This document shows, piece by piece, positions 1-64,000 of a DNA stretch of 64,000 nt (positions are counted from its first letter, which is position 1; every line of letters starts with the position of its first letter). The DNA is taken from the NCBI RefSeq assembly GCF_964036645.1, contig NZ_OZ038525.1, positions 1,783,501-1,847,500 on the forward strand, read 5' to 3'. A model generated the notes under the pieces. It saw nothing but the letters and a program-made list of their open reading frames with translations, had not been told where the DNA came from and did no database searches. A program made the position numbers and the translations under genes. This DNA is from Tenacibaculum sp. 190524A02b (GTDB taxonomy: Bacteria > Bacteroidota > Bacteroidia > Flavobacteriales > Flavobacteriaceae).

Positions 1-144
1 TATAATTACCATATTCTAAACCTATTCAGCAAAGTAAGCGAAGCGAGTTTTTTGCATGTAAAAACAGAAATTTATGGTGATTCATTGGTTGATGACCGTA
101 TTTGTAAAGCCATAAAATTAATTGATGAAATACAATTGAAATAA
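1..144 (+). CDS. 3' end of an unidentified gene (partial)
   Basis: An open frame runs from the first base of the window to a TAA at 142-144, giving the last 47 residues of a protein that starts outside the window. The visible part is mixed and ends in a helix-like KAIKLIDEIQLK tail. I do not recognise the family. It is on the same strand as peptidase T, whose start lies 27 bases downstream, but a good -7 promoter box sits in that gap, so the two need not be co-transcribed. Confidence 0.5.
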   Translation, partial: YNYHILNLFSKVSEASFLHVKTEIYGDSLVDDRICKAIKLIDEIQLK

Positions 145-153
145 TTATTTTTG
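122..153 (+). promoter_or_regulatory. Candidate pepT promoter
   Basis: TATTTTTG at 146-153 is a full match to the Bacteroidota -7 consensus TAnnTTTG. A TTG at 122-124 lies 21 bp upstream, within the usual -33 range. The predicted start is near 159, giving a leader of about a dozen bases before the ATG at 172. The box overlaps the alternative TTG start of the longer open frame, which argues against that longer frame. Confidence 0.5.
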
Positions 154-171
154 GCATTTAAAATTAAACTG

Positions 172-1410
172 ATGAACAAACAACACATAATAGATAGATT
201 TGTAAAGTACGTTACCATTGATACAGAAAGTGATCCTAACAATCCAGCTTTCCCTAGTACTGAAAAACAATGGGATTTAGCCAGAGTCCTTGAAAAAGAA
301 TTAAAAGAAATAGGAATGGAAGATGTTGAACTAGATGAAAACTGTTACATAATGGCAACACTCCCTAGTAACTTGGATTATGAAGTTCCAACTATTGGTT
401 TTGTTGCACATATTGACACAAGCCCAGATTTTACAGGTGCAAATGTTAAACCACAAATTCACGAAAACTATGATGGTAGTGATATCATTTTGAATAAAGA
501 GCAAAACATAGTTTTATCTCCTAGCTATTTTGAAGATTTACTTTTATATAAAGGACAAACTATTATTACTACTGATGGTACTACTTTATTAGGTGCCGAT
601 GATAAGGCTGGTGTTACTGAAATAGTTTCTGCAATGGAGTACTTAATTCAAAACCCAGAAATCAAACATGGTAAAATACGTATTTGTTTTACTCCAGATG
701 AAGAAGTAGGAAAGGGAGCACACTTATTTGATGTTGAAAAATTTGGTGCTGAATGGGCTTATACTATGGATGGAAGCCAGATAGGAGAATTAGAATACGA
801 AAACTTTAATGCTGCTAAGGCTGTAGTTACTATTAATGGTAAAATTGTACATCCTGGATATGCTTACGGCAAAATGATAAACTCAACATACATTGCGAGT
901 AAGTTAATGAATGCTTTACCTGCTAATGAAGTTCCTGAAAAAACGAAAGGGTACGATGGTTTTTTCCATTTACATCATATGGAAGGTAAAGTAGAACAAA
1001 CTACACTTTACTATATTATTAGAGATTTTGACAAAAATTTATTTGCACAACGTAAGCAAACTATGCTTGATACTGTTGCTGCTATAAATAAAGAACTAGG
1101 TAACGATTTAGTAGAAGTTGAAATTACAGATCAATATTATAATATGCGTGAAAAAGTAGAACCAATGATGCATATTGTTGATATCGCTGAAGAAGTGATG
1201 AAAGATATAGGAATTACACCGTTAATTAAACCGATTAGAGGTGGAACTGATGGTTCTCAATTATCTTACAAAGGGTTACCTTGTCCAAATATTTTCGCTG
1301 GTGGACACAACTTCCACGGACGTTATGAATTTGTGCCTGCTGAAAGTATTGTAAAAGCTAGTGAAGTCATTGTAGGTATTGCTCAAAAAGTATCTGAAAA
1401 ATTCGCTTAA
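172..1410 (+). CDS. pepT: Peptidase T (tripeptide aminopeptidase)
   Basis: Cytosolic zinc aminopeptidase of family M20B that removes the N-terminal residue of tripeptides. The 412-residue length is normal for PepT. Visible family motifs are HIDTSPDF (metal ligand His80, Asp82), GADDKAGVTE (bridging Asp143), TPDEEVGKGA (catalytic Glu177/178), YTMDG (Asp200) and a C-terminal GGTDGSQLS...GGHNFHGRYEF block that carries the last His ligand. I chose the ATG at 172: family members begin MNKQ/MNKE-HIIDRF, and the upstream TTG at 151 lies inside a promoter box. A strong hairpin terminator follows 30 bases after the stop, so the gene is probably monocistronic. Confidence 0.95.
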   Translation: MNKQHIIDRFVKYVTIDTESDPNNPAFPSTEKQWDLARVLEKELKEIGMEDVELDENCYIMATLPSNLDYEVPTIGFVAHIDTSPDFTGANVKPQIHENYDGSDIILNKEQNIVLSPSYFEDLLLYKGQTIITTDGTTLLGADDKAGVTEIVSAMEYLIQNPEIKHGKIRICFTPDEEVGKGAHLFDVEKFGAEWAYTMDGSQIGELEYENFNAAKAVVTINGKIVHPGYAYGKMINSTYIASKLMNALPANEVPEKTKGYDGFFHLHHMEGKVEQTTLYYIIRDFDKNLFAQRKQTMLDTVAAINKELGNDLVEVEITDQYYNMREKVEPMMHIVDIAEEVMKDIGITPLIKPIRGGTDGSQLSYKGLPCPNIFAGGHNFHGRYEFVPAESIVKASEVIVGIAQKVSEKFA

Positions 1411-1440
1411 TTTTAAGGTTATAAATAATATAAAGCATAA

Positions 1441-1468
1441 AAAATCCTGAGCAAATGCTCAGGATTTT
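1441..1468 (+). terminator. Intrinsic terminator after pepT
   Basis: A near-perfect 12-13 bp stem (CCTGAGCA / TGCTCAGG core, A-rich 5' flank, T-rich 3' flank) closes on a very short loop and runs into TTTTTG. It lies 30 bases after the pepT stop. Confidence 0.85.
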
Positions 1469-1493
1469 TGCTTTATCAAGTTTGTTTTATAAG

Positions 1494-1599
1494 AACTCTC
1501 TCAATACAAACATACGGAATATCTAGCCTAAAATATTTTTCAAAGAGCTATTCGATACCGCATCGGGGAATGAAACTCTTGATTGCCCTTACGATTAAA
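1494..1599 (+). repeat. Dispersed structured element, copy i
   Basis: A 106-bp stretch that matches, with substitutions, the minus strand of 30764-30869 (same length) and of 63269-63365. Shared blocks are AACTNTCTC at the start, ATATCTAGCC then AAAATATT, CTATT(C/T)GA, ATCGGGGAAT (shared with the third copy) and a terminal CGATTAAA. It sits between the pepT terminator and the 3' end of the receptor gene and overlaps the receptor stop codon by a few bases. It may be a remnant of a mobile or RNA element. Confidence 0.5.
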
Positions 1600-4500
1600 A
1601 AATATAACGTAAACCTACTTGCATTTGCCAACGCGATAATAAACTACTATCTGGACTAAATGTTTTACTTAAGTTTTCATTAAAACTATAAATTGGTTCT
1701 TGTGTATAATCTCCACCTGGAAATGAAACTCCTAAAGGTTGTAAATTGTTAGGTTGCTGTACAACTCCCCATTCTGAATTTATTAAATTTCCTATGTTTA
1801 AAATATCTACACTTAATTGAATCGTATTTTGTTCCTCTGCTGATACATTAAAATTAAAATCTTGCAAAAACTTAACATCCCATTTTCCTCTCCAAGGCGC
1901 TAAAGCTCCATATCTTTCTACATATTGTCCTCTCCTAGAATTCAAATACTCATCTTGCTGAATATAATTTTCAAAAGCTGCTGCTTGCCCCGCTTCCACA
2001 AATTGCATTTGACTTAATTCTCCTACAGTTGGTACGTATAATAAATCATTAGCAAATGCTCCATCATTATTTATATCACCTCCATAAGTATAATTAAATC
2101 TCCCACCTTTAGCATACTCAAAAAATGTAGAAAGTGTTGTAGCAAACTTTCCTTTTCCATATTCAAATCTTTTAGAAGCTATTCCTATAACTCTGTGTGT
2201 ATCTCCATATTTTGAATAAGTCAACACATCATTATTTGCATTTCCCACAACTGGATTAAACGCAAAAGCATCTCCTGTTATTTCCGCCTCAATAGAGTTA
2301 ACATCTTGAGCATTTAAATAACTATAGGCTATGTTTGCATACAATCCGTTTTTAAATCTTTTTTCTACTTTAAAAGAAGCATTGAATACTCTCCCTTTAT
2401 CTGAATTTGTAAATACATAGGCATTGTTTCCTTTGGTTGTATAATACTCTCTATTATCTACTCCTTTTAAGCGTTCTGTTGGGTTTCTTAACCCCCAGTT
2501 TTGTACATGAGCTCCATTAATATCTTTGGTATATGCTAAGTCTGCTGTTAATGTTAAGCCATTTTCAAACCTATAGTCCCCTCCAATGTTAGATCTCCAT
2601 ACTTGTGGAAATTTAAAGTCAGGATCAACAATTTGAAAGAATCCATCATCAGCTCCACTAATTTGATTTCCTAACCACACAAAAGGTAAACGACCGGTAA
2701 ATACACCGGTTCCACCACGAATTTGTAATTTACTTTCATTATTAATATTCCAATTAAACCCTAACCTAGGTGAAATCAACCACTCATTAGTTGGCATTTT
2801 AGTAGAGTTTAAATTTACTTCTTCATTGGTATTGGGATTAAAGTATAGTACAGAATTATCTCTAGTTGCTCCATTTTCAGTATCAATATATTTTTGAACT
2901 AAACTAGAAGTATCAAAATACAATGGCTTATCAAAACGAACTCCATAAGTTAACTTCAATGATTCATTTACTTCCCATTCATCTTGAACATAAAAAGCCA
3001 ATTGCCCAACATTCAACTCAGCTAGCTTCCATCCTCCATCATTTCCTGCTCCTTTTCTATTGAATGTATTAAACGCATTATTTGTTGCTGTTAAATATTG
3101 ATCTACTAAACCTCCTGGCTGAGCATTAGACAAAAATGTTGCAACATCAGGATAAGGATTAAATATTCCAAAGTACGGAAATACTCCTAAACTAAAAGAC
3201 TCGTAATTAGTTAGGTTAAAAGAATTTTCAAACATAAATTTTTCAAAAGAGAAACCAACGGTGAATGTATGATCTTCTTGGAAAAAATTCATGTTGTTAG
3301 TCAATTGAAAAACGCGTTGATCTAATACATTATTAATTGAAAAAGGTTCGTGTCCTGCAATAATATGATTACTTCCACTTCCATCTTGAATTGTAATTAT
3401 TGGAGCTGGTTTAGATAATGGTGTTCTAAAATCATCAAAATAGGTATATCCTACTTGTAATTTATTTGTTGTGGTTTCATTAAATGTAGAATTTAACTCT
3501 AATAAAAATGAATCAATGTTATTTGTAATCTCATATCCTGAGTTTTCAAATTGTAAAACATTTGCCCCTGGACCTCTAACTCCTAATGCTGTTGGATGAG
3601 CTGGTTTTTCTTTTGAAGCTCTTAAAAAGTTATAAATTAAAGCTAATCTGTGATTTTTATTAACATTCCAATCTAATTTAAACACTCCTTTAGTTGAACC
3701 TGATTCGTATGTAAAATCTTTGTAGGCTCCTGTATTATAACCTAACCTACTTAAGGCATCACTTACAGCCATTAAATCTGTTTCTAAAACAGACGATTCA
3801 TTAACTGCCATAGTACCATCTTGATTATCTGGCACCCAACCATTGGTTCCTAAATCTTCTCTTTTATCTTTTTCAAAATTTGCAAAGAAAAATAATTTGT
3901 CTTTTACAATAGGTCCTCCTAAACTAACTCCATACTGACTTTGACTTAACTTAGGTTTCACTACATCTTCCCCATTAATTCTTCCTCCAGTCATGTCTTG
4001 ATTTCTATAAAAACCATAAACGGTACCTTTAAATTCATTAGTTCCACTCTTAGTTACAGCATTTACAGATGCGCCTGTAAAACCAGATAATGTAACATCA
4101 TAAGGCGCTGTTGCTACAGATATCTGTTCTATAGCATCTAAAGAAATAGGTTGTGAACTTGTTTGTCCGCCTGGTGTTGCGGCATCTAACCCAAATGGAT
4201 TATTAAAAATTGAACCATCTAAAGAAAAGTTATTAAACTGATCATTTTTACCTCCAAAAGACCCATTGCTCGCAGTTGGTTCTAACCTTGTAAAATCAGA
4301 TGCTGAACGAGAAATAGTTGGTAAGGTTTTCAATTGTACTGCACTAACACTTGTCTGTGCTCCTGTTCTATCACTATTAAAAGTTTGGTTTTTACTACTT
4401 GAAATTACTACTTCTTCTAATTCTTCTCCTCCTTCTACTAATTTTCCATTAACTATAGTTGTTTTCCCTAATGTCAAGTAAACATTATTTACTTCATAAG

Positions 4501-4753
4501 TTTTGAAACCCACAAAACTAAAAACTATTTTATAAGGACCTCCTACCCTTAAGTTAGGAATAGTATACCGTCCATTCTCTTGTGAAATGGCACCAGAAAG
4601 TGTTCCTGTCGGAACATGTTCTACAGCAATGTTAGCTCCAAATAAAGGTAGCTCAGCACCGTCTGTAACGATTCCTTTTATCTTAGATGTTGTTACCTGT
4701 GCAAAGGCTGACAAACTCGCTAAAAACAAAACGAATACAGCTATTTTTTTCAT
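1595..4753 (-). CDS. TonB-dependent receptor, Oar-like
   Basis: Outer-membrane transporter of 1052 residues. Residues 1-19 are a clear Sec signal peptide ending AFAQ. Next come a carboxypeptidase-regulatory-like beta-sandwich (about 22-110, with ENGRYTIPNLRVGGPYKIVFSFVGF), a plug domain (about 115-245, with NNPFGLDAATPGGQ and SGFTGASVNAVTKSGTN) and a 22-strand-type barrel ending in an aromatic C-terminus (GLRYIF), as expected for BAM recognition. The plug wording is typical of the Oar/OmpA-related TonB receptor group. The substrate cannot be told: no SusD partner is adjacent. It is flanked by terminators and probably transcribed alone. Confidence 0.9.
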   Translation of the reverse strand: MKKIAVFVLFLASLSAFAQVTTSKIKGIVTDGAELPLFGANIAVEHVPTGTLSGAISQENGRYTIPNLRVGGPYKIVFSFVGFKTYEVNNVYLTLGKTTIVNGKLVEGGEELEEVVISSSKNQTFNSDRTGAQTSVSAVQLKTLPTISRSASDFTRLEPTASNGSFGGKNDQFNNFSLDGSIFNNPFGLDAATPGGQTSSQPISLDAIEQISVATAPYDVTLSGFTGASVNAVTKSGTNEFKGTVYGFYRNQDMTGGRINGEDVVKPKLSQSQYGVSLGGPIVKDKLFFFANFEKDKREDLGTNGWVPDNQDGTMAVNESSVLETDLMAVSDALSRLGYNTGAYKDFTYESGSTKGVFKLDWNVNKNHRLALIYNFLRASKEKPAHPTALGVRGPGANVLQFENSGYEITNNIDSFLLELNSTFNETTTNKLQVGYTYFDDFRTPLSKPAPIITIQDGSGSNHIIAGHEPFSINNVLDQRVFQLTNNMNFFQEDHTFTVGFSFEKFMFENSFNLTNYESFSLGVFPYFGIFNPYPDVATFLSNAQPGGLVDQYLTATNNAFNTFNRKGAGNDGGWKLAELNVGQLAFYVQDEWEVNESLKLTYGVRFDKPLYFDTSSLVQKYIDTENGATRDNSVLYFNPNTNEEVNLNSTKMPTNEWLISPRLGFNWNINNESKLQIRGGTGVFTGRLPFVWLGNQISGADDGFFQIVDPDFKFPQVWRSNIGGDYRFENGLTLTADLAYTKDINGAHVQNWGLRNPTERLKGVDNREYYTTKGNNAYVFTNSDKGRVFNASFKVEKRFKNGLYANIAYSYLNAQDVNSIEAEITGDAFAFNPVVGNANNDVLTYSKYGDTHRVIGIASKRFEYGKGKFATTLSTFFEYAKGGRFNYTYGGDINNDGAFANDLLYVPTVGELSQMQFVEAGQAAAFENYIQQDEYLNSRRGQYVERYGALAPWRGKWDVKFLQDFNFNVSAEEQNTIQLSVDILNIGNLINSEWGVVQQPNNLQPLGVSFPGGDYTQEPIYSFNENLSKTFSPDSSLLSRWQMQVGLRYIF

Positions 4754-4890
4754 TTGATTACGTTTAAGTTAATGTATCAAAATTAAAAAATTAATTAACA
4801 CTACTTTAACGTTTTTATTACTTTTAGCTTAAAAATGAATTATTGCTTATACTTCAACTAAACTTTTATTATCTATACCTTTAATATCAT

Positions 4891-4919
4891 AAAAAAATGA
4901 GACTCTTACAAAGTCTCAT
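4891..4919 (-). terminator. Intrinsic terminator of the sigma/anti-sigma operon
   Basis: The 8-bp stem ATGAGACT (4897-4904) / AGTCTCAT (4912-4919) has a 7-nt loop. Read on the minus strand it is followed by seven T, just after the stop of the outer-membrane protein gene. Confidence 0.8.
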
Positions 4920-4926
4920 CTTATTT

Positions 4927-5982
4927 TTAATCTAAATCAAAACGTATTCCTAATGATATATTTCTTGTTTCGGAATTTTTGAACAGAGGATTTAAATCGT
5001 ACTTAACATACAAACCTATACTTTGATATGAGAGATATGTACTCAATCCATAATTAAGCGTATTCATATTAAAATCACCTTTTTGAACCTCCTCAACATT
5101 TACTCCTTTAGAATTTTCGTACTCCAAATATTGTCTTGTTCCGAGTTTAAAGCCAAAGAAACCACCTATTCCAAAACGTATTGCGTCATGTGAATTATCA
5201 ATTATTCTATCATTAGAGAGTTTTTCATTTTTTGAGAAATCAATTTCTAAATGCATTGGGAATATCATCTGTACATGTCTCAACCTATTTTCTGATAAAG
5301 AAAATGTACTTACCTCTAAATTAGTTTGATCATTGTTTACTACATGTATTTGATTCGATTTTGCTCTTAAATTGTTCCATAAAAATGATACTCCATATTT
5401 AAAATAGGCTTTTGACGGCTCTTCTTTTAGTCTTGTTTTAAAAGTAAAACCCAATTCATAAAAATGCGATTGCCAAAACTTGTATTCTGAATTATTTAAT
5501 GACCCAACCTTATTATTTTCCAAAACATTGTTAACCCCCATAGCAAATACAAATTGTGAGGTGGTTCTTTTTCCATATTTTTTTTGTTTTCCTTCTTTAT
5601 CAAAAATCACCAAATCTTTATCAAAAACTCTAATTTTAAAGGATTCTTCATTTTCATCTTTACTTACAATTACTCCATTTGTTTTATCTTGAACTAATTG
5701 TTGTAGCTTTTGCTCTTGAACACTTACTTTTTCCTCTATTTGATTTGCATGAAAATCAGCTTCTTTCTTTTTTAGCTTTTCAGCTTCTTCATAAGTAATT
5801 TCATTATTAGATAATTGCTCATTAATTTTTTTCAATTTTTCTTTTAGTAATTTTTTTTCTCCCTTAGTAATTTCATCTATTTTTTTAGATATTTTACTAA
5901 CCTCATCTTCAAATGTTTTTTCTTGTGAAAAGGCAATAGCTGCACTTAACAACATTACTAGTAGTAGTGTTATTCTTACCAT
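4927..5982 (-). CDS. Coiled-coil outer-membrane beta-barrel protein
   Basis: Protein of 351 residues with a signal peptide (about 1-20, ending AFSQ), a long charged coiled coil rich in Lys and Glu (about 22-100), then a C-terminal region of alternating hydrophobic/aromatic strands (GFTFKTRL, FKYGVSFLWNNL, RFGIGGFFGFKLG, YGLSTYLSYQSIGLYVKY, ISLGIRFDLD). The last strand ends in a charged residue and not in Phe. This fits the small PorT/OMP_b-brl class. It is the third gene of an operon after an ECF sigma factor and its probable anti-sigma factor, so it is likely a target or sensor partner of that system. Its ligand is unknown. Confidence 0.65.
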   Translation of the reverse strand: MVRITLLLVMLLSAAIAFSQEKTFEDEVSKISKKIDEITKGEKKLLKEKLKKINEQLSNNEITYEEAEKLKKKEADFHANQIEEKVSVQEQKLQQLVQDKTNGVIVSKDENEESFKIRVFDKDLVIFDKEGKQKKYGKRTTSQFVFAMGVNNVLENNKVGSLNNSEYKFWQSHFYELGFTFKTRLKEEPSKAYFKYGVSFLWNNLRAKSNQIHVVNNDQTNLEVSTFSLSENRLRHVQMIFPMHLEIDFSKNEKLSNDRIIDNSHDAIRFGIGGFFGFKLGTRQYLEYENSKGVNVEEVQKGDFNMNTLNYGLSTYLSYQSIGLYVKYDLNPLFKNSETRNISLGIRFDLD

Positions 5983-6031
5983 CTTTTTTAAATTTTAAAT
6001 ATGTTTTAGTTTATTTTTTTACTGTAGAATC

Positions 6032-6787
6032 TCATTCCTTATTCCTGTCTGCAACTGCCATTGCTATGTCAGAAATTTTTAATTTAATCTTATAAATCAG
6101 GTTTCCTCTAAAATTATCTTTTAAAATACTTTCTTCTGCTTCAGCCAGTAATACTTCAGGGTTAATTGTAAGTAAATTAGATTTTTTTAACTCTACCTTT
6201 ATAGTATCAAGCACATTACTTCTTTTCAATTTATTTTTAGCATAATATTCTTTTACCTCTTTTGAGCTATGTGTAACCGCATATAATAAATCCGCTCCTT
6301 TTACTTGAATCCTATTTTGTTTCAAAGGAAGAAGTTCTTTACTCTCAAATTCTTCTTTTACAATTAACTTATCTTCATTTCTCAGAATTCTCTTTTTAAC
6401 TTCAATTTTAGTTTCAATTTCTTTTTCAAATCTAATAGTATCTTTAATCTTATTTTTTTTAGGCTTAGTATGCAATTCACTAACTACTAATACTGTTTCT
6501 AGTACATACTCCGTCTTACCTTTTATGAACTCAATATTTTTAGCTTGTAAATTAATAGCTTCTACCTTATCTTTTGTAATTGATTTAAAAAGTAGCATCC
6601 CAGTACTCATCAATAAAATAATGCTCGCTATATACTTAAATACATGCTTTTTTTGTTTATTATTTCTTTTAACTTCCTCCTCTTCTAACTTATAACTCAA
6701 ACGTTCCCACGCTGAAGAAGATGGTTTAATTTCTCTTTGAGCTAACTTATCTTTAAAAACCGTATCTAACTTATTATCTTCCATCAT
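6032..6787 (-). CDS. Probable anti-sigma factor (single-pass membrane protein)
   Basis: 251 residues. A cytosolic N-terminus (DTVFKDKLAQREIKPSSSAWERL) is followed by a Lys/Glu-rich linker, one transmembrane helix (about 49-66) and a long periplasmic region rich in Lys and Glu with no known domain. The short N-terminal segment with PSSSAWERL is typical of the anti-sigma proteins encoded after ECF sigma factors in Flavobacteria. Its start overlaps the sigma factor stop by 14 bases, a sign of coupled translation. Two ATGs in tandem (6787 and 6784) could serve as start. Confidence 0.65.
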   Translation of the reverse strand: MMEDNKLDTVFKDKLAQREIKPSSSAWERLSYKLEEEEVKRNNKQKKHVFKYIASIILLMSTGMLLFKSITKDKVEAINLQAKNIEFIKGKTEYVLETVLVVSELHTKPKKNKIKDTIRFEKEIETKIEVKKRILRNEDKLIVKEEFESKELLPLKQNRIQVKGADLLYAVTHSSKEVKEYYAKNKLKRSNVLDTIKVELKKSNLLTINPEVLLAEAEESILKDNFRGNLIYKIKLKISDIAMAVADRNKE

Positions 6788-7301
6788 TTTCTATCGAATT
6801 CATTTTAATATAATTTGCCTGTAACCACTTTCTAGCTTTAAATAGTTGTGATTTAGATGTACTTTCAGAAATTTGAAGCTTTTTTGCTATTTCTGAATGT
6901 TTATAACCTTCTATAGCATATAAATTAAACACTACTTTATAGCCTTCAGGTAAAGTATCAATAAGCTTTTGAATATCTTCTACATTCGTGTTTTCTAGGT
7001 TAGATACTGAAAAATCATTAAACACGAACTCTTCTTCTGTCAAATCAAAAACCTGTTTTTTTCTAATGTAAGTTAAACAAGTATTTACCATAATTCTACG
7101 AATCCACCCTTCAAAACTCCCTTCATTTTTAAACTTATTAATATTGGTAAAAACTTTAAAAAAACCAGATAACATCATTTCTTCTGCATGATGATTGTCT
7201 CTTACATACCTTCTACACACACCAAGCATTTTTGGAGAATACTGCTCAAAAATTATTTTTTGAGCTTCTCTATCTTGCTTTACTGCTTTTTTAATAAGCA
7301 T
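6774..7301 (-). CDS. ECF RNA polymerase sigma factor
   Basis: Sigma-70 family factor with only regions 2 and 4. Region 2 is seen as QKIIFEQYSPKMLGVCRRY...GSFEGWIRRIMVNTCLTYIRKK, region 4 as LPEGYKVVFNLYAIEGYKHSEIAKKL followed by the helix-turn-helix ISESTSKSQLFKARKWL. I chose the ATG at 7301 (175 residues, MLIKKAVKQD). The open frame can be extended to a TTG at 7331, which adds ten residues that do not look conserved. It leads the operon sigma - anti-sigma - outer-membrane protein. A possible leader RNA with a terminator lies upstream (7405-7496). Confidence 0.9.
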   Translation of the reverse strand: MLIKKAVKQDREAQKIIFEQYSPKMLGVCRRYVRDNHHAEEMMLSGFFKVFTNINKFKNEGSFEGWIRRIMVNTCLTYIRKKQVFDLTEEEFVFNDFSVSNLENTNVEDIQKLIDTLPEGYKVVFNLYAIEGYKHSEIAKKLQISESTSKSQLFKARKWLQANYIKMNSIENDGR

Positions 7302-7404
7302 TTTGGTGTTATGTAAATCTATTACTTTCAAGTTTTCTTTATCGATTTTTTACCGTTCTCAAATATAAAGACGATTCTTTTTAAAAAAAGGTTGCCTAGT
7401 AAAT

Positions 7405-7496
7405 TAAAAACTCTCCAACTTTTTTCAAAATTGGAGAGTAATTACTAAAAATTAGAATGATAAATACGGGGGTGATTACTAATTTTTTGCTCAACG
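7405..7496 (-). ncRNA. Candidate small RNA or attenuator leader upstream of the sigma operon
   Basis: On the minus strand TAAATTTG (7509-7502) is a full TAnnTTTG box. About six bases later begins a roughly 90-nt segment. It can form a 5' hairpin (AAAAATTAG with CTAATTTTT, 9 bp), then the hairpin ACTCTCCAA / TTGGAGAGT (7410-7439), followed by five T on the minus strand. Promoter, 5' hairpin and intrinsic terminator together suggest a small RNA. Because the sigma factor starts about 100 bases further on, it could equally be a premature-termination leader of that operon. No open frame of note lies inside. Confidence 0.35.
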
Positions 7497-7627
7497 CGTA
7501 GCAAATTTAAATACTATCAAATCAAATCAAAATAGGAAAAACACTTATTAACAAAACTTTAAAGTCAAGTCACATTTTTTTATTATTAATTTATATTATC
7601 AGATATTTGCACTACTAAATTTGATTG

Positions 7628-8530
7628 ATGAATTTTATTATATACGCCATAACTTATCCTTTAGCTTGGTTATTATCCATATTACCAATGCCTATTTTAT
7701 ATATAATTTCTGATTTTTTTTATCTTATAGTTTATTACGTAGTTGGATACAGAAAAAAAGTAGTGATTAATAATTTAAGAATGGCCTTTCCAGCTAAAAG
7801 CGACAAAGAAATAACTAAACTTAGTAAAGCTTTCTTTAAACATTTTATTGATTTAATGTTTGAAAGTATTAAAATGTTCTCAATAAGCGAAAAGGAAATG
7901 CTAAAACGTTACAAGTCTATCAATGTTGAACTGGTAAATAATCTAGCTAAAAAAGGTAAAAGTATAATTTTAGTAGGTGCACACAAAGGAAACTGGGAAT
8001 GGTCTTCTAGCTTACCTCTAGTAATAGATATTCCTGTATATGCAGCTTATACTAAATTAGCCAATCCTTACTTTGAAAAAAGAATCAAAAAAACAAGAAC
8101 ACAATTTAATATTGGAGGTATTAAAAGTACTGAAATAGTAAAAAAAATTCATCAAAAAGAAAGTAATAAAGAACAGGCTGCATACTTATTATTAAGTGAT
8201 CAATCTCCCATGTTACACAAAGCTCATTATTGGCAGAAGTTTTTTAACATTAAAGTACCTGTACATACAGGTGCGGAAATGCTAGCTAAAAGATATGATT
8301 TTGCTGTAGTAAATTACAGTGCAAGAAAAGTTAGAAGAGGGTATTACGAAACTGAATTTACATTGATTACTGAAACACCTAAAGATTTAGGTAATTTTGA
8401 GATCACTGATAAATACCTATCTATAACAGAAGATTCTATTAAAGACCAACCTGCGTATTATTTATGGTCCCATAAAAGATTCAAACACAAAGACAGGTAT
8501 GATGAATGGCTCGCTTCCAGAAAAAAATAA
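7628..8530 (+). CDS. Lysophospholipid/lipid A acyltransferase (LpxL/HtrB-like)
   Basis: Inner-membrane acyltransferase of about 300 residues that transfers a secondary acyl chain to a lipid A precursor or related lipid. The N-terminus is a membrane anchor (about 3-37, with AITYPLAWLLSILPMPILYI). The catalytic block GAHKGNWEW gives the His-x4-Glu variant of the HX4D/E motif, followed by DQSP and ALRY-like KRYDF. The ATG at 7628 is preferred to the TTG at 7625. It stands alone between the divergent sigma operon and a peptidase gene on the same strand about 100 bases downstream. Confidence 0.85.
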   Translation: MNFIIYAITYPLAWLLSILPMPILYIISDFFYLIVYYVVGYRKKVVINNLRMAFPAKSDKEITKLSKAFFKHFIDLMFESIKMFSISEKEMLKRYKSINVELVNNLAKKGKSIILVGAHKGNWEWSSSLPLVIDIPVYAAYTKLANPYFEKRIKKTRTQFNIGGIKSTEIVKKIHQKESNKEQAAYLLLSDQSPMLHKAHYWQKFFNIKVPVHTGAEMLAKRYDFAVVNYSARKVRRGYYETEFTLITETPKDLGNFEITDKYLSITEDSIKDQPAYYLWSHKRFKHKDRYDEWLASRKK

Positions 8531-8633
8531 GATTCTCATAACTTTATCTACTCAGAGATATTCATATGTTAATAAAACTCATTTTTTAGTGGATTTTATG
8601 TAGCTTTATAAGCTATAAAATTACACACCAAAA

Positions 8634-10076
8634 ATGAAAAAAATAACCTTACTAACATTATTAAGCACTGCTTTTATAGTTTCCTGTAAAACAGAACCTA
8701 AAGAAATTTCAAAAAACAAACCTGACACATCAGCTGTAGAATATCAAAAAGATTCTACTAATATTAAACACCTTTTCAATACAGCCTTAACCGATGGTAA
8801 ATCTTATGAATGGTTAAGAGATCTTACCACTAATATTGGCGGAAGGTTATCTGGTTCTAAAGAAGCTGAACAAGCTGTAGTTTGGGGTGAAAAATTAATG
8901 GAAGAAGTTGGACTTGATTCTGTGTGGCTTCAGCCAGTAATGGTTCCACATTGGGTTAGAGGAGAAAAAGAAAAAGCCAGCTATATGCATAATGGAAGCT
9001 CTTTTAATGTTCCCATTTGTGCTCTAGGCTTCTCTATAGCTACACCTAATAATGGAATTACTGCCGAAGTAATTGAAGTAAAAAGTTTAAAAGAAGCTAA
9101 AACTCTTGGAGAAAAAGCTAAAGGAAAAATTGTTTTTTATAATGGTGCCTTTGACAATACTTTAATAAATACATTTAAAGCTTATGGCGGCTGTGTAGGA
9201 CAGCGATATGCTGGTGCAGCTGCAGTAGGAGAATTTGGAGCTGTTGGTGTTATTGTTCGTTCAATGACCAATGGTATTAATGATTATCCACATACAGGTA
9301 GTATGAGCTATGGAGAGTTACCAAAAGAACAACATATTCCAGCAGCGGCTATTAGCTCTAGAGCTGCTGAAAATTTAAGTAAACACTTAAAAGAAAACCC
9401 TAACCTAAAATTCTACTTTAAACAAAGTTGTAAAACATTACCAGACGCTCCTTCTTTTAATGTAGTAGGACAAATTAATGGTAGTAAAACCCCTGATAAA
9501 ATTATGGTTGTTGGAGGGCATTTAGACTCTTGGGATTTAGGAGATGGAGCACATGATGATGGCACAGGAATAGTACAGTCTTTAGAAGTAGCATACTTAT
9601 TCAAAAAAAATGGAATTAAACCAAAAAACACCTTACGTGTAGTATTCTTTATGAATGAAGAAAACGGCTTAAGAGGCGCTACAGAATATGCTCGTTTAGC
9701 TAAAGAAAATAAGGAAATACATATTAGCGCACTAGAATCTGATGCTGGTGGGCATACACCTAGAGGCTTTTCTATTGAAGCTAATGAAAAAAATAATAAA
9801 CTAGTAAAAAGCTGGAAAAAATTACTAGCTCCATATGGTTTACATGACTTTACCACTGGAGGTAGTGGTGCTGATATTGGCCCTTTAAAAGATGAACATG
9901 TTACCTTAGTAGGATACAGACCCGACCCGCAACGTTATTTTGACTACCACCATACAGTTACCGATACTTTTGATAAGGTTAACAAAAGAGAACTGGAACT
10001 TGGTAGCGCTTCAATGGCCAGTATTATTTATTTAATGGATAAGTATTTATACACTAATGAGGCTTTAAAACCTTAA
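8634..10076 (+). CDS. M28 family zinc metallopeptidase lipoprotein
   Basis: 480 residues. The signal ends in a lipobox (FIVSC, Cys18), so the mature protein is a lipoprotein. A PA-type insert (about 130-250) precedes the M28 catalytic domain. Two-zinc ligands can be read in GGHLDSWD (His ~296), GAHDDGTG (bridging Asp), FMNEENGLRG (catalytic and ligand Glu), SDAGGHTPRG (Asp) and YFDYHHTVTDTFD (His). The order PA-M28 and length resemble carboxypeptidase Q/glutamate carboxypeptidase-like enzymes that trim peptides. The exact substrate is unknown. A 20-bp perfect terminator stem follows. Confidence 0.9.
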   Translation: MKKITLLTLLSTAFIVSCKTEPKEISKNKPDTSAVEYQKDSTNIKHLFNTALTDGKSYEWLRDLTTNIGGRLSGSKEAEQAVVWGEKLMEEVGLDSVWLQPVMVPHWVRGEKEKASYMHNGSSFNVPICALGFSIATPNNGITAEVIEVKSLKEAKTLGEKAKGKIVFYNGAFDNTLINTFKAYGGCVGQRYAGAAAVGEFGAVGVIVRSMTNGINDYPHTGSMSYGELPKEQHIPAAAISSRAAENLSKHLKENPNLKFYFKQSCKTLPDAPSFNVVGQINGSKTPDKIMVVGGHLDSWDLGDGAHDDGTGIVQSLEVAYLFKKNGIKPKNTLRVVFFMNEENGLRGATEYARLAKENKEIHISALESDAGGHTPRGFSIEANEKNNKLVKSWKKLLAPYGLHDFTTGGSGADIGPLKDEHVTLVGYRPDPQRYFDYHHTVTDTFDKVNKRELELGSASMASIIYLMDKYLYTNEALKP

Positions 10077-10080
10077 AACT

Positions 10081-10127
10081 GATTAAAAAACGGAATAAAA
10101 GCTTTAATTTTATTCCGTTTTTTAATC
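10081..10127 (+). terminator. Intrinsic terminator after the M28 peptidase
   Basis: A perfect 20-bp stem (10081-10100 with 10108-10127) with loop GCTTTAA. It holds runs of A and T on both arms, so it may work on both strands. Confidence 0.9.
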
Positions 10128-10134
10128 ATTACTA

Positions 10135-10503
10135 ATGAAATATTTTACCCTTTCTCTAAAAATCCTTCTAGCTATTTTACTTATTTACGGAGGATTTAAT
10201 CATTTTTACAAACCTGATTTCTATAACGGGTTCATTCCTGATTTTTTACCTAAACTAGCTATCAACTATATATCTGGTGCTATAGAACTACTATTAGGTA
10301 TTGGACTTTTTATCAAAGGACTATCAAAAAATGCTGCTTTTGGCATTTTTTTACTGATGATCGCTTTTCTTCCCATTCATATTTGGGACGCTTTTAAAGA
10401 AAACCCTGCTATTGGATCTAAAACAGCTGCTTATATCAGAATTGTGATGCAATTTATTTTTATTGGATGGACTTATTTTATATATCAAAAAGAAACCAAA
10501 TAA
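10135..10503 (+). CDS. DoxX-like integral membrane protein
   Basis: 122 residues with four predicted transmembrane helices (about 4-20, 43-62, 68-86, 101-118) and the DoxX-type N-terminal pattern LLAILLIYGGFNHFYKPDFY followed by a first loop rich in Phe and Pro. Family members are small quinone- or thiol-linked membrane proteins of unclear function. The next gene starts 5 bases after its stop, so the two form an operon. Confidence 0.75.
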   Translation: MKYFTLSLKILLAILLIYGGFNHFYKPDFYNGFIPDFLPKLAINYISGAIELLLGIGLFIKGLSKNAAFGIFLLMIAFLPIHIWDAFKENPAIGSKTAAYIRIVMQFIFIGWTYFIYQKETK

Positions 10504-10508
10504 ACCTT

Positions 10509-12125
10509 ATGAAAAAAACTACGATACTACTAACTGCTTTATCTCTTATATTTATTTCATGTAAGCAGCAAAAAAAAGTAGATTTAATTATTACCAATGC
10601 TAATATTTATACGGTAAATAATAACTTTGAAAAAGCACAAAGCTTTGCCGTACACGAAGGTAAATTCGTAGCTATTGGGACCAATGAAGAAATTCAAAAA
10701 AAATACACTTCTCTCAACACTATTAATGTTGAAAAAAAGGCTCTATTTCCGGGTTTTATAGATGGCCATTGTCATTTCTATGGTTTAGGCTTACAGCAAC
10801 AAAAAGTAAATTTGGTTGGAACAACTAGCTATGATGACGTACTTCAAAAATTAATAGCTTTTCAAAAAGAAAAAAACACTTCTTTTATTACTGGTCGTGG
10901 ATGGGATCAAAATGATTGGCCTGTAAAAGAGTTTCCTACTAAAGAAAAATTAGACAGTATTTTCCCTAACACTCCTGTAGCTATTAATAGAGTTGACGGA
11001 CACGCTATGCTAGTTAATCAAAAAACAATGGATTTAGCTGGGATTACTATAAATTCAGCAATTTCTGGCGGTGAGTTTTTAAAAAAAGATGGTAAACTCA
11101 CAGGAGTACTTATTGATAATGCCATGAACTTTGTTAACGTACCTCAACCCAATAAAAAAGAACAAATACAGGCTTTAAAAGATGCTGAAAAAATCTGTTT
11201 TAGTCTTGGCCTTACCACTGTTGATGATGCTGGACTAGACAAACAAGTTATTGAGCTAATTGATAGTCTACAGCAAACTGGCGATTTAAAAATGAGAATT
11301 TATGCCATGATTTCTAACAATCAAAAAAACCTTGATTATTATTTACCAAAAGGAATCATTAAAACAGACAAATTACATGTTCGTTCTGTAAAAGTATATG
11401 CCGACGGTGCTTTAGGCTCTAGAGGTGCAGCTTTAAAAGATGAATACGCTGATAAAAAAGGGCATTTTGGTGCTTTAGTAAACTCTTACAGCAACCTTAA
11501 AAACTTAGCTAACAGAATTGCTAATTCAGAATACCAAATGAATACACATGCAATTGGTGATTCAGCCAATTATATTATGCTTAAAACCTACAATGAAGTT
11601 CTAAAGGATAAAAAAGATAGACGTTGGCGTATTGAACATGCTCAAGTGGTAGATTTAAAGGATTTCGATTTATTCAAAAATGTACTTCCATCTATACAAC
11701 CTACTCACGCAACATCAGATATGTATTGGGCAGAACAGCGCGTAGGTGAACAACGTATTCAAGGAGCCTATGCTTATAAACGTTTATTAAAACAATACGG
11801 AAAAGTAGCTTTAGGAACAGATTTTCCTGTTGAACATGTAAACCCATTCTACACATTTTATGCCGCTGCCATTAGAAAAGATTTAAAAGGATATCCTGAA
11901 AAAGGTTTTCAAATGGACAACGCTTTATCTAGAGAAAATACTTTAAAAGGAATGACTATTTGGAATGCCTATGGAAACTTTGAAGAAAATGAAAAAGGAA
12001 GTATTGAAATAGGTAAAGTTGCAGATTTTATCATTCTTGATAAAGATATTATGAAAGTTGATGGAAAAGCTATTCCAGATACTAAAGTATTAGCTACTTA
12101 TATTAATGGTGAAAAAGTAAACTAA
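10509..12125 (+). CDS. YtcJ-like amidohydrolase lipoprotein
   Basis: 538 residues. The signal peptide ends FISCKQQ, a lipobox, so the protein is anchored in a membrane. Metal-dependent hydrolase superfamily motifs are GFIDGHCHFYGLG (HxH), a central KVYADGALGSRGAAL, NTHAIGDSAN, WRIEHAQ, and GTDFPVEHVNPF (Asp). The order and the long metal-binding barrel match the amidohydrolase family 3/YtcJ group, which act on N-acyl or cyclic amide substrates. I start at the ATG 10509 and not at 10467, because only the former gives a signal peptide. It follows doxX by 5 bases. Confidence 0.88.
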   Translation: MKKTTILLTALSLIFISCKQQKKVDLIITNANIYTVNNNFEKAQSFAVHEGKFVAIGTNEEIQKKYTSLNTINVEKKALFPGFIDGHCHFYGLGLQQQKVNLVGTTSYDDVLQKLIAFQKEKNTSFITGRGWDQNDWPVKEFPTKEKLDSIFPNTPVAINRVDGHAMLVNQKTMDLAGITINSAISGGEFLKKDGKLTGVLIDNAMNFVNVPQPNKKEQIQALKDAEKICFSLGLTTVDDAGLDKQVIELIDSLQQTGDLKMRIYAMISNNQKNLDYYLPKGIIKTDKLHVRSVKVYADGALGSRGAALKDEYADKKGHFGALVNSYSNLKNLANRIANSEYQMNTHAIGDSANYIMLKTYNEVLKDKKDRRWRIEHAQVVDLKDFDLFKNVLPSIQPTHATSDMYWAEQRVGEQRIQGAYAYKRLLKQYGKVALGTDFPVEHVNPFYTFYAAAIRKDLKGYPEKGFQMDNALSRENTLKGMTIWNAYGNFEENEKGSIEIGKVADFIILDKDIMKVDGKAIPDTKVLATYINGEKVN

Positions 12126-12138
12126 TTATAACTATATA

Positions 12139-12173
12139 AAAAATCTCTTGCATTTTAAACGCAAGAGATTTTT
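12139..12173. terminator. Bidirectional terminator between amidohydrolase and trpA
   Basis: The 13-bp stem AAAAATCTCTTGC / GCAAGAGATTTTT with a 9-nt loop sits between the convergent amidohydrolase gene and the trp operon. The A-run before and T-run after allow use from either side. Confidence 0.85.
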
Positions 12174-12204
12174 AGTATTTATTTTTCAACTTAAAAAACT
12201 TCTC

Positions 12205-12972
12205 TTAGCCTTTAACTGAAGCTACAAACCTCTCAATACCTTCAGTTCCATTTTTATCTAAAGCCTTAATAAAAGCCGAACCAATAATGGCACCATTAGC
12301 ATAACTACATGCTGTTGTAAATGTTTTATTATCTGAAATACCAAAACCTACAATGAGTTTACTTTGTAAATTCATTGCTTTTATTCTATTAAAATAAGCA
12401 ACCTGCTCATCTGTCACCTCTCCTTTTGCTCCTGTAATTGATGCTGAAGCTACTACATAGATAAATGTTTCTGTTAAGCTATCAATTTTCCTAATACGTG
12501 CATCCGATGTATGTGGTGTTATTAAAAACACATTAGTAATTCCGTATTTCTGAAATAAAGCCTGATAATGACTCTCATACTCTACCATTGGTAAATCAGG
12601 AATAATGATTGTATCTATTCCACTATCTTTTACCTTTTGGCAAAAAGCATCTTCACCATATTTGATTATTTGATTTACATATCCCATTAACACCAACGGC
12701 GTAGTATTTGTTTCTTTTATGGCTTGTAATTGCTTAAAAACTACATCTAGATTCATTCCATTTTTTAAAGCAATAGAACTACTATGCTGAATTGTTGGAC
12801 CATCTGCTAAAGGATCAGAATAAGGCAAACCTACCTCTATAAAATCTACTTTATTATTGCTTAGTTCCTCAATAATTTTTGTTGTATCATCTAACTTAGG
12901 AAAGCCAGCTGTAAAAAAGATAGACAATAAATCGTTGTCTTTTTGACTAAATGTTTTTTGTAATGAATTCAT
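12205..12972 (-). CDS. trpA: Tryptophan synthase alpha subunit
   Basis: 255 residues, TIM barrel. It cleaves indole-3-glycerol phosphate to indole and glyceraldehyde 3-phosphate inside the alpha2beta2 synthase. The catalytic Glu and Asp are in DFIEVGLPYSDPLADGPTIQ. IIPDLPMVE, the short GAKG loop and VGFGISDNKT phosphate-binding segments are present. It is the last gene of the operon, 11 bases after trpB. Confidence 0.97.
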   Translation of the reverse strand: MNSLQKTFSQKDNDLLSIFFTAGFPKLDDTTKIIEELSNNKVDFIEVGLPYSDPLADGPTIQHSSSIALKNGMNLDVVFKQLQAIKETNTTPLVLMGYVNQIIKYGEDAFCQKVKDSGIDTIIIPDLPMVEYESHYQALFQKYGITNVFLITPHTSDARIRKIDSLTETFIYVVASASITGAKGEVTDEQVAYFNRIKAMNLQSKLIVGFGISDNKTFTTACSYANGAIIGSAFIKALDKNGTEGIERFVASVKG

Positions 12973-12983
12973 TATTGTTCTTT

Positions 12984-14162
12984 TTAACTCTCTAAATGCT
13001 TGATATACGTTTCTAAATCTTTATCTCCTCTTCCTGATAAATTAATCACAATTGTTTGGTCTTTTTGCAAATCCATTTTTGGTAATACCGCTAAGGCATG
13101 TGCTGTTTCTAAAGCAGGAATAATGCCTTCTATTTTGGTTAACTCATAAGCTGCTTGCAAAGCTTCTTTATCCGTTGCATTCATAAACGTTGCTCTATTA
13201 CTTTCATGTAAAAAAGCATGTAGCGGACCTACCCCTGGATAATCCAATCCAGCTGAAATAGAATAAGGCTCTACTATTTGTCCATATTCATCTTGCATTA
13301 AAATAGTTTTACTCCCATGGATTACGCCAACCTCACCTAACTGAGAAGTTGCAGCACTTTCTCCTGAATTTACACCTAATCCAGCAGCTTCTACCGCTAT
13401 TAATTCAACATCTTCATCATCTAAATAATGATAAAAAGCGCCCGCTGCATTACTTCCTCCTCCAACACAAGCTATAATAGCGTCCGGATTTTCTTTTCCT
13501 GTTTGTTCTTTTAATTGCACCTTCATTTCTTCCGAAATTACTGCTTGTAAACGAGCCACCATATCAGGATATGGATGTGGACCTACTACAGAACCTATTA
13601 AATAATACGTATCTGGATTTTGAATCCAATAACGTATTGCCTCATTTGTAGCATCTTTTAACGTTTTACTTCCGCTGGTAGCAGGCACTACTTTAGCGCC
13701 TAACATTTTCATACGTGCTACGTTGGGTGCTTGACGTTTAATATCAGTTTCTCCCATAAACACAATACACTCTAAGCCCATTAATGCACAAACAGTTGCT
13801 GAAGCAACCCCATGCTGACCCGCTCCAGTTTCTGCTATAATCTTGGTTTTCCCTAGATGTTTTGCTATTAATATTTGTCCAATTGTATTGTTTACCTTAT
13901 GTGCTCCTGTATGATTTAAGTCTTCTCTCTTTAAATAGATTGTAGCTCCATATTTTTCAGACAATCGTTTTGCTAAATACAAAGGGCTTGGACGACCAAC
14001 ATAATGCTTTAATAAATCTTTATATTCTTTTTGAAAAGCTTCTGAGTTAATAATTTCTATATAGTTATCTTCTAACTCTTTTACATTTGGGTACAATAGT
14101 TCAGGAATAAAAGCGCCCCCAAACTGTCCGTAATACCCATTTTCATCTGGTTGAAATTTCAT
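12984..14162 (-). CDS. trpB: Tryptophan synthase beta subunit
   Basis: 392 residues, PLP-dependent. It joins indole and serine to make tryptophan. The PLP lysine lies in [10 protein letters not shown], the phosphate-binding loop is [10 protein letters not shown], and the GAGQHG and [11 protein letters not shown] blocks are standard for TrpB1, the type that works with TrpA. The gene follows trpF with a 29-base gap. Confidence 0.97.
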
Positions 14163-14191
14163 TGCTTGTTGTGTTGTTTTATTGTTCGTTG

Positions 14192-14875
14192 CTAACCAAC
14201 TAATAGTTGTTTCTTAAATTTCTTTAATCTATCTATTTCTTTCTTTCCTGGCGCAGATTCAAACTTACTGTTTACATCTAATGCCACACAATATGCTGCT
14301 GCTGGTGTTTGTAAAAATGATTGTACCTCTTTTACCTCTTGTAAACCTATTCCACCACTTAAAAAATACGGTTTAGTTGAATTGTACCCTTTTAATACTT
14401 CCCAATTAAAAGTTACACCATTACCGCCTCTTTCTTTACCTTTAGTATCGAATAAAAAGTAATCTACCACCTCTTCATAAGGCTTTAAAGTGTCAAAATC
14501 AAATTCATCTTTAATTCCGAAAACTTTAATGATTTTAATGGTGTCCTGAACTCGTTTTGACTTCTTCTGCTGAGCTGCCAAATCAAGTTGTGCTTGGCTA
14601 TACGCTTCTTTTAATTTTTGAATATACGCTACAGATTCATCTCCATGTAATTGCAATGCTTGTAACTTATATTCTTGTGCTAACGATACAACAATCTCAG
14701 GATACTCATTCACAAAAACACCTACTTTTTTTATGTTTTTAGGAACTTCTGGAATAATTCCTTCAAAGTTTCTTTTGGATTTTTCATAGAAAATAAACCC
14801 TAAGTAATCTGGTTGTAACGCCGCTACTTGTTGGATATTCTCTACATATTTCATTCCGCAAACCTTTAATTTCAT
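14192..14875 (-). CDS. trpF: Phosphoribosylanthranilate isomerase
   Basis: 227 residues, TIM barrel. It converts phosphoribosylanthranilate to the carboxyphenylamino-deoxyribulose phosphate. The catalytic Cys is in LKVCGMKY and the Asp is in [20 protein letters not shown] and [16 protein letters not shown] form the phosphate site and C-terminal signature. There is a Lys/Gln-rich insert (about 92-110) longer than in most TrpF. Its ATG overlaps the stop of the preceding small gene by 4 bases. Confidence 0.95.
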
Positions 14876-15378
14876 GAAAGTTTCCTTTTATTATAATTAT
14901 ACAATAAACTTATTGAGTTAAAATAATCCGACCCAAAAGAAACTACTCTTACATCTTTTATTGAAAACTCTACATCAAAATCTAAATCTATAGTACCCTT
15001 TGAAGTAATAGAATCTATATAAAAAGATTCTTTATTTACTTCTTTCAAAATCCCATAAAATAATTCATCTTCTATTTCATCTTGAAACTCAAAACATCCA
15101 TATTTCTCTTCTACCCACTTCAAAAACTCAATAGTACTCTTAAAATCAAAATTTTCTGGATTCTCAAATGTCAAATTTTTTAATTCCAAAACTTTTTGTA
15201 ATACAGGATTCTCATCAGCTATACGTTCTTCAATATATTCTTTCTTGATAAGTTTGTAACCATCAACTTGAAAATCTACGGGTATACTTTTAACCAATAT
15301 CCACTCTTCATTTTCATCAAGGAAAACACCTAACTCTTCCTCTTCCCAATCTTTAATTTTATACCTCTCTATTTTCAT
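14872..15378 (-). CDS. Uncharacterised acidic protein inside the trp operon
   Basis: 168 residues, strongly acidic, no signal peptide and no transmembrane segment. The N-terminus (ERYKIKDWEEEELGVFLDENEEWILVKSIP VDFQVDGYKLIKKEYIEER as two blocks) reads like the beta-rich opening of small immunity-like or housekeeping proteins of unknown function. I cannot name the family. It is inserted between trpC (18-base gap) and trpF (4-base overlap) on the same strand, so it is co-transcribed and translationally coupled to trpF. It has no known role in tryptophan synthesis. A regulatory or accidental passenger role is possible. Confidence 0.75.
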   Translation of the reverse strand: MKIERYKIKDWEEEELGVFLDENEEWILVKSIPVDFQVDGYKLIKKEYIEERIADENPVLQKVLELKNLTFENPENFDFKSTIEFLKWVEEKYGCFEFQDEIEDELFYGILKEVNKESFYIDSITSKGTIDLDFDVEFSIKDVRVVSFGSDYFNSISLLYNYNKRKLS

Positions 15379-15396
15379 GGTTGTTATAAATTTTTA

Positions 15397-16185
15397 TTAT
15401 CTAATTTGACTAATAAATTCTTGACATGACAACCCTGGATTTTCAGTCTTCATAAAGTTTTCTCCTATTAAAAATCCTTGAAAACCATATTCTTTTAATC
15501 CTGTAATAATTCTAGGATCTGAAATACCACTTTCTGAAACTTTTACCGCACTATCAGGAATTTGATTTGCTAATGCAATAGAATGATCTAAATCTACCTC
15601 AAAAGTTTTTAAGTTTCTATTATTGATTCCTATAATTTTATTATCTAAATCATTAATCTTATCCAAGTCTTCTTGCGTATGTACTTCATACAATACCTCT
15701 AGACCTAAATCTGTAGCTAACTGCCCATAATTTCTAAGTTCTTCAGCAGTTAAGCAAGTAGCTATTAACAAAACAACATCAGCTCCTATTGCCTTTGCTT
15801 CTACTATTTGAAAACCATCTACTACAAAATCTTTTCGTAAAATTGGTTTTTGTTGATTAATAGTTCTTGCCTCCATTAAATCTGCCATAGTGCCTCCAAA
15901 AAAAGAAGTATCCGTTAAAATAGATTGTGCCGCTACATTAGCCTCTAAATACCCTTCTGTTACTTCTTGAATGGTTGCTTTATCATTAATCACTCCTTTA
16001 GATGGTGACTGACGTTTAAACTCAGCAATAATTCCTGTAGAATATTTATCTGTTAACGATGCTTTTAACGAAAATGATGGTATTTTAAAATTAGGACTCT
16101 CCACTAATTTCTTTACTGGAACCTCAGCTTTTATTTTAGCTACTTCCTTCTTTTTAAATGCTACTATTTTATCTAAAATTGTCAT
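15397..16185 (-). CDS. trpC: Indole-3-glycerol phosphate synthase
   Basis: 262 residues, TIM barrel. It closes the indole ring. The conserved FKRQSPSKGVI (catalytic Lys, phosphate contact), ILTDTSFFGG, LRKDFVVD (catalytic Lys), GINNRNLKTFEVD, VSESGI and FLIGENFM blocks are all present, so the protein looks intact. It is stand-alone (not fused to trpF). A 180-base gap to trpD (16186-16365) holds no recognisable gene or hairpin. Confidence 0.97.
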   Translation of the reverse strand: MTILDKIVAFKKKEVAKIKAEVPVKKLVESPNFKIPSFSLKASLTDKYSTGIIAEFKRQSPSKGVINDKATIQEVTEGYLEANVAAQSILTDTSFFGGTMADLMEARTINQQKPILRKDFVVDGFQIVEAKAIGADVVLLIATCLTAEELRNYGQLATDLGLEVLYEVHTQEDLDKINDLDNKIIGINNRNLKTFEVDLDHSIALANQIPDSAVKVSESGISDPRIITGLKEYGFQGFLIGENFMKTENPGLSCQEFISQIR

Positions 16186-16365
16186 ATTTAATTCTAAATT
16201 TTAAATTATGAATAGTTTTTTGAATGTTACTTTTTGTATAATTTTAACTGTTCTCGATAATTTTTTACTCCGTTAACACTTCATAAAAAACACTCGAACT
16301 GACATGCGTAAAAAACTTATTCGTAAATAATATGATTCTTTTTCATTATTCATAATTTGTAATTC

Positions 16366-17355
16366 TTATTTCTTTACTAACTTATTTAAACAATCCTTTG
16401 CTTTTAACCCAAATAAAGATGTTTTTGCTTCTTCAAAAGCATCTTCAAAAGACTTCGTTTCATCTACAATAGTTAAAGCAAAAGCTGCATTTGTCAATAC
16501 TACATTGTTTTGTGCTTCTGTTCCCTTTCCATTTAATATGGTCTTAAATATTTTAGCAGCATCTTCTACTGAATTCCCTCCATAAATATCCGATTGTAGC
16601 ACTTGCTTTTGCTGTAAATCTTGCGGCATTATCAACTGTTCTCCATTTTTAGTAAACAACTTAAATCCGCCCGTTAATGAAATTTCATCATACCCATCTA
16701 AAGCGTGTACAATTCCATAGTTTGTATTTTCTTCTTGTAAAATATAATTATACAGTCTGGCAACCTCTAAATTAAATGTTCCTAATAATTGGTTTTGTGG
16801 TGAACTTGGGTTTACCAACGGCCCCAACATATTAAAAAACGTTTTTAGTTTTAAAGCTTTTCTTACTGGCCCTACTGCTTTCATTGCTGGGTGAAACTTT
16901 GGCGCATGTAGAAAACAAATATTAGCTTTTTCTAAATGTAATTTTAGCGTTGCTTCATCGTTTGTAAACTCATAACCAAAACTCTCCAACATATCTGATG
17001 AACCTGACTTGGAAGACACAGAGTAATTCCCGTGTTTAGCTACTTTTTGCCCTGTACCTGCTACAACAAATGAAGTTAAGGTTGAAATATTAAAAGTATC
17101 TTTTCCATCTCCTCCAGTTCCAACAATATCAATTGTATTATATTCAGATAAGTCTACTTTTATAGCTAACTCTAATAAAGCTTCTCTAAACCCTGCTAAT
17201 TCATTCGCAGTAATAGGACGCATCATAAATACAGTTAAAAAAGAGGCTAAATGTGCTTCATTGTATTTTTCTTCAGCTATTTCAATGAGTATTTGCTTGG
17301 CTTGTTCTTTAGACAAACGTTTATGTTGATACAGTTCGTTTAGTATTTCTTTCAT
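16366..17355 (-). CDS. trpD: Anthranilate phosphoribosyltransferase
   Basis: 329 residues. It transfers phosphoribose from PRPP to anthranilate. The PRPP loop GTGGDGKDTFNIST, KHGNYSVSSKSGSSD, the anthranilate-site FLHAPKFHPAMKAVGPVRKAL region and GPLVNP are intact. It follows trpG by 11 bases. Confidence 0.97.
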   Translation of the reverse strand: MKEILNELYQHKRLSKEQAKQILIEIAEEKYNEAHLASFLTVFMMRPITANELAGFREALLELAIKVDLSEYNTIDIVGTGGDGKDTFNISTLTSFVVAGTGQKVAKHGNYSVSSKSGSSDMLESFGYEFTNDEATLKLHLEKANICFLHAPKFHPAMKAVGPVRKALKLKTFFNMLGPLVNPSSPQNQLLGTFNLEVARLYNYILQEENTNYGIVHALDGYDEISLTGGFKLFTKNGEQLIMPQDLQQKQVLQSDIYGGNSVEDAAKIFKTILNGKGTEAQNNVVLTNAAFALTIVDETKSFEDAFEEAKTSLFGLKAKDCLNKLVKK

Positions 17356-17366
17356 TGTAAAGCTTT

Positions 17367-17951
17367 TTATTGGGTTACTGCTATTGAATCTATAAAATTT
17401 CTTACCAATTGCTCTCCTACTTCTGTTAAAATACTTTCTGGATGAAATTGTACTGCACTTATTGGATATTCTTTATGACGAATAGCCATGATCTCACCAT
17501 CTTCATCTACCGCAGTAATCTCCAAAGTATCTGGCAAGTTTTCTTTAGAAGCAATCCATGAATGATAACGAGCTGCTGGAAAAACTGTTGGTACATTTTT
17601 AAATATAACAGCTTCCTTTTGGATTACTTTCATATCTGTAGCTACCCCATGAAACACTTCATTCATATTAATAATGGTTCCTCCAAAAACTTCGGTAATT
17701 GCTTGTAAACCTAAGCACACACCAAAAATTGGTAACTTACCAGCATAAGTTTTAATTACTTCTTTTAAAATACCTGCTTCATCAGGAATTCCAGGCCCTG
17801 GAGATAATATGATTAAATCATAAACTCCTACTTCTTCTATACTTATTTCATCGTTCCTATACACATCAGGAAATTTATCCGTGATTTTTTCTACCATGTG
17901 TACTAAGTTGTATGTAAACGAATCGTAATTATCTAATATTAATATTTTCAT
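17367..17951 (-). CDS. trpG: Anthranilate synthase glutaminase component
   Basis: 194 residues, class I glutamine amidotransferase. It supplies ammonia to TrpE. The catalytic triad is readable as GVCLGLQ (Cys) and HPESILTE (His, Glu). The LSPGPGIP oxyanion strand and YHSW substrate loop are present. Not fused to trpD or trpE. Because no separate pabA is in view, it might also serve folate synthesis, but this is only a possibility. Confidence 0.95.
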   Translation of the reverse strand: MKILILDNYDSFTYNLVHMVEKITDKFPDVYRNDEISIEEVGVYDLIILSPGPGIPDEAGILKEVIKTYAGKLPIFGVCLGLQAITEVFGGTIINMNEVFHGVATDMKVIQKEAVIFKNVPTVFPAARYHSWIASKENLPDTLEITAVDEDGEIMAIRHKEYPISAVQFHPESILTEVGEQLVRNFIDSIAVTQ

Positions 17952-18024
17952 AAGTTGAGTATTGAGATATTAGTATTGAGTATGGAGACTTTAACAAGCT
18001 CTATACTTACTACTTAATACTTTG

Positions 18025-19416
18025 TTATATATTTTCTGCCAATAGTAATGCTTTCTTTAACGCTGCTAATTTATTATTTACTTCTTGTAATTCATTTTCT
18101 TCACTAGAATGAATTACAATTCCTGCTCCTGCTTGGTAGTAAAGTACATTTTGTTTACTTACAAATGAACGAATAGCGATGGCTAAATTTACAGAACCAT
18201 TTAGCCCTATTATTCCCACTGCTCCTCCGTAAAAACCTCTAGATTGGTTTTCATAAGTATCAATTAACTGCATTGCCTTGTATTTTGGAGCACCACTTAA
18301 AGTTCCGGCAGGAAAAGTGTCTCCCACAATTTTTATTGGATTTCCTTTTATTTTTCCTTGTACTGTAGAAACCAAGTGTATTACGTGACTAAAATATTGT
18401 ACTTCTTTAAACACCTCAACCGTTACATTATCTGCATGCTTACTTAAATCATTTCTAGCTAAATCTACTAGCATTACGTGTTCGGCAGTTTCTTTTTTAT
18501 CTTCAGATAATTTTTTACCTAACTTAATGTCTTCTGCCATATCACCCGTTCTTCTAAACGTTCCTGCAATTGGGTTAATAATAGCTTTCCCTTCATTTAT
18601 CTTAATTTGTGCTTCTGGTGAAGATCCCATTAATTTAAAACTTCCATAATCAAAGTAAAACAAGTATGGCGATGGATTTATAGAACGTAATGCTCTATAT
18701 ACATTGAACTCATCTCCTTTAAATTTCTGTTGAAATTGACGCGATAGCACTAATTGAAATACATCTCCTCGTTTACAATGAGACTTTGCTTTTCTTACAT
18801 ATTCTTTAAACTCTTCATTAGTACAATTAGAAGTTTCTTCTCCAGAAATTTCAAAAGATTGTGTATTAAAAGCCTGAGCCTTTATAATAGTTTCTATTTC
18901 TTGTATTCTTGAAGCTTCTCCTTCTTCTACATTTTCTATCAATACCATTTCATCATTAAAATGATTGATAGCAATAATAAAACGGTAAAAACTATACTGC
19001 ATCATTGGAATTGCTGATGGTGCTTCCTTTACATTTAGTTTTATCGTTTCAAAATACTGTACACTGTCATACGTAGTGTATCCATATAAGCCATTAAAAG
19101 ACTTTATAGACTCCTCACAATTTAGGTTAATTGTTTTTGTAAAATCGTTAAATAAAGCATCAAAATTTTTATTGATTGTTTGCCTACTTAGCTCCTTCCC
19201 TTTTACTTGAACGGTAAACTCATTTTTATCTGCCTTCATGCCTATTAAAGGCTCAATACAAATAAAAGAAAAACTCTCTTCTTTACTGTGATAATCTGAA
19301 CTTTCTAATAACAATGTGTTTGAATACTTATCCCTAAGTCTCAAATATAAACCTACAGGAGTTACTGTATCCGCTAATTGCTTTTTAGAAATAGTGTTAA
19401 ATTGTATTGGTTTCAT
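18025..19416 (-). CDS. trpE: Anthranilate synthase component I
   Basis: 463 residues, chorismate-binding enzyme. The feedback site LLLESS (residues 35-40) is intact, so the enzyme should be inhibited by tryptophan. Catalytic blocks are LMGSSPEAQIKI, PIAGTFRRTGD, LVDLARNDL, FPAGTLSGAPKYKAMQLID and YYQAGAGIV. It is the first structural gene of the operon. It starts 22 bases after the end of a terminator hairpin that belongs to the trp leader, so both transcription attenuation and feedback inhibition control it. Confidence 0.97.
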   Translation of the reverse strand: MKPIQFNTISKKQLADTVTPVGLYLRLRDKYSNTLLLESSDYHSKEESFSFICIEPLIGMKADKNEFTVQVKGKELSRQTINKNFDALFNDFTKTINLNCEESIKSFNGLYGYTTYDSVQYFETIKLNVKEAPSAIPMMQYSFYRFIIAINHFNDEMVLIENVEEGEASRIQEIETIIKAQAFNTQSFEISGEETSNCTNEEFKEYVRKAKSHCKRGDVFQLVLSRQFQQKFKGDEFNVYRALRSINPSPYLFYFDYGSFKLMGSSPEAQIKINEGKAIINPIAGTFRRTGDMAEDIKLGKKLSEDKKETAEHVMLVDLARNDLSKHADNVTVEVFKEVQYFSHVIHLVSTVQGKIKGNPIKIVGDTFPAGTLSGAPKYKAMQLIDTYENQSRGFYGGAVGIIGLNGSVNLAIAIRSFVSKQNVLYYQAGAGIVIHSSEENELQEVNNKLAALKKALLLAENI

Positions 19417-19437
19417 TATTTAGTTGTGTGTTAAAAC

Positions 19438-19467
19438 AAAAAAGGCTTATCGTGAGATAAGCCTTTT
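19438..19467 (-). terminator. trp attenuator terminator
   Basis: A perfect 12-bp stem (AAAAGGCTTATC with GATAAGCCTTTT) with loop TCAC (minus strand), followed on the minus strand by a run of T and then, 22 bases on, the trpE ATG. Its place between the leader peptide and trpE marks it as the attenuator. GTGGG and CCT directly after the leader stop can pair with CTCAC (loop and arm) and AGG (arm), a possible antiterminator. Confidence 0.85.
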
Positions 19468-19500
19468 AATTTATTTTTTACATATATCAGGTACGCCCAC

Positions 19501-19551
19501 TTAATTTGAGTTAAGAGAGTTCCACCACCATATGTTGTTTTGCATTTTCAT
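19501..19551 (-). CDS. trpL: trp operon leader peptide (three Trp codons in a row)
   Basis: A 16-codon frame MKMQNNIWWWNSLNSN ending in TAA, 34 bases before the attenuator hairpin. Three consecutive TGG codons (19530-19522) are the expected ribosome stall site when charged tRNA-Trp is scarce. The coding stretch over these codons (ACATAT plus GGT) can pair with ACC and ATATGT after the stop codon, so stalling would free the downstream strand to disrupt the terminator. The promoter places the start of transcription at or just before the ATG, so the leader is almost leaderless. A second ATG two codons in could also serve. Confidence 0.85.
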   Translation of the reverse strand: MKMQNNIWWWNSLNSN

Positions 19552-19558
19552 TATGGGA

Positions 19559-19589
19559 CAAATTTATAACAGATTTTTAATTATCCAAA
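19559..19589 (-). promoter_or_regulatory. trp operon promoter
   Basis: On the minus strand TTTG (19589-19586), a 19-bp spacer and TAAATTTG (19566-19559) match the Bacteroidota -33/-7 promoter closely. The predicted start is near 19552, next to the trpL ATG. Confidence 0.7.
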
Positions 19590-19831
19590 CTTTATTTTTA
19601 AATAATTCTAACGATTTAACAAAAAGTAATATTATCAAGCATCAAAACACCAAAACAATTACAAATTAAAACAAAACCACACTTTTTTACTTCATTTTAA
19701 AACTAATACATGTTTTTTAGTTTATAAAAACAAACTTTATACCGTTGTTTGCAATGTGATTTGAAACAATAAATCAATTTCAAGTTATAATCTATAATTA
19801 AAAAGAACTAAAAATATAAAAGAATATAATT

Positions 19832-21493
19832 ATGTGTGGAATTGTTTGCGCTTTTGACTTAAAGGAGAAAACAGAAGTTTTAAGACCTCAGCTTTTAGAA
19901 ATGTCTAAAAAAATTAGACATAGAGGACCAGATTGGAGTGGTATTTATAGTAATGATAAAGCAATTATGGCGCATGAGCGTTTAGCTATTGTAGATCCTA
20001 CTTCAGGGCAACAACCTTTATTTAGTGAAGATAAGAGATTTGTGTTAGCAGCTAACGGGGAAATATATAATCATAAAGAAATTAGAAAAGAACTAAAACA
20101 AGAACATACGTTTTTAACAAAGTCTGATTGTGAAATTATCTTGGCTTTGTATAAAGAAAAAGGAGAGGCTTTTTTAGATGATTTAAATGGTATTTTTGGT
20201 TTTGCAGTTTACGATACTGAAACTGATGAATACCTAATTGCTAGAGATCATATGGGAATTATTCCTTTATATATGGGATGGGATAAAAAAGGTACTTTTT
20301 ATGTTGGGTCTGAATTAAAAGCTTTGGAAGGGTACTGTAATAAAATTGAAGTATTTCCTCCGGGACATTACTATACTAGAAAAGGTGGTTTACAACGTTG
20401 GTATTCTCGTGATTGGATGGATTATGAAGCTGTAAAAGAAAACCAAACGAGTATTGATGAAATTCGTGATGCTTTAGAAGCGGCTGTTCACAGACAATTA
20501 ATGAGTGATGTGCCTTATGGTGTATTACTTTCTGGAGGCTTAGATTCTTCTATTACCTCTGCAATTGCAAAAAAGTATGCTTCAAAGCGTGTTGAGTCTG
20601 ACGATAAAGATGAGGCTTGGTATCCTCAATTACACTCTTTCTCTATTGGGTTAGAAGGTTCTCCTGATTTAGCTGCCGCAAAAAAAGTATCTGATCATAT
20701 TGGAACCATTCACCATGAAATTACATTTACCATTCAAGAAGGTTTAGATGCTATTAAAGATGTTATCTATAACTTAGAAACATACGATATTACTACTATT
20801 AGAGCCTCTACACCTATGTATTTAATGGCACGTGTTATAAAATCTATGGGGATAAAAATGGTATTATCTGGTGAAGGTGCTGATGAGATTTTTGGAGGGT
20901 ATTTATATTTCCATAAGGCTCCAGATGCTGAAGAATTCCACAAAGAAACCGTTCGTAAGTTAGATAAGTTATACCAGTATGATTGTTTACGTGCTAACAA
21001 AAGTTTAATGGCTTGGGGAATTGAAGGGCGTGTTCCTTTCTTAGATAAAGAGTTTATGGACGTTGCGATGCGTATTAACCCAGAAGATAAAATGATTAAT
21101 GGTGAGCGCATGGAAAAATGGGTATTACGTAAGGCTTTTGAAAGTTATTTACCAGAAAGTGTTGCTTGGAGACAAAAAGAGCAGTTTTCAGATGGTGTTG
21201 GATATAACTGGATTGATACTTTAAAAGAGGTTGTTGAAAGTGCTGTTACTGACGAAATGTTAGAGAACGCTGCACATCGTTTCCCTACACAAACACCTAG
21301 AGCTAAAGAAGAGTATTATTATCGTTCTATTTTTGAAGAGCATTTCCCAAGTGAAACTGCTGCGTTAACAGTACCTTCTGTACCTTCTATTGCATGTAGT
21401 ACACCTACAGCATTAGCTTGGGATGCTAGTTTCCAAAATGTAAATGAGCCTAGTGGTAGAGCTATTAAAGCTGTACATGAAGATGCTTATTAG
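19832..21493 (+). CDS. asnB: Asparagine synthetase B, glutamine-hydrolysing
   Basis: 553 residues. It makes asparagine from aspartate, glutamine and ATP. Cys2 (MCGIVCAF) is the glutaminase nucleophile after Met removal. GPDWSG, AHERLAIVDP and ANGEIYNH are the class II amidotransferase motifs. LSGGLDSS is the ATP pyrophosphatase loop, followed by SFSIGLEGSPDL and SGEGADEIFGGY. Length and order match E. coli AsnB. It stands alone, with a terminator 43 bases after its stop. The 280 bases upstream, shared with the divergent trp leader, hold no other gene. Confidence 0.96.
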   Translation: MCGIVCAFDLKEKTEVLRPQLLEMSKKIRHRGPDWSGIYSNDKAIMAHERLAIVDPTSGQQPLFSEDKRFVLAANGEIYNHKEIRKELKQEHTFLTKSDCEIILALYKEKGEAFLDDLNGIFGFAVYDTETDEYLIARDHMGIIPLYMGWDKKGTFYVGSELKALEGYCNKIEVFPPGHYYTRKGGLQRWYSRDWMDYEAVKENQTSIDEIRDALEAAVHRQLMSDVPYGVLLSGGLDSSITSAIAKKYASKRVESDDKDEAWYPQLHSFSIGLEGSPDLAAAKKVSDHIGTIHHEITFTIQEGLDAIKDVIYNLETYDITTIRASTPMYLMARVIKSMGIKMVLSGEGADEIFGGYLYFHKAPDAEEFHKETVRKLDKLYQYDCLRANKSLMAWGIEGRVPFLDKEFMDVAMRINPEDKMINGERMEKWVLRKAFESYLPESVAWRQKEQFSDGVGYNWIDTLKEVVESAVTDEMLENAAHRFPTQTPRAKEEYYYRSIFEEHFPSETAALTVPSVPSIACSTPTALAWDASFQNVNEPSGRAIKAVHEDAY

Positions 21494-21535
21494 TATACAA
21501 TTTTCATTCTTTTAATTAATTATATTAAATGTGTT

Positions 21536-21563
21536 AAAGCCTTACAAAATGTGAGGCTTTTTT
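21536..21563 (+). terminator. Intrinsic terminator after asnB
   Basis: AAAGCCTTAC (21536-21545) pairs with GTGAGGCTTT (21551-21560) with one G-T pair and a 5-nt loop, followed by TTT. Confidence 0.85.
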
Positions 21564-21596
21564 ATTTGTATAGCTTTTTAATAGTTACTAAAGTCA

Positions 21597-21664
21597 TCAC
21601 AACATCGTTGGGAACACCTCAACAATTACCGAAAACGTCTCAACCTCGTTGAGAGCATTTCAAC
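21597..21664. repeat. Cluster of short CAAC/GTTG inverted repeats
   Basis: Within 68 bases, CAAC and GTTG recur seven times. TCTCAAC-CTC-GTTGAGA (21638-21654) is a perfect 7-bp hairpin and CAAC-ATC-GTTG (21600-21610 region) a shorter one, with the direct repeat CTCAAC between them. It lies in the gap between convergent asnB and the HAD gene. Function unknown. It could be a short palindromic intergenic repeat. Confidence 0.4.
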
Positions 21665-21752
21665 AGTAACTTTATACCGTTTTTAAGTTTAAGTTTCGTA
21701 TAGTAGGCTTTTCTTGTGTGTAAAATTTACATCAGAAATGATGTTATACGAT

Positions 21753-22379
21753 TTACGAATAAAAATTTTGTATTATATATTTTCTTATTTCGGTTAAACT
21801 TTTTATTTCGTAATCTTTTAAGACAATATTGTTACGGTTAATCTTTAAATAATTCCATCCCATATTTTTAGCGCCAATAATATCTGATTTAAAAGAATCT
21901 CCAATCATTAATATTTCATTTGGTTTATTTCCTGTTATTTTCTCTATTTCTTTAAAAATCTCTTTATTTGGTTTTAGAAACCCAACATCACAAGAAAAAA
22001 TCATTTCTTCAAAATACTGATCAAGATTATTGGAGAAAACAGGTTTTCTATATGGAGATGCCAAATTCGAAATCATAAAAATTCGAAAATCATCTTTCAA
22101 GCTTTGTAATACATCAATAACCTCGGTGTACACAACAATAGAATCTAACTCCTCCATTAAATCATTTAACCTTTCATCATATAAACGAGAGAACTCATTA
22201 GGTAAAATATTCTTTAGTTGCTCGATATCTTTTTTCATAATCAATTGAAGGTATGATGAAAGATTCATCCCAAAACCATCTTGAGAAGTTTTAAATAATT
22301 TCACAAAGAAACGATTCGTTTTTTTTATCTCAACCAACGTATTATATAAATCAAAAACTACTGTTTTAATATTGTCCAT
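21753..22379 (-). CDS. HAD-superfamily hydrolase
   Basis: 208 residues. Haloacid-dehalogenase fold: motif I is VFDLYNTLVE (nucleophile Asp), motif II is FMISNLAS (Ser/Asn variant), motif III Lys is in FLKPNKEIFKEI and motif IV is MIGDSFKSDIIGAKNMGW. The helical cap lies between motifs I and II (subfamily IA). Likely a small-molecule phosphatase. The substrate cannot be told. It is preceded by the fatty-acid transporter on the same strand with a gap of 31 bases, so the two may be co-transcribed. Confidence 0.85.
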   Translation of the reverse strand: MDNIKTVVFDLYNTLVEIKKTNRFFVKLFKTSQDGFGMNLSSYLQLIMKKDIEQLKNILPNEFSRLYDERLNDLMEELDSIVVYTEVIDVLQSLKDDFRIFMISNLASPYRKPVFSNNLDQYFEEMIFSCDVGFLKPNKEIFKEIEKITGNKPNEILMIGDSFKSDIIGAKNMGWNYLKINRNNIVLKDYEIKSLTEIRKYIIQNFYS

Positions 22380-22410
22380 TATATAACTATTCTTAACCGA
22401 GAAACAAACA

Positions 22411-23790
22411 TCAAAATAACAATAACCCTAAAAGATACACAGTACTCCCCACTACCATAGCTATTAATGTATACGGTAGAATTTCTTTCGCTTTTAATTT
22501 AGTTATACCCAATAAAGGTAATGCCCAAAAAGGTTGTAACATATTGGTTATTTGATCTCCATACGCCATAGCCATAATTGCTTTGGGTAACGGAACGCCT
22601 AACTTTAAGGCACTTTCAACTACTATAGGTCCTTGCACTACCCACTGCCCTCCTCCACTAGGCACAAAAATATTGACTAAACCCGCACTAAAAAAGGTAA
22701 AGATTGGTAAGGTAGTTGCATTGGATATAGATACAAAGAAATCGGAAATCAAGCCTACCATCCCAGTGCTTTTCATAATTCCCATAATTCCAAAATACAA
22801 TGGAAACTGAATTAATATTCCTGATACATCACTTATAGATTCTCCTACAGCATTGGTAAACCGTTTAAAACTTCCATGTAACAAAATACCTAAACCAAAC
22901 ATGAAAAAATTAATCAAATTGGGCGTTATTTTAAGATGTATAATATCTTGTGTGTATCGATAAAAGAATACCACCAATAACAACATCCCAAATACATAGG
23001 CTAACAATTTAGAGTTATCTAGTTTTTCAGCCTTCGTTTTAACTTCCGTATCCGTATTCATTTTATACACTGGCAAATTTATGCTTGTTGGTTTTGCTTT
23101 TTGCCCTAACTTATAGAAGGTATAAGACACTGCTAGTATCACCAATAAGAAGATGATTAAATTCCACCAACTGAACACAGTTTCTGAATAAGTAATTATT
23201 GAAGGAATTTTGGCCAACATTTCCTCTGACAAAACAGATTTCATAATGGATTTTATATGTCCGTCTTCATTTATTTTAATTGGAGCTGATCCTGAGATTC
23301 CGCCATGCCAAACCATTAAACCTACATAACCTGCTGCTCCTATAATTGGATAATTTAATGGTATATTATTTTTTTGTGCATGCTCTGCTACTTTCCTTGC
23401 TAACAAGGCTCCAAAAATTAATCCTAATCCCCAATTAAAAAAAGCTACCAACATTGTAGAACAGCTAACAATTGCAGCACTTGTAGCCGTGTTTACACAA
23501 TATTTAGTTACGTTTACTATTAACTTACTTACTGGTTTACTTAATACCAATACATGTCCTAATACTAATATCAGCATCATTTGATAGGCAAAAACTAACA
23601 ATCCATTGGTCCAAACACCCTTCTCCCAGAACTCAAAAACATTCATACTATACGTAATTAATGTTTGGTTTTCTGGCTTGGTAAATAAAATAGCCAAGAC
23701 TGTGGTTAAAAGCGTTAATAAAATAGCTATGGTAAAGGGTGATGGTAAATACTTTTTAAAAAGATTTTCTATAAACTGCGTAGCTCTCAT
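22411..23790 (-). CDS. Short-chain fatty acid transporter (AtoE family)
   Basis: 459 residues with about twelve transmembrane helices. The start RATQFIENLFKKYLPSPFTIAI, the FFNWGLGLIFGALLARKVA segment, and GGGQWVVQGPIVVESA in the second half are characteristic of the AtoE/YfcC-like short-chain fatty acid family (TIGR00366). Likely takes up acetoacetate, butyrate or similar acids at the inner membrane. No acetoacetate metabolism genes are nearby, so the true substrate is open. Confidence 0.85.
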   Translation of the reverse strand: MRATQFIENLFKKYLPSPFTIAILLTLLTTVLAILFTKPENQTLITYSMNVFEFWEKGVWTNGLLVFAYQMMLILVLGHVLVLSKPVSKLIVNVTKYCVNTATSAAIVSCSTMLVAFFNWGLGLIFGALLARKVAEHAQKNNIPLNYPIIGAAGYVGLMVWHGGISGSAPIKINEDGHIKSIMKSVLSEEMLAKIPSIITYSETVFSWWNLIIFLLVILAVSYTFYKLGQKAKPTSINLPVYKMNTDTEVKTKAEKLDNSKLLAYVFGMLLLVVFFYRYTQDIIHLKITPNLINFFMFGLGILLHGSFKRFTNAVGESISDVSGILIQFPLYFGIMGIMKSTGMVGLISDFFVSISNATTLPIFTFFSAGLVNIFVPSGGGQWVVQGPIVVESALKLGVPLPKAIMAMAYGDQITNMLQPFWALPLLGITKLKAKEILPYTLIAMVVGSTVYLLGLLLF

Positions 23791-23919
23791 TCTATTTTGT
23801 TTGGTTGGCTAAAAATAATCAATTCATTTTTTTATATAAGAAGTAATTCGAAGCTTCCTTATAGCGTTTTTGGATTTTAAAATTAGTTTTGAGGAATTAA
23901 ACACTAATTAAAAACCCTT

Positions 23920-23949
23920 TTGATGTCTTTTCTATTTAATTTACTTTTG
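23920..23949 (+). promoter_or_regulatory. Promoter of the small 78-residue gene
   Basis: TTG (23920-23922), a 19-bp spacer and TACTTTTG (23942-23949) fit the Bacteroidota promoter. The ATG lies 26 bases after the box, which supports the small downstream frame as a real gene. Confidence 0.6.
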
Positions 23950-23974
23950 GTGTATATAAATACAAAGTAAGAAA

Positions 23975-24211
23975 ATGATTATTGACCAAGACCTAAAATT
24001 TAAAGACGTGCTTTCAAAAATAGAGGGTACTATTAATGAACAAAGTTTTTTCAATAAATTCCTAGAATTATACCCTGAAGACTGGAAAAAGCTAAAAATT
24101 TCATTTTCAAAATTTAAAAGAAGTAAACAGTTTGGACAAACAATTCCATTACCTAAACCTGAAGTTTCATTAAAAAAAGAAATCAGAATCTGGTTACAAA
24201 AACAACTCTAA
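23975..24211 (+). CDS. Small basic protein of unknown function
   Basis: 78 residues, rich in Lys and Phe, no signal peptide or membrane helix. The sequence SFFNKFLELYPEDWKKLKISFSKFKRSKQFGQ reads as helices with a basic patch, which would suit nucleic acid or protein binding, but I do not recognise a family. A well-formed promoter just upstream and a plausible length support expression. It has its own transcription unit. The next 178 bases up to the FAD enzyme contain nothing recognisable except that gene's promoter. Confidence 0.65.
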   Translation: MIIDQDLKFKDVLSKIEGTINEQSFFNKFLELYPEDWKKLKISFSKFKRSKQFGQTIPLPKPEVSLKKEIRIWLQKQL

Positions 24212-24377
24212 ACCCCTCGCTCGTGTAAGAATGAGCTATAGAAAGTAGTAGCTATCGAAAAAATATTCTTCAAACGTTTTCAAGACTTATTTTTATTAAG
24301 TATATAAATTTAAATCAGAAATAATATAACCCTCAGAGTATTTTACTTCCCTTTTAGCCTGTAATTTAAAAATTGAC

Positions 24378-24385
24378 TAGTTTTG
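24378..24385 (+). promoter_or_regulatory. -7 box abutting the FAD enzyme start
   Basis: TAGTTTTG matches TAnnTTTG. The ATG at 24390 begins only five bases later, so the transcript would start at about the A of the ATG and be leaderless. Confidence 0.5.
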
Positions 24386-24389
24386 CCAT

Positions 24390-25946
24390 ATGGTAAAAGA
24401 ACTACAATTACGAGTTAATTTAATAGAGGAAAGAAAGGAAGACATTTTAAAAAAGAAAGCTTCTAGAAATTTAAAAATTCCTATTAATACAATAACTGCT
24501 GTTAAAGTATTACGTAAATCTATTGATGCTCGTAAAAAAGAAGTTATTTTTAATTATAAAGTGGCCGTTTATATAAATGAACCCATACCTAACAAAGCAG
24601 ATTATATTTTTGAGTACCAAGATGTAAGTAATGCCAAAGAGGTTCATATTGTAGGCTTTGGTCCTGCAGGTATGTATGCTGCACTTCGTTGTATTGAATT
24701 AGGATACAAACCTATTGTTTTAGAACGTGGTAAAAATGTACAAAACCGTCGTAGAGATTTACGGGCTATTAATCAATTTCACGAGGTAAATCAAGATTCT
24801 AATTATTGCTTTGGTGAAGGTGGTGCGGGTACTTATTCTGATGGAAAATTGTATACTAGAAGTTTAAAGCGTGGAGATGTCAGACGTATTTTTGAAAATC
24901 TAGTGTATCATGGAGCTACTGAGCAAATTTTAATTGACGCTCATCCACACATTGGGACTAACAAACTTCCTAAAATCATACAGAATATTCGAGAGACTAT
25001 TTTACACTATGGTGGTGAAATTCATTTTGAAACTCGAGTTATTGATTTTATTGTTAAGAATAACAAGCTACAAGCACTACAATTACAAAACGGAAATGAA
25101 ATGCTTGTGAACTCGGTTATTTTAGCTACTGGACATTCTGCTAGAGATATTTACGAATTATTACATAAAAAAGACATTCTTTTAAAAGCGAAATCTTTTG
25201 CTATGGGCGTTCGAGTAGAACATCCGCAAGAAATAATAGATCAAATTCAATACAGTTGTGTAGGACAAAGAGATGAACTATTGCCAGCTGCGGCATACAG
25301 TTTGGTACATCAAGTTGGAAACCGTGGTGTATATTCATTTTGTATGTGTCCTGGAGGATTTATTGTTCCAGCCGCTACTGCTAATGGAGAAGTTGTGGTA
25401 AATGGGATGTCTCCCTCTAGAAGAAATAATAAATTTGCCAATTCTGGAATTGTTGTAGAAATCAATGTAGATAAAGACTTACCTAAGTATGAAAGATTTG
25501 GGGTTTTAAAAGGACTTCAATACCAAAAAGATTTAGAAAAATTAGCTTTCAACGCTGGCGGAAGAAGTCAGGTTGCCCCAGCACAAAGATTAACTGATTT
25601 TGTTGAAGGTAAGCTATCTTCTAGTTTAAATGACACTTCATACCAACCTGGATTAAACTCTTCTCCCTTGCATTCCTTACTTCCCAAATTAATAGGTAGT
25701 AGATTACGAAAAGGCTTTAATGCTTTTGGAAAAAAAATGCACGGTTATTATACAAATGAAGCCAATATTGTTGGTGTAGAGTCTAGAACTTCTTCACCAG
25801 TAAACATCCCTAGAAAAGAAAACTTAGAACATCCTCAAATAGAGGGTTTATTTCCTTGTGGTGAAGGTGGTGGTTATGCTGGAGGAATAATTTCAGCAGC
25901 CATGGATGGTGAACGTTGTGCTGAAGCTGCAACTGGAAATTTATAA
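24390..25946 (+). CDS. FAD-dependent dehydrogenase (COG2509 type)
   Basis: 518 residues. An N-terminal alpha/beta domain (about 1-80, ELQLRVNLIEERKEDILKKKA) is followed by a Rossmann FAD site VGFGPAGMYAALRCIELGYKPIVLERG, then CFGEGGAGTYSDGKLYTR and a C-terminal EGLFPCGEGGGYAGGIISAAMDG block. This arrangement is typical of the uncharacterised FAD-dependent dehydrogenases often called NAD(P)/FAD-dependent oxidoreductases. The reaction is unknown. Followed after 67 bases by a membrane protein that has its own promoter. Confidence 0.85.
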   Translation: MVKELQLRVNLIEERKEDILKKKASRNLKIPINTITAVKVLRKSIDARKKEVIFNYKVAVYINEPIPNKADYIFEYQDVSNAKEVHIVGFGPAGMYAALRCIELGYKPIVLERGKNVQNRRRDLRAINQFHEVNQDSNYCFGEGGAGTYSDGKLYTRSLKRGDVRRIFENLVYHGATEQILIDAHPHIGTNKLPKIIQNIRETILHYGGEIHFETRVIDFIVKNNKLQALQLQNGNEMLVNSVILATGHSARDIYELLHKKDILLKAKSFAMGVRVEHPQEIIDQIQYSCVGQRDELLPAAAYSLVHQVGNRGVYSFCMCPGGFIVPAATANGEVVVNGMSPSRRNNKFANSGIVVEINVDKDLPKYERFGVLKGLQYQKDLEKLAFNAGGRSQVAPAQRLTDFVEGKLSSSLNDTSYQPGLNSSPLHSLLPKLIGSRLRKGFNAFGKKMHGYYTNEANIVGVESRTSSPVNIPRKENLEHPQIEGLFPCGEGGGYAGGIISAAMDGERCAEAATGNL

Positions 25947-25953
25947 GATTTCT

Positions 25954-25984
25954 TTGATTTATCTGTAATTACCTCGTATTTTTG
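25954..25984 (+). promoter_or_regulatory. Promoter of the VTT-like membrane protein
   Basis: TTG (25954-25956), a 20-bp spacer and TATTTTTG (25977-25984). AGG lies just before the ATG at 26014. Confidence 0.6.
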
Positions 25985-26013
25985 TCGACTCAAAAAGAAC
26001 TGGATTATTTAGG

Positions 26014-26640
26014 ATGAAGGCGAATAAAAAAAGAAAAAAAAACACTGCTCCGAAAGCGAAAAGATTACATAACTACTACCAACGTACAGGATTCTACATG
26101 TTTATATGGGAAAGCTTAAAAAAGGCGTTTTGGCCTATTGTTGGATTTGTAGTTGGATTAATCTTATTTAATAAATACGTTTATAATATAAATGATGGTT
26201 TACAAGCCATGACTGAGACTTTCTCTAGAGTTGGCGTGTTAACTACTTTCTTTATATCTGAAACTTTACTAGGTTTAATACCACCTGAGATATTTATAGC
26301 ATGGTCTAAAAAAACAACTAACCCAATAATTAACTTGACTATATTAGCCACCTTATCCTATCTAGGAGGGTTATTGGCCTATTTCATAGGTCGTTCTTCT
26401 TTAAAAATAGCATCAGTTAAAAACTATTTAGAAGTTAAAATGGCTAAACATTTAAAAAACACGAGTAAATGGGGTGGTTTCTTAATTTTGGTAGGAGCCT
26501 TATTACCATTGCCTTTTGCTATAAGTTGTTTAACTGCAGGAATGATAAAATATCCTTTTAAAGGAGTTGCTTTATTTGGTTTATTTCGCTTTTTACGTTT
26601 TGCTTTTTATGCTTGGGTTATTTTTGGTGTAGTTAATTAA
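26014..26640 (+). CDS. DedA/VTT-like integral membrane protein
   Basis: 208 residues. A basic cytosolic N-terminus (KANKKRKKNTAPKAKR) precedes about five membrane segments. The SETLLGLIPPEIFIAWSKK segment and the C-terminal GALLPLPFAISCLTAGMIKYPFKG followed by RFLRFAFYAWVIF resemble the re-entrant loop region of DedA/YqaA proteins that move or handle lipids. Assignment to the superfamily is inference from these motifs. The DUF1456 gene starts 11 bases later, suggesting an operon. Confidence 0.6.
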   Translation: MKANKKRKKNTAPKAKRLHNYYQRTGFYMFIWESLKKAFWPIVGFVVGLILFNKYVYNINDGLQAMTETFSRVGVLTTFFISETLLGLIPPEIFIAWSKKTTNPIINLTILATLSYLGGLLAYFIGRSSLKIASVKNYLEVKMAKHLKNTSKWGGFLILVGALLPLPFAISCLTAGMIKYPFKGVALFGLFRFLRFAFYAWVIFGVVN

Positions 26641-26651
26641 TTAATAATTTT

Positions 26652-26891
26652 ATGGGAGGTTTATCTAACAACGATGTTTTTAAAAAATTACGTGTAGCAC
26701 ACAAATTAAGAGATACCGATATTATTGAAATTTGCGCTTTGGTAGATTTTAAAGTATCCAAAGCGGAACTTGGCGCTTTTTTCAGGAATGAAAATCATCC
26801 AAAATATAAGGAATGTGGAGACCAAATTTTACGTAACTTCTTAAACGGATTAATTATTCACTTACGTGGTCCTATGCCCGAAAAAAAATAG
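26652..26891 (+). CDS. DUF1456 domain protein, single-repeat form
   Basis: 79 residues. NNDVFKKLRVAHKLRDTDIIEI and AFFRNENHPKYKECGDQILRNFLNGL match the DUF1456/YehS repeat, which in E. coli YehS occurs twice in about 156 residues. Here only one repeat is present and the stop is natural. Likely soluble. Function of the family is unknown. Co-directional with and 11 bases after the membrane protein. Confidence 0.75.
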   Translation: MGGLSNNDVFKKLRVAHKLRDTDIIEICALVDFKVSKAELGAFFRNENHPKYKECGDQILRNFLNGLIIHLRGPMPEKK

Positions 26892-27009
26892 GGCAAATAA
26901 ACTACCACTCCAATGCAAGCATGTGGGCTTGTCATATATTCAAAAACATTAAAAACTATTCAACGTAAAACACTGGACAATTAGATTCATCGTTATACCC
27001 TTGCGATAA

Positions 27010-27086
27010 AAAATAAAACCTCCCAGAAAAGTACTCTGGAAGGTTTGTTTTCCCCTTAAATTCCTCTCTCATTAACTGAGTGATGA
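27010..27086 (-). ncRNA. Candidate small RNA
   Basis: On the minus strand TATATTTG (27099-27092) is a full TAnnTTTG box. The RNA would start near 27086 with a hairpin (CTCAT with ATGAG), pass through a linker with GGGGAAAAC and end in the hairpin AAACCTTCCAGA / TCTGGGAGGTTT (27016-27046; one mismatch) followed by TTATTTTTTA. An open frame of 73 codons covers the same strand but ignores these signals. The organisation (5' hairpin, linker, terminator) is like the type I RNAs of the 57.5-60.2 kb array, and GGGGAAAA is complementary to UUUUCCCC in their linkers. Confidence 0.4.
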
Positions 27087-27286
27087 TGAGACAAATATAA
27101 GCAGTATAATTGAGAGAAAAAATGGGATATCTGCAAAAAAAAATGTAGTTTATACACAAAACCATACTTATCAACACAAAACACTGATTTAAAACCTATT
27201 AAAAACTAGGCTTTAAAAAGTTTTTAACAATTGCGAAGCAATATTTAACAGTTACTTTACATACTTAAACAGATATTTAAAATTTG

Positions 27287-27973
27287 TTAATTTTTAGCAG
27301 ATAATTTTGCTAAAAATTGATGTTTGTATGTTCTTCCTATAGGTATTTTTTGATCATTTATAAAAACATATGATCCTGAATATTTATTTACATGATTAAC
27401 GTTTACTAGATAAGACTTATGAATTTGCACAAAACTACTAGTTATTAAAAGGGTTTCCCATTTTTTTAATGAGTCAATAATGGTCAATTTTTTATTATTT
27501 AATACAAAAGTTAAGTAATTTCTATCTGATTCTAAATATAGTATTTCAGATATATAAACCTTATGAATTGTTTTATCTATATTTAAAAATAATGCTTCAT
27601 CTTTTACTACTTCTTCTCTAGCCATAAATTTCTCTGCTTTTGTAATTGCTTTTAAAAAACGATCAAATGAAAATGGCTTTACTAAATAATCTATAATAGT
27701 ATCTAACTCAAAACTTTCAACTGCAAATTCAGGATAAGCTGTTGTTACAATTATTTTTGGAGGATTTTTTACTGTTTTTATGAAATCTAATCCAGAAATA
27801 TCAGGTAAGTTAATATCTAATAAAACAATATCCACTCCTGTTGTTTTAAAAAAAGTATTCGCATTGGTAGCAGTTTGAAATGCATCTATCAATGTTAAAT
27901 CTGGAATTTTTTTAATATAATTTTTTAAAATTCGTTGCGCTGGAATTTCATCTTCAATAATAATACAATTCAT
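27287..27973 (-). CDS. LytTR-family response regulator
   Basis: 228 residues. The receiver domain (1-120) has acidic pocket residues IIEDE, phospho-acceptor Asp in DIVLLDINLPDISG and Lys in YLVKPFSFDRF. The C-terminal LytTR DNA-binding domain (about 128-225) shows YLESDRNYLTFV and FVQIHKSYLVN and ends IPIGRTYKHQF. It is 17 bases after its sensor kinase and forms a two-component pair with it. Targets are not identifiable. Confidence 0.93.
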   Translation of the reverse strand: MNCIIIEDEIPAQRILKNYIKKIPDLTLIDAFQTATNANTFFKTTGVDIVLLDINLPDISGLDFIKTVKNPPKIIVTTAYPEFAVESFELDTIIDYLVKPFSFDRFLKAITKAEKFMAREEVVKDEALFLNIDKTIHKVYISEILYLESDRNYLTFVLNNKKLTIIDSLKKWETLLITSSFVQIHKSYLVNVNHVNKYSGSYVFINDQKIPIGRTYKHQFLAKLSAKN

Positions 27974-27990
27974 ACAGTTGTTTTTACGAA

Positions 27991-28971
27991 TTAAACTAGA
28001 TTTAAGCTTAAAAGAACAGAAAATCTACTTTTTTCTTCTTTTATAATTAATTCATAATGATCCTCATAAATTAGTTCTAATCTTTTTCTTAAGTTTTTTA
28101 AACCAATAGTTCTAGTTTCTTCTAAGCTACCGCTTTTTTTATCAAACTCATTCTCACATTTAAATGTTAACTCTTTACCCTCTACCTCAATATTTATATT
28201 AATTATACTGTGCACTTTACTATGTTTAAATGCATTTTCAATAAGCGTTATCAATAATAACGGAGCAATAGTTCCTTGAGCATTTACAGTATTCTTTTGA
28301 TAATTTATTACTTTTACCCCTTCAGTTCTCAACCTATGAAACTCTATATAATTGTCTATAAAATTTAGTTCTTTTTCCACCTTCACTTTTTGAGCATTAC
28401 TCTCATATAAAACATGTTTTAAATTATCAGATAATTTTAAAATTAAGTCAGGTGTTTTTTCGGGAACCTCTATTGAATAAGAATAAATAGTATTCAAGTT
28501 ATTAAACAATACATGTGGATTTATTTGAGATTTTAAAAACTTCAGTTCCATTTCTATACTTTCTTGCTTTATTTTTTCCATCTCCTTTGTTTTTTCAATA
28601 TATCGAAACAACATCCATATAAATGAGAAAAACAGTAAAGGGACAATTGTTTGCCATAAATAATCACTTAAACACTTTAATACTGTGCATCCACAACGAG
28701 TAAAAGCATAACAATACAATTGTGTTGCAGAAAAAGAAATCACGATAAAAAGAGAAATGTATAGAAAATACCATTTCTTTTTAACAAAAAATGGCAACAA
28801 CCATAAATTATTACTATACACAATACAAACTAAAATAAAGAAGTATTGTAAAAAAGGGTTCTCCGTCCAATAATAAGGCGTAAAAACAAACAATGAAATT
28901 AACGTAAACAATCCCCAAAAAAGAAAATGAATAACTATTTGAGCACTATGTTTTTTTATAAAATCTGCCAT
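27991..28971 (-). CDS. LytS-type sensor histidine kinase
   Basis: 326 residues with four N-terminal membrane helices (about 8-30, 40-58, 66-90, 104-122), a short coiled coil, then the His_kinase domain: phospho-acceptor His in LKSQINPHVLFNNLNTIYSY, followed by an HATPase with LIENAFKHS (N box) and GLKNLRKRLELIY. No periplasmic sensing domain is visible, so the signal is likely sensed in the membrane. It is the first gene of the pair. Confidence 0.92.
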   Translation of the reverse strand: MADFIKKHSAQIVIHFLFWGLFTLISLFVFTPYYWTENPFLQYFFILVCIVYSNNLWLLPFFVKKKWYFLYISLFIVISFSATQLYCYAFTRCGCTVLKCLSDYLWQTIVPLLFFSFIWMLFRYIEKTKEMEKIKQESIEMELKFLKSQINPHVLFNNLNTIYSYSIEVPEKTPDLILKLSDNLKHVLYESNAQKVKVEKELNFIDNYIEFHRLRTEGVKVINYQKNTVNAQGTIAPLLLITLIENAFKHSKVHSIININIEVEGKELTFKCENEFDKKSGSLEETRTIGLKNLRKRLELIYEDHYELIIKEEKSRFSVLLSLNLV

Positions 28972-29167
28972 AAATTTTTAAAACAGTAAACTAAGCTGAT
29001 GAAAATACTAAAAAACCTAGTTTCTTCAAAGCTACAAGTATCAACTACCATTTACCATGTATCAATAACAGCTTACTTGTAATTAATACAGGTTTAAATG
29101 TTATACATACTATTTCTTTTTTGCTTTAACTGAGTCCTTATACTTTAGCAACACCAATACTTTAATT

Positions 29168-30052
29168 ATGAACAAAATACACTTTCTTTTCATTGTCTTT
29201 TTAAGCATAAACACCTTAGGACAAACATTAAATAAAACTACTCATGATAATAAAGGAAATCTAATGTTGCTAGGTAAAACCTCCAAAGATGGCTTTAAAC
29301 ATGAAAATTTTTCTTGGTTTCAAAAAAATTATGATACGTATGTAACCAACGACAATGTTATTCAGCTTTTGAAAGATTCTATACAATCATATCATATCAA
29401 AGTTTTTTACGGTACTTGGTGTGGAGATAGTAAAAGAGAGCTTCCTAAATTTTATAAAGTAATTGATAAAACAGGTTTTAACAAAAGTAACATGGAAGTG
29501 ATAGCAGTTGACAAAAAACCTGAAGCCTATAAAGCTTCTCCAAACGGAGAAGAAAAAGGATTAAACATACATAGAGTTCCGACTTTTATTCTTTATAAAA
29601 ATCAAAAAGAAGTTGCTAGAATTGTGGAATACCCTAAACAAGATTTTGAACGTGATCTCTTACAAATTGTTTTACGTAAAAAATATACTCCAAACTACAG
29701 AGTTGTAGCCTATTTACACAACTTATTGCAAGAAAAAACAATAAAGGAGCTAGAGAAGGAAGAAAATTCCTTAATAGCTACTCTTGCTGAGTTCACAAAA
29801 GGAAGTAGAGAGCTAAACACTTACGCATACAAACTACTGCAATCCAATCAAACCGAAAAAGCTTTTTATGTTTATAAACTAAACACCCAAATGTATCCTT
29901 ATAAATCAAATGTTTTTAAAAGTTTAGGCAAGGCTTTTCATACTATAAAAGATTATAAAAACGCACTTAAAAACATTCAAACAGCTTCAAAATTAGCTCC
30001 AGAAAACAAAGAGCTTATCACACTAATCAACACTATTAAAAAAGAGATCTAA
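29168..30052 (+). CDS. Exported thioredoxin-like protein with TPR tail
   Basis: 294 residues. Signal peptide 1-18, a thioredoxin fold (about 70-165) with FYGTWCGDSKRELPKF in place of the usual WCxxC, so only one active-site Cys is present, and HRVPTFILYKN with the cis-Pro. The C-terminal 60 residues read as a TPR (FKSLGKAFHTIKDYKNALKNI). A single Cys argues against classical disulfide exchange and for a thiol-binding, isomerase or chaperone-like role. It precedes a DUF1573 gene on the same strand. Confidence 0.75.
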   Translation: MNKIHFLFIVFLSINTLGQTLNKTTHDNKGNLMLLGKTSKDGFKHENFSWFQKNYDTYVTNDNVIQLLKDSIQSYHIKVFYGTWCGDSKRELPKFYKVIDKTGFNKSNMEVIAVDKKPEAYKASPNGEEKGLNIHRVPTFILYKNQKEVARIVEYPKQDFERDLLQIVLRKKYTPNYRVVAYLHNLLQEKTIKELEKEENSLIATLAEFTKGSRELNTYAYKLLQSNQTEKAFYVYKLNTQMYPYKSNVFKSLGKAFHTIKDYKNALKNIQTASKLAPENKELITLINTIKKEI

Positions 30053-30158
30053 TACCAGTTAAACAATAAATCGAGACTATATATCAGTAAACTACCTCGG
30101 GGATTATACCCTTTGGCGATGCCAATAAAATTAATTGTAATCTTAAAATAAATATATT

Positions 30159-30533
30159 ATGAAATCATTTACTTTATTAATCACCTTATTTTTTATTTCT
30201 ATTGCAGTTCAAGCGCAAGAATTTGTATTTAAGCAAGAAACCATAGATTATGGAAAGGTTGCTCAAGGAACAAATGGTATACGTACTTTTGAATTTACCA
30301 ATACCGGTAAAGAACCTTTAATTATTAGAGATATTAAATCTACTTGCGGATGTGCTATTCCTAAAAAACCAGAAAAGCCAATTATGCCTGGTCAAAAGGG
30401 AGAAATTCAAGTATCCTATGATACTAATAGAATTGGTAATTTTTCAAAAGCGATTACTATTATTTCTAATGCAAAAAAACAAAGGCAAGTCCTTAAAATT
30501 CGAGGTATTGTTACGCCTAAATCAGCTAGTTAA
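30159..30533 (+). CDS. Exported DUF1573 protein
   Basis: 124 residues. Signal peptide 1-19 (ending VQAQ) followed by one DUF1573/ASPM-SPD-2-Hydin-like immunoglobulin domain: IDYGKVAQGTNGIRTFEFTNTGKEPLII with KSTCGCAIPKKP and PGQKGEIQVSYD. The CGC pair is typical of the family. Likely periplasmic. Function unknown. Confidence 0.85.
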   Translation: MKSFTLLITLFFISIAVQAQEFVFKQETIDYGKVAQGTNGIRTFEFTNTGKEPLIIRDIKSTCGCAIPKKPEKPIMPGQKGEIQVSYDTNRIGNFSKAITIISNAKKQRQVLKIRGIVTPKSAS

Positions 30534-30638
30534 ATAACATACAACGAAATGACTAGTTAATTTTCAAAAAAAAGTAAAATTAAATGCATCTTTTTTATAA
30601 TCTGTCAGTCTATTTAGTGAATTATAAAAATAATAGAG

Positions 30639-30743
30639 ATGACTTATAAAAATCAATGTACTTGCAACTGTGAAGGATGCAAAAACGGAGGATGTGAAAA
30701 TTGTACTTGTGAAAACTGTACTTGTAATCATTGCAACTGTTAA
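30639..30743 (+). CDS. Tiny Cys-rich, metallothionein-like peptide
   Basis: A 34-residue frame with 11 Cys (positions 7, 9, 11, 14, 19, 22, 24, 27, 29, 32, 34), in CxC and CxxC spacing, with Asn, Thr, Glu and Gly between them (for example CENCTCENCTCNHCNC). There is no hydrophobic stretch. This is the composition of small metal-binding proteins. The start ATG follows TAATAGAG, a weak ribosome site. Its stop is 168 bases before a SigZ-like sigma factor whose own tail is Cys-rich, so a link in metal or redox sensing is plausible. No known family name is claimed. Confidence 0.6.
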   Translation: MTYKNQCTCNCEGCKNGGCENCTCENCTCNHCNC

Positions 30744-30763
30744 TAATTAACCTTTCCTCTTCT

Positions 30764-30869
30764 TTTAATCGCAAAAGCGATAGCCAAGAATTAAATTACC
30801 TAATGTATTACATCAAATAGTTTTTAATATTTTCGGCTAGATATCTCGCATGTTTACATCGAGACAGTT
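30764..30869 (-). repeat. Dispersed structured element, copy ii
   Basis: A 106-bp minus-strand match to 1494-1599 and, less closely, to the minus strand of 63269-63365. Conserved parts are the hairpin ATCGC-AAAA-GCGAT followed by AGCC, the tract AAACTATT and AGCCGAAAA. It is bounded by an 11-bp perfect inverted repeat (TTCCTCTTCTT at 30754-30764, AAGAAGAGGAA at 30875-30885). It fills most of the gap between the Cys-rich peptide and the sigma factor. Confidence 0.5.
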
Positions 30870-30910
30870 CATTTAAGAAGAGGAATTTTATTTTTTGTAA
30901 TTTTATACTT

Positions 30911-31450
30911 ATGACAACACAAGAGGTTTGGACTAAATATGCAGATGATGTAAAGTTTTTTATTTTAAGCAAAGTAAAAGATCCAATTACTACAGATGAC
31001 ATCTTACAAGATACCTTTATTAAAATTCATACAAAACTTCATACTTTAAAAGATTTAAACAAAATAAAACCTTGGATTTTCTCAATTGCTCGTAATTCGG
31101 TTATTGATCATTTTAAAACCACCAATCAAATTACTCAAGCAACCAACCTTAAGGAAGAAGTTTTTATAGAAGAAGACATTCATACTGAAAAAGACTGTTT
31201 AAGAGGAATCTTAAAAAATCTTCCTAAAAAATATCGTTACCCTTTGTTTCTTTCAGATATAAAAGGATTAAAACAACAAGAAGTAGCCAAACAATTACAA
31301 CAAAGCCTACCAACTACCAAATCTCAAATACAACGAGCCCGTAAGCTAATAGCCAAAGGTTTTATGGATTGCTGTGGCTTTGTAATGAACGAACAAGGAA
31401 AATTAATAGGCGAAATTCAAGATAAAGACGATTGTAAAGTTTGTAATTAA
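30911..31450 (+). CDS. SigZ-like ECF sigma factor
   Basis: 179 residues. Region 2 (ADDVKFFILSKVKDPITTDDILQDTFIKIH...KPWIFSIARNSVIDHFK) and region 4 (LPKKYRYPLFLSDIKGLKQQEVAKQL then LPTTKSQIQRARKLIAKGF) are clear. The C-terminus carries DCCGFVMNEQGKLIG and ends DDCKVCN, a Cys cluster usual in SigZ-like factors and suited to metal or thiol sensing. No anti-sigma gene is adjacent. The Cys-rich peptide upstream could act on the same signal. Confidence 0.85.
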   Translation: MTTQEVWTKYADDVKFFILSKVKDPITTDDILQDTFIKIHTKLHTLKDLNKIKPWIFSIARNSVIDHFKTTNQITQATNLKEEVFIEEDIHTEKDCLRGILKNLPKKYRYPLFLSDIKGLKQQEVAKQLQQSLPTTKSQIQRARKLIAKGFMDCCGFVMNEQGKLIGEIQDKDDCKVCN

Positions 31451-31536
31451 GTAATTTTAATTTAAATTAGATAATAATTTATTTACAATAACCTTACGTA
31501 GATTTTGTTTTTTAGTACCCGTTAAAAAACACCCCC

Positions 31537-32670
31537 ATGAATCTACAAAACTTAATACCTTTAGCTTTGTTAAGCTTAACACTATTTACTTCTTGCAATG
31601 ACGGAGACATTGACAATGAAGATCCTAAAAAACCATTAATTATTGCCCATCGAGGTGCCCAATCAATTTTACCTGAACACACTATTGAAGGTTATACAAA
31701 AGCTATTGAACTAGAAGCTGACTATATTGAACCTGACTTAGTATTAACTAAAGATGGTCATTTAGTAGTTAGACACGAGCCCATGCTTTCAGGTACTACT
31801 AATGTAGCTGAGTTACCTGAGTTTGCTAGCTTAAAAACTACCAAAAACTTAGATGGAAAACTAGTTACAGATTGGTTTGCTATTGATTTTACTTTAGCAC
31901 AAATTAAAAAACTAAAAGCAAAACAAGCCTACACTGGACGTCCAACTAATTACGACAACCAATTTAACATTCCAACTTTTGAAGAAGTAATACAATTAGC
32001 AAAAAAGCAATCTAAAAAAACAGGAAAAGTTATTGGCATTTATCCAGAAATTAAACACCCTTACTTTCACAATCAAGTATTTGGTACTCACTTTATGGAA
32101 AACAAATTACTTAAAAGTTTAAAAAAGTATGATTTCAACAGAAAAAAAGCGCCAGTGTTTGTACAATGTTTTGAAGTAGCACCACTTCAGTATATTAATA
32201 AAAAATCACCTGTGAAATTAGTTCAATTAATTTCTACATACAACATCAATAAAGATGGTTCTTTAGATTTTAAAGTTCCTGAAGGAAACTTTATTTCTTA
32301 TGGAGCTCCTTATGATTTTCATATAAATGGTGATCATAGAACCTATGAATTTTTCACTACTAAAGAAGGTATGGAATATACAGCCACTTATGCTGATGGA
32401 ATTGGTCCTTGGAAACCTTTTATTATTTCTTATAAAACTGATGGTGCAGGTAATCGTACTTTATTACCTCCTTCTAACTTTATTACGTTAGCACATGATA
32501 ACGGTTTAAAAGTTCACCCTTACACATTTAGAAATGAAAACAAGCAATGGAGCGGTGGCAATCCAGAAAAAGAATATCATTTATTTTTTGATGCTGGTGT
32601 TGATGGCCTATTTACTGATTACACAGATGAAGCTGTAAAAGCCTTACAATCTTGGTCTAAAAAGAAATAG
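31537..32670 (+). CDS. glpQ: Glycerophosphodiester phosphodiesterase lipoprotein
   Basis: 377 residues. Signal peptide with lipobox (LFTSC). It hydrolyses glycerophosphodiesters to glycerol 3-phosphate and an alcohol. Catalytic residues are seen in IIAHRGAQSILPEHTIEGY (His, Arg, Glu), YIEPDLVLTKDGHLVVRHEP (Glu, Asp, His) and a distal IYPEIKHP. The length and extra loops match the periplasmic GlpQ type, not the short cytosolic UgpQ type. Confidence 0.9.
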   Translation: MNLQNLIPLALLSLTLFTSCNDGDIDNEDPKKPLIIAHRGAQSILPEHTIEGYTKAIELEADYIEPDLVLTKDGHLVVRHEPMLSGTTNVAELPEFASLKTTKNLDGKLVTDWFAIDFTLAQIKKLKAKQAYTGRPTNYDNQFNIPTFEEVIQLAKKQSKKTGKVIGIYPEIKHPYFHNQVFGTHFMENKLLKSLKKYDFNRKKAPVFVQCFEVAPLQYINKKSPVKLVQLISTYNINKDGSLDFKVPEGNFISYGAPYDFHINGDHRTYEFFTTKEGMEYTATYADGIGPWKPFIISYKTDGAGNRTLLPPSNFITLAHDNGLKVHPYTFRNENKQWSGGNPEKEYHLFFDAGVDGLFTDYTDEAVKALQSWSKKK

Positions 32671-32955
32671 TAACTTGTTCAATAAGTAATATATTAAAAC
32701 ATACAAAACTGAGTTCTATTGTTATCATAAACACACCCTATACTTAACATATTGATTTTTCATATTAAACACCAATAATGAAAAGGTGCGCCGAGAATAA
32801 TTTGATAACATCTCGATACAATTTTTATTCCTTTAAGTCAGAAAAATCACGCGACATTTAAAGTATACAATCCCTAATTATTAAATGACTATAGATTTAA
32901 CTCAGATTACTTTGTATAGTGTATTTCCCTTTTCCCTATACTTCCCCTTATTTTC
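32671..32955. other. Intergenic stretch, no recognisable feature
   Basis: Between convergent glpQ and the CxxCH protein gene. Read on both strands it has no plausible open frame, hairpin or promoter-plus-terminator unit. The terminator at its right end is listed separately. Confidence 0.5.
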
Positions 32956-32994
32956 AAAGCCCCTAAAATCAATTAAAAAGATTTTAGGGGCTTT
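32956..32994. terminator. Terminator between convergent genes
   Basis: Perfect 15-bp stem AAAGCCCCTAAAATC / GATTTTAGGGGCTTT with a 9-nt loop, directly after the end of the minus-strand CxxCH protein gene. The plus strand side also has a T-rich tail, so it may work both ways. Confidence 0.85.
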
Positions 32995-33021
32995 CTTACA
33001 TTTTGTTTTCAAATAAATCCC

Positions 33022-34659
33022 TTATTTCATAGTATTTACAATTGCTTGTACATTTTCAATATCCGTTTGACTAGGACTAATTGGTGCTGGTTTTAAATCA
33101 TTCGTTTGTAATAAGAAACTAAAATCAGTTCCTCCTTTTTGAGCATTTCCATGACATCCTTTACACCCTCCCATAGAAACTGTTTCTCCTTTGGTGTTTA
33201 CATTCTGTGTACCCAATTTTATCCCTGTAGGATTAGCAAAAGATCCTGTAAACCTTCTTAGTGTATAATCTGTTTCTACCACATCATTCGCTAAATAATA
33301 AGAAGGATCAGATGTTTTATTTGTATAATCAACTGGAGTTGCTTGTACTCCTAGCAACTCATAATATTGCCAAACCGATTTTGAATTTTTAGTGTTAATG
33401 AGTCCTTGTACAGCACTATTAAAATCTTGTAATTCTTGAGGTATTGTATGAATTTCCTCTTGACTATGTACTGCTATATTTCCTTGTTTAATAAACTTAT
33501 GTTTTGGATAACTCGTAGTATCAGGAACTGACTTTGTAACTGTTTTACCTTTTTCTATATAAGTAGTATCCTTGTAATACTGATAATAAGGAGGTTTAGA
33601 ATACTGCAAAGCAACTGCATTATTGTAATAAATACCATTTTTTATATTGTCCACATGATTGAAAGTAGTAAATATAAAAGTTGGAAACTCTTTTGTTTTT
33701 CTAATAATATGTAAAGCTACCAAGGCATATTTTTCATTTGTATACTCAAACGCACCTGCTGCATTTTTCTCGTATAAAATTACATCTTTTGTATAATATC
33801 GTGAACTATGTTCATGCTCTTTTAATTTTCTCCAAGCTGCTTTTATTTCAATAGCTCCTTCTTTCGATTCTTTTGTATCAGCACAAGGAAAACATACTAT
33901 AGATTTTTTAGCAGCTTCATCTGTTAAGCATGTTCCTCCATAGGTATTTAAATCATTTTTAGTGTTTTTTACCCAAGTATCAATAATACTTGTGTTTTGT
34001 AAATTATTCTTTCTGATATAAGAATACTCCACCTCATTCATTTTTGCTTCATATAAAACTTGGTTTCCTCCAGAAGTGTTCCCTAAGCCGCCACCTCCAA
34101 AAACAGTAGCCTCTCCAATCTCATTATTCTCATCTAAATTATTAAACAATGTAAAGCTACTAGTACCTTTTTGTTTAATAGGAGTTGCATAGGAATAATC
34201 AGGCACTCCTAAATCCTCCCATTTTGGCAAGGCATTCTTTTTTAAATACTTTGGCCCAAACAATTCCGCTTTACTTGCATAGGTATTCCAAACCAAATCT
34301 GGGGTATTAGTAGGCGTTACATTTAAAAATGTTTGTCCACTTGCAGTACTTGGCTTCCCTCTATTTCCTTTTATTGAAGGACTTGTTTTTACTGGCCAAT
34401 TTAAAGCTATAAACTGCTGCCAAGCTACTTTATACAATTCCTTTTTTGTTGCATCTTTTGCAGGTCCTGAGGGTACTGAACTTTCCCCTAAGTTGATATT
34501 CTGTGTAACATATTTATCTATAGTTAAATCTTCTTTAACATCTTTTGCTACTTCTTTTATTATTTTCTCACCTTCTTTACTTTTTGAAAGCCAAAAATAT
34601 AGTACTATACCTACCAGTAATAGTCCTATTAAATACCAAATGTTTTTATTCTGCTTCAT
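33022..34659 (-). CDS. Membrane-anchored protein with one CxxCH haem motif
   Basis: 545 residues. One N-terminal helix (about 8-24) anchors a large periplasmic domain. Near the C-terminus GGCKGCHGNAQKGGTDFSFLL gives a single c-type haem motif, with a Lys/Arg-rich context and no second CxxCH. The rest (for example VAWQQFIALNWPVKT near residue 75) resembles cytochrome c-related proteins of Bacteroidota with unknown redox role. No oxidoreductase partner is adjacent. Confidence 0.65.
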   Translation of the reverse strand: MKQNKNIWYLIGLLLVGIVLYFWLSKSKEGEKIIKEVAKDVKEDLTIDKYVTQNINLGESSVPSGPAKDATKKELYKVAWQQFIALNWPVKTSPSIKGNRGKPSTASGQTFLNVTPTNTPDLVWNTYASKAELFGPKYLKKNALPKWEDLGVPDYSYATPIKQKGTSSFTLFNNLDENNEIGEATVFGGGGLGNTSGGNQVLYEAKMNEVEYSYIRKNNLQNTSIIDTWVKNTKNDLNTYGGTCLTDEAAKKSIVCFPCADTKESKEGAIEIKAAWRKLKEHEHSSRYYTKDVILYEKNAAGAFEYTNEKYALVALHIIRKTKEFPTFIFTTFNHVDNIKNGIYYNNAVALQYSKPPYYQYYKDTTYIEKGKTVTKSVPDTTSYPKHKFIKQGNIAVHSQEEIHTIPQELQDFNSAVQGLINTKNSKSVWQYYELLGVQATPVDYTNKTSDPSYYLANDVVETDYTLRRFTGSFANPTGIKLGTQNVNTKGETVSMGGCKGCHGNAQKGGTDFSFLLQTNDLKPAPISPSQTDIENVQAIVNTMK

Positions 34660-34974
34660 AATTTGTAGGGTTAGATTTAAAATAATTTTTCAATTATTTT
34701 GTTTTAGTTTATAGTATTAGTTTTTAAGTCACTTATTCAAAGTAATAAATAAACTAAACTCTAATTCATATAAATCCTCTTAAACACAAATATTTAACCA
34801 TGAATGCCTTTTATTTGAGCATTAAATTTTAAAAACTAGGTACTAATACCAATTTAGTATTAAAATGCCGCATGCAAATTCTTTCTTTTTAGAATTGTTC
34901 AATTTATTTATACAATATTTTAAAATTACATTAGTATAAAACTTTTGTAATTTCGCCCAAACTCAAAATATAGA
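34660..34974. other. Divergent promoter region without further features
   Basis: Upstream of both the haem protein (minus) and the Nudix regulator (plus). AACTTTTG near 34940 is a poor -7 match for the regulator. The TTGCGT/ACGCAA palindrome seen at prs and NAMPT is absent here, so autoregulation of the regulator is not supported. Confidence 0.45.
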
Positions 34975-35664
34975 ATGAAGAGTATACAAGATATTAAAGT
35001 TGCTGTTGATGCTGTTGTATTTGGATATGACAAAAAACAACTCTCTGTATTATTAATAAAAAGAGGCGTACAACCTTTTAAAAATTCTTGGGCATTACCC
35101 GGTGGATTGGTAAAAGAAAACGAATCTTTAGAAGAAGCCGTACAAAGAGAATTAGAAGAGGAAACCGGAGTTACTATTGATTATCTAGAACAACTCTATA
35201 CCTTTGGTAAACCTGGGCGTGATCCAAGAAACCGAGTCGTATCTGTAACCTATTTTGGCTTGGTAAGCCCTCAACATTTTAAAATTGCTGCCGCTACGGA
35301 TGCTGCCGAAGTACAATGGTTTTCTATAAATGAATTGCCAGAACTTGCCTTTGATCATAGTATTATACTAGATAAAGCTTTAAAAAGATTGCAAAGTAAA
35401 ATCAATTATCAACCTATAGGTTTTGAGCTATTAAAAAAAGAATTCCCTTTTTCAGACCTTGAAAATTTATATCAAACCATACTTGACAGAAAAATTGATC
35501 GACGTAATTTTAGAAAAAAAATACTCAGCTTTGACATTTTAATAGAAACTGATAAAATCCACAAGCCTTCTAGCGGTCGCCCAGCCAAACTTTTCAAATT
35601 CAATTCTGAGAAATATAAAGAACTTGAAGACAAAGGATTTCACTTTGAAATAAAGTTTGCGTAA
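34975..35664 (+). CDS. Nudix-winged-helix regulator, NrtR-like
   Basis: 229 residues. The Nudix domain (about 8-140) has a complete box, GLVKENESLEEAVQRE then LEEETGV (Gly44 to Val66; catalytic REUxEExGU intact), so ADP-ribose hydrolysis is possible. The C-terminal third (about 145-225) is a winged-helix segment with DRRNFRKKILSFDILIET and GRPAKLFKF, as in NrtR and the related AraR. NrtR-type proteins repress NAD salvage genes and sense ADP-ribose. It precedes the operon on the same strand with a 64-base gap that holds a promoter and a palindrome. It may be both an ADPR pyrophosphatase and a regulator. Confidence 0.85.
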   Translation: MKSIQDIKVAVDAVVFGYDKKQLSVLLIKRGVQPFKNSWALPGGLVKENESLEEAVQRELEEETGVTIDYLEQLYTFGKPGRDPRNRVVSVTYFGLVSPQHFKIAAATDAAEVQWFSINELPELAFDHSIILDKALKRLQSKINYQPIGFELLKKEFPFSDLENLYQTILDRKIDRRNFRKKILSFDILIETDKIHKPSSGRPAKLFKFNSEKYKELEDKGFHFEIKFA

Positions 35665-35703
35665 AAAAAACACAAAAATCTTTTTTCAAGAAAAAATCTT
35701 TTT

Positions 35704-35727
35704 TATTTTTGCGTAAAATTAACGCAA
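35704..35727 (+). promoter_or_regulatory. prs-operon promoter with overlapping operator
   Basis: TATTTTTG (35704-35711) fits the -7 box. The palindrome TTGCGTAAAATTAACGCAA (35709-35727; perfect 6-bp arms, 7-bp spacer) covers the end of the box, the predicted start and the bases up to the ATG at 35729. A bound repressor would block transcription. Its near twin is on the NAMPT promoter. An extra half-site TTTGCGTAAA is at 35656-35665 in the end of the regulator gene. Confidence 0.75.
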
Positions 35728-35728
35728 T

Positions 35729-36574
35729 ATGATTTTAAATCTTGATACATCTTTTACACCTTATAGTACTCAAAACTCAATAAACTTTGAGCAGTTTACA
35801 TTTTCTGGTGGCGAACCTCATCTCAAAATTACAACTGATCTTGAAAACGTAGAAGAAGTTACCATTACGCATCGTATTCGTTCATTCAATGATGTAGGAA
35901 TTTTATTATTAGCTGTAAATGCGTTACGAAATATAGGTGTTCAAAAGCTACATGCTTTTATCCCTTATTTTCCTGCGGCAAGGCAAGATAGGATTATGAT
36001 AACTGGCGAACCTTTATCCGTAAAAGTATATGCAGATATAATAAACAGTCAGCATTTTAACTCGGTAACTGTTTTTGATCCACATTCAGAAGTAACTCCT
36101 GCCCTACTTAACAATTGTAAAGTGATGCACAATTACACTTTTGTAGAGAGAGTTACGCAACAACTAACAGAAGGTTTAGTTTTGATTTCTCCTGATGGCG
36201 GAGCTTTAAAGAAGATTTACAAAGTAGCCTCTTATTTACAGAAGTATGAAGTAGTAGAATGCTCTAAAGTAAGAGATGTAAAAACAGGAAAGCTATCTAG
36301 TTTTAAAGTATATCATGAAGATTTACAGGGGAAAGATTGCTTAATTGTTGATGATATTTGTGATGGAGGTGGTACATTTTTAGGACTGGCACAAGAGTTA
36401 AAAAAGAAAAATGCAGGCAATCTATACATTGCAGTTAGTCATGGGATTTTTAGTAAAGGAACTGAACTATTAAATCAATACTTTTCTAAAGTTTTTACAA
36501 CAGATAGTTTCAAATCTATAAACGGAACAGATTGCATACAAATTAAATTAGAAGAATTATTAAAAAATGAATGA
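35729..36574 (+). CDS. prs: Ribose-phosphate pyrophosphokinase-like protein
   Basis: 281 residues, shorter than housekeeping Prs (about 315). It makes PRPP from ribose 5-phosphate and ATP. VFDPHSE (116-121, metal/ATP loop) and VDDICDGGGTF (PRPP loop, 207-217) are typical of the phosphoribosyltransferase-like fold, the latter differing from the usual DDxxDTAGT. The RSFNDVGILLLAVNALRN and FPYFPAARQDR (catalytic RQDR) blocks are intact. As first gene of the NAD operon it likely provides PRPP for nicotinamide salvage. A housekeeping copy should exist elsewhere. Confidence 0.85.
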   Translation: MILNLDTSFTPYSTQNSINFEQFTFSGGEPHLKITTDLENVEEVTITHRIRSFNDVGILLLAVNALRNIGVQKLHAFIPYFPAARQDRIMITGEPLSVKVYADIINSQHFNSVTVFDPHSEVTPALLNNCKVMHNYTFVERVTQQLTEGLVLISPDGGALKKIYKVASYLQKYEVVECSKVRDVKTGKLSSFKVYHEDLQGKDCLIVDDICDGGGTFLGLAQELKKKNAGNLYIAVSHGIFSKGTELLNQYFSKVFTTDSFKSINGTDCIQIKLEELLKNE

Positions 36575-36987
36575 TGAAAACGATTACACTATACAGACCT
36601 GTAGGAGAAAAAGAATTGATATTAATTGCCGAAAGTAATTATAAAGCATTTCCTCCGAGACTAGAATGGCAACCTATTTTTTACCCTGTATTGAATGAGG
36701 AATATGCTACTGAAATAGCTTGTAAGTGGAATACTACGGATGCCTTTGGCAATTATTTAGGGTTTGTTACCAAATTTAAAATTACAGAAGAAGAATTTAA
36801 GAAGTATACCATAGAAAATGTTGGAGCGAAAATTCATAATGAACTGTGGGTTCCTTCTGAAGCTCTTGAGGTTTTTAACCAAAACATCATTGGCGAAATT
36901 GAAATATTAAAAGTTTGCATTGGAAAGGAGTTTAAAAAAGCATCCAGTGCTATTGTAGAAAAACATGTAAATGAATTAAAAAAATAA
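36571..36987 (+). CDS. Uncharacterised protein of the type annotated ADP-ribosylation/crystallin J1
   Basis: 138 residues, no signal or membrane helix. TLYRPVGEKELILI, FPPRLEWQPIFYPVL and YATEIACKWNTTDAFGNYLGFVTKF give a compact all-in-one domain. I recall this motif set from proteins labelled ADP-ribosylation/crystallin J1, but function is unknown. Its ATG overlaps the prs stop (ATGA), so translation is coupled. The setting suggests a role in ADP-ribose or NAD handling. Confidence 0.7.
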   Translation: MMKTITLYRPVGEKELILIAESNYKAFPPRLEWQPIFYPVLNEEYATEIACKWNTTDAFGNYLGFVTKFKITEEEFKKYTIENVGAKIHNELWVPSEALEVFNQNIIGEIEILKVCIGKEFKKASSAIVEKHVNELKK

Positions 36988-36990
36988 ACT

Positions 36991-37629
36991 ATGGAATTAA
37001 AAACAAAGCTATATAAAGAACAGCTAAAAGAATGGCCTGTAAATGGACATCACATTATGGCACAATATGATGAAGAAAAAATAGTCGTATACCAGTCGTA
37101 CAGACCGGAAATTGGGAATTTTGCTATGAAAAATCAATTTTTTGGTGGTCCTTTTAAGTATACTAGAATGACTTGGATTAAACCTAATTTTTTATGGATG
37201 ATGTACCGAAATGGTTGGGGAACTAAAGAAGGCCAAGAAGTGGTTTTAGCCATTCATTTAAAACGTGAAGCTTTTGAACGTTATTTGGAGCAAGTAGTAT
37301 ACTCTAGTTTTCAAAAAGAACTTTATGATACTTGGGAAAACTGGCAAGAACAGGTAAAAAATTCATCTATTAGATTGCAATGGGATCCTGACCATGATCC
37401 ATATGGCGAAAAAATAGAAAGAAGAGCTATCCAAATTGGGATTCGAGGGGAAGAAATTATAAAATATGCCCAAGAGGATATTATTAAAATTGAGGATATT
37501 TCCGATTTTGTGCAAGCGCAATACCAACATGTGTTAAATAAGGAAGTGGATAAGCTATTAATTCCTGAAGAAAAACCATTTTTTAGTAAGATAGAAAGTG
37601 TCAATAAAAAATTACGATTAATACCATAA
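36991..37629 (+). CDS. DUF4291-like protein
   Basis: 212 residues, soluble. The motifs IVVYQSYRPEIGNFAMKNQFFGG, YTRMTWIKPNFLWMMYRNGWG, SIRLQWDPDHDPYG and RRAIQIGIRG are those of the DUF4291 family. Conserved Tyr, Arg, Trp and Asp suggest a nucleotide-binding or transferase site, but no activity is known. It begins 3 bases after the previous stop. Confidence 0.8.
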   Translation: MELKTKLYKEQLKEWPVNGHHIMAQYDEEKIVVYQSYRPEIGNFAMKNQFFGGPFKYTRMTWIKPNFLWMMYRNGWGTKEGQEVVLAIHLKREAFERYLEQVVYSSFQKELYDTWENWQEQVKNSSIRLQWDPDHDPYGEKIERRAIQIGIRGEEIIKYAQEDIIKIEDISDFVQAQYQHVLNKEVDKLLIPEEKPFFSKIESVNKKLRLIP

Positions 37630-37631
37630 CT

Positions 37632-38609
37632 ATGAAAAGTAACATAATTGAAGCAACATTTTTAGGTTTAGCTGTAGGCGATGCTTTAGGTGTTCCTGTA
37701 GAGTTTAGATCTAGAAAAGAATTACAAGCAAACCCTGTTAAAGATATGCGTGAATATGGAACTCACAACCAACCTAAAGGTACTTGGTCTGATGATAGTT
37801 CTCTTACCTTTTGTCTAGCCGAAAGTCTTTGTAAAGAGCTTGAAATAAATCTGATTGACATTTCAAAAAATTTCATCAATTGGTTAGATTATGGCTTCTG
37901 GACTCCGCATGGAAAAGTTTTTGATATTGGTATACAAACAAGGCAATCTATTTATCAGTTAGCTAAAATCATAAATTCAAAGGAATATTCAGACCTAGAA
38001 CTTTTGAAGTACTCTAACGATGAATATACAAATGGAAATGGCTCACTAATGAGAATTATCCCTTTATTATTTCACATAAAAGATTTTGAAATAAATAAAC
38101 AGTTTGAAACTATATGGTTTGTTTCATCGTTAACACATCCACATATCAGGTCGGCAATTGCTTGTTTTATTTATTTGCAATTTGCTAAAAATATAATTGA
38201 AGGAAATACATTAATTGGTGCCTATAGAAAAATGCAAAAAAAAGTAAATACTTTTTTTGACGAAAAAGAATTATCTAGCTATGAAAAACAACATTTTTCA
38301 AGAGTACTAAATAACAATATAACAACTCTTAGGGAAAATGAAATTAAATCAGGAGGCTATGTCATTGATACTTTAGAAGCAAGTTTATGGTGCTTAATGA
38401 CTAGTTCTGGTTATAAGGAAACTGTTTTAAAAGCCGTAAACCTTGGTGATGATACAGACACCACTGCTACTGTAGCGGGAGCTATTGCTGGTTTGTATTA
38501 TGGAATGGAAGCTATTCCTAAAGAATGGGTTGAAGTCTTAGCGAGAAAAAACGATATTATTTCTTTAAGCAAAAAGTTTGCTAAAAAATATGGTTATGAA
38601 AAACAATAA
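37632..38609 (+). CDS. ADP-ribosylglycohydrolase
   Basis: 325 residues, all-alpha fold with two metals. It removes ADP-ribose from proteins or other acceptors. [14 protein letters not shown], the metal site GTWSDDSSL (Asp54, Asp55) and the C-terminal [22 protein letters not shown] (Asp residues) are all intact, so the enzyme should be active. It resembles DraG/ARH-type hydrolases. Gap of 2 bases to the previous gene; the macro gene overlaps its end. Confidence 0.92.
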
Positions 38610-39171
38610 GTCTGATGTAAATATAAAGGAAGTTAACCCTTTAGCTATTATCCCTACGATTAAAGTCATTCATGGAGATATTACAAAGATTAAAGCGGAT
38701 GCTATTGTCAATGCGGCTAACTCTAGTTTATTAGGAGGTAGTGGTGTTGATGGTGCCATACATAGAGCTGGTGGAAAAGAAATTTTAGAAGCATGCATCG
38801 CTATTAGAAATAAACAAGGAACTTGTAAAACAGGAAAAGCAGTAATTACAACAGCTGGTAGTTTACCTGCTAAAAAAGTAATTCATACTGTAGGTCCTGT
38901 TTTCAATGGTGGGGAAAGACTGGAAAAAGAAAAAAAGTTATTAGCAGATTGTTATGTAAACAGTCTGCTAATAGCTAAAGAAAACAATCTAAAAACCATT
39001 GCTTTCCCTAACATTAGTACGGGGATTTATAAATTCCCAAAACAATTAGCAGCAGAAATCGCTTATAAAACGGTTATAGAAAACCCAATAGTAACAACAG
39101 TAATTTTTGTTTGCTTTGATATAGAAAACTATCATATTTATCAAAAAATACTAGAAAATGGAAACCATTGA
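38596..39171 (+). CDS. Macro domain protein, YmdB/O-acetyl-ADP-ribose deacetylase type
   Basis: 191 residues from the ATG at 38596 (a second ATG at 38590 is also possible). [35 protein letters not shown] and [16 protein letters not shown] are the ADP-ribose-binding motifs of the deacetylase/hydrolase subfamily. Likely removes ADP-ribose ester modifications or O-acetyl groups from ADP-ribose. It overlaps the glycohydrolase by about 14 bases. Confidence 0.92.
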
Positions 39172-39631
39172 GTATATAGAAGGAGATGCTACCAATCCAA
39201 TAGGAACAGGAATTAAAATTATTGTACATGTATGTAATGATATTGGTGGCTGGGGAAAAGGCTTTGTTTTAGCAATATCTAAAAAATGGAAAAAACCAGA
39301 GAAAGCCTACAGAAAATGGCATGCATCAAAAGAAGATTTTGGTTTAGGCGAGGTTCAATTTGTACAGGTAGAAGCAGACTTATGGATTGCGAATCTAATT
39401 GGCCAACATAAAATTAGAAAAAGTCCTAACGGTTTACCTCCTATTCGTTATGAAGCCATTGAAAGTGGTCTTAAAAAAGTAGCCGTAAAAGCATTAAGTA
39501 TCAACGCTTCAGTTCATATGCCTAGAATAGGTTGTGGATTGGCTGGCGGAAAATGGGATAAAATAGAACCTATTGTGCAAGAAAATCTAATTAGTAAGCA
39601 AGTACTAACAATTGTTTACGACTTTAAATAA
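39158..39631 (+). CDS. Second macro domain (Poa1/TARG1-like)
   Basis: 157 residues. [51 protein letters not shown] and [20 protein letters not shown] match the branch of macro domains that includes yeast Poa1 and TARG1, which process ADP-ribose 1''-phosphate or release ADP-ribose from glutamate or DNA. It overlaps the preceding macro gene by 14 bases and precedes KptA, which is known to yield ADP-ribose 1''-2'' cyclic phosphate. Confidence 0.85.
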
Positions 39632-39639
39632 TAGATAAA

Positions 39640-40191
39640 ATGAACGAAAAAGATAAAAAGAACCTCAGTAAATTTTTAAGTCTTATTTTAAGACATCAAC
39701 CAGAAACCATACAATTAACCCTAGATACTAACGGGTGGGCGAATGTGGAAGAACTGATACATAAAGCGAAACGAAAAAGAAAAATATTTTCTTTTGATGA
39801 TTTAAAAGAAATAGTAGCAACTAATGATAAAAAGCGTTTTTCTTTTAATGATAATCAAACTAAAATACGTGCCAATCAAGGGCATTCTATTCAATCTATT
39901 AATTTGAACTTAACACCTATAACGCCTCCTCCATTTTTATATCATGGTACGGTAGCTAAATTTATGGATTCTATCCGTGAAAATGGATTACAAAAAATGA
40001 GTAGACAACATGTGCACTTAAGTACAAATATAGAAACTGCGACTAAAGTAGGAAGCAGACGCGGTAAACCAATTATTTTAACCGTAAAATCGGGTGCAAT
40101 GTTTCAAGAAGGTTATGATTTTTATAAATCTGAAAATAATGTTTGGTTAACACCTCATGTTCCTGTTAAATTTATCGAATTTAAAATTTAA
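39640..40191 (+). CDS. kptA: RNA 2'-phosphotransferase (Tpt1/KptA)
   Basis: 183 residues. It moves an RNA 2'-phosphate to NAD+, releasing nicotinamide and ADP-ribose 1''-2'' cyclic phosphate. LSKFLSLILRHQPE (Arg18, His19), the winged-helix lobe NGWANVEELI, then the ADP-ribosyl-transferase lobe FLYHGTVAKF (His102), HVHLS and VGSRRGKPI (Arg140, Arg141) are conserved. It has been reported for KptA that bacteria mostly lack a 2'-phosphate splicing substrate, so its role here is likely repair or NAD-dependent phosphate removal. Confidence 0.92.
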   Translation: MNEKDKKNLSKFLSLILRHQPETIQLTLDTNGWANVEELIHKAKRKRKIFSFDDLKEIVATNDKKRFSFNDNQTKIRANQGHSIQSINLNLTPITPPPFLYHGTVAKFMDSIRENGLQKMSRQHVHLSTNIETATKVGSRRGKPIILTVKSGAMFQEGYDFYKSENNVWLTPHVPVKFIEFKI

Positions 40192-40231
40192 CAATTCAGG
40201 AAGAAATATAAATTTCATTAAAATTCAGGAT

Positions 40232-40780
40232 ATGAAAAAAATAACAGTACATCCAAATATTTTTCTGATAGAAAACTTTCTTTCTGATGAAGAATGTCAA
40301 AAGTATTTATCCATCTTTCAGCATAAAGAATTTGAAGAAGCTAAAATTTCTATACATGGAAACCAAGTAATGAACAAAGGAGTTAGAAATAATGATCGTC
40401 ACATTTTTTTTGATGAAAAACTGGCTGTAAAACTTTGGGAGAGAATTGCACAGTTTACTCCTGAAAAAGTAAGTTTTTATAAAGCAATTGGTTTAAATGA
40501 AATGTTTAGAGTTTATAAATATTCCAAAGGTCAACGCTTTAAAATGCATATAGATGGGAGTTATCAAAGAAACTTTTCAGAGAGTAGTTTGTTTTCTTTT
40601 TTAATATACTTAAATGACAATTTTGAAGGAGGTGAAACCGAGTTTAGAAAACTACATACGATTACACCTCAAAAAGGAACTGCTTTGGTATTTAAACATA
40701 AACTTAAACATGAAGGTAAAGAAGTTACTACTGGTATAAAGTATGTCTTAAGAACCGATATCATGTATAAAAGAACATAG
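40232..40780 (+). CDS. 2-oxoglutarate/Fe(II) oxygenase, prolyl-hydroxylase type
   Basis: 182 residues from the ATG at 40232, the upstream alternative frame being inside kptA. The iron facial triad is His106, Asp108 (KMHIDGSY) and His160 (KHKLKHEG), and Arg174 or Lys170 would bind 2-oxoglutarate. The jelly-roll core with FSFLIYLNDNFEGGETEF follows. The family hydroxylates proteins or nucleic acids. In this operon it could act on a nucleic acid or a small molecule linked to ADP-ribose. Confidence 0.85.
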   Translation: MKKITVHPNIFLIENFLSDEECQKYLSIFQHKEFEEAKISIHGNQVMNKGVRNNDRHIFFDEKLAVKLWERIAQFTPEKVSFYKAIGLNEMFRVYKYSKGQRFKMHIDGSYQRNFSESSLFSFLIYLNDNFEGGETEFRKLHTITPQKGTALVFKHKLKHEGKEVTTGIKYVLRTDIMYKRT

Positions 40781-40781
40781 A

Positions 40782-41552
40782 ATGAAAACATTTGCTATTG
40801 GTGACATCCACGGAGGATTAAAGGCATTACAACAACTTTTACAAAAGTTAGATTTACAAACTAATGATACAATTATCTTTTTAGGAGATTATGTGGATGG
40901 TTGGAGTGAATCTGCTCAGGTTATTGATTTTTTACTCGATTTTAGAGAAGTGTACCATTGTATTTTCATTAAAGGAAATCATGATTTGTACTGTGAAAAC
41001 TGGTTAAGGGATGGTACTACTACTGATTCTTGGTTATTTCACGGCGGAACGATGACTATTAAAAGTTATGAAAACTATACCGATACTAAAAAACAAAAAC
41101 ATTTAGAATTTATTGAACGTATGCCTCTGTATCATACAGACTCAGAAAATCGATTATTTATCCATGCTGGTTTTACCTCTATGCACGGACCTCAACAGGA
41201 AGTACATGCTTCTAATTATAATTGGGATAGAACCTTATGGGAAATGGCTATTACCGTAGATAAAAGTATTCCGAAAGATTCTTTATTGTATCCTAAAAGG
41301 TTACAATTATTCCATGAAATATTTATTGGACATACGCCTACTACACGTTATAAAAAAGACATACCAATGCAAGGTTGCAATGTTTGGAATGTAGATACAG
41401 GAGCGGCATTTACAGGAAAATTAACGGCTATAAATATTGATACCAAAGAATTTATACAAAGTGACTCAGTACAAGAGTTGTACCCAGATGAAAAAGGAAG
41501 AAATGATTCTCCTTATAAAATAATTAAGAAAAAGTTTACAGATATAAAATGA
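40782..41552 (+). CDS. PPP-type metallophosphoesterase
   Basis: 256 residues. The order GDIHG (Asp8, His10), GDYVDG, KGNHD, HAGFTS and IGHTP is that of PPP serine/threonine phosphatase/ApaH enzymes with a two-metal centre. Possible substrates are dinucleotides, ADP-ribose 2''-phosphates or phosphoproteins. It starts 1 base after the oxygenase stop. Confidence 0.88.
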   Translation: MKTFAIGDIHGGLKALQQLLQKLDLQTNDTIIFLGDYVDGWSESAQVIDFLLDFREVYHCIFIKGNHDLYCENWLRDGTTTDSWLFHGGTMTIKSYENYTDTKKQKHLEFIERMPLYHTDSENRLFIHAGFTSMHGPQQEVHASNYNWDRTLWEMAITVDKSIPKDSLLYPKRLQLFHEIFIGHTPTTRYKKDIPMQGCNVWNVDTGAAFTGKLTAINIDTKEFIQSDSVQELYPDEKGRNDSPYKIIKKKFTDIK

Positions 41553-42085
41553 AATACACCACAGAAAAAATTATAAATACTGGAAAAAAATTAAAGTTTG
41601 TTTTTTTCTGGGGACATCAACCCAATAAAGACGGGAGTATTGGAAAAAGTTGTTTCAGTCAGTGGTGGGAAGCTGAATTTGTTATAGATGCTATTACCTA
41701 TAAAACAGCAGAACATTATATGATGGCTGAAAAAGCAAGATTATTTAATGACGAAGCAACACTTTTAAAAATAATTGATTGTAAATCTCCTGCTGCTGCG
41801 AAAAAGTTAGGACGACAAGTCAAAAATTTTGATACAATTCTATGGGATCAACACAAGTATAAAATAGTTATTAAAGCTAACTATGAAAAATTTGCTCAAA
41901 ACCCTGAATTAAAAGAGTTTCTATTACAAACAAAAAACAGGATATTAGTAGAAGCTAGCCCGGTTGATAAAATTTGGGGAATTGGATTAACTAAAGATGA
42001 TGAAAACATTGAAAATCCTTTAAAATGGAGAGGTCTAAATTTATTAGGCTACGCTTTAATGGAAGTCAGAGACCAACTCCAATAA
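41549..42085 (+). CDS. NADAR (YbiA-like) domain protein
   Basis: 178 residues. FVFFWGH, CFSQWWEAEFVIDAITYKTAEHYMMAEKA, LGRQVKNFD, WGIGLTKDDENIENPLKWRGLNLLG are the NADAR motifs. The family removes or processes ADP-ribosyl groups (shown for ADP-ribosyl guanosine in DNA). Its ATG overlaps the previous stop. Together with macro and ADP-ribosylglycohydrolase genes it gives this operon several independent ways of reversing ADP-ribosylation. Confidence 0.88.
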   Translation: MKYTTEKIINTGKKLKFVFFWGHQPNKDGSIGKSCFSQWWEAEFVIDAITYKTAEHYMMAEKARLFNDEATLLKIIDCKSPAAAKKLGRQVKNFDTILWDQHKYKIVIKANYEKFAQNPELKEFLLQTKNRILVEASPVDKIWGIGLTKDDENIENPLKWRGLNLLGYALMEVRDQLQ

Positions 42086-42088
42086 TCT

Positions 42089-42526
42089 ATGATTTATACT
42101 TGTAACGATAAGCTACCTGTAAAAGAAAACAACTATCAATACTATTTTCTTGCAGGTAGTATTGATTACCAATCAAAAACGCCATGGAGAAAGACTATTA
42201 TTGAAAAAAGTTCTAAACGCATTCACTTTTTTGACCCTACTAATAAAAATCATCATAATCTTTCGGACACCGAAATGAAAAACCAAATTGAATGGGAATT
42301 AAATACCTTAGAACTATCTGATAAAATAATCTTGAACTTTTTAGGCTATTCTAAATCGCCTATTTCATTAGTAGAAATGGGGCTTTATGCACAATCTGGC
42401 AAACTTATAATTATTTGTCCACCTGAGTTTTATCAAAACAGGTACATGTATCCCCTAGCTTCAAAATACAATATTCCGCTGTTTAAAAATCTTTGTGAAT
42501 TTTTAGATTCTTTTCAACTTTATTGA
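42089..42526 (+). CDS. Nucleoside 2-deoxyribosyltransferase-like protein
   Basis: 145 residues. YYFLAGSIDYQS and the ILNFLGYSKSPISLVEMGLYAQSGK segment with Glu96 as candidate nucleophile fit the NDT superfamily, which cleaves or exchanges N-glycosidic bonds of nucleosides and NAD-like molecules. It is the last gene of the operon (3-base gap) and its 3' end overlaps the convergent membrane protein by 44 bases. Confidence 0.75.
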   Translation: MIYTCNDKLPVKENNYQYYFLAGSIDYQSKTPWRKTIIEKSSKRIHFFDPTNKNHHNLSDTEMKNQIEWELNTLELSDKIILNFLGYSKSPISLVEMGLYAQSGKLIIICPPEFYQNRYMYPLASKYNIPLFKNLCEFLDSFQLY

Positions 42527-42902
42527 TTCTATCTAAAATTTTAAAACCAATGAAAGCTAAAAGAGCTCCTATTTGAAAATGCGTTCCACTATTAACTCCA
42601 TAAAAACTTTCATAAAACGCTTTAAATTGAAAACCAATTGAGATTAAAGTCAATATCAATAAAGTCAACACCAATCCTTTTCGATTTTCTTTTTTCCACA
42701 TAATGAAACTAAAAATCAAATAACATAAATTCCCAAAAATTGCTGAATCTAAATACGTTTTGTTTGATTGGTATAGTGAAATGTCAATTAAAGTAAATTT
42801 CCACTTAATACTAAGGAGTTCAAATCCATCTCCTATTTGGAATGTGATTAAAAAGGTTGAAAAAACCAGCCCTAAAATCAAAAGTACATTTTCAATTTTC
42901 AT
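42483..42902 (-). CDS. Four-helix membrane protein of unknown function
   Basis: 139 residues from the ATG at 42902 (a longer frame to 42941 exists). Four hydrophobic segments (ENVLLILGLVFSTFLITF, AIFGNLCYLIFSFIMW, GLVLTLLILTLISIGF, HFQIGALLAFIGFKIL) alternate with short charged loops. I do not recognise a family. It runs against the NAD operon with a small overlap. Confidence 0.65.
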   Translation of the reverse strand: MKIENVLLILGLVFSTFLITFQIGDGFELLSIKWKFTLIDISLYQSNKTYLDSAIFGNLCYLIFSFIMWKKENRKGLVLTLLILTLISIGFQFKAFYESFYGVNSGTHFQIGALLAFIGFKILDRINKVEKNLKIHKDF

Positions 42903-43034
42903 GTTAAAGTCATTAGCAATTATTATATCCTGTGTAAGCACACATAGTTATTCTGCAAATATAAAATTAAATCTTAAAAATACTTACACTTATTCCTATC
43001 ACGTAAATATTGTATAATTTTTTGACGCTTTTTT

Positions 43035-43081
43035 CTTGTACAAACCTGTACAAACTTTTTTTCTGAAAAACCTTCTTATAC
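43035..43081. repeat. Repeat fragment also present at 63090-63126
   Basis: CTTGTACAAAC, then TTTTTTCTGAAAAA and CTTCTTATA occur here and, with small changes, at 63090-63126. A second TGTACAAAC is inserted in this copy. At 63 kb the same sequence is part of an eroded coding remnant, so this is likely a fragment of that. The rest of 43082-43375 shows no gene, hairpin or repeat. Confidence 0.4.
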
Positions 43082-43375
43082 AACTAAAAGAAGTTAATAC
43101 TCCTTCTTTAAAGATGTCTTTATCATTATCAATCTGTTAAAAATCTTAAACTTTTATTTCGTTTTTTTAACAAGTTTTTTAATTTTTAATTATTTCTAAA
43201 AAAAACTCCTCTTTAACCTACACATCAAAAAACAACACTAAATAACTAAATAATAATAAATTAAACTCAAAAACTTTTAAACCTTAACACTTTCACATTT
43301 TTTTCACATAAGCTTTTTACAATTTGATAATTCTTGCTTCCGTTTTCTAGACATTAATTATTAAAAAATAGAAAA

Positions 43376-44191
43376 ATGAATCGTATTTTTAGTTTAAATC
43401 GTATTGCTATCCTATTAGCCTTCTCTGCCCTTTTTGTTGGATGTAATGAGAACGACACATTAAATCTACCAGATGATGTAGATAACAATATAAGTATTGA
43501 CACAAATACAGACACTAACAGTGATAATAAATCTGATTGTATCAAGGGAGAAGGAACTCCTGTTACTAAAACGCTAGACATTGCTAACTTTACAGGTGTA
43601 AACTTAGTATCCGTTACGGATAAATTAACTATTAAACAAGGAGCTACTCAAAAAGTAGTGGTAACTGGGCATGCTAATGTTATTGAAGAAATTAATACTG
43701 AAGTAACTGACAATGTATGGAAAATAGCTTTTAAAGATGGTTGTTATGAAAATTATGAGCTAGCTATTGAGATTACAGTGCCAACTATTAACACTATTGC
43801 AACCACTGGTTTTGGTGCTGCTGTGGTAGAAGATTTTACGAATCAAGAAAACCTAAGTATTAGTTTAAGCGGAAGTGGTAAGCTAATACTAAATAAATTT
43901 GATGGTATAAAAATGCTTAACGTTACTTTTAAAGGTTCTGGAAATTTAGAAGCTAAACAAGCTATTTCTGGAGTAAATCAAATTAACATTAACGTAGCCG
44001 GAGCTGGAACCTATAAAGGTTTTAATATAGAAGCAAAAAATGTAACTGTTAACTCTAAAGGTTTTTCTAATATAGAAACTACTGCTACTGAAAACTTAAA
44101 TGTAACTGTAAGTGGATCTGGAGTTATTCGTTATAAAGGAACTCCAAAAATTTCTAAAACAGGTTGGGCTAGTATTATAGATGCTAACTAG
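43376..44191 (+). CDS. Lipoprotein with GIN/DUF2807 adhesin-like domain
   Basis: 271 residues. Lipobox LFVGC, a 50-residue Asp/Asn/Thr-rich linker (about 24-60), then repeated short beta-strands with LKLTIKQG-like, ISLSGSGKLILNKFDGI, VTFKGSGNLEA, INVAGAGTYKG and VTVSGSGVIRYKG. This is the right-handed beta-helix pattern of the GIN/DUF2807 domain of Bacteroidota surface proteins. Role unknown, likely outer surface. A terminator follows at 44221-44259. Confidence 0.85.
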   Translation: MNRIFSLNRIAILLAFSALFVGCNENDTLNLPDDVDNNISIDTNTDTNSDNKSDCIKGEGTPVTKTLDIANFTGVNLVSVTDKLTIKQGATQKVVVTGHANVIEEINTEVTDNVWKIAFKDGCYENYELAIEITVPTINTIATTGFGAAVVEDFTNQENLSISLSGSGKLILNKFDGIKMLNVTFKGSGNLEAKQAISGVNQININVAGAGTYKGFNIEAKNVTVNSKGFSNIETTATENLNVTVSGSGVIRYKGTPKISKTGWASIIDAN

Positions 44192-44220
44192 TCTTTGAAT
44201 TTTTAAATAATAGTAGTTAA

Positions 44221-44259
44221 AAACCATCGTTTGAGTTTCTCTCTCTTACACGATGGTTT
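44221..44259 (+). terminator. Intrinsic terminator after the GIN-domain lipoprotein
   Basis: AAACCATCGT (44221-44230) pairs with ACGATGGTTT (44250-44259), 10-bp stem, loop of 19 nt, followed by TTTATT. Confidence 0.75.
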
Positions 44260-44281
44260 TTTATTGGGCTTATTAGTTCCT

Positions 44282-45175
44282 TTAAAGAGCCTCTATCCAA
44301 TATTTTTTAAATACAAGTTTAAATTTTTCTAATGGAATTTCAATTTCATAAGTCCCTACAAAAGAAGGGCACATAACACAATCATTAAAATAAAAAACTA
44401 TTGTATCATCATTTAATACAAAGTTGTTTTTAGCTAATTTAAAGTCTTCTAAACTTACAGGAAAACATTCATAAAACATAGTTCCGTTAGTAATTGCTGT
44501 TGTAATTTCATTGTTTACTATGGTGTGAACTTCGGCTATTTTATCTTTTGGAAAATAATCTTCAAAACCAAGAAGTTTTCCTTTAATCATATCAAAATTA
44601 ATGGTTTCAAATGTATAATACGTTGCCTTTGTACCTGTATAATGGTTTTCTAAATAAAATAGTACACTTAAATGTTCGTCGTTTTGTGTGTAAATTTTAT
44701 AATCTGCTATTCTACATTCTCTATTTATTTTATTTTTTACTATTGTATCACACAACAATTCTTGTGCTTCTCTTACATTATTTTCTATTTCTGATAATTT
44801 TAATAGTTTTTCTTTTACATAATTATTAAAAATTTCAAATTTAGGGTTGTAACCTTCATTCAAATAAGGGTAACAAAAGTCAATGGTATAAGTGGCAGTT
44901 TCTCTTTTAAAACGTCTACTTTCTATAGTATTTTCAAATATATAAGCATCATCTTTCTGCGCTCTTACTTTCGCAATTTTTAACTGGTTTTCATTTTCTG
45001 GAAAAGAGTCTACTACTTTAACTAGTGCTCTTTCTTTTTTAGAAGATATATCGGTTTCTGTTTGGAGTTTCTTTGTAATTTTTGTTGTAAAAGTATCTGG
45101 CTTACAAGCTATAGTTACTAATAGTAGTAGTAGTAGCAGTAAAAAAAGGTTTTTTATTAATTTTTGTTTATACAT
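44282..45175 (-). CDS. Lipoprotein with DUF3298/DUF4163-like domain
   Basis: 297 residues. An unusually long run of Leu (about 8-20) leads to the lipobox TIACK. The C-terminal half YYTFETINFDMIKGKLLGFEDYF, FNDCVMCPSFVGTYEIEIPLEKF matches the RsiV-like DUF3298 region in which the acidic and aromatic residues bind lysozyme or peptidoglycan in other bacteria. Function here is unknown. It is upstream of nothing obvious and downstream of the receiver-CRP gene on the same strand with a 12-bp inverted repeat between. Confidence 0.7.
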   Translation of the reverse strand: MYKQKLIKNLFLLLLLLLLVTIACKPDTFTTKITKKLQTETDISSKKERALVKVVDSFPENENQLKIAKVRAQKDDAYIFENTIESRRFKRETATYTIDFCYPYLNEGYNPKFEIFNNYVKEKLLKLSEIENNVREAQELLCDTIVKNKINRECRIADYKIYTQNDEHLSVLFYLENHYTGTKATYYTFETINFDMIKGKLLGFEDYFPKDKIAEVHTIVNNEITTAITNGTMFYECFPVSLEDFKLAKNNFVLNDDTIVFYFNDCVMCPSFVGTYEIEIPLEKFKLVFKKYWIEAL

Positions 45176-45190
45176 AATTCACTTTATTAA

Positions 45191-45238
45191 AATCAGGTTT
45201 TATGTAGAGACAAGTCTGTGATCTAATAAAACCTGATT
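45191..45238 (-). terminator. Inverted repeat after the receiver-CRP gene
   Basis: AATCAGGTTTTA (45191-45202) is complementary to TAAAACCTGATT (45227-45238), 12 bp with a 24-nt loop. No T-run follows, so it may be a weak terminator or a regulatory hairpin before the lipoprotein gene. Confidence 0.45.
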
Positions 45239-45289
45239 AATGATTTATGTAAAAATATATATCTGTGTTTAGCTATAGAATGACAAAAA

Positions 45290-46342
45290 TCAGTCTACCT
45301 GCTTCAATGCTTCTATATCTAAAATTTTAATATTTCTACCCTCAATAGCTATAATTCCTTCTTTTTTAAGTTTTGATACACTTCTAATAAGTGTTTCTGT
45401 AGCTATTCCTGCAACGCTTGCTAAATCATGACGGGAAATTTTAATGGGATCTTCTGGTTTGCGATTAATTTTTTCTGCAAATTTTAATAAAGTGTTGGCT
45501 GTTTTTTTGTGAACAGAGTTATACGCCATATCTAACAACTGCTCTTTTACCCCTTTTAAGTTATCTGATAACAAATCTACCAACTCTAAAACAACTTTAT
45601 GATTCTCTTGAAGAATTGTAGTTAATTCTGTTTTTTTTATACCTACTAATTCTGTAGTACCTATAGCAATAGCGGTTTCTTGATATGCTAAGTTTTGAGA
45701 AAAAGAAGTATAGCCAAATAAATCATCTTCTTTATATAAAGATGTAATTAAATTTTTACCTTGTTCATTTAATTTAGAACAGTTAACTGCTCCTTTAAGA
45801 ATTAAAAATATATAATTTGAATTGTCTCCTTCATTATAAATAACCTCTTCATTTTTAAAAGTAAAAAAGGTGCCATTATCATCTAAAAAATTCTTTAAAT
45901 CATTTAAACCTCGTAAGGTGTTTTCAGATGGACTTGTTTCTTTTACTTTCGTTCTTCTGTCTTTTAAAATTAACGATTTTGCCAACCTACTTTCAATAGC
46001 ATCTGTTAACTCTTCTTCTGTAAAAGGTTTGGTTATATAATCATCAGCTCCTAAATTCATGCCTTTTCTTATATCACTTCTTTCTGTTTTTGCTGATAGA
46101 AATATAAAAGGAATGTATTGACTGCTCGCATTTTTTGATAAGGTTTCTAAAACACCATAGCCATCTAACTCAGGCATCATTATATCACACACAATAAGAT
46201 CAGGTAATTCAGCCAATGCTTTCCTCACTCCTATTTTTCCATTTTCTGCTGTGATTACTTTATAATAACCAGAAATTTCCAGTAATTCAGCTGTATTTTC
46301 TCTTAGCACTTTATCATCTTCTATTAACAATATTTTTCTCAT
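45290..46342 (-). CDS. Receiver-CRP/FNR fusion response regulator
   Basis: 350 residues. The CheY-like receiver (1-120) has LIEDD, the acceptor Asp in LIVCDIMMPELDG, LSAKTERSD and the Lys in YITKPFTEEE. A cNMP-binding-like beta-roll (about 155-265) and a CRP-type helix-turn-helix (ISRHDLASVAGIATETLIRSVSKLKKEG) follow. So one protein joins a phosphorylation switch to a CRP output. Its start overlaps the stop of the PAS kinase by 4 bases, which is its likely partner. Confidence 0.9.
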   Translation of the reverse strand: MRKILLIEDDKVLRENTAELLEISGYYKVITAENGKIGVRKALAELPDLIVCDIMMPELDGYGVLETLSKNASSQYIPFIFLSAKTERSDIRKGMNLGADDYITKPFTEEELTDAIESRLAKSLILKDRRTKVKETSPSENTLRGLNDLKNFLDDNGTFFTFKNEEVIYNEGDNSNYIFLILKGAVNCSKLNEQGKNLITSLYKEDDLFGYTSFSQNLAYQETAIAIGTTELVGIKKTELTTILQENHKVVLELVDLLSDNLKGVKEQLLDMAYNSVHKKTANTLLKFAEKINRKPEDPIKISRHDLASVAGIATETLIRSVSKLKKEGIIAIEGRNIKILDIEALKQVD

Positions 46343-47586
46343 ATATCTATTTTGTTTGGTATATTTATTATAAAGGTTGATCCTATATTTTCTTTACTAG
46401 TAAATGTAATAGTACCTCCTAAATTCTCAAGGTGACTTTTTACTATATTTAATCCTATTCCTGTTCCTTGATTTAACAAAACGTTTTCTGCTCTAAAATA
46501 CCTCTGAAAAATATTTTTTTGATCTTTTTCTGGTATTCCAAAACCTTCATCTTCTACTTTAATAATTGTCCTTTCTATTTCTTGAGTTATAATGATATAA
46601 ATTTTTGAGTTTTCTGGTGAATATTTAACAGCATTACTTAACAAGTTAGATAGTACTAGTTCTATAATTTTTTCATCTTGATACAACTCAATACTTTCAA
46701 TTGTATTTTTTAATATAATTTCCTGCTTTTGTTTTAATAGTAAATTTGTTGTATCAATTACTCTATGCACTACTTTAACCACATCAAAATTTTCAATGGT
46801 GTATTTTATTTCTCCTTTTTCTAGCTTTTCTACTGATAAAAAATCATTTAAAATATTATTTAAATAATGTACTTTATTATTTATAACAGCTAAATGTTTT
46901 TCTCTTTTTTCTTGTTGTTCAGTTAATTTATACTTAGCTAACAGCATGCTAGATGTTAAAATACCACTTAAAGGAGTTTTAAATTCATGAGAAACTAAAG
47001 ATAAAAACCTTGTTTTTAACTCATTTAATTCTCTCTCTTTTTTTAAGGCTTCTTTGGCTTTACTTTCGGCTGCAATTCTTTTTTTATTTTCTTCATCTAA
47101 CTCTCTGTTTATTTTTTCTAATTCTTCTACGGTAGTTCGTAAATTTCTTGTTCTTTCTTTTACTTTATTTTCTAACCGTGTATTTAACTCTAAAATTTCT
47201 AGTTCTTGGTATTTTCTTAATGAAATATCTACCACTAAAGCCATTATATATTGTACACCTTCAATTTCTAAAGGATTTAACCCTACTTCTATTGGAAAAA
47301 CATTTCCCTTTTTATGCAACGCATATAAATCTCTTCCTTGCCCCATTTGCCTTTTCTCTTTCGCCGTTAAAAAAGATTTAAAATGACTTCCGTGGTTTGG
47401 TTTGTATTTTTTAGGTATTAAAGTTTCTAAATGTTCCCCTATCAACTCAGTTGCTTTATAACCAAATATTTGTTCCGCAGAAGAATTAATCATGCTTATT
47501 ACTTGTTGCTCATTTACAACAATTACAGCTTCAGAAACTGCTTCAAATAAAGCATTAAAAACAACTTTATCTTCCTTTTTTATCAT
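46339..47586 (-). CDS. PAS sensor histidine kinase
   Basis: 415 residues, no transmembrane helix, so cytosolic. A PAS domain (about 10-130: EQIFGYKATELIGEHLETLIP, with GREDLYALHKKG-like loop) and a long coiled coil (135-190) lead to HisKA (LSLVSHEFKTPLSGILTSSMLL, phospho-His) and HATPase (LSNLLSNAVKYSPENS, GFGIPEKDQKNIFQRYFR, GTGIGLNIVKSHLENLGG). First gene of a two-gene operon with the receiver-CRP regulator. Confidence 0.93.
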   Translation of the reverse strand: MIKKEDKVVFNALFEAVSEAVIVVNEQQVISMINSSAEQIFGYKATELIGEHLETLIPKKYKPNHGSHFKSFLTAKEKRQMGQGRDLYALHKKGNVFPIEVGLNPLEIEGVQYIMALVVDISLRKYQELEILELNTRLENKVKERTRNLRTTVEELEKINRELDEENKKRIAAESKAKEALKKERELNELKTRFLSLVSHEFKTPLSGILTSSMLLAKYKLTEQQEKREKHLAVINNKVHYLNNILNDFLSVEKLEKGEIKYTIENFDVVKVVHRVIDTTNLLLKQKQEIILKNTIESIELYQDEKIIELVLSNLLSNAVKYSPENSKIYIIITQEIERTIIKVEDEGFGIPEKDQKNIFQRYFRAENVLLNQGTGIGLNIVKSHLENLGGTITFTSKENIGSTFIINIPNKIDI

Positions 47587-47669
47587 CTAAAATATATTTA
47601 TCATAAAGATACTGTTTCTTGTAAAGAGCTAAACTGATTTTTATCATTTCTTAACCCATCTTATCCTTA

Positions 47670-47677
47670 TAGTTTTG
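47670..47677 (+). promoter_or_regulatory. -7 box of the TerB-like/dehydrogenase operon
   Basis: TAGTTTTG matches TAnnTTTG. The ATG is at 47696, giving a leader of about 12 bases. Confidence 0.5.
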
Positions 47678-47695
47678 TTTTTAAAACATTTAATA

Positions 47696-48106
47696 ATGTA
47701 TATTAAAAATTTGAATATAAAATTCTATCAAAATATTGCTAAAATATTTTATGCAATTGCCAAGTCTGATGGTGTGGTTAGCATAGAAGAAATTGAGATA
47801 TTAAAAAAAGTAGTTAAAGAAAATTGGTTAGAGGTAGATGAAACTTTTGATCTTTTTGGTACAGATACTGCTTATCAAATAGAAATCGTTTTTGATTGGT
47901 TACTTGGTAAAGGTACTTCTGCTGAAGATTGTTATTCGGATTTTATTGAATACTTCCATAATCATTCTTATTTATTTACTAGTGAAATTAAACGTTTAAT
48001 TATGGAAACTTCTAGTAAAATTGCAAGTTCTTTTGCTGGTAAAAATAAATCTGAATTAATTCTATTAGCCAGATTGAGTCTAGAATTTAATCAGCCTACA
48101 GCTTAA
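47696..48106 (+). CDS. TerB-like protein
   Basis: 136 residues from the ATG at 47696, soluble and helical. FYAIAKSDGVVSIEEIEILKKVVKENW is the acidic, calcium-like-loop signature of the TerB fold, followed by a second helical pair (CYSDFIEYFHNHSYLFTSEIKRLIMETSSKIASSFAGK). Function unknown, possibly membrane-stress or metal-linked. The dehydrogenase gene starts 11 bases later. Confidence 0.7.
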   Translation: MYIKNLNIKFYQNIAKIFYAIAKSDGVVSIEEIEILKKVVKENWLEVDETFDLFGTDTAYQIEIVFDWLLGKGTSAEDCYSDFIEYFHNHSYLFTSEIKRLIMETSSKIASSFAGKNKSELILLARLSLEFNQPTA

Positions 48107-48117
48107 CTTTATAGAAT

Positions 48118-49113
48118 ATGAAAACACTTATATATAGTACTAAACTTTTTGAAAAACCTTTTTTAGAATCAGCCTCAGAAAAAGCTGGGCTTCAATTTGC
48201 TTATACTAATGAAAGACTCTCCAAACATACTGTTGAAAAAGCTAAAGGTTATGATGCAATAGCTATTTTTTCTGCGGATGATGCTTCTTTCGAAATTTTA
48301 AAAAAACTAAAAGAATATGGGGTTCATTACATTACTTTACGTTCTGCAGGCTATGATAATGTTGATTTAAAAATTGCTAAGAAATATGGTATACAAGTTG
48401 CCAATGTTCCTGAATACTCTCCTAATGCTATTGCCGAACATGCTATTGCACTTTTAATGACGCTTAAAAGAAATATTATTACTGCTAACCAACAGGTTAA
48501 AAAAAACAACTTTTCGTTAAACAATCTTATTGGTTCTAATTTAGAGAATAAAACTGTAGGGCTTTTGGGAGCTGGAAGAATAGGAAGCATTATTGTTAAA
48601 ATTTTATATGGTTTTGATTGTAACATTCTTGTTAATGATATAACAAAGAATCAAGATTTAATTGAGCAATACAATGTAACATACACTACTAATACAGTTA
48701 TTTGTAAGAATTCGGATGTAATTATAGTGAGTTTACCACTTACTGATGATACACATTATTTAATTGATGACAGTTTCTTAAATCAAATTCAAAAGAAAAA
48801 TGTACTTATAGTTAACATTGCTAGAGGTGGTATTGTTAAAACTACTGCAATACTAGAAGCTTTAAAAAGTGGCAAAATTAATGGTTATGCTACAGATGTA
48901 TATGAAAAGGAAAGTGGTGTATTTTTTTATAAACATGCATCTGAAAACATTCAAGATGAGATTTTAAAAGAATTAATAAATCACCCAAACGTTTTGTTAA
49001 CTCCACATCAGGCTTTTGCTACTGAGGAAGCTATTACCAATATTGTTGATACTACTATTTATAATCTTAATACATGGAAAGATGGTAAAGAGTCTAAAAA
49101 TGAGCTTAATTAA
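48118..49113 (+). CDS. ldhA: D-2-hydroxyacid dehydrogenase (D-lactate type)
   Basis: 331 residues. NAD-binding GLLGAGRIGSI, SLPLTDDTHYLI, IVNIARGGIVKT (Arg), YATDVYEKESG (catalytic region) and LLTPHQAFATEEAITNI (catalytic His) are all present. The length and EKESGVFF motif fit D-lactate dehydrogenases of the LdhA type. It probably reduces pyruvate or a similar keto acid. Second gene of a small operon with the TerB-like protein. Confidence 0.88.
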   Translation: MKTLIYSTKLFEKPFLESASEKAGLQFAYTNERLSKHTVEKAKGYDAIAIFSADDASFEILKKLKEYGVHYITLRSAGYDNVDLKIAKKYGIQVANVPEYSPNAIAEHAIALLMTLKRNIITANQQVKKNNFSLNNLIGSNLENKTVGLLGAGRIGSIIVKILYGFDCNILVNDITKNQDLIEQYNVTYTTNTVICKNSDVIIVSLPLTDDTHYLIDDSFLNQIQKKNVLIVNIARGGIVKTTAILEALKSGKINGYATDVYEKESGVFFYKHASENIQDEILKELINHPNVLLTPHQAFATEEAITNIVDTTIYNLNTWKDGKESKNELN

Positions 49114-49142
49114 TACTTAAAAATACTTGTTCTAAAAATAGA

Positions 49143-49748
49143 TTATTGAGCACAATATTCTTTGATTTTACTTCCAATTGTTTGAATTATTTGACTATGC
49201 CTTTGTTTTACTTTTTCTTTTTGAGTAGTTCCTCCTAAAATTAGCATCTCTTTATGTTTAAATCGTTTTCCTAAGCGATCATCAAGCATTACATTTCGCA
49301 TACTTTCTGCAATACCTATTTCTTTCAAAAATTCATTAGAATGACCAGCTGTACATATTACCAATCCATATTTTACAACTTTCATTCGTTCTACTTTATC
49401 AGTATCTTCCTTTCCGTAAGCATAACCTACACTATACACTCTGTCAAACCAACCTTTTAACTTAGCAGGACAATCACTCCACCAAACTGGATATAAAAAA
49501 ATCAAACAATCTGCTTCCTTAATCTTTTGTTGTTCTTTCAATACATCATTAGGTATTGGCAGGTCAAAATTTACAAATCCTTCTCGCTGATATTCTTCTT
49601 CCGTCATATCCGTTTGAAAATTTGATGCATATAAATCAGAAACTTCAAAATCTATCTGTTCTTTAATTAGATTGGATTTTAGTTGTATTAATACCTCATA
49701 TGTATATGATTGCTTACTAGGATGTGCATAAATAATCAACGTTTTCAT
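49143..49748 (-). CDS. NAD(P)H-quinone reductase, flavodoxin-like
   Basis: 201 residues from the ATG at 49748. TLIIYAHPSKQSYTYEVL (FMN/FAD phosphate loop), YPVWWSDCPAKLKGWFDRV and CTAGHSNEFLKEIG are typical of the MdaB/NQO family, which reduces quinones by two electrons. The longer frame to 49808 adds residues that are not family-like. It stands alone, divergent from NAMPT. Confidence 0.88.
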   Translation of the reverse strand: MKTLIIYAHPSKQSYTYEVLIQLKSNLIKEQIDFEVSDLYASNFQTDMTEEEYQREGFVNFDLPIPNDVLKEQQKIKEADCLIFLYPVWWSDCPAKLKGWFDRVYSVGYAYGKEDTDKVERMKVVKYGLVICTAGHSNEFLKEIGIAESMRNVMLDDRLGKRFKHKEMLILGGTTQKEKVKQRHSQIIQTIGSKIKEYCAQ

Positions 49749-49854
49749 GTTTTTTAGCGAGTTAAATTGTTTGCATGAACGCAATATATGTATCCTATAG
49801 ATCTTCATCCTATTTTTTCATCTAAAAGAATAAAATTTGTGTACAACATTTAAT

Positions 49855-49873
49855 TTGCGTAATTTTGACACAA
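49855..49873 (+). promoter_or_regulatory. NAMPT promoter with NrtR-like operator
   Basis: TTGCGTAATTTTGACACAA has the same arms as the prs operator (TTGCGT / ACGCAA) with one changed base in the right arm and the same 7-bp spacer. It contains the -7 box TAATTTTG (49860-49867). The predicted start is about 49873 and the ATG is at 49890. This places both NAD-salvage loci under one regulator. Confidence 0.75.
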
Positions 49874-49889
49874 ATAAAATATTCACACT

Positions 49890-51335
49890 ATGAATCCATT
49901 ATTATATACAGACGGTTACAAAGTTGATCACAGAAGACAATACCCTAATAATACAACCTTAGTATACTCAAATTGGACACCAAGAAAAAGTAGAATTAAA
50001 GGCATTAATGAAGTAGTATTTTTTGGATTGCAGTACTTTATAAAAAAATACATCTTAGAGGATTTTGAAAATAATTTTTTTAATCAACCTAAAGAAAAAA
50101 TTGCTAAAAACTATGCTAGGCGTATTAATAACTATTTAGGTGAAAACTCAGTAGGAATTCAACACATTGAAGCATTACATGATTTAGGGTATTTACCAAT
50201 GGTTATAAAAGCTTTACCTGAAGGAGTTTCTGTGCCTATTAGAGTACCAATGTTTATCATGTATAACACATTACCTGATTTTTTTTGGTTAACCAATTAT
50301 TTTGAAACCTTATTATCTACCACTATTTGGTTACCATGTAATTCAGCAACTATTGCTAAAGCTTATCGAAAAATATTAGACAAATATGCTAATGACACTT
50401 CATCAATACCAGAATTTGTAGCTTGGCAAGGTCATGATTTTTCGATGCGTGGTATGGCTGGATTAGAAGCTGCTGTAATGAGTGCTGCTGGGCACTTACT
50501 AAGTTTTACAGGTACTGATACCATACCTAGTATTGATTTTTTAGAAACCTATTACAATGCTGATGCCGATAAAGAACTTATTGGTGGATCTGTAGCAGCT
50601 ACCGAACACTCAGTAATGTGTATGGGAACAAACAATGGTGAACAGGAAACTTTTAAACGTTTAATTACCGAAGTATACCCTAAAGGAGTTGTTTCTATTG
50701 TTTCAGATACATGGGATTTATGGAAAGTATTAACTGAATACCTTCCTAATTTAAAACAAGAGGTATTGAACCGAGATGGCAAAGTAGTTATTAGACCTGA
50801 TAGTGGAAACCCTGTAGATATTATTTGTGGAAATCCAAATGGAAAAACCATAGAAGAACAAAAAGGTGTGGTAGAATTATTATGGGATATTTTTGGTGGT
50901 AACACTAATAGCAAAGGCTATAAAGAATTAGATACACATATTGGTGCTATTTATGGAGATAGTATTACTTTAGAAAGAGCTGAACAGATTTGTGAACGTT
51001 TAAAGCAAAAAGGTTTTGCTTCTACCAACGTAGTTTTAGGTATTGGCTCTTTTACTTACCAATACAATACCCGAGATACTTTTGGTTTTGCTATGAAAGC
51101 TACTTACGGAGAAGTTGATGGTGAGGGACGTGAAATTTTTAAAGATCCTGTTACAGATGATGGTACTAAGAAATCTGCAAAAGGACTTTTAAAAATTACT
51201 TTAGAAAATGGTGTTTACAAACTTAACGATCAAGTGAATTGGAAAGAAGAAAATAAAGGTGAATTAAGAGAAGTTTTTAAAGATGGTAAACTGCTAATTG
51301 ATGATACCTTACAAGATATAAGAAAACGACTATAA
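49890..51335 (+). CDS. nadV: Nicotinamide phosphoribosyltransferase
   Basis: 481 residues. It makes nicotinamide mononucleotide from nicotinamide and PRPP. TDGYKVDHRRQYPNNTTLVYSNWTPRKS, VAWQGHDFSMRGM, SAAGHLLSFTGTDTI (catalytic Asp/His region), VSDTWDLWKVL, VIRPDSGNPVDIICGNP and GDSITLERAEQI are all present, with dimer-interface residues. Length and motifs match human NAMPT and bacterial NadV. Its promoter carries the operator shared with the prs operon, from which PRPP could come. Confidence 0.95.
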   Translation: MNPLLYTDGYKVDHRRQYPNNTTLVYSNWTPRKSRIKGINEVVFFGLQYFIKKYILEDFENNFFNQPKEKIAKNYARRINNYLGENSVGIQHIEALHDLGYLPMVIKALPEGVSVPIRVPMFIMYNTLPDFFWLTNYFETLLSTTIWLPCNSATIAKAYRKILDKYANDTSSIPEFVAWQGHDFSMRGMAGLEAAVMSAAGHLLSFTGTDTIPSIDFLETYYNADADKELIGGSVAATEHSVMCMGTNNGEQETFKRLITEVYPKGVVSIVSDTWDLWKVLTEYLPNLKQEVLNRDGKVVIRPDSGNPVDIICGNPNGKTIEEQKGVVELLWDIFGGNTNSKGYKELDTHIGAIYGDSITLERAEQICERLKQKGFASTNVVLGIGSFTYQYNTRDTFGFAMKATYGEVDGEGREIFKDPVTDDGTKKSAKGLLKITLENGVYKLNDQVNWKEENKGELREVFKDGKLLIDDTLQDIRKRL

Positions 51336-51350
51336 ACTAATTTTTAAATA

Positions 51351-51382
51351 AAAAACTCAAGAATTAATATTCTTGAGTTTTT
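51351..51382. terminator. Terminator between convergent NAMPT and acylase genes
   Basis: AAAAACTCAAGAAT pairs with ATTCTTGAGTTTTT (14 bp) around a very short loop. Usable from both sides. Confidence 0.85.
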
Positions 51383-51405
51383 TGACTTTATAAGGTATTT
51401 AACTT

Positions 51406-53787
51406 TTATTCTGGTTTAAATAGTAATACCCTTTTTGAAGCTTCAATTTCTTTTTGATTCAGTTTCATTTTTACAAACTCACCTTTTATATATTTTTCTG
51501 CCTGATCTTTATAATGCGGACTAAAAACATTTCCTGATTGTCCTGTAGGCAAAATAGTAACACTGTTTTCAATATCTGAAAAGTCAATTACACGTCTAGT
51601 AGAAGGTCCTGAATTAATTTTGTAATATCCAGTACTATCTATTTTGTATGACAATTTATTTATTACTTGATCTCCTCCATCAGTTTCAAAAGGTCCTACA
51701 TTAAATAGCTTTCGTAATAAACCACCTGCTTTACCTATAGGATGCTCATACTCTACTGTAGTCACTCGTTTCCAATGCCAATTCTCTACATTTTCTCCTA
51801 ATTGTTTTTGCAAAAACAGAATGGTATTTTTAAACGATTTGGTAACAATCTCTTTTTTTGTTTCAACTTTATCTTGTGTAGTAACATCATCCCACCAAAC
51901 AGATGTTTTTTTTGTTACTTGGTTGGCTACGGCTTTTTCCTCTATAGGTGTATTTACAAACTGAGCAAAAGCGTCTTGCATTTCGTCTTTAAAAGTATTC
52001 TTAACAAATTCATACCATAAACGGTTGTATATGGTTGGTGCCACTTCTTCCTTTCCATAATAGCCTTTCCAATTTTTTAAAATGGTTAGTGCTTTTTTTC
52101 CACTAGGCGTTAATATTTGTTCATCTATTTCCTCTGTTAAACCTTCTATAATTTCTGATGCCGTAACTAATGTTACATCTTTAATCATTGTAGCAACATC
52201 TTCTTTGGTAAAGTCATTTTTTACTTCTAGTAAATTTTTAATTCTTCTTGCTCTATCTTCTGGTGAATAATATCCTGGGTACAACCTACCTCCAATTGAA
52301 TCTGGCTGATTATTGGCAGAATACACATAATTCCATGATGGATTAATAGCTTGAGGATTTTCTTCAAAATCTAAATAGGCTAGAATTTCATCTTTTCCTG
52401 ATGCTCCATCTAAAACAAGCTTGGTTTCTAAACTATCTCTATGTTTATATAATTTACCTGCTGCAAACCAAGCTATATTATTGTACTTATCTCCGTACAT
52501 AATATTTAACCCTGGAGCATGTAACTTACTTGCTCCTTTTTTAAATGCTGACAAGTTTTTGGCATGTGATATCTCATAAGCAACATCTAACAATTTATTT
52601 TTTTGTTGTGTATATATCCATTGCATTGCCATAGGTCTTTTTTCATCTATAAAATCAATTAAGTCATTCATAATAGGCCCATGCTGACTGACTTTGATTT
52701 GATAAGTAGTATCTTTTTCTCCTTTAATTTTTATTTTCTTATCTATTGTTTTATAACGCTTATATCCTTCTGATGTTTTATATTCCATCGGATTTGTTGG
52801 GTTGTTCTGTTCATAATAAAAATCAACATCATCATTTTCAAACATAGTTAACCCATACGCATAATTTCTATTGTGCCCTAATAAGGGAAAAGGTGTTAAA
52901 GCCAAATTAAATCCATACATTTCATAATCTGGTGTTTTAATATGTGACTGGTACCAAACAGAAGGTTGTGCATAAGCAATATGAGGATCATTAGCAAAAA
53001 GAACTTTTCCTGATTTTGTTTTTTCACCACCAATTACCCAAGAATTACTTCCTATAAATGGAGAAACTGGTAACTCATCCATTAAAGTGTTAATAGCACT
53101 AGCAAAATCTCCTTTTAAAATTTCTCTTTTTTCATTTCTAATTAATGTTACATTTTTATAATTGGCATTATTTAACTCATTAAAATGAGCATCACCTAAT
53201 TTTTCTTTTACTTCCGTAAGTAATGGATCAGTTTTATGTGCTAAGGCAAAACTAAAAGCCATATAACCAAAAACATTGTAGACATCTTTAAAGGTATAAG
53301 GCTCTTTTTTAACACCTACTAAATAAAACTCTAATGGAGTTGGACCATTTTCTATAAACTGATTAATTCCGTCCAAATACGCTTGCGTTAATTGATACAT
53401 CTTAGAACTTTCATCCATTTCTTGAATAGTAATTGCTGCCGCTTCTTCAATTCCTAAGCCTGAAAAAAATTTATCAGCTCGCACTAATTTTTTTCCAAAT
53501 ATTTCAGACAACCTACCTGCAGCCAGTCTTCTAATCAATTCCATTTGCCATAATCTATCTTGTGCATGCACATACCCTAAAGCTCGGTAAGCATCTTTTT
53601 CATTGGCTGCATTAATGTGTGGTACTCCTATATCATCATAATATACTTTTACTTCTTGGGTTAATTTTTTTAATGGAAGATTCCCTTCATAGTCTGGTTT
53701 TAATGTTTGAATAAATAAAAAAGCACCAACAAGTACTAGTACCAATAAAACAATAAGGATTTTTAAACTTTTTTTTACGATTTTCAT
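51406..53787 (-). CDS. Penicillin acylase family Ntn-hydrolase
   Basis: 793 residues. An N-terminal membrane anchor or signal (about 8-27), a small subunit with YYDDIGVPHINA and GYVHAQDRLWQMELIRRLAAGRLSE, a spacer, and autocleavage at Gly246-Ser247 (FIGSNSWVIGG), where Ser247 would be the nucleophile, then the large subunit (NDPHIAYAQPSVWYQ, LTGFPLLG-like loop). The family splits amide bonds of penicillins or acyl-homoserine lactones. The substrate is not predictable. Likely periplasmic. Confidence 0.9.
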   Translation of the reverse strand: MKIVKKSLKILIVLLVLVLVGAFLFIQTLKPDYEGNLPLKKLTQEVKVYYDDIGVPHINAANEKDAYRALGYVHAQDRLWQMELIRRLAAGRLSEIFGKKLVRADKFFSGLGIEEAAAITIQEMDESSKMYQLTQAYLDGINQFIENGPTPLEFYLVGVKKEPYTFKDVYNVFGYMAFSFALAHKTDPLLTEVKEKLGDAHFNELNNANYKNVTLIRNEKREILKGDFASAINTLMDELPVSPFIGSNSWVIGGEKTKSGKVLFANDPHIAYAQPSVWYQSHIKTPDYEMYGFNLALTPFPLLGHNRNYAYGLTMFENDDVDFYYEQNNPTNPMEYKTSEGYKRYKTIDKKIKIKGEKDTTYQIKVSQHGPIMNDLIDFIDEKRPMAMQWIYTQQKNKLLDVAYEISHAKNLSAFKKGASKLHAPGLNIMYGDKYNNIAWFAAGKLYKHRDSLETKLVLDGASGKDEILAYLDFEENPQAINPSWNYVYSANNQPDSIGGRLYPGYYSPEDRARRIKNLLEVKNDFTKEDVATMIKDVTLVTASEIIEGLTEEIDEQILTPSGKKALTILKNWKGYYGKEEVAPTIYNRLWYEFVKNTFKDEMQDAFAQFVNTPIEEKAVANQVTKKTSVWWDDVTTQDKVETKKEIVTKSFKNTILFLQKQLGENVENWHWKRVTTVEYEHPIGKAGGLLRKLFNVGPFETDGGDQVINKLSYKIDSTGYYKINSGPSTRRVIDFSDIENSVTILPTGQSGNVFSPHYKDQAEKYIKGEFVKMKLNQKEIEASKRVLLFKPE

Positions 53788-53990
53788 TATAATGTTTAGT
53801 AGTTAATTTTAAGAATAATCTTTTTCCTGTAATAATGCTTCGCTCCTAGTCAATTAATTAAAAATGTAATTAACCAAAACGTACTATTTATTGATCGAAG
53901 AAGAATTCTTGTTAAATATAAGAAAAATCAATCTTCAATGATAACCAACAATCATATGAGCGTAAGTTACAATCAATAAAAATTCAACTA

Positions 53991-54019
53991 GACTATAACA
54001 AATTATAGTCGTATTTTTG
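53991..54019 (+). promoter_or_regulatory. Promoter with inverted-repeat operator before the sugar operon
   Basis: GACTATAA (53991-53998) and TTATAGTC (54003-54010) form a perfect 8-bp inverted repeat with spacer CAAA, directly before the -7 box TATTTTTG (54012-54019). The ATG is at 54039. A regulator bound here would cover the -33 region. Confidence 0.5.
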
Positions 54020-54038
54020 GAACGTTAAAACGAGTACG

Positions 54039-55166
54039 ATGAGAAAAATTCATATGGTTGACTTACAAAGTCAATATCAACAAATAAAAGATACTGTTGA
54101 TACTTCAATCCAAGAAGTATTAAACTCTTCAGCCTATATTAACGGTCCGTATGTAAAACAATTTCAGGCAGATTTAGAAGAATACTTAAATGTAAAGCAT
54201 GTAATTCCTTGTGCAAATGGTACTGATGCATTACAAATTGCCATGATGGGCTTAAATTTGCAACCTGGTGATGAAGTTATTACAGTAGATTTCACTTTTG
54301 CCGCAACCGTTGAAGTTATCGGATTACTTAAATTAACACCTGTTTTAGTAGATGTTGAAGCAGATACGTTTAATATGGATATTGATGCTTTGAAAAAGGC
54401 CATTACCCCAAAAACAAAAGCAATAGTTCCAGTTCACTTATTTGGACAATGTGCCAACATGGAAGCTATTTTAGCCGTTGCTAAAGAACATAATTTATTT
54501 GTGATTGAAGACAATGCTCAAGCCATTGGTGCTGACTATACTTTTTCTAACGGAACTGTAAAAAAAGCAGGAACTATGGGAACTGTAGGAACAACTTCTT
54601 TTTTCCCCTCTAAAAACCTGGGGTGTTATGGTGATGGTGGCGCTATTTTTACCAATAATGATGAATTAGCTCATACCCTAAGAGGCATGGTTAATCATGG
54701 AATGTACAAACGTTATTATCATGATGTTATTGGAGTAAATTCGAGATTAGATAGCATTCAAGCAGCTGTTTTAAAAACTAAATTACCATTACTAGATGGT
54801 TATTGTGAGGCTAGAAGAAAAGCTGCTACATATTATTCTGAAGCTTTTAGTAGTAATCCAAATATAATTACACCAACTATCAGTAATTTTACAACACACG
54901 TTTTTCACCAGTATACTATAAGAATTACCAATGGTAAACGTGATGAATTACACCAGCATTTATTAGATAATAACATTCCTAATGCTATTTATTATCCTGT
55001 TCCTTTACATGCACAAGAAGCTTATAAAGATGAACGTTATAATGAAAATGATTTCAAAATAACTAACCAATTAATAAATGAGGTAATATCCTTACCTATG
55101 CATACAGAACTAGACGAAGAGCAATTAAACTTTATAATTAAAACTGTTAGGGATTTTTTAAGCTAA
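54039..55166 (+). CDS. DegT/DnrJ/EryC1 family PLP sugar aminotransferase
   Basis: 375 residues. Aspartate aminotransferase fold. ANGTDALQIAMMGLNL, PVDVEADTFNMDI-like segment, VPVHLFGQCANM, VIEDNAQAIGADY and SFFPSKNLGCYGDGGAIF (PLP Lys about 192) are the family signature. It likely makes an amino sugar for a surface polysaccharide. It is followed on the same strand by galE with a 45-base gap, so both may serve nucleotide-sugar synthesis. Confidence 0.9.
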   Translation: MRKIHMVDLQSQYQQIKDTVDTSIQEVLNSSAYINGPYVKQFQADLEEYLNVKHVIPCANGTDALQIAMMGLNLQPGDEVITVDFTFAATVEVIGLLKLTPVLVDVEADTFNMDIDALKKAITPKTKAIVPVHLFGQCANMEAILAVAKEHNLFVIEDNAQAIGADYTFSNGTVKKAGTMGTVGTTSFFPSKNLGCYGDGGAIFTNNDELAHTLRGMVNHGMYKRYYHDVIGVNSRLDSIQAAVLKTKLPLLDGYCEARRKAATYYSEAFSSNPNIITPTISNFTTHVFHQYTIRITNGKRDELHQHLLDNNIPNAIYYPVPLHAQEAYKDERYNENDFKITNQLINEVISLPMHTELDEEQLNFIIKTVRDFLS

Positions 55167-55211
55167 CTACTTTTTTAAAGTATATTGGCACTATATAATA
55201 ATAAGCTAAAT

Positions 55212-56222
55212 ATGAAAAAAATTCTTGTTACTGGCGGATTAGGTTTTATTGGTTCACATACCGTAGTGGAACTACAAAACGAAGGTTTTGAAGTAGTTAT
55301 TATTGATGATTTATCAAACTCAAAAATTGATGTTCTAGATAACATTACACAAATCACAAACCAAAAACCTGATTTTCATCAAATAGACTTGCGAATTAAA
55401 TCAGATGTCAAAAACTTTTTTGATACGAATAAAATTGATGGAATTATCCATTTTGCTGCCTTTAAAGCGGTAGGAGAAAGTGTTGAAAAACCTTTAGAGT
55501 ATTATGAAAATAACATTGGTAGCTTAGTTTATTTATTACAAGAAATGCGTGATAGAAATATTGATAATTTTATTTTTAGTTCTTCATGTACCGTTTATGG
55601 GCAAGCAGATGAGTTACCAATCACTGAAAATGCGCCAATAAAACCAGCTGAGTCTCCTTACGGAAACACCAAACAAATAGGTGAAGAAATTATAAAAGAA
55701 GCCTGTAATGCCCATAATTTAAACTCGATTGCTTTACGCTACTTTAATCCAATAGGTGCACATGATAGTATTAAAATTGGAGAATTACCTTTAGGAATTC
55801 CGCAAAATTTAATTCCTTATGTAACACAAACCGCCGCTGGAATAAGAGAACAACTTTCTGTTTTTGGAGACGATTATAATACTCCAGATGGTACAGCTAT
55901 TAGAGATTATATACATGTTGTTGATTTAGCTAAAGCTCATATTGCAGCCTTAAAACGTTTATTAAACAAGAAAAATCATAACAACTTTGAATATTTTAAT
56001 GTAGGAACAGGAAAAGGAAGTTCAGTATTAGAAATAGTGAATTCTTTTGAGCAAGTTACCCATCAAAAATTAAATTATAAAATAGTTGGCAGACGTGCAG
56101 GAGATATCACTGCTGCGTATGCCGATACTACTATTGCTAATAAAGAACTTAACTGGAAAACAGAAAAGTCATTAAACGAAGCACTTCTTTCTGCTTGGAA
56201 ATGGCAACAAAAAAATAGTTGA
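55212..56222 (+). CDS. galE: UDP-glucose 4-epimerase
   Basis: 336 residues from the ATG at 55212 (the frame begins earlier at 55185 but lacks a family-like start). It interconverts UDP-glucose and UDP-galactose. VTGGLGFIGSHTVVEL (NAD loop), IHFAAFKAVGESVEKPLEYYENN, SSSCTVYGQADELPITE, SPYGNTKQIGE (Tyr, Lys catalytic) and LRYFNPIGAH are intact. Second gene of the sugar operon. Confidence 0.95.
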   Translation: MKKILVTGGLGFIGSHTVVELQNEGFEVVIIDDLSNSKIDVLDNITQITNQKPDFHQIDLRIKSDVKNFFDTNKIDGIIHFAAFKAVGESVEKPLEYYENNIGSLVYLLQEMRDRNIDNFIFSSSCTVYGQADELPITENAPIKPAESPYGNTKQIGEEIIKEACNAHNLNSIALRYFNPIGAHDSIKIGELPLGIPQNLIPYVTQTAAGIREQLSVFGDDYNTPDGTAIRDYIHVVDLAKAHIAALKRLLNKKNHNNFEYFNVGTGKGSSVLEIVNSFEQVTHQKLNYKIVGRRAGDITAAYADTTIANKELNWKTEKSLNEALLSAWKWQQKNS

Positions 56223-56246
56223 TAAATCATTCAAATACCACAAATT

Positions 56247-56282
56247 AAAAAGCTGTCATTGTTCTTCAAATGACAGCTTTTT
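56247..56282 (+). terminator. Intrinsic terminator after galE
   Basis: 14-bp perfect stem AAAAAGCTGTCATT / AATGACAGCTTTTT with an 8-nt loop. Two near copies of this hairpin recur inside the RNA array (58488-58523 and 59716-59752). Confidence 0.85.
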
Positions 56283-56321
56283 ACTATTTAAACTATATAC
56301 TAAAAACTAATGTTTCATTAC

Positions 56322-56580
56322 CTAAAAATTATATCCAATTGAAACTTGTAAAACTCTATGATTAAATTCAATATTATCATTAGCATTTGAAATGTTTGTT
56401 AACCCTAAATTATAACGTGCTCCAAAGTTTAACCCATTTTTAAGCTTATATCCCAATCCTAAGTTAATCATGCAACCTGTTTCTTCTAAATACTTTTTAT
56501 TTCTATTATTTAAGAAAAAGTACAAAACTTATAAATAGAGTTATTAAAAGTAGGTAACGTATTTTTAGTTTTTTGCATTG
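56322..56580 (-). pseudogene. Decayed outer-membrane beta-barrel gene
   Basis: The minus strand reads KLKIRYLLLITLFISFVLFLK (signal-like; 56500s) in one frame, without an ATG, then a stop, then MINLGLGYKLKNGLNFGARYNLGLTNI and ISN...RVLQVSIGYNF, the last strands of a PorT-type barrel ending in Phe. The middle of the protein is missing and frames differ, so it is a remnant of a larger gene. Deletion and frameshift are visible. Confidence 0.6.
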
Positions 56581-56884
56581 CTTAATATTTAAATGGTATT
56601 GTTTAATCTTTTATTAATACAATGCTGACTCTTTTTCCTCTATGCTTTTTAAAAAAACTTCTTATTCCTTATTGTACAAAAATTCTTTTAATCATTTTTG
56701 ACCTTTTTACACAAATTTTTGATCCTTTTTAATTACCTCAAAAAAACATAACCCAATAATTTTGCTCAAAATTTATGTAATCATATACTAATAAAAACGG
56801 GGATAGAAATAAATAGCAAAAACACGTAAAACAACTATACCTCACTAAAAAAACTTAACCATTTAAAATCAATTACTTTTTTAT
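56581..56884. other. Intergenic stretch before the aquaporin gene
   Basis: No open frame, repeat or hairpin of note. TAATTTTG at 56757-56764 could be the -7 box of the aquaporin gene, with a long leader of about 115 bases. Confidence 0.4.
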
Positions 56885-57526
56885 ATGAAAAAATATATTG
56901 CAGAATTTATAGGGACTTTTCTATTAATTTTTTGCGGCACGGGTGCCATTATTGTTAATCAATATAGTAATAACAGTTTAGGTTTACTAGGAATTGCCTT
57001 TACCTTTGGTATTACAGTGTGTGCTATGATTTATATTTTTGGAAATATTTCAGGCACTCATATAAATCCGTCCGTAACAATTGCTTTAGCACTGGGGAAG
57101 TTAACTTCTAAAAAAGAAGCTTTTTTTTATATTTTATCTCAGATGTTTGGAGCTATTTCGGCTAGTCTTTCACTTCAAATTTTATTTCCTAAAACCTCAA
57201 CATTAGGTAATACGATACCAGTTGAAAACCTTTATCAAGCCTTTATTATGGAATGTTTATTAACATTTTTGCTCATGCTTACCATTTTAGCTGTAAGTAC
57301 TAAAAAAGAACTTACTACCAATAGTGGATTAATTATTGGTACTGTTATTATTGGAATTATTTTACTAGCTGGTCCTATTTCGGGAGGCTCTTTCAATCCT
57401 GCAAGAAGTATCGCTCCTGCAATTGTCTCTAGAAACTACTCAGCTTTATGGATATATATAACAGCTCCTACTTTAGGAGCTATTATGGGGATATTTAGCT
57501 GGAAATCAATTCATAAAACAACATAA
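56885..57526 (+). CDS. Aquaporin/glycerol facilitator (MIP family)
   Basis: 213 residues, six membrane helices and two half-helices. The channel motifs are SGTHINPSVTIALAL (NPS in place of NPA) and GGSFNPARSIAPAI (NPA plus Arg of the selectivity filter). The N-terminus KKYIAEFIGTFLLIFCGTGA is typical. The first motif variant NPS and the short length resemble bacterial MIP channels of the water/glycerol group. Its stop is followed 27 bases later by the terminator of RNA unit 1. Confidence 0.9.
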   Translation: MKKYIAEFIGTFLLIFCGTGAIIVNQYSNNSLGLLGIAFTFGITVCAMIYIFGNISGTHINPSVTIALALGKLTSKKEAFFYILSQMFGAISASLSLQILFPKTSTLGNTIPVENLYQAFIMECLLTFLLMLTILAVSTKKELTTNSGLIIGTVIIGIILLAGPISGGSFNPARSIAPAIVSRNYSALWIYITAPTLGAIMGIFSWKSIHKTT

Positions 57527-57552
57527 AGCTTCTTATTCAAAACTAGCTAAAT

Positions 57553-57628
57553 AAAAAGCCTACCATTTAACAGGTAGGCTCTTTTAAAATAAAATTGGGG
57601 AAAAACGAAAAATTTCTACCTATCAAGG
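57553..57628 (-). ncRNA. Array RNA unit 1 (type I)
   Basis: Predicted RNA of about 76 nt. It begins with the hairpin ACCT-TGAT-AGGT, has the linker CGTTTTTCCCCAATTTT and ends in the terminator AGCCTACC / GGTAGGCT (57557-57580) followed by five T. The 5' part AGGTAG can also pair with CTACCT of the terminator arm. No ATG frame. It is the unit closest to the aquaporin gene and lies outside the tandem duplication. Confidence 0.6.
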
Positions 57629-57633
57629 TTAGG

Positions 57634-57681
57634 CAAAAATAATATGTTGTCCCCCTACATTTACTACTCTATCAGGTAGTT
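57634..57681 (-). promoter_or_regulatory. Promoter and dyad of array unit 1
   Basis: -7 box TATTTTTG (57641-57634). The palindrome ACTAC-N8-GTAGT (57663-57680) is centred 34 bp upstream of the box centre, i.e. near -41. Confidence 0.6.
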
Positions 57682-57904
57682 CTAATTAAAAAACACAACC
57701 GTGATTAAGAAGTATCTTATACGTGAATTATTCTTGTAAAAGACTTAAAATATAAAAAACTATTATCTAGTGAACTACCTCAAATAAATTCATAAGACTA
57801 TAAGTTTAATTTTGACACACAATCCATGAATCAATATACCTTTTGGCAGTACCCATAAATAATAACAACTTTTTAACTATTAAACTTAAAAACACAATAA
57901 ATAA

Positions 57905-57997
57905 TAAAAGAGGCTACTACATACTATAGTAACCTCCTTAAGTTAATTGAGAAATTTAATTTTATAAATGCCTCTTTTAACCAAACCTTATCCTATT
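57905..57997 (-). ncRNA. Array RNA unit 2 (type II)
   Basis: About 93 nt. Type II body with GGTTTGGTTAAAAGAG, CATTTAT and AATTAAAT, ending in an 11-bp terminator stem (57910-57936; GAGGTTACTAT with ATAGTAGCCTC-type pairing incl. G-T) and then TTTTATT. Includes AAGGAGG inside the stem. Confidence 0.6.
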
Positions 57998-58002
57998 CTA
58001 CA

Positions 58003-58049
58003 CAAAATTAGCACATCCCTTTTCTCTACTCACTATCCTCCTAGATAGT
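58003..58049 (-). promoter_or_regulatory. Promoter and dyad of array unit 2
   Basis: -7 box TAATTTTG (58010-58003). Perfect palindrome ACTATC-CTCCTA-GATAGT (58032-58049), centre 34 bp upstream. Confidence 0.65.
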
Positions 58050-58236
58050 TTTTACGTTCACATGCTTACCTTAACCTTAATAAATATAAATGTACACTTG
58101 AAAAGATAGCTTTATAGTAAAAAACTATGTTATTAATAAAGTCTATTTAAAAATTTTTCATCTAAAAACTTCAGTGATATTTACAGAAAAACAACTCATT
58201 AAAAGAAGTTAGGGATACTCTATTTAAGAACTATTA

Positions 58237-58316
58237 AACAAAGAGACTACTATTAAATAAGTAGCCTCTTTTAAAAGTGAATTGGGGAAAAACGAAAATT
58301 TACACCTTATTTAAGG
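58237..58316 (-). ncRNA. Array RNA unit 3 (type I)
   Basis: About 80 nt. 5' hairpin ACCTTA-AA-TAAGGT, linker TTTTCGTTTTTCCCCAATTC, terminator AGAGGCTACT / AGTAGTCTCT (58242-58269) and TTTG. Confidence 0.6.
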
Positions 58317-58321
58317 TTTAA

Positions 58322-58370
58322 CAAAAATAATACGGTGTAACACTTATATTAACTACCCTACTGGATAGTT
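58322..58370 (-). promoter_or_regulatory. Promoter and dyad of array unit 3
   Basis: -7 box TATTTTTG (58329-58322). Palindrome AACTACCCTACTGGATAGTT (58351-58370, plus strand), centre 35 bp upstream. Confidence 0.65.
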
Positions 58371-58487
58371 ATCTAAAAAGCTAAGTCTACTTTTGAGAAG
58401 TTTTATTATCAATATACTCTATGTTTAAAATTCTAAAAAATACGTTGCACGCTTAAATCAATAATCTCAATAAAAATCTTAAAATGT

Positions 58488-58523
58488 AAAAAGCTGTCAT
58501 TGTTCATCCAATGACAGCTTTTT
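58488..58523. terminator. CTGTCAT hairpin inside copy A
   Basis: AAAAAGCTGTCAT / ATGACAGCTTTTT, 13-bp perfect stem. Almost identical to the galE terminator; sits between units 3 and 4. Its copy-B partner (59716-59752) has one base change that breaks a pair. Confidence 0.7.
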
Positions 58524-58573
58524 AAAACCCAATTAACCAAACAAAACGATAGGTTCTTTTAGAAAAGTTTTTT

Positions 58574-58682
58574 CTAAAAAAGAGGCTACTAAATTAAAGC
58601 GTAGCCTCTTTAGATTCATTAAGGTATTTAATTCATAAATAACTCTTTTAAACCTATTGTAAACCTACTTGTATTAAAAATA
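58574..58682 (-). ncRNA. Array RNA unit 4 (type II)
   Basis: About 109 nt, the longest. Type II blocks ATAGGTTTAAAAGAG, ATTTAT, AATTAAAT are recognisable. Terminator AGAGGCTAC / GTAGCCTCT (58581-58609) with 11-nt loop, followed on the minus strand by TTTTTTA. Confidence 0.6.
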
Positions 58683-58687
58683 CATTA

Positions 58688-58736
58688 CAAAATTAAGTTA
58701 CAATTACTGTTTTTATGCTATCTCATAAGGTAGTAT
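58688..58736 (-). promoter_or_regulatory. Promoter and dyad of array unit 4
   Basis: -7 box TAATTTTG (58695-58688). Dyad CTATCTCATAAGGTAG (58718-58733), imperfect, centre 34 bp upstream. Confidence 0.6.
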
Positions 58737-58825
58737 TAAGCTAATTAACATCCAATCTTCAATATTTAAAATATCTTTTTTAAGTTATATCCTTACCTTT
58801 TTTTAATCTCATCTTAATATTTATA

Positions 58826-58904
58826 TAAAAAATAAAGAGACTATTTATTAAAACAGTCTCTTTTAAAGTAAATTTGGAAAAAGCTAAAAAATATATTTTT
58901 AACG
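58826..58904 (-). ncRNA. Array RNA unit 5 (type I)
   Basis: About 79 nt. A type I variant: GCTAA/TTAGC hairpin at the 5' end, linker TTTTTCCAAATTTACTTT, terminator AAAGAGACT / AGTCTCTTT (58834-58863) and TTTATTTTTT. Confidence 0.55.
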
Positions 58905-58909
58905 CTTAG

Positions 58910-58955
58910 CAAAAATATTTTTTTCTATGCTTATAATTCCTACCCCACTGGGTAG
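58910..58955 (-). promoter_or_regulatory. Promoter and dyad of array unit 5
   Basis: -7 box TATTTTTG (58917-58910). Perfect palindrome CTACCC-CACT-GGGTAG (58940-58955), centre 34 bp upstream. Confidence 0.65.
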
Positions 58956-59132
58956 TTTAATTGTAAAATTTAAACTTTCGTTAATATTAATCTAACTATT
59001 TACTCAAATAAATTCATTAGAATGTAATTTTTATTTTAATACAACCCTTAGGGTGTTATACCTTTTGATAGTCCCCATAAATAATAACAACTTTTTAATT
59101 ATTAAACTTAAGAACAAAACACAACAAATAAT

Positions 59133-59225
59133 AAAAAGAGGCTATCAAATACTATAGTAACCTCCTTAAGTTAATTGAGAAATTTAATTTTATAAATGCC
59201 TCTTTTAACCAAACCTTATCCTATT
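59133..59225 (-). ncRNA. Array RNA unit 6 (type II)
   Basis: About 93 nt, copy of unit 2. The terminator (59138-59164) has two changed pairs, so it is weaker than in copy A, but the T-run remains. Confidence 0.55.
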
Positions 59226-59230
59226 CAACA

Positions 59231-59277
59231 CAAAATTAGCACATCCCTTTTCTCTACTCACTATCATCCTAGATAGT
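59231..59277 (-). promoter_or_regulatory. Promoter and dyad of array unit 6
   Basis: -7 box TAATTTTG (59238-59231). Perfect palindrome ACTATC-ATCCTA-GATAGT (59260-59277), centre 34 bp upstream. The arms are kept although the spacer has changed. Confidence 0.65.
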
Positions 59278-59463
59278 TTTTACGCTCACATGCGTACCTT
59301 AACCTTAATAAATATAAAAGTAAACTTGAAAAGGGAAGCTTATAGTAAAAAACTATGTTATTGATAAAGTATATTTACAAATTTCCACCTAAAAACTTCA
59401 GAAATATTTACAGAAAAACAGTTCATTAAAAAAAGTTAGGTATGCTCTATTTAAGAACTATTA

Positions 59464-59544
59464 AACAAAGAGACTACTATTAAATAAGTAGCCTCTTTTA
59501 AAGGTGAATTGGGGAAAAACGAAAAATTTACACCTTATCTAAGG
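59464..59544 (-). ncRNA. Array RNA unit 7 (type I)
   Basis: About 81 nt, copy of unit 3. Terminator at 59469-59496 is unchanged. The linker CGTTTTTCCCCAATTC is identical. Confidence 0.6.
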
Positions 59545-59549
59545 TTTAA

Positions 59550-59598
59550 CAAAAATAATGCGTTGTAATAATTATGTTAACTACCCTATTGGATAGTT
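59550..59598 (-). promoter_or_regulatory. Promoter and dyad of array unit 7
   Basis: -7 box TATTTTTG (59557-59550). Palindrome AACTACCCTATTGGATAGTT (59579-59598, plus strand), centre 35 bp upstream. One spacer base differs from unit 3, the arms do not. Confidence 0.65.
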
Positions 59599-59801
59599 AT
59601 CTAAAAAACTAAGTCTACTTTTGAAAAGTAGTATAACTGATATGCTCTATGTTTAAAACTCTAAAAAATACGATGCATACTTAAATCAATAATCCCAATA
59701 AAAATCTTAAAATGTAAAAAGCTGTCATTTTGTATATAATGACAACTTTTTAAAACCCAATTAACCAAACAAAACGATAGGTTCTTTTAGAAAGTTTTTT
59801 C

Positions 59802-59909
59802 TAAAAAAGAGGCTACTAAATTAAAACATAGCCTCTTTAGATTCATTAAGATATTTAATTCATAAATAACTCTTTTAAACCTATTGTAAACCTACTTGTA
59901 TTAAAAATA
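59802..59909 (-). ncRNA. Array RNA unit 8 (type II)
   Basis: About 108 nt, copy of unit 4. Terminator AGAGGCTA / TAGCCTCT (59808-59836) has lost one closing pair. Confidence 0.55.
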
Positions 59910-59914
59910 CATTA

Positions 59915-59963
59915 CAAAATTAAGTTACAATTACTGTATTTATACTATCTCATAAGATAGTAT
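59915..59963 (-). promoter_or_regulatory. Promoter and dyad of array unit 8
   Basis: -7 box TAATTTTG (59922-59915). The palindrome is perfect over two 9-bp arms (ATACTATCT and AGATAGTAT, 4-nt spacer, 59942-59963), better than in unit 4. Centre 34 bp upstream. Confidence 0.65.
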
Positions 59964-60054
59964 TAAACTAATTAACCTCCAATCTTCAATATTTAAAATA
60001 TCTTTTTTGAGTTTTATTTTTACCCATTTTTAATATCATCTTAATATTCATATA

Positions 60055-60131
60055 AAAAAATAAAGAGACCATTTATTAAAACAGTCTCTTTTAAAGTAAA
60101 TTTGGAAAAAGCTAAAAATCTATTTTTAACG
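60055..60131 (-). ncRNA. Array RNA unit 9 (type I, possibly inactive)
   Basis: About 77 nt, copy of unit 5. Terminator 60062-60091 has a mismatch next to the loop. Its promoter box has lost one T (TATTTTG), so transcription may be weak or lost. Confidence 0.4.
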
Positions 60132-60136
60132 CCTAG

Positions 60137-60181
60137 CAAAATATTTTTTTCTATGCTTTTAATTCCTACCCCACTAGGTAG
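60137..60181 (-). promoter_or_regulatory. Dyad and eroded promoter of array unit 9
   Basis: Palindrome CTACC-N6-GGTAG (60166-60181) with the usual spacing to a shortened box TATTTTG (60143-60137). Confidence 0.45.
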
Positions 60182-60195
60182 TTTAATTGTAAAAT

Positions 60196-60352
60196 TTAAA
60201 CTTTCGTTAATGTTAATCTAACTATTTCCTCCAATAAAAAGGTATGCTGCGCTTCTAATCCATTTACTTCACTCTGAATTTGCAGCACCTTAATTAACGA
60301 TCGCTCTTTTAATCGAGTTTCTAAGTGCGATTTACGCAAACCTATCCAATCT
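60196..60352 (-). pseudogene. C-terminal remnant of an unidentified coiled-coil protein
   Basis: The minus strand encodes RKSHLETRLKERSLIKVLQI, SEVNGLEAQHTFLLEEIVRL and a stop, without any start codon. The same segment, with frameshifts, recurs at 62946-63103, and its last few codons are also present at the end of copy A. So it is a repeated, eroded 3' end of a once intact gene of unknown family. The 250 bases between it and the next gene (60353-60605) contain nothing recognisable. Confidence 0.5.
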
Positions 60353-60605
60353 TATTACCTTTGATAGAAATTTGTATAGTAATTAGTTTTGTAAAAAAGA
60401 AATAATCAAAAAATTGAATGACATTCATTAAATACAAAAATAAGATCCACCCATTGTTTTATATTTACTAATTAGGCTAGTACTTTTATAAGTTTAACCT
60501 ACCCTTTTCCTTCAAACAGTAACCTTTAGATATACTTTATATTTAGTTTTAGAACAAAGTATTGGTATGATACCTTTTAGTTAGTCTAAATACGTAAAGT
60601 TAATA

Positions 60606-61490
60606 TTACTTTTTGTAAGTCAATGTCATTGATATAGTTTCTCCTTTTCTAATTTCCCATTCTTCTTTAATTCCTTTTTTTGTGTACATAGGATCCGTAA
60701 AAAATGTTGGGTATATATAAGGAAAAAACAAACCACAATTACCAGGCTGTTTATAACAACTAGGTACGGACTTTAAGTATTCAACTGTTATTATAATATC
60801 TTCTTTAACAACTATATCTAGATTAGATAAATCTACAGTCTTCCAACCAACAAATTCATTATCTAAGGTTACAATAATATTTGATTTATTAATATACTTA
60901 TAAGGTTTATTATCTTTAACATTATAAATATTAATTTTTAGAATTGAGTTTTTAAATGTATTCTCTTTAATATAAAAATTAAACTTTTTCAAATAACTAG
61001 ACTTTTTAGTTCCCAAAGAAAACTTTCTTCCAATCTCATGCCCGGGTTTATTCCACATATATTTTTTAAAACTACTAGAAAACCTAATCATATCACTCGT
61101 ATTAGTTCTAGTTTTACCTTTTGTATAAGTCTTCATTTTTTTGACTTTAAGAACAACTTCATCTAACTTCTCAAAAACTTTTACTAAGTAAATCTTAATC
61201 TTCTCGTTTTTTAAATCTTTAACTGTTATTTGTTTTGTTTTATAACCTAAACAAGAGAACTCTATAATGTCAGAATCTTTAAAATCACTCCTTAATAATT
61301 TAAAGTTTCCTTTTTCATCAGAAAATGTTCCTTCATTTTTATTTAATGCAATTATATTCACATAAGGTATCGTCAATTGTTCTTTATCCATTATAACTCC
61401 TGAAATAAACAATTCTTGTGAAAAAGAATTACTAACCCATATAATAAAAACTAAGCCCTTAATTAAAAAACTATTTATTTGATTGTTCAT
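60606..61490 (-). CDS. Surface protein with carboxypeptidase-regulatory-like domain (paralogue 1)
   Basis: 294 residues. Signal peptide (about 1-24, ending SFSQ), then a CarboxypepD_reg-like beta-sandwich (about 27-105: ISGVIMDKEQLTIPYVNIIALNKNEGTFSDEKGNFKLL, with FSCLGYKTKQI), then a 180-residue C-terminal region (for example KMKTYTKGKTRTNTSDMIRF) of unknown fold that contains a galactose-binding-like strand pattern. The same plan is in the neighbour. No TonB plug follows, so not a receptor. Confidence 0.7.
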   Translation of the reverse strand: MNNQINSFLIKGLVFIIWVSNSFSQELFISGVIMDKEQLTIPYVNIIALNKNEGTFSDEKGNFKLLRSDFKDSDIIEFSCLGYKTKQITVKDLKNEKIKIYLVKVFEKLDEVVLKVKKMKTYTKGKTRTNTSDMIRFSSSFKKYMWNKPGHEIGRKFSLGTKKSSYLKKFNFYIKENTFKNSILKINIYNVKDNKPYKYINKSNIIVTLDNEFVGWKTVDLSNLDIVVKEDIIITVEYLKSVPSCYKQPGNCGLFFPYIYPTFFTDPMYTKKGIKEEWEIRKGETISMTLTYKK

Positions 61491-61766
61491 ACTTTTTTAT
61501 ATTTATTCATCATCTTTATATCCCTATATAAAACATATTAAGAGTACGCAAAAGTAATTCGTTACCCTTTAAATTAAACCTAAAATTTTATCAAAAAAAG
61601 TTAAGAAAAAAATTGACCAACTCTAAACCAAAACTTTTACACACTCTATTTGTTTAAGTTAAAAACTAATTAACAAAACACTTAAATTAAAACTAGACAA
61701 ATCTTCTATAACAACATAAATAAAAGATTAATTATTCATTTCACTTTTAATATAAAGTATAAAATG

Positions 61767-62744
61767 CTAATCTGTTAAAATTATTTCCATAGGTACTATA
61801 AAGTCAGCTCCTTCTTTTTCTTTATAAATTTCCCATTTTTCAAAATTTAAGACATATAACTCTCCTAAATCATTATAACCTTTTCTTTTTCTTTTTCTTT
61901 CCATCAAATCTATACTAGGAGCATAATAAGCCGAATCAACCCTGTATTTTTGAAAACTTAAAAGTTTAAAATTTCTTTTTAAACTATCATTTTTATTAAA
62001 CTTTTTCTTATAAATGGGATAAGTTGATAGCTCTATTGGAGCCTCAAACATATTATTAATAGGTAGGAATAATTTTTCTATTCCTATAAAAAAACCATTT
62101 TCTGGGACTTCAAGATAATATTTAGAAAAATCTAAATGATATTTCTTTTGATTACTTCTAAGATATATCACTATACTTTTAGAAATAAGATCATTTCCAG
62201 GAGTTCCGTTAGCTATATTTCTATCAAAAACTCGTATTCTTACTTTAGATGGCCAATGATAATTTTCTTTAAACGTTATTGTTACAGTTTTTAAATAATT
62301 ATATTTTTTTAGCTTACTATTACCTTTTATGAGCTGGGCAAAAATTCTTTTTCCTCTCTTAAAATAATTGGCATTTTTTTTCCCTTTAATAGAGCCTAAA
62401 TATATTTCTTTAGTTTCTTTTTGTTTAACTATTACCTCATCTAAAATTTCTGTTTTTGGCTTTAAATAAAAAATTTTAGACTGTAAACTCTTAGCATCTA
62501 CAAGTGTATCTTTATAATTCAAACATGATATCAATATTTTTGAATTTAATTCTTTTTCTTCTATTACCAATGAAAACTCTCCATTAACTGAAGTTGGAAC
62601 CCCTTTATTTGTTTTTTTAAATTTTAAATGAGCATAAGCCACTGGTAAGTTTGTTTCATTATCTAATAATTTTCCTTCAAAAGAAATTAATTGGGCAGTA
62701 ATACTTTTAGATAAAAAAAATGATAGTAATAATAATAATCTCAT
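61767..62744 (-). CDS. Surface protein with carboxypeptidase-regulatory-like domain (paralogue 2)
   Basis: 325 residues. Signal peptide (1-18, ending ITAQ), CarboxypepD_reg-like domain (about 20-95: FEGKLLDNETNLPVAYAHLKFKKTNKGVPTSVNGEFSL, ISCLNYKD), then a C-terminal region with WPSKVRIRVFDRNIANGTPGNDLISKSIVIYL and LDFSKYYLEVPENGFFIGIEKL, homologous by pattern to paralogue 1. Likely a pair that arose by duplication. The 276 bases between the two genes show no feature. Confidence 0.7.
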   Translation of the reverse strand: MRLLLLLSFFLSKSITAQLISFEGKLLDNETNLPVAYAHLKFKKTNKGVPTSVNGEFSLVIEEKELNSKILISCLNYKDTLVDAKSLQSKIFYLKPKTEILDEVIVKQKETKEIYLGSIKGKKNANYFKRGKRIFAQLIKGNSKLKKYNYLKTVTITFKENYHWPSKVRIRVFDRNIANGTPGNDLISKSIVIYLRSNQKKYHLDFSKYYLEVPENGFFIGIEKLFLPINNMFEAPIELSTYPIYKKKFNKNDSLKRNFKLLSFQKYRVDSAYYAPSIDLMERKRKRKGYNDLGELYVLNFEKWEIYKEKEGADFIVPMEIILTD

Positions 62745-62892
62745 ATATAAATAATATTTAATACACTGTTTAATCTTAAAATAAGTTAATTTTAATAAAA
62801 TTTACAAAATAAACAGTAAGTAATTTTTTAAAGTTTTTAACTAAAAGCAAATAGACTTAAAATAATAGAAATATGTGAATGATTACTCCTCT

Positions 62893-62926
62893 AAATAAGT
62901 CCTAAATCAAGATTTAGGACTTATTT
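62893..62926. terminator. Strong hairpin next to paralogue 2
   Basis: Perfect 16-bp stem AAATAAGTCCTAAATC / GATTTAGGACTTATTT with a 2-nt loop. It lies upstream of paralogue 2 on the minus strand, so it likely ends transcripts of the now eroded gene to its right. Confidence 0.7.
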
Positions 62927-62945
62927 AAAATTAAATTTTCGTTAA

Positions 62946-63103
62946 TCAAACTATTTCCTCCTTTAATAATACATACTGAACTTCTAGTCCTTTAACTTCA
63001 TTCTGTATTTGTAATACCTTCAACTAATGAACACTCTTCTAATCGAGTTTCTAAGTGCGATTTTACTTTAGTCAACTTCCTAGAAAAATCTTGTACAAAC
63101 TTT
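62946..63103 (-). pseudogene. Second copy of the coiled-coil remnant, frameshifted
   Basis: Minus strand: RKKFVQDFSRKLTKVKSHLE then TRLEEC, as in the remnant at 60196-60352, but one base is inserted after SLVE and another later, so the frame ends early. The start of the block (TTTTTCTGAAAAA, TTGTACAAAC) is also shared with 43035-43081. Confidence 0.45.
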
Positions 63104-63181
63104 TTTCTGAAAAATTTTCTTGTATAAATGGCGGAAGAATTCAGGCACTAGGGAGGGAGATGCTTTTTATTAAAAACAAAA

Positions 63182-63206
63182 CCCTCACAATTAAAAACTG
63201 TGAGGG
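63182..63206 (-). terminator. Intrinsic terminator of the DUF6261-like gene
   Basis: CCCTCACA / TGTGAGGG 8-bp stem with a 9-nt loop. On the minus strand followed by TTTTGTTTTT, 170 bases after the gene's stop. Confidence 0.75.
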
Positions 63207-63268
63207 AAAAATTGCGCTATGAAATCGATTAAGTACTCTTAAGAGCATTTGATATACCTTCCTGTATA

Positions 63269-63365
63269 TTTAATCGCATGGGCGATAGCCATGGAGTTTA
63301 ATTCCCCGATTCCTTACTTCGAATAGTTTTAAAACGTTTTCGGCTAAACACCCAACTGAGTAGTT
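63269..63365 (-). repeat. Dispersed structured element, copy iii
   Basis: Minus-strand match (97 bp) to copies i and ii: AACTACTCAG at the start, AGCCGAAAACGTTTT, AAACTATTCGAAG, AATCGGGGAATTAAACTCC and the hairpin ATCGC-CCAT-GCGAT. Lies between the DUF6261-like gene and its terminator, so it is part of that transcript's 3' untranslated region. Confidence 0.5.
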
Positions 63366-63377
63366 CATTAGATAAGA

Positions 63378-64000
63378 TTACTCTTCCTCTGAACTAGGTT
63401 CAGTATTTGTATCCGTATTACTCCCTGTTCTATTAGCTACTGCTTGATTGTATTGCTTGGCAAATTCACTTAGCCTATCTAACAACACTCCATAAACTAC
63501 ATTAGCACTTAATGTTTTATGTGCTTTTATATGCTCAACAAGCACACTATAAGCTTCGGTAGCTTCTTTTCTAAGTTCTAAAAACTTTATATCTGGTACA
63601 TCTGCCCTTTCCTCAATACGCTCAATATACCTAGTATCAAATTCAATATTTGCTGCTTTTAGTTCTGCAAACCATACCTCTAAACTTAAATCAGTTAATG
63701 CTTGCGTTAAACTAGCTTCTCCTTCAATATCTTTTACAATACTATATAAAATTCCTGTTTGCTCATTATAAGCTCTTCTCGCAATATTAGCCCCATACCT
63801 ATCTATAGCATCTAATACTAAATTTGCCTGAGTAGTTATTGCTTCTTCAAAATGGCTACCATAAGCAACAGCTAAAGTTCTTATTCCTGTAACGGCTTTA
63901 TCTCTTCTGGCATCTAGTGCTTGAATTTCTTTAGTTATAGCACTTCCTTGTGCTAACTGAAAAGCATCAAACAACTTATTAAATACTGTAGTAAGTGTAT
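63378..64000 (-). CDS. DUF6261-like protein (5' end outside the window)
   Basis: At least 207 codons are open to the right edge, so the start codon is likely beyond 64000 and the TTG at 63974 is not the start. Helix-rich, no signal in view: FDAFQLAQGSAITKEIQALDARRDKAVTGIRTLAVAYG and VLVEHIKAHKTLSANVVYGVLLDRLSEFAKQYNQAVANR are repeats of the kind I recall from DUF6261 proteins of Bacteroidota. The C-terminus is acidic. Function unknown. Confidence 0.7.
   Translation of the reverse strand, partial: TLTTVFNKLFDAFQLAQGSAITKEIQALDARRDKAVTGIRTLAVAYGSHFEEAITTQANLVLDAIDRYGANIARRAYNEQTGILYSIVKDIEGEASLTQALTDLSLEVWFAELKAANIEFDTRYIERIEERADVPDIKFLELRKEATEAYSVLVEHIKAHKTLSANVVYGVLLDRLSEFAKQYNQAVANRTGSNTDTNTEPSSEEE

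Follow-up and report, generated by a model that had tools for sequence, protein, structure and literature searches.

The minus strand of the Tenacibaculum sp. 190524A02b genome carries, at positions 57551-60182 of the 64,000-nucleotide stretch that was analysed (the window), nine units that each run from a promoter to a terminator and alternate between two types. Each is preceded by an 18-bp dyad, absent from the preliminary description of this region, that ties the array to a gene cassette encoding a FeeM-like acyltransferase, a GerE-type regulator and a ThiF-like protein, and this tie is the central result. We consider it probable (about two chances in three) that the array encodes lineage-specific small RNAs switched on by the quorum-sensing-like GerE-type regulator of the FeeM-like cassette.

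Alignment places the units in the strict order I-II-I-II-I-II-I-II-I, with subtypes Ia (U1, U5), Ib (U3, U7, U9), IIa (U2, U6) and IIb (U4, U8), and the predicted RNAs are ~74-111 nt long. U1 (60058..60143) has the dyad ACTACCTAGTGGGGTAGG at 60165..60182, an eroded -7 box TATTTTGC at 60143-60136 and a predicted RNA at ~60131-60058 ending in a terminator. U2 (59800..59922) follows with the dyad ACTATCTTATGAGATAGT at 59944..59961, the box TAATTTTG at 59922-59915 and a predicted RNA at ~59910-59800 that closes with a 3′ hairpin and T run. In U3 (59466..59557), the dyad ACTATCCAATAGGGTAGT at 59580..59597 and the box TATTTTTG at 59557-59550 precede a predicted RNA at ~59545-59466 that carries the linker CGTTTTTCCCCAATT and a 3′ hairpin followed by a poor T run. 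U4 (59131..59238) combines the dyad ACTATCTAGGATGATAGT at 59260..59277, the box TAATTTTG at 59238-59231 and a predicted RNA at ~59226-59131 with a 3′ hairpin and T run. The dyad of U5 (58830..58917) is ACTACCCAGTGGGGTAGG at 58939..58956, its box TATTTTTG lies at 58917-58910, and its predicted RNA (~58905-58830) ends in a terminator. For U6 (58573..58695) the corresponding elements are ACTACCTTATGAGATAGC at 58717..58734, TAATTTTG at 58695-58688 and a predicted RNA at ~58683-58573 with a 3′ hairpin and T run. U7 (58239..58329) has ACTATCCAGTAGGGTAGT at 58352..58369, TATTTTTG at 58329-58322 and a predicted RNA at ~58317-58239 with the linker CGTTTTTCCCCAATT and a 3′ hairpin whose T run is poor. 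U8 (57902..58010) has ACTATCTAGGAGGATAGT at 58032..58049, TAATTTTG at 58010-58003 and a predicted RNA at ~57998-57902 ending in a terminator. Finally, U9 (57551..57641) carries ACTACCTGATAGAGTAGT at 57663..57680, TATTTTTG at 57641-57634 and a predicted RNA at ~57629-57551 with the linker CGTTTTTCCCCAATT, a 3′ hairpin and a T run.

No ORF of at least 60 aa occurs between the end of the aquaporin ORF at 57526 and position 60606. Segments B (U1-U4, 59057..60240) and A (U5-U8, 57835..59013), both on the minus strand and with limits as aligned, are tandem copies 1222-1228 bp apart (~1.23 kb). This layout bears out the preliminary description, which had claimed 2.6 kb without a gene after the aquaporin gene, nine consecutive minus-strand units with one eroded box (eight TAnnTTTG boxes plus that of U1 were found), strict alternation, and eight units in two tandem segments. 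Since the duplication, the units have diverged at 24 of 563 positions (4.3%) versus 60 of 612 in the spacers (9.8%; P = 2.5e-4), and the slower-changing units include the transcript parts. The array is a recent and lineage-specific example in which a single operator serves nine predicted RNA genes of two alternating types.

The operator, ACTAYC-N6-GRTAGT, precedes all nine units, and the gap from dyad to box is 21 nt in seven units and 22 nt in U3 and U7. Because the TAnnTTTG-type box is reported to span -12 to -5 in F. psychrophilum (PMC9723704), the dyad centre is placed at about -42.5 from the predicted start, or -43.5 in two units. Taken alone, the boxes give poor support for the units, with eight on the minus strand of the array versus 3.8 expected in shuffles and five on the plus strand. 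It is the dyad that sets the units apart from chance. A scan tolerating at most one mismatch in the dyad and one in the box, at a gap of 21-22 nt, recovered eight sites on the minus strand of the array (U2-U9; U1 was missed because its box is eroded) and none on its plus strand, on either strand of the remaining window or in 1000 dinucleotide shuffles.

Across the 5.04-Mb genome, a mismatch-free dyad followed by a variable gap and a box matches ten times, and the reversed-pattern control none. Seven of these matches are array units, two are plus-strand sites overlapping array dyads, and the sole match outside the array lies 24 kb off, before the FeeM-like acyltransferase gene. The dyad alone occurs at 11 places (2 for the reversed control), four of which lie in neither the array nor the cassette. 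Allowing up to two mismatches gives 13 matches to dyad plus box, of which three have no assignment and one of these (652964) precedes an ORF. Near the feeM-like gene are a GerE-type (LuxR-like) regulator gene, located ~28 kb from the array at L043:6945-7703(-), where L043 is a stretch of the same genome, and a ThiF-like gene. Two dyads of the array's variant lie in the feeM-like promoter of this cassette (cassette 1); a matrix made solely from the array gives them 24.0 and 21.4 bits. At the thiF-like promoter of cassette 1 the only dyad is degenerate. The operator of cassette 2 scores 11.9 bits with the array matrix and 27.2 with a matrix from relatives. On these comparisons, the sharing of one operator by the array units and the feeM-like promoter is well supported, and the match between the start signals of the array and those of the nearby cassette suggests that the RNAs belong to its output.

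The cassette recurs across Bacteroidota, with a feeM-like gene in 62 of the 80 loci kept, and the genome collection yields 263 stretches with relatives of the cassette regulator. Counts were limited to a single gene per kind and locus, genes whose flank was too short were excluded, and at most two mismatches in all and a gap of 19-22 nt were allowed. Under these rules a dyad plus box precedes 60 of 62 feeM-like genes, 56 of them at exactly 21 nt (1.25 of 62 expected after mononucleotide shuffling), 36 of 58 thiF-like genes (0.7 of 58 expected) and 6 of 78 regulator genes (1.6 expected). The -42.5 position at feeM-like promoters uses start sites inferred from the box. Among congeneric genomes, a relaxed dyad pattern occurs in all 15 that are feeM-positive (43 sites; reversed control, 4) and in 2 of 14 feeM-negative ones, hand-picked from 82 (2 sites; reversed control, 4). 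Several pattern matches outside cassettes, ACTACGGAAACCCGTAGT or similar (G082, G098, G012, G111), resemble a different motif or a terminator when inspected by eye and were left aside. In a scan with a loose terminator finder, dyad-bearing promoters in relatives precede hydrophobic ORFs of 21-28 aa, or a leader and then a NusG-like gene.

The set of feeM-like, regulator and ThiF-like genes looks like a cell-to-cell signalling system. In LuxI/LuxR systems the lux box is centred at -42.5, and the cassette likewise pairs an acyltransferase-type gene and a GerE regulator with a palindrome near -42.5 at the promoter of the former. In contrast to those systems, the cassette enzyme matches the FeeM and not the AHL synthase family, the latter giving no match to the cassette-1 protein (E <= 1) or to 16 family members (E <= 0.01), and a ThiF-like gene is added. 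The GerE domain is present in 15 of 15 regulators at E <= 0.01, and the autoinducer-binding domain in none at the same threshold. One PAS_3 match among these 15 (E <= 0.01) and a match of the regulator to PDB 3clo suggest that its N-terminal half may be PAS-like. The assignment of the enzyme to FeeM, an N-acyl amino acid synthase, is weak: the cassette-1 acyltransferase-like protein matches Pfam FeeM (PF21926) at 29.9 bits (cut-off 27), whereas only 6 of 16 aligned members of its family match at E <= 0.01 and the family profile hits no PDB chain at E <= 1, even though a FeeM structure is deposited in the PDB (PMC9654057). Production of an N-acyl amino acid within Bacteroidota is described for N-acyl glycine synthesis in Bacteroidales (PMC5643525), a parallel in product type to the proposed cassette signal.

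In our preferred reading, the nine promoter-terminator genes would make noncoding RNAs of ~74-111 nt with two body types under one operator. The GerE-type (LuxR-like) regulator, probably the product of L043:6945-7703(-), would bind the dyad at about -42.5 and activate a sigma-A promoter in the manner of class II activators. Build-up of the cassette signal, probably an N-acyl compound from the FeeM-like enzyme, would turn on the feeM-like gene and the nine RNA genes together and yield a high, graded RNA dose. The RNAs would in turn act in trans, base pairing being the likeliest mode, on targets that differ between types I and II. More tentatively, and at less than even odds, we propose a widespread Bacteroidota signalling system, composed of a FeeM-like synthase, a GerE-type regulator, a ThiF-like enzyme and a lux-box-like operator at -42.5, that has gained the nine-gene, two-type array here as an output arm. 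No description of a FeeM-like/GerE/ThiF-like signalling system was found in the literature searched.

The operators could instead serve as a DNA decoy, with nine copies titrating the regulator to set the activation threshold of the feeM-like gene and the short RNAs arising as by-products. The presence of nine operators in the array versus two at the feeM-like promoter is consistent with this role, as are target searches that gave no signal (see below). However, a decoy requires neither the box at fixed spacing (one eroded) nor the 3′ hairpin within ~110 nt that accompany every operator, nor does it require that whole units, transcript parts too, change less than the spacers. We regard a decoy role as unlikely.

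The preliminary description had assigned an intrinsic terminator to each unit and a short 5′ hairpin to type I. A strict terminator scan succeeds for three of the nine units (U1, U5, U8) and folding reveals a 3′ hairpin in the other six, but the T run is poor in U3 and U7; the 5′ hairpin is predicted in U1, U5, U7 and weakly in U9, but not in the U3 fold. The linker noted in the best-conserved type I copies is exact in U3, U7 and U9 only. All nine units fold at energies below the mean of their shuffles (z -1.7 to -4.9), with 10 of 200 shuffles folding equally well for U4. Double changes preserve pairing in the stems, affecting 3 of the 12 pairs of type I and 2 of the 19 of type II. Nowhere in the window does an Rfam family attain its gathering score. 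The shared promoters, the 3′ hairpins, the lack of an Rfam match and of a common ORF, and divergence slower than in the spacers together support the original view that the array consists of separate transcription units, alternating between two types and belonging to no described RNA family.

Many RNA copies might also provide dose for a protein sponge, as RsmX/Y/Z do for RsmA/CsrA, and the plan is the same: tandem sRNA copies, a regulator of GerE type, and an 18-bp palindrome whose 6-nt arms flank a 6-nt centre. Repeated GGA motifs are missing, however, with none in seven of the nine predicted RNAs and two each in U4 and U8 when the terminator is included (one without it), and Rfam gives no match. 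Because GGA motifs are lacking, we rate the probability of a CsrA sponge as low.

Rfam contains the Rsm, Qrr and LhrC families, and GacA has a GerE-type domain. The GacA UAS is given as TGTAAGCATTCTCTTACA, and the RsmX/Y/Z system of Pseudomonas resembles the array in its 18-bp palindromic operator (6-N6-6) and its duplicated ~100-nt sRNAs, with rsmX copies in tandem (PMC4353343, PMC7911923). The array differs from it in GGA content and in the lack of an Rfam match, and operator sequence, phylum and partner genes differ as well. Qrr genes depend on sigma-54 and LuxO, whereas the array has TAnnTTTG boxes, a GerE-type candidate regulator and no Rfam match. The likeness to Qrr of Vibrio quorum sensing lies in the use of several sibling sRNAs in one circuit (PMC7911923). 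The array also departs from LhrC, with its two alternating body types, another regulator and no Rfam match. LhrC of Listeria comprises tandem near-identical sRNA genes under one regulator. The best reading is that the array resembles the Qrr, RsmX or LhrC sRNAs in its plan and is a member of none.

In our judgement, Bacteroidota are sparsely explored for both small RNAs and acyl-type signalling. The array may offer a readable output for a widespread regulator family with a precise operator, allowing signal, regulator and regulon to be tested together, and it bears on how multi-copy sRNA circuits arise. If the more tentative proposal of a widespread signalling system is true, that system with the array as its output arm would be a phylum-distant counterpart of quorum-sensing sRNA circuits.

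Copies of the units in related genomes, which the preliminary description had named as support, were not found. A type I model gave no convincing copy in the other 165 congeneric genomes (five weak extra matches are terminators only) and a type II model none in the other 96 searched (one weak extra match is a terminator only), in searches run with stricter filters that are prone to losing weak matches. A DNA search of 59 genomes gave short weak matches in 13 others, the best of which (G020) has nothing unit-like. That the units were found in this genome only would fit functionless spread of a promoter-terminator repeat, but that explanation is very improbable given that divergence of the units runs at under half the spacer rate and that the array operator variant matches the cassette-1 promoter.

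No ORF common to all units or to a whole type was found. Short frames exist in some units, with TTG starts in U9 (19 codons) and U4/U8 (13 codons) and, in U2/U6, a frame from ATG that extends into the terminator. None of these frames is shared by every sister unit of its type. Although these frames, and the short ORFs or leader behind promoters of the same kind in relatives, would suit leaders or micro-ORF transcripts in place of trans-acting sRNAs, this is the least probable explanation, as units share no ORF, type I units have no ATG ahead of the terminator, and no gene lies downstream of any unit, the convergent aquaporin gene being the only one beyond U9.

Candidate targets of the proposed small RNAs were sought by several routes. 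Complements of the type I linker with at most two mismatches number 97, three of them the array itself, barely more than the 86 of the reversed control. Duplex energies for five of the nine units against 87 gene starts, taken from stretches of the same genome (the window, L042, L043 and L078), are no better than those of shuffled RNA. When type I was paired with type II, three of four pairs were no better than shuffles, and U5 with U2 reached -16.1 versus -12.5 ± 2.7 for shuffles.

Nine minus-strand units, U1 to U9, occupy positions 57551-60182 of the window, which belongs to a 5.04-Mb, single-contig genome. Each unit comprises an 18-bp dyad (ACTAYC-N6-GRTAGT, a putative operator), a -7 box (TAnnTTTG), a predicted RNA of 74-111 nt and a 3′ hairpin. 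The preliminary description of this stretch as gene-free agrees with our ORF scan of the window, which finds no ORF of at least 60 aa between the aquaporin ORF and position 60606, and alignment of all nine units confirms the alternation of types I and II that it reported. Of its unit plan, the box is present in all nine (eroded in U1), as is the 3′ hairpin; a strict terminator scan is passed by three. Because subtypes Ia (U1, U5), IIa (U2, U6), Ib (U3, U7, U9) and IIb (U4, U8) alternate and the tandem repeat spacing is 1222-1228 bp, a four-unit Ia-IIa-Ib-IIb block has probably been duplicated; U9, the ninth, would be an Ib unit that has diverged. Three near-identical copies of a hairpin, AAAAAGCTGTCATT...AATGACAGCTTTTT, lie 3′ of the epimerase gene and at two places in the spacers of the array (window 56246-56283, 58487-58524 and 59715-59752).

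The boxes alone are unimpressive (8 seen, 3.8 expected from shuffles), and it is the dyad that sets the units apart from chance. The combination of dyad and box, with at most one mismatch in each and a gap of 21-22 nt, occurs at eight sites on the minus strand of the array (U2 to U9), nowhere in the rest of the window and in none of 1000 dinucleotide shuffles. Departures from the dyad are few: its final T is G in U1 and U5 and C in U6, and U9 has one inner mismatch. Since the segment duplication, changes have accumulated at 24 of 563 aligned positions in units versus 60 of 612 in spacers (Fisher P = 2.5e-4; P = 2.7e-4 with gaps counted), and this slower change is the strongest evidence of function. 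Pairing-preserving double changes affect 3 of 12 type I pairs and 2 of 19 type II pairs, which lends modest apparent support from covariation because only five and four related sequences, respectively, are compared.

Across the genome, the dyad followed at a variable gap by the box gives ten mismatch-free matches, comprising seven array units, two plus-strand sites overlapping array dyads and one site 24 kb away, upstream of a 201-aa ORF. Fixing the gap at 21 nt and allowing as many as two mismatches yields 13 matches (reversed pattern, 0): eight array units, the site at this ORF, one at a second locus of the same kind (cassette 2) and three elsewhere, one of which (G000:C1:652964) precedes an ORF. 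The dyad alone occurs at 11 places (reversed pattern, 2): the array contains five of them and cassette 1 two, and the remaining four lie outside both.

The 201-aa protein of cassette 1 matches Pfam FeeM (29.9 bits; cut-off 27), and its promoter carries two dyads. A ThiF-like gene lies 3.3 kb upstream, and 4.1 kb upstream is the gene for the putative regulator (L043:6945-7703, minus strand), whose 252 aa include a GerE domain at the C-terminus. The acyltransferase family is FeeM-like at best: Pfam FeeM is matched at E <= 0.01 by six of the 16 members aligned, an NCBIfam exosortase-acyltransferase match falls far under its cut-off (22.7 versus 111.95), and a search of PDB with the family profile gave no chain at E <= 1.

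The array is known from one species, and the cassette is widespread. In Tenacibaculum (GTDB sense), 15 of 97 genomes encode the FeeM-like protein; of 21 loci inspected, 18 include the regulator and 19 a ThiF-like gene or pieces thereof. A relaxed dyad pattern gives 43 sites in 15 of 15 feeM-positive genomes of the genus (reversed, 4) and two sites in two of 14 chosen feeM-negative ones (reversed, 4). A profile search of genome contigs with the regulator alignment returned 263 relatives, the best 80 of which, from Tenacibaculum, Kordia, Aquimarina, Flavobacterium, Chryseobacterium, Fulvivirga and others, including one bin labelled Candidatus Zambryskibacteria, were studied. Among these best 80 loci, 62 have a feeM-like and 58 a thiF-like gene, and dyad and box precede 60 of 62 feeM-like genes (gap exactly 21 nt in 56), 36 of 58 thiF-like genes and 6 of 78 regulator genes. 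Mononucleotide shuffles would give 1.25, 0.7 and 1.6, respectively. At five loci (L078, L084, L076, L090, L080) a third promoter lies 3′ of the feeM-like gene and precedes outer-membrane beta-barrel, radical SAM, O-antigen-ligase-like or NusG-like genes; since these vary, the cassette seems to feed several kinds of output.

The cassette-1 regulator probably serves the array as well as its own cassette, as judged from matrix scores, half-site variant and the regulator's own deviating segment. Scored with a matrix built solely on the nine array sites, the cassette-1 sites reach 24.0 and 21.4 bits and the cassette-2 site 11.9; a matrix from 94 sites of relatives gives the latter 27.2. U9 scores nearly equally with both (15.3 and 15.0). 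The half-site is ACTAYCYNN in the array and cassette 1 and ACTACNCTT in relatives. In what we take to be the recognition helix, the cassette-1 regulator has SSNTVKFH, its N unique among 15 aligned regulators, ten of which have SPDTVKFH. A point against a shared regulator is that the dyad at the promoter of the thiF-like gene in cassette 1 is degenerate.

Positions around -42.5 are typical of class II activators and lux boxes. The dyad centre is placed at -42.5 (-43.5 in U3 and U7) because the TAnnTTTG box covers -12 to -5 in F. psychrophilum (PMC9723704). The regulator would activate the nine RNA genes jointly with the feeM-like gene, its signal probably being an acyl-type product of the FeeM-like enzyme. 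By default, the candidate RNAs would act by base pairing; the nine predicted RNAs have no ORF in common, seven lack a GGA motif, and neither a search for complements of the type I linker nor duplex energies of five units with 87 nearby gene starts found a pairing target. No Rfam family matches the window, in keeping with the earlier view that no described family has this plan. In the portions of the literature covered, a search for the cassette, such sRNAs and GacA analogues found no recognised description of cassette or array; most subscription journals fell outside it, so an earlier description may exist.

Other putative dyad-driven units occur outside the array. In the genome that carries the array, the ORF at G000:C1:652964 lies downstream of a near-consensus dyad 21 nt from a box-like TACTTTTA and may be controlled by the regulator as well. 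At seven of 18 sites inspected near relatives of the regulator that have no feeM-like neighbour (L137, L139, L142, L151, L179, L186:7570, L193:16799), dyad and box precede hydrophobic micro-ORFs of 21-28 aa, candidate membrane or signal peptides. By eye, leaders at L088:8402, L088:8775, L141:8363, L198:8948 and L200:9047 have AGTTCATTGA- or AGTTCTTTGA-type sequence in common, that of L200 being followed by a NusG-like antiterminator gene. Leaders at L155:9184, L165:9147 and L275 (around 1700) likewise have by eye a common GGCCAAGG...GACC...ATGTCT pattern and precede short ORFs that resemble peptides or lipoproteins. Outside the cassettes, four congeneric genomes (G082, G098, G012, G111) have a distinct palindrome, ACTACGGAAACCCGTAGT or a close variant, in most cases with a T run after it.
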